Origin: Candidatus Altimarinota bacterium
GTDB taxonomy: Bacteria > Patescibacteriota > Gracilibacteria > BD1-5 > UBA6164
NCBI GenBank assembly: GCA_024710565.1
Contig: JANJUN010000005.1
Span: 1 to 33,498, forward strand
Direction of reading: 5' to 3'
Length of the DNA: 33,498 nucleotides
Position 1 is the stretch's first letter; every line of letters begins with the position of its first letter. A program made the translations under genes and the position numbers. The notes under the pieces are model-generated. The model was given only the letters and a program-made list of their open reading frames with translations. It had not been told where the DNA came from and searched no databases. Positions 1 to 33,498 of this stretch are shown here, piece after piece.

Positions 1-1073
1 TTCCCTTGTTGTAAAAGTCCTAACCATTCGTATGCGGTAGAAAAATTTGGATGAAGCGAAATTGCTTTTTTAAGGAGAGTTTCAGCCTCTTCTAATTTTT
101 CCCATTTCAAGATATATACTCTTGCCTTTCATAAATATCAAAGGGGTGATTTTGGATTTAATTCTATAGATTTATCAGCATTTGAAAGAGAAATCTCCAA
201 TCTTTTTTCATTCTCCATATCATATAAATAAAGACTAGAAAGATTATAATATATTTCTGATTTCAATAGTTTTACCTGAGTAAAGCTAAGTGCTTTTTCA
301 AAATATACTTTTGCATTTTTGAGATCATTTTTTCTGACATAATATCTTCATAAATTAAGTATATTTTCTGGATTTTGGTTATAAGTTTCGTAACTCTGTT
401 GATAAAATTTATATGCTGTATCAAGTTCTCCACTCAAATCATATACATGTCCTATTTGATTCAAAATTACCGCCTTGAGTTTTTTATTTTTTTCTACATT
501 TCAAGCAAACTCAAGCGCTTTATTATAATATTCTAATGCAAGTTTATAGTTTTTTACTATTTCTTGTGCATATCACAAATAATAATTTGAATAAAATGGG
601 TCTACAAAATCAGGATCTTTTAAAATCACTGTATCAATATACTCTATCGCTTGTTTTGATTTTTCATCTTCTTTGTATAAATATGTTCCTTCATTTAGCA
701 TAGAAGAAATATAATGGTATTGTAATGCTTGTATAACATTTTTATCGGTATTTTTATCCTTTTTTATATCTTCCAAAATAGATGGAATTATTTTTTGAGC
801 TGCGATAAAATCATCTTCTTGTATTGCTGTTTGCAAAAGAGTAAGTTTTTCTTTTTCTATAGTAGGAAAAAGAGTTTCTAATTCCTTCATTTCACCATAT
901 AATTTTTGTGAACTACGGTCAATATTTTCACTGTTTTGAACAATAGGTGTTTGTGTTTGCTGAGATATTGGTTTATTTTGTGATTCTATCTGAACTTCCT
1001 GCGGTGTATCTTTATTACAAGAAAAAAGAAATACCGATAAAATAATTATGAACGTTAATTTTTGTATATTCAT
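1..1073 (-). CDS. TPR-repeat lipoprotein (3' end truncated by window edge)
   Basis: Signal peptide with lipobox (MNIQKLTFIIILSVFLFSCNKD). With TGA=Gly the frame stays open to the window edge with TPR-like repeats (KLALEYYNKALEFA, AYKFYQQSYETYNQNPENILNLGRYYVRKNDLKNAKVYFEKAL). Confidence 0.8.
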
Positions 1074-1225
1074 AGAAGTAATAAATTAAAAATTAAAACA
1101 TAAAAATGATATACTATTAAAGTATTTTGTCAATAAATATTGATAATAAAAAATCCCGAACCAAAATAATTATTCTTTTTTATAGAATTATTATTAGTTC
1201 GGGAAGAATTATAATAAAAATCTTT

Positions 1226-2320
1226 TTACCCAAAAATTTTTTCAAATATTCATTTTTTATTGTGAACATTTAATTTTTTTTCACGAGCAATTTTTTCAAA
1301 GCATTCTCTTTCGGTTTCAGAGAGTTTTTTTGGAATTTTAATAATGATATTTACAAATAAATCTCATTTTTTATCTTTATCAATATATTTTACTCCATCT
1401 CAAGGTATTTTTATAATCGTTCCAACTTGAGTTCCAGCCTCAATGACAATATTTCTTTTTCCAATAATTGGAATATTTACTTCTTTGGTTGTTCCAAGAA
1501 TTGCTTCTATAACATCTATTTCTAAATCAAGATGAAGATCTACTCATTTTCTAATGAGATTTTTTTCAATGGTATTTACTTTAAATCTTACATACAAATC
1601 TCAAGCTGAAGCTCAAATTCCATCATTTCCTTCACCATTTATACGAATAACCATTCCATCATCAATTCAAGCTGGTATATCAATATCGAGCTCTACGGTT
1701 TTTCTTATTCTTTTTTGCCCTCCACATTTTGTACAAACTTTTTCTAAAGTTTCTCCACTTCCAGAACATCTTTCACATGCCCCGGTATGTTCTATCGTAC
1801 CAAACATAGTTTGTTGTCTGTATTTTACATATCAGCTTCCGTGACAATCTGGACACATAGATTTTCATTCTCATCAAGCTCAGCTACAATCACTACAAAC
1901 TATGTATTTTTCATATTTTAATTTTGTTTTTCCTCAAATTACTGAAGTTTTTAAATCAATACTTAAAAGACTTTCTATATCTTCTCACGTAAAATTTGAA
2001 GATTTTTTTCTTCACCTAGTATTCCTTCCTCATCAACCAAAAAATTGTTCAAAAATATCTCATAAATCTACATCAAATCAAGCAGAAGAAAATCCTCCAC
2101 TTCCAAATGGGCTTCATCATACACTTCCGTACGTATCATACTCTCTTTTTTTTGCTGAGTCTGAAAGTACTCCATAAGCTTCATTTATTTCTTTGAATTT
2201 TTCAGCATCTCATCCTCTATCTGGATGATGTTGCATAGCAAGTTTTCTATATGCTTTTTTAATTTCTTCTTCACTTGCTCATTTTGATAATCACAATATA
2301 GAATAATATTCCTTCGACAT
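1226..2320 (-). CDS. dnaJ: Chaperone protein DnaJ
   Basis: [37 protein letters not shown]-domain; [23 protein letters not shown]...CERCSGSG...CTKCGG zinc motifs, with TGA at the signature Gly positions; stop TAA. Confidence 0.96.
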
Positions 2321-2351
2321 AGTTCTTTTTATAATAATTTTTTAATCTATA

Positions 2352-2405
2352 AAGACATACAGCAACTGAGGGTAAAAGGAGATAACCCACAAGTCAGTGT
2401 ATGCC
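2352..2405 (-). other. Imperfect hairpin in the intergenic region upstream of dnaJ
   Basis: acatacagcaactgaggg...cccacaagtcagtgtatgcc pair imperfectly; the minus-strand loop contains tctcctttt. Confidence 0.4.
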
Positions 2406-2447
2406 TTACGTTCATTATATAAAAAAATATAGTTTTTCAAAATTTTT

Positions 2448-3179
2448 TTAATTTTCCAAAGAATTATTACTTTTTTCAATTTCTTCAATAAAAAAATCCT
2501 CTAAACTCTTTTGTAAATCTTTTACTCTTTTATTTTGAACTATTATATTTCCTCTATTGATAATACTAAATGTATCACAAATACTTTCTACATCCGCTAA
2601 TATATGCGTATTAAAAAATATAGTAGTTCCTTCATTTCTCAATTCTACAATAAGATCTTTTACCATTTTTCTTCAAATTGGATCAAGTCCGCTCATTGGT
2701 TCATCTAAAAAAAGTATTTTTGGATTATTGATGATAGATTGAGCCAGACCTACTCTTTGAAGCATTCACTTTGAATATTCTGCTAAATATTTATTCCCTG
2801 CTTCCTGAAGTCCTACTTTTTCTAAAAGAGCTTCTATCTTTTTTTCAAGATTTTCTCATTTTAATCAGAAAAATTTTCCGTTAAATCTAAGAAATTCTCT
2901 TCCGGTTAAATATTTGTATAAATACGTATTTTCTGGCATAAATCCTATTTTTGATTTTGTTTGAGTAGAAAGCGTTTTATCTCATAATATTTCTATTTCT
3001 CAATTTTCAGGAGTAATAAGACCCATAATACATTTCATAGTAGTAGTTTTTCCCGCTCAATTTGGTCATAAAAATCCATAAATTTCTCACTCGCCTACTT
3101 CAAAACTTACTTTATAGAGCACTTCTACTCCTGACAATTGTTTTACAATCTCTGTTACTTTTAAGATATTTTTATGCAT
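2448..3179 (-). CDS. ABC transporter ATP-binding protein (ABC-2 type)
   Basis: [20 protein letters not shown] Walker A (two of the Gly are TGA), [33 protein letters not shown] signature and Walker B; TAA stop. Confidence 0.95.
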
Positions 3180-3283
3180 ATTTTTGTATTTTAAAAAATA
3201 TTTTTGTAGATATTATAAATTTTTTAAAAAAATACAAGATTTTAAATTTTGTTTTTATCGTTTTTTTCATATAATACTTCCTG

Positions 3284-3705
3284 AATTTTAGCAAGAGCAT
3301 ACATCTACGCTTTATCTTGAATAAAGTGAGGAAAGTCTGGACTCCACGAGGAAATTACAAAAGCTAACGGCTTTGATTTGAAGATATAATTCATAAACTT
3401 CAAATACCACGAGTGCCACAGAGACGATACTAGAGAGCAATCTCAAAAGGTGAAAAGTCAAAAGGTGTGGGATAAACTAATTTTATAAATTTTTATAAGT
3501 AAGATTATTTCGCTACTTTTGAAGTTATATTGCAAAATATAATACTTGGTAAACTGTGTATGGAGCAATGGGAATGGTATTTTTTGTTATTTATTCCTCT
3601 ATTGGTAACAAAAAATATACTCAGCTTGAGGTGTGAAGTGATTCACATCCTAGATAGATTGATGTAGAAGTACAGAATCCGGCTTATTACTCTTGCTAAA
3701 ATTTT
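3284..3705 (+). ncRNA. rnpB: RNase P RNA, bacterial type
   Basis: P1 helix arms aattttagcaagag/ctcttgctaaaatt; conserved gaggaaagtctggactcc, ccacagagacgatac, gatagattgatgtagaagtacagaatccggcttat. Confidence 0.93.
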
Positions 3706-3817
3706 AAATAACACAATAAACTCTCCAAAAACATCTCATTTTTCCACTGTTTATGCGGAAAAAATATCGTACCATAACAAGGAGAAGTTGCATAAATTAC
3801 CTTTTAATTTTTTTTGA

Positions 3818-4873
3818 ATGAAAATAGTTTTAGCCTGAATACAATGATCTGGAAAATGAACCCAATGAAAAATCTTAGAAAAAAAATATAATTTTAAAAT
3901 TTTTGATACCGGAGCGCACATAAGAGAAATTGCCCGTGAAGACAGTGAAATAGGAAGAGAAATAAAAGATATTATTGATGCTGGAAATCTCGTTCCGCTC
4001 AATATACTGGAAAAAGTGGTAAAAAATTTTTTAGAAAATCAGTCTCCTCAAGTAAACATTATTTTTGATGGGGTTCCTAGAAATCTCGCTCAAAAAGATT
4101 TTTTTGATAGAGTGGTATGAGACTTTAAAGTTATCCACTTAAACCTCCCAAAATCAGAAGCAGAAAATAGAGTTATTGGAAGAAAAATATGTTTTTCTTG
4201 TCAATCAACCTACCCAAAAACATACGAACATAAATTTTGTGAAAAATGTTCTGGAAAAATATGAGTCAGGGTAGATGATAGCGATGATAAAGCACTCCAA
4301 AAAAGAATTGATATATTTGTGAATGAAACCATTCCGGTAATAGAAAGTTATAAAAAAGATGGGAAAGTTATTGAAATAGATGCTACAAAAGATATTTCAA
4401 GCGTTTCTTTAGAAATAGAAAAAGCATTGTGATTGGCAGAACTCAATAAATATAAAATAAGAGAATTAGAAGCAACCCCAAAAGATATCTCCGACCTCAA
4501 TGAACTCTATAAAATCTTTTGAACCTGATATGAAGTTTCTGCAAAAAATGTCTATCTTATGAATAAATCTTCTCGTGATTTTTTATTTTGATATGAGTTA
4601 GATGGAAAAATAATAGGAACTTTAAGTTTATCTATCTGTTTAAATGCTGGGAAAAATCCTTATGCTATGATAGAAAATTTTTGTGTTCTTGATAATTATA
4701 GAGGAATTTGAGTAGGAAATGCCCTCATGCAAGAGGCTGAAAATACGGCAAGAATGTTTGATTGTTATAAAATAGTTCTGCTTTCAAATAAAAGACATAC
4801 TGATTTTCATCAAGTTTACATCAAATTTGGATTTGAAAATGATACGGTATTTTGATTTAAAAAATATTTATAA
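3818..4873 (+). CDS. Adenylate kinase-like P-loop kinase fused to a C-terminal GNAT acetyltransferase domain
   Basis: MKIVLAGIQGSGKGTQ P-loop (TGA=Gly), FDTGAHIREIARE, FDGVPRNLAQ, zinc-lid-like CFSCQSTYP...CEKCSG; then GNAT-like AMIENFCVLDNYRGIGVGNALMQEAENTARMFDCYKIVLLSNKRHTDFHQVYIKFGFE. One open frame with TAA stop under code 25. Confidence 0.88.
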
Positions 4874-4885
4874 TAACTAAAAAAT

Positions 4886-6043
4886 ATGTTTGCATTTGAA
4901 CTGTGAAGAGAATTTAAACTCTCAATTGCTGAAATTTTTAAAGTATTTTCTAAAAACGGAAATACTGTTTTTTGTGATAAAAAAATCCTTATTCTCGATG
5001 GTATTTCAAAAGAAGAATTATTAAAAAAAGTAAAAAATATAGGTTGATCTATCAAAGTTATGAAAGTTTCTTTGGTTGACAATGATATTGAAAATATTTT
5101 ACAAAAAAACATCTGACTTGAAACTCATGAATGAAAATTCAACTACGCTATGAATATTTTTTGAAAATCAGAAATAGGTCACAAAGAACTTTTGCGTATT
5201 TCAAAAAAAATCATTAAAGAGCATGGAAAAAATCCTCGTTTTATCAATCAAGATTTTAAAAATATTTCTTCGGTTGCGATTATAAAAGAAGCGCTTATTA
5301 AAAAATGAACTGATTTTAATTTTATTTTCACATGAGAAAAAACTTATTTTTGACATACTATTTTTGTACAAGATATCTATGGATATTCAAATAGAGATTA
5401 TGGAAAAGATAGAGATATGAATATCGGAATGCTTCCCCCGAAGCTCGCACAAATGATGATAAATATATCTGGTTGAAAAAATATTTATGATCCTTTTGTT
5501 TGACTTTGAACGGTACTAATAGAATCTGTTTATATGGAAAACAAAAAAGTATACGGAAGTGATTTAAATGAAAGAATGGTAGAAACTTCGAAAAATAATC
5601 TCCAAAATCTCAAAAAATATTTCTCATTTGATTCTAATATTATCTTCCAAAATGCAAAATATATTCATGAAATAGATTTTTTAAATGAGGTAGATGCAAT
5701 AGTAACCGAATGATATCTCTGAGAAATTATGACTCAAAATAATATCTCTCTGGAAAGAATTGAAAAACAAAGAAAAAAACTCTCTGAACTCTATGAATGA
5801 TTTTTTTCTGGACTTAAAAAGCTGAATTTTAACGGAAATATAGTGATCAGTTTCCCTTTTTGGGAAATGAAGTGAAAATATTTTTATTTTGAAGAAATAT
5901 ATGATATAATAAACACGTATTGTAAAACAGAAAAATTACTTCCGGAAAATATAGAGTTTTTAGAAACTAAATCTGGAAGTCTGCTTTACAAAAGAGACTC
6001 TCAACTAGTTGGGAGAGAAATATTTTGTTTACAATTAAAATAA
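4886..6043 (+). CDS. Trm11/UPF0020-type SAM-dependent RNA methylase
   Basis: NIGMLPPKLAQMMINISGGKNIYDPFVGLGTVLIESVYMENKKVYGSDLNERMVETSKNNL methylase core; single frame with TGA=Gly. Confidence 0.8.
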
Positions 6044-6048
6044 AAAAT

Positions 6049-7530
6049 ATGGTGAATAAAACAATAACTGCTCAAGATGTATGCGAAAAATGTGCTTGTA
6101 AAGAACAAGAACATTTTATTGATATGTCTGACTTTTATGTGGATGATTATCGTAAAATTATATCTCACTTAAAACCACTCAATATTTGAGGAGTGGACGT
6201 AACTGTTATGGATCTTTTTAATATTCCTCTTGCTACAGATGCTGGAATTAAAGATTTTATCTTGAAAAGATTAAAAATCGATATTGATACCCCACAATGA
6301 ATTGAAAAAATAAATTCCATATTTGGAGAAGCAATTGATTTTTATCAAACAAGATACCTGAAAAAAATTCCTGTAAGATTTAGCAAAATAAAATTTCAAA
6401 ATGCTCAATCTCTGATTAACTTTCTTCATGAAACAAAAACAAACAAAGTGAGTGGCGCCATAAATTGTGCGTTAGCAAAGGTTTCTTACGCGATTGATGA
6501 TGTCCTTTCCAATGAAAAAGTAAGAAGAGAGAGATTTCTTGATCAGCAGTTTATAAGAGAACATTTAGAAAGACCTTTTCAAATAGATGACTCTTTTGAA
6601 GATGAAAATGGAAATATTTATAGAATTGGGAAAGTAGTTGTAAATGATGGAGGAACGACAAAAATCATTAATTTTAAACTTATTTCTCGTCAAAAATGAA
6701 TGGAATCTATCATAGGAAAGCAATTAGCTGAGGCGAAATATTACTCAGTAGACCAATTTAGAGACCTCGTTTGAGTAACTATTTACCTCAAAGACGATGC
6801 TGAGGCAGCACTTATGATGCAATTTATAGATCAAATGATTTATAAGTGAACGGCTGAAATAAAAAATAAAAATGGCCTTGATTTACAAAAAGTAAAAAAA
6901 GAAACCTATCTCAATGAGGAGTTTTATCTCAAACTTGAGGAAGAAACAAAAAAATCACAAAAGCAAACCTCAGAAGAAGAAAAAGAGCACAATGAAAGAA
7001 AAAGTTCAACTTCAGGAAAATATAAAGAAATTAAACTCATAGGAGAGGTAGATCTTTCTCTAGAAGAAGGAAAAGAAGCATCAAAATACGGAATTGGTAC
7101 CGAAATAAAATTTGTTATTGGTGGACATGATAATGAGTCTGGACTTGCTCTACAGTCGGTTTATGATTACGCAAAAAGATTTAGAGAACTAACTCGTTTA
7201 GGGATTCCTATCAGAAAATTTGATATCATTAACTATGTCAATGATTTTTTTGAAAATATTGATGAAATTCTCAAAAAGAAAAATAAAGATAAAAATACTT
7301 ATTTTGATGAACTTCAAAAAGATTTAGAAAGTCTTTGATTTATAAAAGAAGCTCCTTGAACTTGAAATAATCAAATAAGTGAAAAAGTACTCGCCATGTG
7401 ACTCTTTCATTATTTTGAAAGTAAATTAGTAAAAGTAAAATTCCCTCACTCTAAAAAAATCTATTATTTTGATGAACATATATTAAAAATAAGAGATGCT
7501 TGACTCTATAAAAAAATTGAGACAATATAA
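6049..7530 (+). CDS. Uncharacterised protein, possibly divergent RelA/SpoT-like synthetase fold
   Basis: Continuous code-25 frame MVNKTITAQDVCEKCACKEQEHFIDM...; segment FRDLVGVTIYLKDD...EIKFVIGG resembles the RSH synthetase core DLvGvRv...EiQ. Fold assignment is tentative. Confidence 0.65.
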
Positions 7531-7610
7531 ATTTTGACTAAAGCATTTTTTCCATATAATAAAAAATATCACCAATGTGGTATTTTTTATTTGTTGTAAA
7601 ATGATTGAAA

Positions 7611-7940
7611 ATGGAAATTAAAATATACGGAAGCAACTCTGATACAAATGCTCTTTTAGAAAGGGTAAATTTTGCTATTGATGAACTTGGTCTCAATGAC
7701 TTTATAAATGCTAAAATCACAAATGATGAAGCTTTAAAAAATGAACTCAATATATCAAAAGAACCAGCACTTATTATTGAAGAAGAATCTATTGAATTTA
7801 AAGATATGATTTTTGAAGGAATCGTTCCAGAAATCGAAGAATTAAAATCTATGTTTGTAAGTATTGTTTGAGGAGGAGAATGATCATCAGGAGGATGATG
7901 TAGTTCAGGAAGTTGTGGAAGCTGTTCAAGCGGATGTTAA
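7611..7940 (+). CDS. Thioredoxin-like-fold small protein with Gly/Ser/Cys-rich C-terminal tail
   Basis: MEIKIYGSNSDTNALLERVNFAIDELGLNDFINAKI...EPALIIEEESIEFKDMIFEGIVPEIEELKSMFVSIVGGGEGSSGGGCSSGSCGSCSSGC; possible upstream TTG start at 7605; TAA stop. Confidence 0.78.
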
Positions 7941-7963
7941 CCCTTAGTTCTAACATATACAAT

Positions 7964-8683
7964 ATGATTTTTAATATAGAAAATTCTTTTGGAGTTATAT
8001 ATGAAAATTTTATCACAAAGGCGGAAATAATCTGACCAAGAATGATTGGAGCCATGATTATTATCGTTATTGGTGGTATTATCGCAAGGTTAGTATATCT
8101 TTTTTTGATGTTTATTTTTAAAAAAGTAAAACTCAACCAATTTATTGATAGACTCAAAGTAAATTTTGATGAAGAAAAACTCTCAGAAGAAGGAAAAGAA
8201 AAAAAAGCCAGATTTATTAAAACTCGTTTTACTGATAAAATAAAGGTAGATGATGTTGTTGGAAAAGCGATGAGTTATTATCTTTTGATTATATTTTTTC
8301 GTCTTTCGATAGGATATCTTGGAATTACGGAGGTTGAAAGTTTTTTAAGAGATGTTACGAATTATCTTCCCAATCTATTTGTATGAGTTCTTATAGGATT
8401 TTTTGGTATTAGATTTGCAAATTTTGTATACGATGTTGTGTATCATACTCTTACTCTCACCAAAGAAAAAACAGCAAAAATCATAGCCGAATGAGCCAGA
8501 ATTATTATACTATTTTTTACGTTAATGGTATTTTTAGAGTACACAAAAATCGTAAGTATGTTTATTATCAATACGGTACTCATAGGGTTTGTATGAATGT
8601 TAGCTCTCGCTTGATGACTTGCTTTTTGACTCGGAGGAAAAGAAATTGCAAAAGAAATACTAGAAACTTTCAAAAAAGAGTAA
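7964..8683 (+). CDS. Membrane protein with MscS-type conserved TM helix
   Basis: Several hydrophobic helices and a LALAGGLAFGLGGKEIAKEILE motif typical of the mechanosensitive-channel TM_helix family; TAA stop. Confidence 0.75.
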
Positions 8684-8702
8684 TATTTTTTCTCTTCTCA
8701 AG

Positions 8703-8747
8703 GAAAGCTAAAAGGATAATTCTCTTTCCTTTTAGCTTTCTCTCTTT
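8703..8747 (+). terminator. Rho-independent terminator
   Basis: gaaagctaaaagga...tccttttagctttc followed by tctctttt. Confidence 0.8.
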
Positions 8748-8766
8748 TATATTTTAGTAAGTAAAA

Positions 8767-10011
8767 ATGAAATACAAGGTTTTTTGATGTAAAGTAAATA
8801 AATATTATACCGATGAATGGCTCAATAGCGAATATCTAGAAAATAAATCCGGAATATTTATAGCAAGTTGTGTCGTAACTGATAACGCAAAAAAGAAATG
8901 GATAAAATTTGTAAAACATGAAATTCCACTTCTCAAAGAGCATGAAAAAATGTATATCAGTTGATGTTGAGCATTTGAGCAATGAAAAGAAAATATTGCT
9001 TTTTTTGATGTATATCCAGATTTAGAAATATATAAAGATAAAATAGAGGTTCTTTGAGAAAAACCTCAAGAACAAAAAAATACCAAACTTGATACGAGTA
9101 AATTAAATAGTATTAAAAATAAATTAACCCTCACCACAAAAAAATTCCTACTTATTCAGTGAGGATGTGATAGTTTTTGTACATTTTGTCTTACCGTAAT
9201 AAAAAGAGGGAGACACTTTTATAGAAGCCAAGAAGATATTGTAGATGAAATTATAGAATTCGAAATGCTCGGAGGAAAAGAAGTCGTACTTACCGGGGTC
9301 AATCTTTGAGCTTGGTGACAAGAAAATACAACTCAATACTCACAATCAAAACTATGAGATTTACTTGAGTATATTTTAGAAAAGACAGAAATTCCAAGAA
9401 TTAGAATCAGCTCTCTTGGACCTGAGTTTGTTGATGAAAAAGTACTCAAGATTTTTGAAAATAAAAGAATCTATCCTCACTTTCATTACTCTATTCAATC
9501 AGGAAGTTCAGAGGTATTACATGCTATGAGAAGACATTATAACGGTGATTATATGAGAGATTTACTCAAAAAAACACTGAATATAAAAAGAGAAGATGGT
9601 GTGAAAGTAAGTATTTGAGCTGATCTCATCGTATGATTTCCCTCAGAAACAGAAGCAAATTTTTTAGAGACGCTTGATTTGGTAAAAAACTATTCTATAA
9701 CTAAAGTTCATGCATTTCCTTTTTCAAACCATACTCTTTGAGAACATGTTCCTGCAAGTTTTTTCCCAAACCAAATCGATGAAAAAATAAAAAAACAACG
9801 TCTTGATACTCTCATGAAAGCAGGTGAAGAAGTGAGAAATGCATTTATTGACTCTCAAAAATGACACATATTTGAAGTACTGATTGAAAGTGTAAAAGAT
9901 GGTCTATTTAAATGATGGACACAAAATTATATCGAATGTACCAATAATAATTTTGAAATTATTTCTGGAGAAGTAAAGAAAAATGAAATCATCAGATGAA
10001 AACTCAAATAA
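8767..10011 (+). CDS. mtaB: tRNA t6A37 methylthiotransferase (MtaB-like radical SAM)
   Basis: MKYKVFGCKVNKYYTDE; radical SAM CDSFCTFC; GGKEVVLTGVNLGAWG; HFHYSIQSGSSEVLHAMRRHY; DLIVGFPSETEANF. Confidence 0.9.
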
Positions 10012-10037
10012 AAAAGTGAAAAATAATTTTCACTTTT

Positions 10038-10505
10038 TTATTTTAAATTGATAAATTCTGTATTTTCTAGTCACATTTCTCATTTTAATTTAAAGGTTTC
10101 TATTTCCTCTTTGTGTTGTCCAAGAGTATGTAAGAACAGATCTTTTCCTTCTCCAAATGGAATTACGACTCTTGCTTCGATATTTTCAACTATTTTTGGT
10201 GCATTTTTACTTCCAACCACCAACAAAATATCTATGTCTCAGAAAAATGAAATAATTTCCTCTTTTAATTCAAAATCATCATAAAATAAAACAAATACCA
10301 CTTTCCCCTCTATGAGAAAACTATAAAATAATTTTTCCTGAAACTCCGCTACTTCTAAAAGTATTCATGATTTTTCATATTCCCCTGGAAAATCTATTTT
10401 ATAATCATCAATAGCAACTTCATACGTATCTTTATTACAACGTACTATCACATTATCAGAGTTTTTTATTTGTAAAATATTTCCTACATTTACTATTTCT
10501 ATCAT
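10038..10505 (-). CDS. Hypothetical protein, possible metallo-beta-lactamase-fold relative
   Basis: MIEIVNVGNILQIKNSDNVIVRCNKDTYEVAIDDYKIDFPGEYEKSGILLEV...ARVVIPFGEGKD; overall pattern only. Confidence 0.6.
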
Positions 10506-10513
10506 AAATTCTA

Positions 10514-10966
10514 TTATATAAAATAAACTTTATTTTTATTAATTATAGTTGGAAGATCAAACTTCACTTCTAAATTTTTTATTTCATCCATTTCAAACCA
10601 TTTGTACCCTATAAATCTCTCCTCTTTTTGAGGAATAGGATCTTTGTTTCACTTATATTTAATTAAAAATAAGTATACGTCTTTATCTACTAACGGATTA
10701 TCTTCACGATATCCCGCAGTAAAAGTATAATTTAGTTTCGTAATAAATTTTACAATTTCTAAATCTTTTATATCTAAACCAGTTTCTTCAGATGTTTCCC
10801 TGAGAGCCGTTTGACTTGCTGTTTCACCATCTTCCATGTGTCACTTGGGGATCACATACTCAGACTGTCCCTTAGAGTTCAACCATTCAAGCAAGAGTAC
10901 TTCTACCCCTTTTTGACTTTTGCGATAAATAATTCCTCCAGAACTTTTTTCATAAATTTTTGCCAT
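10514..10966 (-). CDS. NUDIX hydrolase
   Basis: MAKIYEKSSGGIIYRKS...; NUDIX box GHMEDGETASQTALRETSEETG with TGA at the Gly preceding H. Confidence 0.92.
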
Positions 10967-11165
10967 AAATAATATTCAGTTTCAAATAATTTTCTCCATA
11001 ATAATCAAAAAATCAAAAGTTGCAAACTGACTTTCAAAAAAATCATAAAAATATATTATTTCTATTTGTCAATTTATTTTCACCTCACAATTTGCGTAAA
11101 AAAATAATATATGCTAAAATATTCTTACAAATATAAAAACAAAATATTATTAAAACAAAAACAGT

Positions 11166-12272
11166 ATGACTACTCAAAATACAAATACCGATATTCTTGA
11201 ATTATTTGAAGAATCACAACAAAAAGATATTTTAGAAACCGAAATATTTTCCCTTTCTTCTGCTGAAGAAAGTATTTTTTCAGAGAATTCTGATTTAAAT
11301 TATCATACAGAAGAAAGTTCTTTTCTCAGTCTAGAGAATACAGAAACTACTAAAAGTGATATTCTCTCTGGTTTTGAAATACAAGTAGAAAATACTCAAA
11401 ATACTTTTTTAGAAGAACTCGAAAATATTCACCTACAAAGCGAGAAAAAAATCTCTGCTGGGAAAAAAATACTTTCAGGATGTGTATTTTTTCTAAAATA
11501 TATCGGAACTTCTAGTTTTATCTTTGCTCTTTTAATAGCTTCAACCAACTACAGCGCGTACATAGAAATCGCAAGAAGTTATCTCAATCCTGAAGCCCTA
11601 GAACAAAACAAACAAGCAATGCTTGCTTCTGTTCAAAATGCTACTCTCGTAAAAAATACTCCTGTATCTGAAGAAATAGAAGCCACTGATACTCCTGAAG
11701 AAGTGAATCTTGAAAATACTACAGAAAAAATTGAGATGGTAAAAAATAAAACCTACCACTCTATGGATAAACTCATTCATGGTTCAAAAAATTCAGTAGA
11801 TATGAATATTGAAATCGTTCCGTATGAAAACAGAATCGTTATTCCAAAAATCTGAAAAAATATTCCTCTGCTTGATGTACAAAATAAAACCGTTGAAAAT
11901 GTAAAAGCATTAGAAGATATTTTTATGAAAGAATTAGTAAATGGGATCGTAAGATATCCTGGAAGTGCGAGACCTGGAGAACCTGGAAATAGTTTTATAT
12001 TTGGACATTCATCAAATTTTCCTTGGTTAGAATGAAAATACAATGATGTCTTTGCGCTTATGGATAATTTAAGTTTTTGAGATGAAATTATTGCCTACTA
12101 TGGACAACAAAAATATATCTATAAAGTAAAAGAAAAGAAAATAATTAAACCTGGAGATACTTCAGTATTAAAAAGAAATAATGATATCTCTGAAATTAGT
12201 TTGATGACATGTTGGCCAGTAGGAACCACATTAAATAGAATGGTAGTAGTATGAGAACTCGTAAAAGAATAA
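11166..12272 (+). CDS. Sortase family protein with long N-terminal cytoplasmic region and one TM
   Basis: TM segment YIGTSSFIFALLIASTNYSAYI; catalytic NSFIFGHSSNFPW (His) and EISLMTCWPVGTTLNRMVVVGELV (Cys, Arg). Confidence 0.88.
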
Positions 12273-12288
12273 TTTTTAATTTTATTAT

Positions 12289-12594
12289 ATGTCAAATATC
12301 AATATAGAATATACCTATAAAACTCCTGGGGAAATTATGGAGAGTATCACTCCCCTTTTTCATCTTTCTTTTATAGAAATGATACTCATGGGAATTTCTA
12401 TAGCTTTTATCATAGGATTAGTACTATATATAATTCCTTCTTTTTACTCTTTTTCTCTCAATCGTAAAAAAGAGACTGAAAAGAAAAAAAAGAAGCTCTC
12501 TCTGGCACAAATTCTTATTACCAAAGAAATAGAGCAAGAAATAGAAAATGAAATCAAACAAGAACAAGAAGAAAAATTAAAAGCAAGAGAATAA
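12289..12594 (+). CDS. Small single-pass membrane protein with basic/acidic C-tail
   Basis: Hydrophobic FIEMILMGISIAFIIGLVLYIIPSFYSF, then RKKETEKKKKK; adjacent to sortase. Confidence 0.7.
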   Translation: MSNINIEYTYKTPGEIMESITPLFHLSFIEMILMGISIAFIIGLVLYIIPSFYSFSLNRKKETEKKKKKLSLAQILITKEIEQEIENEIKQEQEEKLKARE

Positions 12595-12613
12595 TTCCCC
12601 TTGCTTTTTTATT
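12579..12613 (+). terminator. Rho-independent terminator
   Basis: aaaagcaag...cttgctttt plus T-run. Confidence 0.6.
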
Positions 12614-14939
12614 TTTTCAACTTTTTATTCACTAAAAATTCATAAAACATCATCAAATACATAAAAAAACAAAACAAGAAATATAAAATAAAATTTACAT
12701 TAAATCCTAAGTATAAAATTTCCCAAAAAATAATAAAGAAAATAAACGTATTAAGAAAAAAAAGTGAGAGCCAAAATCTTTTATATTTTAATACATCTGG
12801 TAAAATAGTTTTTACAACAAATTTTAAAAAGAATACGATAAATAACATAAAAAAACTACTTCATAAAAGAACTAATTCTAAAAATAAATTCTTTTGATAT
12901 TTTGATATATCAAGAAAATTTACCATAAAAATAATCCCTGTAATCAAAAATAAACTCAACGCATAAAAGATGTAATATATCTTTAATCTGAGAGGAAAAA
13001 CCCTCGTAATATCAGAAACATTTGGGCTTCTTTTGAGTTCTTTTAAAAGCTCATTTAAACTCGTATTTGAATCAATGACAAAACTAATAAAAAGTCCTCT
13101 TTTATTTTCCCTATACACTATTTTTTTTACTTCAATATCTAAGTTATAAAATGTGTTTGTAATATTATTGAGACTTAAAAAGTCTCTGGTTTTAAACTTT
13201 ATCTTGAGAGTAACCTCTTTGTTATAATCATCTTTTGCATTAAGGAGAGAAATTTTATTGATTACTTTTTCTACTTCGATCCCTCATAAACCTAAAAAAA
13301 GATACATTTGTTTTTCATCGGCAAGTCATAAACTTTTTACAACATTCTTTTTGATTTTTCTGGGGTTACTCTCAAAATGACGAAATCATAAAGTTTCCAA
13401 TTGTGTATTGAGTAAATATTTTCATAACTGTTCTGATTTTCCTTGTGAATATTTCTTAAACACTTCTTTCATTTGATCCTTGGCAATTTTTGTTTTTAAA
13501 CGAAAAAAATTCTCTATTTTATAATCAATATAAATTTTATTTGATTTTTTAAGTTTAACAATATCCCCATTTTTCAAAGCATAAAAAGGGTCTTGGATAA
13601 ATAACCCATTGATAAAAGCTCCAGAAAAAAATTTTCCATAATCAAGACTATACAAAAAAGCATAGTCTATCAAAACAGCCCCTTTCGGAAGTAAAAGAAA
13701 TCATCCGTCTCCATCAAAACATTTTATTTCACTAATAATAATTTCTTGGGAAAGTTTTTCAAAAAATGATTTTGAATCAATCGTCTTTTTTTGAATATCT
13801 AAAACTCCCTTCATCCAATCTGGAAGTTCTTTGTAATCAACTCAAAATCATTTATAAATAAAATGTGCTGCCAATCAAGATTTATTGAGTTTTGACATTC
13901 ATACGGTTTGAATTTGAAATTCTAAAAAGTCTCCATTTTCATCATATACCGTAGTATGAATAGATTGATATCCATTTTTTTTAGGAGTAGAAATATAATC
14001 TTTAAATTTATCATTTTTTACATTGTAGAGTTTATGAATAAGTCATAAAACTGTGTAAGCATCTTGCAGGGTTTTTGTGATAACTCTCAAAGCAAGAACA
14101 TCATAAATTTCCTTATAATCAATATTTTTATTTTTTATTTTATTATATATAGAGTACAAACTTTTCACTCTTCATTCAATATTGATTATAGGAATCTTCA
14201 TTTGCGCACATTCTTTTTGAATCTTATTGTGGGCCTCAATAATTTTTTGTTTATGGTACTCATATTTTTTCCCAAAAATTTTATCGAGTTTTTTATACTC
14301 TTCTTCCTCAGTATATTTAAAACATAAATCATGCATATGACTTAAAAATTCTCAAATAGAGAGAAAATTTACGATAGGGAGATAAATTTCTTGAGTTTCA
14401 CGAGCGATTCTATACCTTTTATTTTTGGGTAAATATTCTAAAGTTTCTAAATTATGAAATCTATCTGCAATTTTTACTAAAAATATTCTGATATCGTCGC
14501 CAACTGAAACGAGTGATTGTTTGAGATTTTCGATATCTTTTTTATTCATATCGAGCGTATAATATAACTGTCATAATTGAGTTACTCATTGTACTATAGA
14601 GGCGACCTCTTTTCAAAACTGCTTTTCAATTTGAGAAAGCGTGATTTTTTTATTATCTAAAACATCATGTAATATAGCTGAAATAAGTGAGGTTTCATCT
14701 GCTTCTATCTGAGTTAAATGAAGGGCGATATGGAGTGGATGGGTAACATAGAGTTCTTTTGATTTTCTATAAACTCACTTGTGAGCTTCATAGGCAAAGA
14801 AAAATGCTTTTTGTAAAAGTTCTTTATTATAATATGGATTATATTTTATTATCTCATTACCAAGTCTATCAAAAAGTTCTTGCACATACTTTTCCATAAA
14901 AAAATGCTTAGGATTATTTTTTTCAAGTAATTTTAGCAT
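12609..14939 (-). CDS. RelA/SpoT homologue (HD, synthetase, TGS-like, ACT-like) with C-terminal transmembrane domain
   Basis: HPLHIALHLTQIEADETSLISAILHDVLDN (HD); RVKSLYSIYNKIKNKNIDYKEIYDVLALRVI; STPKKNGYQSIHTTVY; FLEFQIQTVWMSKLNKSGLAAHFIYKG; then multiple hydrophobic helices (IYYIFYALSLFLITGIIFMVNF..., LVLLGSSFFMLFIVFFLKFVVK..., LSLFFLNTFIFFIIFWEILYLGF, NFILYFLFCFFMYLMMFYEF). Possible TTG start at 14957. Confidence 0.9.
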
Positions 14940-15142
14940 AGTTTTAAAAAATATCAATTTATTTTATAAAGTCATAAAAAGATGCCTCTAGAAAATATAT
15001 AGGCTTCAAATAGGGTTTTTAAGCACTATTTATATTTGACAATTTATATTTTTAGATATACTTTTTCACATATTTAATCCTTATCTTTTGACATGGGGTC
15101 ATAAAATAATAGTGATTAAATATTTTATACGGAGACTAAGAG

Positions 15143-15298
15143 ATGACAAAAAACCAAAGTAATTGGCCTCAATTTCGCAAATGGAAAAAGGATTTTCGCA
15201 AAAAACATCCTGAAATTTTGACGCTTCCCAGTAATACACGGAAACATATCTATACAAAAGCATTACAAGAACAAGGGATTAGAACGAAAACTACTTGA
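15143..15298 (+). CDS. 51-aa basic protein that appears to use TGA as stop; compositionally foreign
   Basis: SD ggag 8 nt before ATG; MTKNQSNWPQFRKWKKDFRKKHPEILTLPSNTRKHIYTKALQEQGIRTKTT then TGA; terminator follows; Arg codons mainly CGC/CGG. Confidence 0.7.
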   Translation: MTKNQSNWPQFRKWKKDFRKKHPEILTLPSNTRKHIYTKALQEQGIRTKTT

Positions 15299-15321
15299 TC
15301 CCTATCCTTAGCCCCAATAAT

Positions 15322-15355
15322 AAAAACGGTAATATCACTATTACCGTTTTTTCTT
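15322..15355 (+). terminator. Rho-independent terminator after the 51-aa ORF
   Basis: aaaacggtaata tcac tattaccgtttt ttcttttt. Confidence 0.85.
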
Positions 15356-15356
15356 T

Positions 15357-17624
<2,268 letters not shown>

Positions 17625-17663
17625 TCTTTGTATTTTGTATTATGTTAGCATCACAGTAAAAAG

Positions 17664-17909
17664 TTATACTTCTATATTTAATATATTTCCCACTTTTTGA
17701 GCAACTGATACCATTCTTCATTGCTTTGTAAAATATTCCGCAGCAGTACCTGGAACTACATCCCCTGCTTGTTTCATAGAATCTATCCTTCTCACTCCAT
17801 TTTCATGGATAATTTTAGCATCTCTCATATTATCTGATGCTACATTTGTTTTGTATTCTTGTGCCATATGTCAAAATACACTTGGCATTCATAATGGTCC
17901 TACTCACAT
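17664..17909 (-). CDS. Small hypothetical protein
   Basis: MGVGPLGMPSVFGHMAQEYKTNVASDNMRDAKIIHENGVRRIDSMKQAGDVVPGTAAEYFTKQGRMVSVAQKVGNILNIEV; open only with TGA=Gly. Confidence 0.65.
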
Positions 17910-17966
17910 ATTTTTATTTTTATTTTGTAAAATATTTTTGTGTGAAGCATTATATTTATTTTTAAA

Positions 17967-19310
17967 TTACTTGTCAAAAAAATTTTTCTTTTTTTCTATC
18001 CAAAAACCTTCCTGTCTACAAATTTTTAACACATCGTTTTTATCAAGTAAAATATATTTCAATGCCTCTTCCATAAAAATAGTATTCTGACTTCCTTTAA
18101 ATAAAAGAATATATTTTTTATCTTCTGTTTGCAATTTTTCTTGCAGAAATTGTCATAAAATCTTTGAGTTTTTAAAATGTTTCGCCTGAGGAACGAGAGG
18201 TAAAAAGTATTTTTGCATACTTTCTCAAACAATAAAAATATTTCCTGATTTTTCTTTTAAAAAATGCGCTAATTTTTCATGTTCTGCTTTGGTGTATTCT
18301 CAAAGTTCTCTCATTTCTCAAAGACATAAAATCATCTCATAATCTGGATATATTTTTTGAGATAAAAGGAAAAAATTTTCTAAAACTTTTTTCATACTTT
18401 CGGGTGCCGCATTGTATGAACTATCAACTAAAATAGAATTTTTTATTCCTGGGAAACAAGAAAATCTTGAATATTGCAAAGTAAAATTCAAATATAATTC
18501 TTCTCAAATAAGAGAAAAAAGAGATTTATTATAGTATTTGCGATATAAAATATCTGCTATACAAAGTCAAACACTTATATATCAAATATTTTCTTGCCCG
18601 ATTAAATTTGAGGTAATTTTTAAATTTTGTTTATGATGGGATACCAATTGAAAAGAGGAAGTCACCACTCCATCTTTTTTTTCTAAAGTATATTCTCTTC
18701 ATTGAATATCTGTTTTTTGTTCTTTTTCCTCTCAGGAAGTAGTATAAAATATTTTATCTGAAACAATAGTTTTTTCATATATTTTTGAAAATTCATCATC
18801 CATATTAAGAAAACTTACTTCTTTGCTAGATTGAAGCAATTTATATTTTTCACTCGCTATTACCTCTTTAGACTCAAATTGACTGGAATGTACTTTATCT
18901 ATTTTTGTTACAATTCCAATTTCTGGAGTAACAATAGAAAGTAAAAAATCCATTTCTCAAATATGATCTATTCCATACTCTAAAAAGATAATATCATATT
19001 TTTTTTCTCAAAAAAATGACGTGCAAAAAGCTTTTATAAGTGTTTTTATAACCGATAAAAAATGTGGTTCATAATCAGAAATTCATAAAACAGAAAGACT
19101 CAACCCAAGTTCTCCATTAAAATTTTTACTCGAAGTAGCAATAATTTTTTCCGGTAATTGTTGCTTGAGTAATTCTGAAATAATCATTCTACAACTTGTT
19201 TTTCCTATACTTCCTGTGACTCAAATCACAAAAGGTTTTTGTTTTTTTATATATTTTTTTGCTAAAAATCAAAATACTTGAAAATAGACATGGAGGAGTT
19301 TTTGTTTCAT
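17967..19310 (-). CDS. murF: MurF-type Mur ligase (UDP-MurNAc-tripeptide:D-Ala-D-Ala ligase-like)
   Basis: FVIGVTGSIGKTSCRMIISELL P-loop, ATSSKNFNGELGLSLSVLG, YDIIFLEYGIDHIGEMDFLLSIVTPEIGIVT, ILVDSSYNAAPESMKKVLENF. Confidence 0.9.
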
Positions 19311-19373
19311 AATTTTTTTTCTAAAAATATTGGTGTGATGATTATATGATTTTTGATTTTTTTGCAAAAAGAA

Positions 19374-19398
19374 AAACCTTCGTAATAAACGAAGGTTT
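19374..19398 (-). terminator. Rho-independent terminator between the 92-aa ORF and murF
   Basis: Minus strand: aaaccttcgt ttatt acgaaggttt followed by ttcttttt. Confidence 0.88.
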
Positions 19399-19424
19399 GT
19401 TTCCCCAAACGAAAAGAAAATTTT

Positions 19425-19703
19425 TCATCGAGGATAGGTAACTCGCCGAGGAGTAATCCCCGTCAAGTCTTGCAACATTTTTGCTGACGATTCACATCCG
19501 GTAAGAATCATTCTCCTGTCGCCATCCACGATCGGATTTCCATCATTATTGAGAAAATCACGGCCGGGATGCCGCAGGCGACGAAGCGAAACAAACTGTT
19601 TCATAACCGCCTTGAATGAGCCAGAAATCTGAGCCAAGGGAAAACCCTTAACGATCAAGGTCTCACTCGTCATGTGTGCCGTATTATAGCGTTCCAATTG
19701 CAT
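19425..19703 (-). CDS. 92-aa protein that appears to use TGA as stop; compositionally foreign
   Basis: SD aaaggag 5-6 nt before ATG; MQLERYNTAHMTSETLIVKGFPLAQISGSFKAVMKQFVSLRRLRHPGRDFLNNDGNPIVDGDRRMILTGCESSAKMLQDLTGITPRRVTYPR then TGA; 8 of 10 Arg codons are CGN; all 7 Gly codons are GGN and none is TGA. Confidence 0.75.
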   Translation of the reverse strand: MQLERYNTAHMTSETLIVKGFPLAQISGSFKAVMKQFVSLRRLRHPGRDFLNNDGNPIVDGDRRMILTGCESSAKMLQDLTGITPRRVTYPR

Positions 19704-19720
19704 GGTGTTCTCCTTTTTTT

Positions 19721-19734
19721 CGTCAAAACTGACG
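19721..19734. promoter_or_regulatory. Small palindrome upstream of the 92-aa ORF (possible operator)
   Basis: cgtca aaac tgacg just upstream of the SD; TTGACA-like element further upstream (19762-19767, minus strand). Confidence 0.35.
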
Positions 19735-19831
19735 ATATCTTTTTACATATTTTTATTATTTTGTCAAGAAAAAAATACATTTTTTTAAAAAAATAGATAT
19801 AATATCCGTATCCTAAAAATAATCTTAGACT

Positions 19832-20827
19832 ATGAAAAATTTTTATTTGGTAGATTTATGAATTGATAAAAGTAAACAAAATGCCTATATTTCCAATACT
19901 CTGCTCTCAAAAATAGAACAAAACCTAAAAGAAAAGAAAAAAATTATTCTCTATCTCAACAAAAGATGAGCCTATGATTTTGTTTTGTGTGAAGATTGTC
20001 ATCATATAAAAAAATGCCTAAAATGTGACATCTCTTTATCAGTACATAAAAATCCTGAAAGATATGTATGTCACCATTGTATGTATACAGAAAATATTTC
20101 TCTTGAATGCGAAAAGTGTCATGGAACAAAATTAAAACATATCTGAGTAGGAACACAACAAATAGAAAAAAGTCTCCAAATACTTTTCCCAAAAACACGT
20201 ATTTTTAGAATGGACAGCGATAGTGTGAGAAATATTTCTGGAAAAAAAGAAGCTCTGAGTAACATAGAAACTGCTGAGATTATTATCGGAACAAAGATGA
20301 TAACTACTGGATTTGATTTGAGAAATATTTGATTGATTGGAATTATTTTACTCGAACAAGAACTTCAAATTCCAAAATACGATACAGAAGAAAAAATCTA
20401 TCAAAATATAAGGCAACTTATCTGAAGATGATGAAGATTATGAGAAGAGAGTGATATCTTGATACAAACCCTCGCACCTAAAAACGGAATGATACAAAAT
20501 ATAGTTGAGCTCAATTATAAAGATTTTTTCAAAAAAGTCCTCGAAGAAAGAAAAATATTTCACTATCCTCCTTTTGTTGAACTCGCAACCCTCAGATATA
20601 AAGATAAAAATAAACTCGCTTCTATCGATTATATAAATACTCTGAAAAATACGCTTGACGCCTACAACTCAGGAAATTTTGAAATCATAAAAATTGATAC
20701 TCCTACCAAAAGAGACAACCAATTTTTCACCAAGATCATTATCAAATGAGAAAATATTAGAAATTTTCTCCAAAATATAAAATGAGAAATTCTCAAAAAC
20801 AAAGATTTAGCCGTTATTTTTGAATAA
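19832..20827 (+). CDS. PriA-like protein, C-terminal half only
   Basis: KKKIILYLNKRGAYDFVLCEDCHHIKKCLKCDISLSVHK...CHHC...CEKCHG zinc region; IIIGTKMITTGFD; motif VI QLIGRGGRLGEES (three Gly are TGA). No Walker A/B region upstream. Confidence 0.87.
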
Positions 20828-20995
20828 TTTCCCCGTCATTCCAATATTTTTTTAAAGACTTCTAGAAGCGATACATTTTGAACTACAAAATACAAAAACT
20901 TTTTAACAAAATTTAAATAAAAATTTTGCAGTTTTTTTTATTTTCGTATACTAAATCCTAGACAAAAATTAAGTTTATTTTTTTACTCTTTTTAT

Positions 20996-22114
20996 ATGAA
21001 ATTTCAAATAGAAACACTGACTCTGAAAAATGCTTTAGATACGGTAAATCACGCAACAGCAAGTATTTCTACCACTCCTATATTGGAAAATATTTTAATA
21101 AAAGTACACTTTTCAAACATTGTATTCACCGCAAATAATTTAGAAATGGCCATTGAACATGTCGTATCTCAAAATATAAAAATAGAAAATGAGGGAGCTT
21201 TTTGTATTCCTTCAAAAATTTTTACCAATTATATCTCTCTTTTAGAAGATGACACGGTACAAATTGAACTTCTTCATGATAATTCTTTAGAAATAAAAAC
21301 AGAATCCTCAAAAATAAAAATCAAAGGAAATCCAGCAAGTGATTTTCCACTTATTCCAACGATAAAAGAAGTTTCTCACCTCACTCTCAAATCAGATATC
21401 ATTAAAAAATCTATAGAAAAAACTCTTTTTTCTGCTGCCGAATGAAATATTCGTCCAACTTTAGCAGGAATTCTTGTAAATATAAGTCAATGAGTTGCTA
21501 AATTTGCGACTACCGATAGTTTTAGAATGAGTGAATTTAAAGTAGATATTGGAGAAAATATTTCTGGAAACTTTTCTCAAGTTATTCCAAGTAAAACGGC
21601 TTTTGAACTCAAAAGTTTACTGTGAGAAAAAACAGAAATAAAAATAATCGTTTGAGAAAATCAGATTGGTTTTATGTTTGGAAATACAAAATTTTATTCT
21701 AGACTCCTCAATGGAAAATTTCCTGATTATGAATGATTTTTCCCAACTTCATACAATTCAAGAGCGATTATCAATAGATTTGACCTCATCTCAGGGCTTA
21801 AAAAAATTAACCTTCTCTCAAGAGAAACCAATTATTCTATTAAAATGAGTATTTCAAATGAAACTGGTATTTTAATAGAAACTTCTCAAACTCAGATCTG
21901 AGAAGCAAGAATTCATCTCGTTGGATCTATTGAGTGAGAAGAAGCCATTATCTGACTGAATAGTGAATACCTCCTAGAAGCACTTGGAGCGATTGACACG
22001 AGTCACGTTTCTATTAGTTTTGAATCTCCTCTTTCTCCAATACTCATCACTGGGATTTCAGAAGACAATAAAAAAGATGGATTTAGACACATCATTATGC
22101 CACTAAAAATATAA
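20996..22114 (+). CDS. dnaN: DNA polymerase III beta sliding clamp
   Basis: MKFQIETLTLKNALDTVNHATASISTTPILENILI...SAAEGNIRPTLAGILVNISQGVAKFATTDSFRMSEF...FPDYEGFFP...C-terminal HIIMPLKI. Confidence 0.94.
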
Positions 22115-22175
22115 AACCGAAGGAATGATACTTTTCAGAAAGGAGCATTGTAAAAAAATACTTATAAATAGTACT

Positions 22176-22212
22176 GATGATTTCTCGATTGTAGAGAAAT
22201 CATCTTTTTTTT
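22176..22212 (+). terminator. Rho-independent terminator downstream of dnaN
   Basis: gatgatttctc...gagaaatcatc + tttttttt. Confidence 0.88.
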
Positions 22213-22276
22213 ATTTTTACTCAACTTATAAAAACCTCTCCCCCCTTTCTCATTTTTATTGAAAAACACAAAAATG

Positions 22277-22304
22277 TTGACAGCATCTTTTTTTTCTATA
22301 TAAG
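22277..22304 (+). promoter_or_regulatory. Sigma70-type promoter
   Basis: TTGACA - 16 nt - TATAAG upstream of the 22335 CDS. Confidence 0.55.
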
Positions 22305-22334
22305 TTATGAAATTTAAATTTTATTTCATTTTAT

Positions 22335-23621
22335 ATGCAATTATTTCCCCATACCTCAGAGAAAGAAAAATCACGTTTATTTCAAGAACAATATACTACA
22401 GAACAACTTGCTATAGATAGCGAAAGAAAAGAAAGATTAACACATATCGTTTCTTGTCTTTGACCTATGAAAGATGAGTGTAAATTATCTATTTGTATTC
22501 CAGCATATCGTGAATCAGGAATTATTGAAAATACTCTCAAACACTATACCATCAATCAAATCGATAATACCGGAAACAAACTCGATCCAAATATATTTGA
22601 AATAAATATTTTAGTAAATAAACCAAATCCAAATACTCCCGATGATAGAGAAATGTTGGAAGAAATTTATAACTTTAAATCTGCTTATAGTGAATACCAA
22701 ATAAATATTGCTCAAGTAGTATATAATTTTCCTAAAAAACCTGTTATTTGATTGATATTTAAAGATATAGCAGACGCTGTTATCATAAGAAATCTAGACA
22801 GAACTTGAGTCTCTAGCAAAGATAAATCCAGTTTGATATTAAGAACCGCTGGAGCTGATGTAGAATCTCTCAATCCTCTTTTATTATCACGTACTCTTTC
22901 TATATTTTCCAATTCAAATGTCGTTGCTCATCGCTGAGAGACTCGCCTTCCACCGGAATTATTGAAGTCTTTTCCACTTCTACATGTTATGCAAACATTA
23001 GCCGTATTTTTACTCAGACAATATCATGGAAATCAAACTATAAATGGTCCTTTTTCCTATAGCGCAGAAGCCTATGCAAGAGTAGGGTGATTTAACGCAA
23101 AAAAATCTTTATGAGAAGAAATTGACCTCTCAAAAAAGATTTGGGCCCTCACTCACAATATAGAAGAACAACTCTTATTTATAAAAGATTTAGTAAAAGA
23201 TGTCCTCAATAATCCAAGAAGACAAATTCACTCCTTAATACACGGATCTGGGATGGCTGGAAGATATCAAAATTTTTGACAAACCTCTCACGAAAATCAT
23301 TTAAGAGCCGTTGGAAATGATTGGAAAAACATTACTGCTGAAAATATTCCCGATTTTTGTCAGCTCACTAGCGAAAATCTTTCTCGTGAAGTTTCGGCGT
23401 ATTATCGTGTATATGTAAAGATTGCGCAATCAAATAATACTCCTATCGAAGAAATCGATATCATATTTATGAAAGCATTTCGCCTTTCTGGAATTACTGA
23501 GTATACTTTCAATAAAGGAAGTCACAATACGGATAATTCTATCGAAATAAAAAATATAGATGGGCTTATTTTGCAAATGAAAAACCAAAATTTTTCTTGG
23601 AAAAAAAAATTTGGCTTATAG
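22335..23621 (+). CDS. Glycosyltransferase-family-2-like protein
   Basis: LSICIPAYRESGIIENTLKHY nucleotide-sugar-binding-like start, LRTAGADVESLNP, INGPFSYSAEAYARVGGFNAKKSLGEEIDLSKKI; TAG stop. Confidence 0.72.
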
Positions 23622-23655
23622 ATGTTTTTACTTTTCTTCTCTGTTTTTAAATAGA

Positions 23656-24378
23656 CTAAAAAGGAGAAAATATATCCCTCAATACCTTCAATGCCAAGTT
23701 TTGTTCTATAAAAAAGGGGGATGTCGCAACGGTGATAATTTTTGCTTTTTTTGCAATATCTAAAATAATTTTTTTCTTGAGTTCAGAATCGATATAATCC
23801 AAATTTGGTTCAAAAAAATCTAAATCCAGATTTAAAATAATCGACGCATCTTCTATTTTTTCAAAATCATATGAAAGTAAATCCGACTCACTTCTGATTT
23901 GAACGACTTTTTTCACAAAACCATTTTGTACTGCCGGGATGATATAATTTCCGACATTCACTCAAAAATTGGTATACTCAAATACTTTTTGTAAATCTTT
24001 TATTTCTTCTTTAGAAATTATTTTTTCTGGTACTCGTGTATCAGCATGTTCATCAATATGATACAAGATATTATTTTCTGAGATAATTCACTCGTGTTTT
24101 GCCAAATACCAAAAATACAGTGCATGATTGTGATTATCAAAAAGATAGAGAGGAATTCATTGCCAGTTTATTTTATAAAAATTTTTAAGACCTCTAGCTG
24201 AGACCAGATTTCCATCAAAATCAAAGTCCTCAAAAACGATTTCATCTCCAAGTTCCACCTGAGAAAAGTCCTCTATTTCCAATAAACTTGGAACAAAGAG
24301 CTTTTTATTTGCTCTTTTATCAAAAGAAAATGCATTATTTCAAAGACACTCTGTAATATAAAATGAGTTTTTATACAT
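23656..24378 (-). CDS. UPF0489 family protein
   Basis: NHNHALYFWYLAKHEG...YHIDEHADTR...ASIILNLDLDFFEP pattern; TAG stop. Confidence 0.75.
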
Positions 24379-24442
24379 AAATATTTATACAATTTAAATT
24401 TTTCCTTATAATATAAAAAAATTAAAAATAACCAAGTTGAAA

Positions 24443-25066
24443 ATGAAAATAAAAGAAATCATCCAAAAACTTGATGAACTCTTCCCAAATCCAAAAACAG
24501 AACTTGAATTCAATAATGAGTTTCAATTATTGATAGCTATTATTATGTCCGCTCAAACTACAGATAAACAAGTCAATAAAATCAATAAAATATTTTTTAC
24601 CAAATTTTCTACTCCCAAAGAACTCTATGAGTTGTGAGAGGATGAAATCAGAAGAAATATAAATAAAATATGACTCTACAATTCAAAAGCAAAAAATATT
24701 TTTCTCACTTCAAAAATGTTGTATGAACAATTTGACCAAAAAATTCCTGAAAGTTTACCAACACTCCAAACACTTCCTTGAGTTGGGATAAAAACAGCAA
24801 AAGTTTGGCTTTCTGTAGTAAAAAATGAGCCCTATTTAGCCGTTGATACGCACGTCCATAGAGTACTCAATCGTTTAGGAATAGTCAAAACAAAAACCCC
24901 TCTTGAAACCGATAAAATCGCTGAAAAAAAATTAAAAAAAGAAGACCTCGCTCGTCTTCATCATACCCTTATATTATTTGGAAGGTATTATTGTACCGCA
25001 AAAAAACCAAAATGTAGAGATTGTGTACTAACTGAATATTGTTCTTATAAAGAAAAAAATCTCTAA
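24443..25066 (+). CDS. nth: Endonuclease III
   Basis: FQLLIAIIMSAQTTDKQVNKI, LPGVGIKTAKVWLSV HhH, AVDTHVHRVLNRLG, Fe-S CTAKKPKCRDCVLTEYC; alternative TTG start 24437. Confidence 0.95.
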
Positions 25067-25077
25067 AAAAGAGATTT

Positions 25078-25377
25078 TTATGCTGCTTCAGAATATAAAT
25101 CATCATTCGCCGCATGATCTAAAATAGACCTAAATCTTCTATCATAATTTGCAAAAAGAGCTTCTACAGAAAGTCCTGTTTTTTCTAATTCACCAGCAAC
25201 CACAGATTCGCTTCCTGGATTTTCTCATATAATTTGATTTATTCTTTGTTCAAATTGAGCAAATAATTCAGGATCCAGTCAAAGTCACTTTAAGTTTTCT
25301 AAATTTTGTTGTAATTGAGGGTCAATTTTTGCATCTAAACTTTCATGTAAAGTTTTGCTTTCTCTATTTTTAGCCAT
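25078..25377 (-). CDS. Hypothetical protein, 99 aa
   Basis: MAKNRESKTLHESLDAKIDPQLQQNLENLKGLGLDPELFAQFEQRINQIIGENPGSESVVAGELEKTGLSVEALFANYDRRFRSILDHAANDDLYSEAA. Confidence 0.65.
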
Positions 25378-25401
25378 TTGTTTTTGTTTTAGAATATAAA
25401 A

Positions 25402-25695
25402 TTATATTATTTGTTTGAGATCTCGTATACTCGTCGTAGTTGCATTTTTTATGCCATTATTTCTCGCCTGTTTCAAAGCTCGTTCTATATTTGAAACTGC
25501 TTTTCCAAGAAGAATCTCTTGTTGTTCTCTCATTTCAATTTTTATTTGCGCAATACTAGAAAGAATTTTTTCAAAATTATTCAAAATATTTTGTTTTTTT
25601 CTCTCATCTACTACTTGAAAAATTTGCCTTATCTCATATCTATCTTTCTGTGTCAGCAAATCATTTTCTAAGAGTTTTTCTAAAAGTACATTCAT
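25402..25695 (-). CDS. Hypothetical helical protein, 97 aa
   Basis: Complete ORF, MNVLLEKLLENDLLTQKDRYEIRQIFQVVDERKK... Confidence 0.65.
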   Translation of the reverse strand: MNVLLEKLLENDLLTQKDRYEIRQIFQVVDERKKQNILNNFEKILSSIAQIKIEMREQQEILLGKAVSNIERALKQARNNGIKNATTTSIRDLKQII

Positions 25696-25762
25696 TGAAA
25701 AAATATTAAAAAATACATCTCAGACATTATAACAGATTTTTGGGAAAAATACAAATTTTTCT

Positions 25763-27085
25763 TTAATTTCCAAGTACACTGAGTATCTCCTCAATAGAGG
25801 TGTCTCACATCACTACTTTGAGAAATGCATCTTCCTTTATGGTGACCATTCCATCTCAGATAGCCTGTATTTCAAGTTGTGTACGAGATGCATTTTGCAA
25901 GAGAAGATTTTCTATTTTTTCATTCATCTCTAGTACTTCATACACTCATAATCTTCCTTTATATCCAGTATGATTACAGTGATTACATCATTCATCTCCT
26001 GCCTTATAAAGAAATATTTCTTCTTTATTTTTTATATATTTTCCAACCTTTCAGACAATAGTACTTTTTACTTTCTCCTCTACTTGATATTTTACTTTAC
26101 ACTTTGGACAAAGTTTTCTTACGAGTCTTTGAGAAATAATCATTCTCAAACTGGAAGAAAGTAAAAGTGGGTCTACTCAAAGATTCACAAGTCTAGAAAG
26201 CGTGTGTACTGCTGAATTGGTATGAAGTGTTGAAAAAACTAAATGCCCCGTGATAGATGCCTCTACAGCAAGTTTTGCAGTTTCCTCATCTCTGATTTCT
26301 CATACCATGATGATATCGGGATCTTGTCTCAAAAGTGATCTGAGTCCTTCTGCAAAATTAAATCCTATGCTTGGGTTAATTTGTGTATGATTTACTCACG
26401 GAATCCTATATTCTACGGGATCCTCAAGAGTGGAAATATTGTTTTTTTCAGCATCAAATTGTGTAAGAAGAGAAAAAAGTGTAGTAGATTTTCAGCTTCC
26501 TGTCGGTCAAACTGCCAAAATCATTCCATGAGTATCTCAAAGATGTTTTTTTATTTTAATCATATTATACGGAAGTATCCCAAGATTTTTTAACTCCCCC
26601 GGTTTTTCTTCTTTTTTGAGAATTCTAATAACACACTTCTCTCAATAAATATTTGGCAAAACAGAAACTCTCAAATCGATACTTTTTCCTCAAAAAAGGT
26701 TAAAATTTATTTTTCCATCTTGTGGTAATCTCTGTTCATCAATCCTCAAATATGCCATAATTTTTATCCTCGCTATCAGAGAATTTGCCCTTTTTAAATC
26801 TATTGTTTTATAGGGAATAAAGTTTCCATCGATTCTCAAACGAATTCGTATCTCTTTATCTCCAGGTTCAATATGTATATCAGAGGCTCATTTTTGAATC
26901 GCACTTAAAAATAAATCATTGACAAATGAGATAATATTTTCATCATCTTCTTTTTGGATTTGATTCATAGAAAGGTGTGATCATTTCAGTCATACTGAAG
27001 ATGCACTAGAAACAGAAAACAAATCATCAACTCACGAGCTCTGAGTTTTTTTATTTTCTGATTTTTGGGTAAGATTCATCATCAT
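25763..27085 (-). CDS. Type IV pilus assembly / type II secretion ATPase (PilB/GspE family)
   Basis: [91 protein letters not shown], tetra-Cys CPKC...CNHC; possible GTG start at 27103. Confidence 0.95.
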
Positions 27086-27198
27086 TTCTTTTATTTTAGA
27101 CACATTTTTATTATTAAAAAGTAATCTAATAGTATAATAACATATAAAATATTTTTTGCCAAGGATTTATATTTGACTTTTAATGATTATATTTTAAA

Positions 27199-27225
27199 AA
27201 AACACCTCTTTTTAAGAGAGATGTT
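27199..27225 (-). terminator. Terminator-like hairpin
   Basis: aacatctctc ttaaa aagaggtgtt + T-run on the minus strand. Confidence 0.65.
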
Positions 27226-28713
27226 TTACCGATTTGGTCAAAAGAGAGGGAAAAATTTTGATTCCCAATTTCAAACCATAGAAATAGACCAAACTCCTGG
27301 ATCTTCCCGTGTAAAATTTATTTTTCCTATATTATCCTCTTCTGGGTCAATATTTTTCGCTATATCTAAATTAGATGGTGTAATACTATGATACCATCCT
27401 CCATGATATGTACTAAAAGCATATTGTGATTCTTCTGTAGAACCATTTTCTAAATGATATACGATTTTTTCCGATGGATGTGAAGCAAAGTCAAAATAAT
27501 TATTTCATATATAAAATCTTTTCAATGTTTCAAGTGGGAATGTCATTCATCACTCTGAAGCTCTTTCATTAAAAACCTTCAGAGGCATTCTAATTTCTTC
27601 TAAGGGATTTCCAATAAATGCTAATTTTCCTGGATATAGAAGAGATTCTGGCAAGGAGATATGAGTAATATTATTGTATCCAAAAGCCTGTTCTCAAAAT
27701 CTTTTTACAGATTGAGTATTAAATGTAATATTTTGTATTGTTCATTGATACGATCAAAAGTTATTACAACTAAAATCATAATCCCATATTCATTCATCAC
27801 AAAAAGCACCATCTCAGATCTCAGTTATCAATTGATTATTGATGGTATCAGTAATAGTAACACTTGTCTGAGAACATCCTGGTTCATCAAATTTATATTT
27901 TACAATAGCAAACTCTCCGTCTACTGGTTCCCCAGTATCTGGGTCAATTACACTCCCCAAATCGAAACAATTAGAATTTTGATTGGTGAGACCTCCCCCA
28001 GGAGTATTTCCCCCTCCTTGAGAAGGAGGATTTACAATATCATCTATAACTTCAGGAATTTGAGATCAAGAAGTAGTCACTGGTGAAACATCTCATGTGC
28101 TAATAATATCATACTCATCCCCTGATTCTTCTGAAAAAGTAATTTGTTTTCCCCCATTTTCCTCATCTTCGTCTATAATATCTGGGTCGTTTTGTAATGG
28201 TTGTTTTGAACCACTTGGAAATACCACTACATAGGTTCCGATAGTATAAATAAATCTCTGAGTGTAATCAATAGAATCCGCATAGGTTTGATAAAATGCG
28301 ATAGTTTGAGGATCATTTTCTAAATACGCCGTAAGTTGATATTTATCTTTATTTCCATTTACGGTATAAGTATAACAAACTCACGCATCATTAGAAGCAT
28401 CTCAGATAACTCTCAAACTTTGTTTCGAGTTTTCTCATAAACATCCCTGCATAAAAATCAGATTTCCATCTTGCCAATATGCTGATATTTTTTCATTATC
28501 TGGGTTTGGAAGTTTTGGTTTTTGAGCAAGAAATAATTCAATTCCACTTCTCACCTCTGAAAGCTCAGATATTCTTTTCCCATCTTTAGCGTTTTTTACA
28601 TATCATTGAAATGATATAAATGCTATTACGGCTAAAATAGCAAGAATACTGATCACAATAATCAATTCTACTAAAGTAAATGCCTGAGTGCGATATTTTT
28701 TTTGTTCCTCCAT
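27226..28713 (-). CDS. Large type IV pilin-like surface protein with BspA/LRR_5-like C-terminal region
   Basis: Prepilin N-terminus EEQKKYRTQAFTLVELIIVISILAILAVIAFISFQGY; C-terminal ITEIGDGAFC...VKRFGEQAFGYNNITHISLPESLLYPGKLAFIGNPLEEIRMP. Confidence 0.8.
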
Positions 28714-28818
28714 AGATACCTGTTAAATATTAAAATATAGTTGTGATATATTCTATCTTTCAAAGTATAATATATTAAAAAAAAAATGCAACTGCTCATA
28801 ATTCGTATAATAAAAGAA

Positions 28819-29712
28819 TTATTCGTTATATTTTCAAAACCAAGTTAACTGTCTTTTGGCATAATTCCTATTTCATTGTTGTACCTTAGTAATACATTCT
28901 GATAGTGTATATTTTCACTCTAAATATCCGATGACTTCTTGATATCCTATCGTCTTGAGTCAAAAATCAGTTTTTTTATATCACATTTGTAAAATATTTT
29001 TCACCTCATCTATAAGACCATCATCAAACATTTTTTGAACTCTTTGATTTATTTTTTGATACAAGAGTTCTCTATCGCCATCATACGGAGTCAAAATAAG
29101 CGTATCATATCGATATTTTTTTTCTGTTTGAAATTCCTTTTTTGATTTTCAAGTGAGCATTTTCACCTCTATTCCACGAATAACGTAATTCAAATTATTG
29201 GGGTGAATTTCACGTGCATACTCTGGATCTATTGTTTTGAGTTTTTCATACACAAAATCTTTTCCAAATTGCTTTGCTTCTATTTCCAAACTTTGTCTTA
29301 AAGTTTCGTCTGCCGGAACTTTTGGGATATCAAAATCATACATGAGGCTATCAATATATAACCCTGTTCCTCAAACAAGTATGGGAATTTTTCATTGGGT
29401 GTGTATTTGTGAAATCAGACTTTCAGCATCTTGCTTAAATTGTCAAACACTATACCCCACATCTGGAGAAATAATATCTATCATATAATGCGGAATTCCC
29501 TGCATTTCCTCGCGAGTTACTTTTCCCGTTCAAATATCAAGATGTCTAAAAATTTGTCTTGAATCAGTAGAAATAATTTCAGAATTCAGATATTTTGCTA
29601 TATTTACCCCCAAACCAGTTTTTCCACTCGCTGTTGGACCATAGATAACAATTATTTTTTGAAAATCTGATTTATTTTCTAAAAAATTTTGTATTTTTTG
29701 GTAGTAATTCAT
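28819..29712 (-). CDS. miaA: tRNA dimethylallyltransferase
   Basis: [69 protein letters not shown]. Confidence 0.95.
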
Positions 29713-29784
29713 ATTTTTAAAAGTTAATATTCTTTGATACTATACGCAAAAAAAATAAAAATACAAAAAAAGTGAAAAAAAATT

Positions 29785-29812
29785 TTGACAGAATGAAGAT
29801 TTTTCATAATAT
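29785..29812 (+). promoter_or_regulatory. Sigma70-type promoter for tRNA cluster
   Basis: TTGACA - 16 nt - TAATAT. Confidence 0.6.
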
Positions 29813-29845
29813 ATGTCTCGCTTCGGTAGGAAGCAAAATAAAAAA

Positions 29846-29921
29846 GCCAATATAGCTCAGTTGGTAGAGCATTCGCCTTGTAAGCGAACGGTCATCGGTT
29901 CAATTCCGATTATTGGCTCCA
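29846..29921 (+). tRNA. tRNA-Thr (anticodon TGT), CCA encoded
   Basis: gccaata.../tattggc acceptor, ttcgc CTTGTAA gcgaa anticodon arm, ggTTCAAtTcc T arm. Confidence 0.95.
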
Positions 29922-30023
29922 TTTCATTTTAAAGCCAAAAGCTGAAAGCAAAAAGCCGAAAGCTATAAAGATTTTATCTTTACATGCCTTAAACTTGGAA
30001 CTGGAAGCTTTTTTCTTTTATAC

Positions 30024-30108
30024 GGGTCGATACCAGAGTGGTCAAATGGGGCGGACTGTAAATCCGCTGGCTACGCCTTCGTAAGTTCAAATCTTACTCG
30101 GCCCACCA
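30024..30108 (+). tRNA. tRNA-Tyr (anticodon GTA), CCA encoded
   Basis: gggtcga/tcggccc acceptor, gcggaCTGTAAAtccgc, variable arm, agTTCAAATct. Confidence 0.95.
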
Positions 30109-30191
30109 TTTAGTTCTTATTTCCAGCAATAGAATTGAGTTGGAAAGATGATTTAAACTAGTGGTTTTTACTAGATTTTTTTACATTATAC

Positions 30192-30275
30192 GCCGGGGTG
30201 GTGAAATGGTAGACACGCTGGTCTTAGAAGCCAGTGCTTAATCGCGTGAGAGTTCAAGTCTCTCTTCCGGCACCA
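30192..30275 (+). tRNA. tRNA-Leu (anticodon TAG), CCA encoded
   Basis: gccgggg/ttccggc acceptor (GU pairs), ctggtCTTAGAAgccag, long variable arm, gagagTTCAAGTctctc. Confidence 0.95.
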
Positions 30276-30278
30276 ATC
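30255..30278 (+). repeat. 24-bp direct repeat copy 1 (tRNA-Leu 3' end)
   Basis: caagtctctcttccggcaccaatc, identical to 30417-30440. Confidence 0.95.
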
Positions 30279-30416
30279 TAAAAATATGGTCCAAATTCAA
30301 GATAATCTTTGTTTTACTTTAAAGTAAGAAAGACTTGAATTGAGGGTTTCTGCAAAGCAGAAATTCAAATGCGATGAATAAGAGCATTTGAAACGACTGT
30401 CCGACCCGTAGGGCGA

Positions 30417-30440
30417 CAAGTCTCTCTTCCGGCACCAATC
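30417..30440 (+). repeat. 24-bp direct repeat copy 2 (orphan tRNA-Leu 3' end)
   Basis: caagtctctcttccggcaccaatc without a 5' tRNA half. Confidence 0.95.
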
Positions 30441-30495
30441 CAATATTTTATATTTTGTATCGTATTAAGCGAACAATTAAAACAACAATTTTATT

Positions 30496-30714
30496 ATGAA
30501 AACAGGAATACATCCAGCTTCAAAAAAAGTAAAATATATTTGTTCTTGTGGAAATGTGGTTGAAGTAGCTTCTACATTAAAAGAAGATGAAATCAGAGTT
30601 GAAATCTGTTCAAAATGTCATCCATTCTATACAGGTGAACAAAGAATCCTTAAAACTGGTGCAGTTGATAAATTCTATGCTAGAATGAAAAAAACTGAAA
30701 CATTGAAAAAATAG
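30496..30714 (+). CDS. rpmE: 50S ribosomal protein L31
   Basis: [27 protein letters not shown]...[23 protein letters not shown]. Confidence 0.95.
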
Positions 30715-30787
30715 TCTGAGAAATCAGATTATTTTTTTTGAAATAAAATTTGACTTTCTTTTTTTTTCTATATAATCAAACTACTTT

Positions 30788-30925
30788 CTATATCAAAGAC
30801 AGTTGGCAGAAATATAAGTCCAACCGAGATAAAAAAGAAGTTTTGACTCTGTTTATACATAAAACAAAACACTATCTTTTTATCTTTTGGTAAAAAGATT
30901 TTTTTATTTTAGAAAGTATAATATC
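30788..30925 (+). promoter_or_regulatory. Ribosomal protein L10 mRNA leader
   Basis: Core caaagacagttggcagaaat...taagtccaaccgagat resembles the L10 leader; upstream of rplJ; followed by a hairpin (tatctttttatcttttggtaaaaagat...). Confidence 0.7.
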
Positions 30926-30942
30926 TATTTAATTTTTATACC

Positions 30943-31548
30943 ATGGCAGTAACAAGAGCGAAAAAAAGTGAAATACTTTCAACTCTTATTGAAAATATTA
31001 AAAATGCAAAATCTATCTGATTTGCACAAACAAATGGTTTAACAGTATCTGAATTTTCTGATTTAAGAAAAGAATTAAGAACCGTAAACACTACCTATAA
31101 TTTAGCGAAAAAAACATTAGTAAAAATAGCTGTAAAAGAAGCTTTAGGATTAGATTTAGATTTATCTTTACTTCCAGGACAAGTTGGAGTAGTTTGTTCA
31201 AATGATGATGCTGTTGCTGGTTTAAGTAAAACAAATGCATACATTACAAAAGCTTACAACAAAAAAGTTCAAGTACAAAAAATTAGTTGGGTTGCTTCTA
31301 TTTTTGAAGGAAAAGTGAATGGTCTTGAAGAAACAAAAGTGATTGCTTCTATGCCTTCAAGAGAAACATTACTTGGAAGACTCGTTGGTTCTATGATGTC
31401 TCCTCTTTCTGGTATGGCAAGATTTCTTGATGCTGCATCTAAAGAACTTGAAACTCAAGGAAAAACTAAAGTTGGACAACTTGAAGGAAAAAAAGCTGAA
31501 ACTCCAAAAGAAGAAGCTGCTCCTGCTGAAACTCCAGCTGCTGAATAA
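30943..31548 (+). CDS. rplJ: 50S ribosomal protein L10
   Basis: MAVTRAKKSEILSTLIENIKNAKSIGFAQTNGLTVSEFSDLRKELRTVNTTYNLAKKTLVKIAVKEAL...LLGRLVGSMMSPLSGMARFLDA. Confidence 0.95.
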
Positions 31549-31569
31549 GAATAATCAATATTTAGTACA

Positions 31570-31630
31570 CTGATTTGGAGAAATCCAAGTCAGCAACTAG
31601 CTATTTATTAGTTAGAATGGTCGAAAGACC
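31570..31630 (+). promoter_or_regulatory. Run of three hairpins in the rplJ-rplL intergenic spacer
   Basis: ctgatttgga-gaaa-tccaagtcag, aacta...ttagtt, ggtc-gaaa-gacc. Confidence 0.6.
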
Positions 31631-31666
31631 CCCAAATACATTATTTATTTTTTTAATATTATTATT

Positions 31667-32044
31667 ATGGCAGAATTAAGTGCTAATGCTACTAAAATTT
31701 TAGATTTAGTAAAAGAATTAACTATCGTTGAATTAAATGATTTAGTGAAAGCTATGGAAGAAGAATTCGGTGTATCTGCTGCTGCTCCAGTTATGGTTGC
31801 TGCTGCTGCAGGTGGTGCTGCTGAAGCTGAAGAAAAAACTTCATTCAATGTTGAATTAAAATCAGCTGGAGGAAGCAAAATCGCAGTTATTAAAGTTATT
31901 AGAGAATTAACTGGTCTTGGATTAAAAGAAGCTAAAGATTTAGCTGATGCAGGATGAGTAGTTAAAGAAGGTGTTTCTAAAGATGATGCTAACGAAATGA
32001 AAGCTAAATTAGAAGCTGAAGGAGCTACTGTTGAAGTAAAATAA
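31667..32044 (+). CDS. rplL: 50S ribosomal protein L7/L12
   Basis: [39 protein letters not shown]...[70 protein letters not shown] (one Gly is TGA). Confidence 0.97.
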
Positions 32045-32048
32045 TTCT

Positions 32049-32076
32049 AAAAAACACTCGCATGCGAGTGTTTTTT
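32049..32076. terminator. Bidirectional terminator between rplL and the kinase gene
   Basis: Perfect palindrome aaaaaacactcgca|tgcgagtgtttttt. Confidence 0.9.
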
Positions 32077-32077
32077 A

Positions 32078-32773
32078 TTACATAAGTTGTCCAAGAGTTT
32101 GGATGACTTTTTGTTTTAATTGTGTTGGATCTTGAAACTGGACTGAATTATCAAAATAAATAACTTTGGTTCACTCTGACTCATAATTTTCACTCACAAT
32201 ACCCCCTGTGTAATATCCATTGAGTTTTTCTACCATTTTTTGTACAAAATCATCAATATGCTTTCCTCTTGCTTGAAGACGTCTTAAAATGGTTTCATTA
32301 TCGGCTCAAACTTCTATAACAATATCTGGCTTAGGAAGGGAGTCAAATTGTAAATGATACATAGTATTAAATGAATGAAGAGCATTTCCATTTAATTGAA
32401 TATCAGCAAAAATAAATGGTTGTGTTAAAGCAAAATCAAAAACAATAGGAGTATGTTGAGCTTGAATAAAAGCTTTCGTAATTTCAGCTACATCTGTTGC
32501 CAAAAAATAATTTTGATTATTGGTCCACAAAGTAAGATCATTTACTTTTCCAGAAGTCTCTCTAATAATTTTTAAAAATGGATTATTTTCAGGAATTTCT
32601 GTAAAAATTTTTGCTCAAAGATACTCAGAAAGTTCACGAGTAATCGTACTTTTCCCCACTCCTGCAGGTCAAGTTATTGCAATAACAGGATATCTTTTTT
32701 GGAGGTTTAAAAAATCTTTCAGTGCTATATGTTCTCAAGGAACAATAATTTCAGAAAACATCTTTTCATTCAT
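32078..32773 (-). CDS. Deoxynucleoside kinase family protein
   Basis: YPVIAITGPAGVGKSTITRELSEYLGAKIFTEIPENNPFLKII...NYFLATDVAEITKAF...PDIVIEVGADNETILRRLQARGKHID. Confidence 0.85.
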
Positions 32774-32842
32774 AGATACAGAAAAATAATATAATTAACT
32801 TGATTATACAAGATTTTCAATAAAATAGCAAAAGTTATATAT

Positions 32843-32916
32843 TCGGAATTCGCCAAGCGGTAAGGCTCCAGACTCTGAATCTGGCATCAGGGGTTCGAAT
32901 CCCTTATTCCGAACCA
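32843..32916 (+). tRNA. tRNA-Gln (anticodon CTG), CCA encoded
   Basis: tcggaat/attccga acceptor, ccagaCTCTGAAtctgg, ggggTTCGAATcccct-type T arm. Confidence 0.94.
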
Positions 32917-33372
32917 TAAACCAAATTCAACATTTTTGAATAAATTGAAAGGTGCTTTAAGCTGATAGCTAAGCACTTTTTTACTACCTAAAAAACAGTT
33001 CGCAACTATATGGAAAAGCATTGAAAAAGATTGAGAACTTTTTTTAGAAAATTTTTCTTTTTTTAGCATATCTAAAACAAAAACTACATATTTAAAAAGT
33101 TCTACAAGTCTTTTATTGATTTCTAATCATTTTTCATGATTTTTTAAAAATTTGTTTTCATTTCAGATAGTTTTTATTTCATCTTCAATTTGAAAATTCA
33201 TTTTTTCTAATAAATCTTGAGAGATTTTATTATTTATATAACTTCGCATTAAAGTTTCTTGTTTTTCATTTAAATCTTTTAATTTATTTATATTAGAAAT
33301 TAACTTATTATTTCTTTCTTCCTCATTATTAATCATTTCTTTTTCTAAATAATCAATATGACCGGCCCCCAT
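32890..33372 (-). pseudogene. C-terminal remnant of a large serine recombinase next to tRNA-Gln
   Basis: HIDYLEKEMINNEEERNNKLISNINKLKDLNEKQETLMRSYINNKISQDLLEKMNFQIEDEIKTI(G)NENKFLKN...ANCFLGSKKVLSYQLKAPFNLFKNVEFGLWFGIRDSNP; coiled-coil and C-terminal pattern of serine recombinases. No catalytic domain in the remaining 126 bp of window. Frame has in-frame TGAs and enters the tRNA antisense. Confidence 0.7.
32948..32983 (+). terminator. Terminator-like hairpin downstream of tRNA-Gln
   Basis: aaggtgctt...aagcactttttt. Confidence 0.6.
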
Positions 33373-33471
33373 ATAATGAGACAGTCAGTTAAGATAAATT
33401 TTGAAAAATCGAGAGCTCCGATATAGTAGAAAAAATTAACTGAAAATATTTTAAAACTAATAAAAAAATAT

Positions 33472-33498
33472 ATGGCAGGAAAAGTAAATATTGAGCTA
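33472..33498 (+). CDS. Start of a possible gene truncated by window edge
   Basis: atggcaggaaaagtaaatattgagcta (MAGKVNIEL...); too short to identify. Confidence 0.3.

Follow-up and report, generated by a model that had tools for sequence, protein, structure and literature searches.

A conserved 92-residue gene with standard-code codon use and a UGA end in Gracilibacteria that read UGA as glycine

Available BD1-5 genomes lack prfB, the gene for release factor 2 (RF2) (PMC6851277). Phages compatible with genetic code 11 have been predicted for the Gracilibacteria and Absconditabacteria; these phages depend on backup stops, and prophages use code 25 (PMC10746230). A second point of comparison is provided by arfA and brfA, whose mRNAs are non-stop and are held down by trans-translation; in brfA, a terminator precedes the stop codon (PMC10107115, PMC8012679). 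A third is the horizontally acquired gene that retains the codon use and signals of its donor.

Here we analyze a 92-aa gene within a window of 33,498 nucleotides, the whole stretch of DNA examined, from a UGA=Gly bacterium. Like the genes of code-11-compatible phages, which are predicted to work in such a bacterium, it has no in-frame TGA. However, those are phage genomes whose TGA stops are followed by a close backup stop (PMC10746230), whereas the 92-aa gene is an isolated chromosomal unit that has no backup stop before its terminator. It shares with arfA and brfA a small product and an mRNA predicted to end before any in-frame stop that the cell can read. It differs from them in that an in-frame UGA marks its conserved end, its predicted fold is globular and no sequence relation is seen; moreover, ArfA and BrfA need RF2, which the genomes carrying the 92-aa gene lack. 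An odd composition, a donor-type Shine-Dalgarno (SD) sequence and stop, and a sporadic distribution liken it to horizontally acquired genes, but here the recipient cannot read the stop, the promoter is of native type and the family is so far known only from Gracilibacteria. The literature searched (subscription journals and preprints excepted) yielded no description of such standard-code units on chromosomes.

Throughout, G000 is the genome of the window, G001 and G003 are other species of the same genus (group g1) and G062 belongs to another family. The locus has the following features, listed by window coordinates.

19425–19703, minus strand: the ORF itself, 92 aa in the standard code and closed by TGA; homologues occur in G001, G003 and G062 (AlphaFold2 model, pLDDT 86).
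19425–19427, minus strand: the terminal TGA, where the conserved part ends when the four homologues are compared.
19709–19715, minus strand: SD sequence AAGGAGA, whose duplex with the 16S tail has −9.9 kcal/mol for the native and −8.7 kcal/mol for the canonical form of that tail.
19720–19735, minus strand: 5′-UTR hairpin upstream of the SD (dG −7.2, z −1.8).
19740–19767, minus strand: predicted promoter, TTGACA (19767–19762), a 16-nt spacer and TAAAAA (19745–19740); 29 nt are identical in G001, and the spacing is that of native promoters.
19365–19398, minus strand: intrinsic terminator, a stem and T tract; no in-frame TAA or TAG occurs from the TGA to its end.
17967–19310, minus strand: murF-like neighbor in code 25, syntenic in G001.
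19832–20827, plus strand: priA-like neighbor in code 25, syntenic in G001.
15143–15298, plus strand: possible second SD-led, TGA-ended ORF (51 aa, basic), with a terminator 27–55 nt on; uncertain.

A preliminary description of this DNA had singled out the ORF by its strong SD, CGN-type Arg codons, higher GC, absence of TGA-Gly, TGA end and terminator, and all of these check out. Six nucleotides separate GGAG from the ATG, the seven Gly codons are GGN with no TGA, eight of the ten Arg codons are CGN, and the GC content is 0.48, with a third-position GC content (GC3) of 0.49 versus 0.18 in native genes. The terminator stem lies 29–54 nt past the TGA (dG −12.6, z −5.2). The leaders of the homologues fold too, with 5′ structures that differ between copies. 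The same description held that other genes in the window have little or no SD; among long native ORFs, no more than 1% are preceded by an AGGA/GAGG-type motif. Because no TAA or TAG follows the TGA before the murF end, a table 25 reading fuses the 92-aa ORF and the murF-like gene into one in-frame ORF of 578 aa, and under that translation the gene would stay hidden.

Other elements of the window and its genome are recorded here for completeness. The priA-like gene encodes only 331 aa, with equal length in G001, roughly what the C-terminal half of PriA normally spans. A class A RNase P RNA (145 bits) occupies positions 3289–3702, and an L10-leader-like element just under the Rfam threshold lies at positions 30775–30913. 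In contig C26 of G000, the same 327-codon sequence with a tRNA-Gln occurs twice in opposite orientation (L096 233–1216, L097 17171–18154), which may reflect either an extensive inverted duplication or an artefact of assembly.

Protein and profile searches across 353 genomes of the class identified homologues in G001, G003 and G062 (the last with E 3.5e-9 using a three-sequence profile) and no convincing homologue in the class beyond these; two of the homologue contigs are DKNE01000037.1 and JACFNZ010000005.1. Weak phylum- and class-wide matches (E 0.003–0.02 per genome, 350–380 genomes) are at chance level, and the two inspected, L037 and L042, were unconvincing. Identity between the G000 and G001 copies is 0.61, 0.72 and 0.33 at the first, second and third codon positions, a pattern that we read as the mark of a protein under selection; judged by these alignments, the ORF is a genuine, conserved gene. 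A structured RNA was considered and rejected, as there is no credible Rfam or ARAGORN match and the codon positions behave as those of a protein gene. AlphaFold2, run on the four sequences, gave a confident small alpha/beta fold, predicted to be ferredoxin-like from the order of its elements. Fold comparison of the model returned no relative in the PDB or among viral models (best E 0.13 and 0.20), and Pfam, PHROGs and NCBIfam held no match for the protein. Outside the class, no standard-code homologue was found in phages, plasmids, IMG/VR or a pattern-limited genome scan. An origin from a phage or plasmid was likewise set aside, with no match to either, phage families and PHROGs included; the other units of the kind described below are similarly matchless.

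The UGA end is conserved. In all four copies, a TGA stands at the end of the alignment, none of the Gly codons is TGA (0 of 7, 5, 5 and 7) and the terminator comes ahead of any in-frame TAA or TAG; in G001, G003 and G062, a TAA comes only past the terminator. The stretch after the TGA is not conserved as protein and contains a hairpin and T tract in each copy. These homologues uphold the proposal that the gene looks built for a system where UGA is a stop: none has TAA or TAG at its end, and none shows a conserved extension past the TGA. From base composition, the joint chance that no backup stop occurs in four of four homologues is about 0.035; across eight cases it is 0.004, though these examples were picked. 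A looser ORF list also holds TGA-ended ORFs with backup stops, one of 59 aa in G062 and two of three in G020.

Each of five genomes (G000, G001, G002, G003 and G062) has one RF-1-family gene with an RF1-type PET (PxT-type) motif, itself containing 6–8 in-frame TGA codons, and none has an RF2 gene. At the end of one G000 contig lies a TCA-anticodon tRNA that ARAGORN labels SeC. Because only RF1 is present and no TAA or TAG precedes the terminator, the 92-aa mRNA would be non-stop in these cells. Readthrough or rescue at the UGA, suggested earlier as programmed, is thus a prediction from the RF1-only genome once the word 'programmed' is dropped. In G001 and G062, tmRNA genes were predicted together with their tags; the tmRNA search gave no match over threshold in G000, G002 and G003.

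The gene is not alone of its kind, contrary to the earlier impression that it is unlike others; a class of such genes exists in its relatives. We scanned stretches of five genomes (about 0.35–0.8 Mb each) for SD-led table-11 ORFs followed by a terminator, obtaining 17 matches in G062, 11 in G000, 2 in G001, 3 in G003 and 13 in G020, versus 0, 0, 1, 0 and 0 in reversed sequence (G062, G000, G001, G003, G020). Some weaker matches are probably chance or fragments of native genes. The clear cassettes carry no TGA-Gly and are set among code-25 genes. In G062, the dapD product shares 71% identity with its E. coli counterpart, and the gene has a GC content of 0.59 and 31 Gly codons, all GGN and none TGA; two paralogues of 153 and 134 aa both end in SS followed by TGA; six of the 17 SD-led standard-code ORFs there have TGA ends. 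In G020, purL (112 GGN, 0 TGA) and an AIR-synthase-like gene (37 Gly codons, no TGA) both lie next to code-25 genes. A 394-aa membrane protein family, without a Pfam match, occurs in G001, G014 and G029, three genera of one family; TGA accounts for 0 of 29, 0 of 38 and 0 of 36 Gly codons, the genes end in TGA, TAG and TAA, respectively, and each has an SD and a TTGAC promoter. The 92-aa gene would belong to this wider set of apparently horizontally acquired, SD-led, terminator-tailed standard-code units.

Several neighborhoods in these genomes are worth recording. An SD-led standard-code c-type cytochrome gene sits between TGA-rich genes (G062, L044 13243–13635), and a run of small pilin-like genes has SDs and no TGA-Gly within the code-25 genome of G062 (L049 132–2718). 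The two G020 genes above flank a code-25 purN-like gene (L176 7107–13219), so that one pathway is written in two codes. Within the window, the statement that other genes never end in TGA may be inexact, the 51-aa ORF being a possible exception. Its next in-frame stop is 47 codons on, and it has homologues in G026 and G008; because the G008 homologue has one TGA inside the matched part, its status as a TGA-ended case is uncertain.

Promoter spacing and, in g1, SD pairing favor expression by the Gracilibacterium itself. The clear cassettes mostly have a TTGAC(A/T)-N16-TATAAT-like promoter in which the 16-nt spacing dominates and the spacer stays near 12% GC irrespective of ORF composition. Among native code-25 genes with a TTGAC box, 49 have the −10 element at 16 nt and 27 at 17 nt, over a background near 9. 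Since the promoter of the 92-aa gene is conserved and has this native-like spacing, transcription by the Gracilibacterium is favored over a host-only gene. In native TTGAC-TATAAT promoters of G000, G001, G003, G062 and G020, the −10 box frequently stands some 30 nt upstream of the initiation codon.

The canonical 16S rRNA 3′ end is ...ATCACCTCCTTA. It is altered in two ways in these bacteria, to ...ACTATCTCCTTA in g1 (G000/G003; L169, L170) and to ...ACCACCTCTCTA in G062 (L168); an SD is almost never used by native genes. In the three g1 copies of the 92-aa gene, which were chosen by homology and not by SD, the SDs form duplexes of −9.9, −12.3 and −12.7 kcal/mol with the native tail and −8.7, −8.7 and −9.1 kcal/mol with the canonical tail. 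The G062 homologue shows the reverse, −2.6 with the native tail versus −5.6 with the canonical tail. For g1, with its few and related copies, SD pairing thus argues for expression in the Gracilibacterium.

We now consider the history of the locus. The order murF, 92-aa gene, priA-like gene is common to G000 and G001, which makes a chimeric assembly unlikely; murF was not found in G002. The shared locus and promoter, together with similarities that follow the species tree, count against the very recent transfer proposed at first: the G000 protein is 52, 36 and 28% similar to its homologues in G001, G003 and G062, and MurF is 80, 52 and 40% similar, in the same order. The coding part has nevertheless diverged more than its neighbors. 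Synonymous codons differ between G000 and G001 at 29 of 48 shared residues (60%), versus 95 of 356 (27%) in murF and 91 of 259 (35%) in the priA-like gene; the computed saturation level is 43% under native codon use and 55–65% under mixed use. GC3 of the gene is 0.49 in G000 and 0.46 in G001, compared with 0.13–0.23 in the neighbors and 0.18 and 0.14 genome-wide, and codon use in the G003 copy is AT-rich, as in native genes (GC3 0.13). Because a frame drifting in G000 should already be AT-rich, we infer that a standard-code pool of intermediate GC supplied a replacement for the coding part or that its codon use is selected, which falls short of proof.

TGA makes up 44% of Gly codons in G000, 55% in G001, 72–73% in G062 and 86% in G003. 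High expression, considered as a cause of TGA avoidance, accounts in part for G000 (29% TGA-Gly in its translation set) and not for G003 (84% in GroEL/DnaK) or G062 (66%). The G003 figure (L103–L122), which extends to GroEL and DnaK, and that of G000 come from the same genus.

Taken together, the 92-aa gene may well be an accessory gene with an evolutionary past under the standard code, now standing behind a native-type promoter with its UGA end unrepaired, one of the wider set; this is a tentative preference. A relic of transfer is our first choice, and functional use of the UGA its main rival. The cell's own RNA polymerase would transcribe from TTGACA-N16-TAAAAA, as spacing and conservation suggest, and initiation would proceed through strong pairing of the SD with the recipient's 16S tail. 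UGA would then be read as Gly, as expected from RF1 alone, a UGA-reading tRNA and the established code 25, and the ribosome would run to the mRNA end at the terminator, where trans-translation would rescue it and tag the product. With trans-translation at a non-stop end, little mature 92-aa protein is expected unless termination occurs at the UGA. The divergence of the coding part, higher than that of the neighboring genes, suggests that alleles were exchanged at the locus. The foreign GC3 of the G000 and G001 copies supports transfer, and that of G003 does not. Counting against the relic reading, the searches of phages, plasmids and IMG/VR and the pattern-limited genome scan gave no standard-code homologue, the MurF-like order of similarities suits vertical descent, and the G003 copy, with its native-like codons, is not plainly foreign. 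It is also odd, if the gene is used and its UGA is a relic, that TGA is kept in four of four copies though TAA is one transition away.

That retention is what one would expect if the UGA-free body and the single UGA before a stop-less tail served a purpose, as conditional non-stop control. Decoding as Gly would send the ribosome into the terminator and to tmRNA tagging; failed decoding or trans-translation, or a foreign RF2, would yield active protein. The absence of backup stops ahead of all four terminators and of internal TGA, the native-type promoter, the g1 SDs suited to the native 16S tail and the tmRNA genes of G001 and G062 fit such control, whose logic is that of the non-stop arfA and brfA mRNAs with UGA added (PMC10107115, PMC8012679). 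But dapD and others, unlikely sensors, share the UGA-plus-terminator layout, the protein (92 aa, with a confident globular model) is unlike ArfA and BrfA, and G000, G002 and G003 gave no tmRNA match over threshold. We regard this control as unlikely. That the gene senses the genetic code itself, giving active protein only once UGA is no longer read as glycine, because the tRNA that reads UGA has been lost or an invader using the standard code brings in RF2, is a slimmer prospect still.

Somewhat less probable than purposeful control is that UGA still usefully terminates by another route, such as a relaxed RF1 or another factor, and that the standard-code proteins are simply made. TGA is not visibly purged from the SD-led standard-code genes of G062, and the end position is conserved across the 92-aa family as well as between the 153- and 134-aa paralogues. 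Against termination stand the RF1-only complement with its PxT-type motif and the frequent UGA-Gly codons inside essential genes, prfA included.

We also doubt that this is an ordinary code-25 gene with UGA as Gly, a weak terminator and a longer C-terminus. The frame is open past the UGA in all four copies and runs into murF in G000, but the sequence beyond is unconserved as protein and forms a hairpin and T tract in each, the other three reach a TAA only beyond the terminator, and the body lacks TGA-Gly where native genes have 44–86%. Finally, it is very improbable that the cassette is addressed to the translation system of a host or prey cell with the standard code and expressed there after delivery, as had been suggested: its SD, code and UGA stop do set it apart from native genes, and several G062 SDs, including that of the 92-aa homologue, suit the canonical tail better (a comparison biased for the other cassettes, which were picked with canonical-like motifs), but the native 16-nt spacing, AT-rich spacers even before the 59%-GC dapD, better pairing of the three g1 SDs with the recipient's altered anti-SD and codon composition that varies widely within one genome all speak against it.

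The 92-aa gene is ordinary as one of the standard-code imports; what makes it unusual is that four copies, all in bacteria with RF1 only, have retained the UGA end. Recoding is often viewed as a barrier to gene flow; standard-code units that persist across it would show how such genes enter and are used, and those ending in UGA would be a natural test of events at UGA in a cell without RF2.
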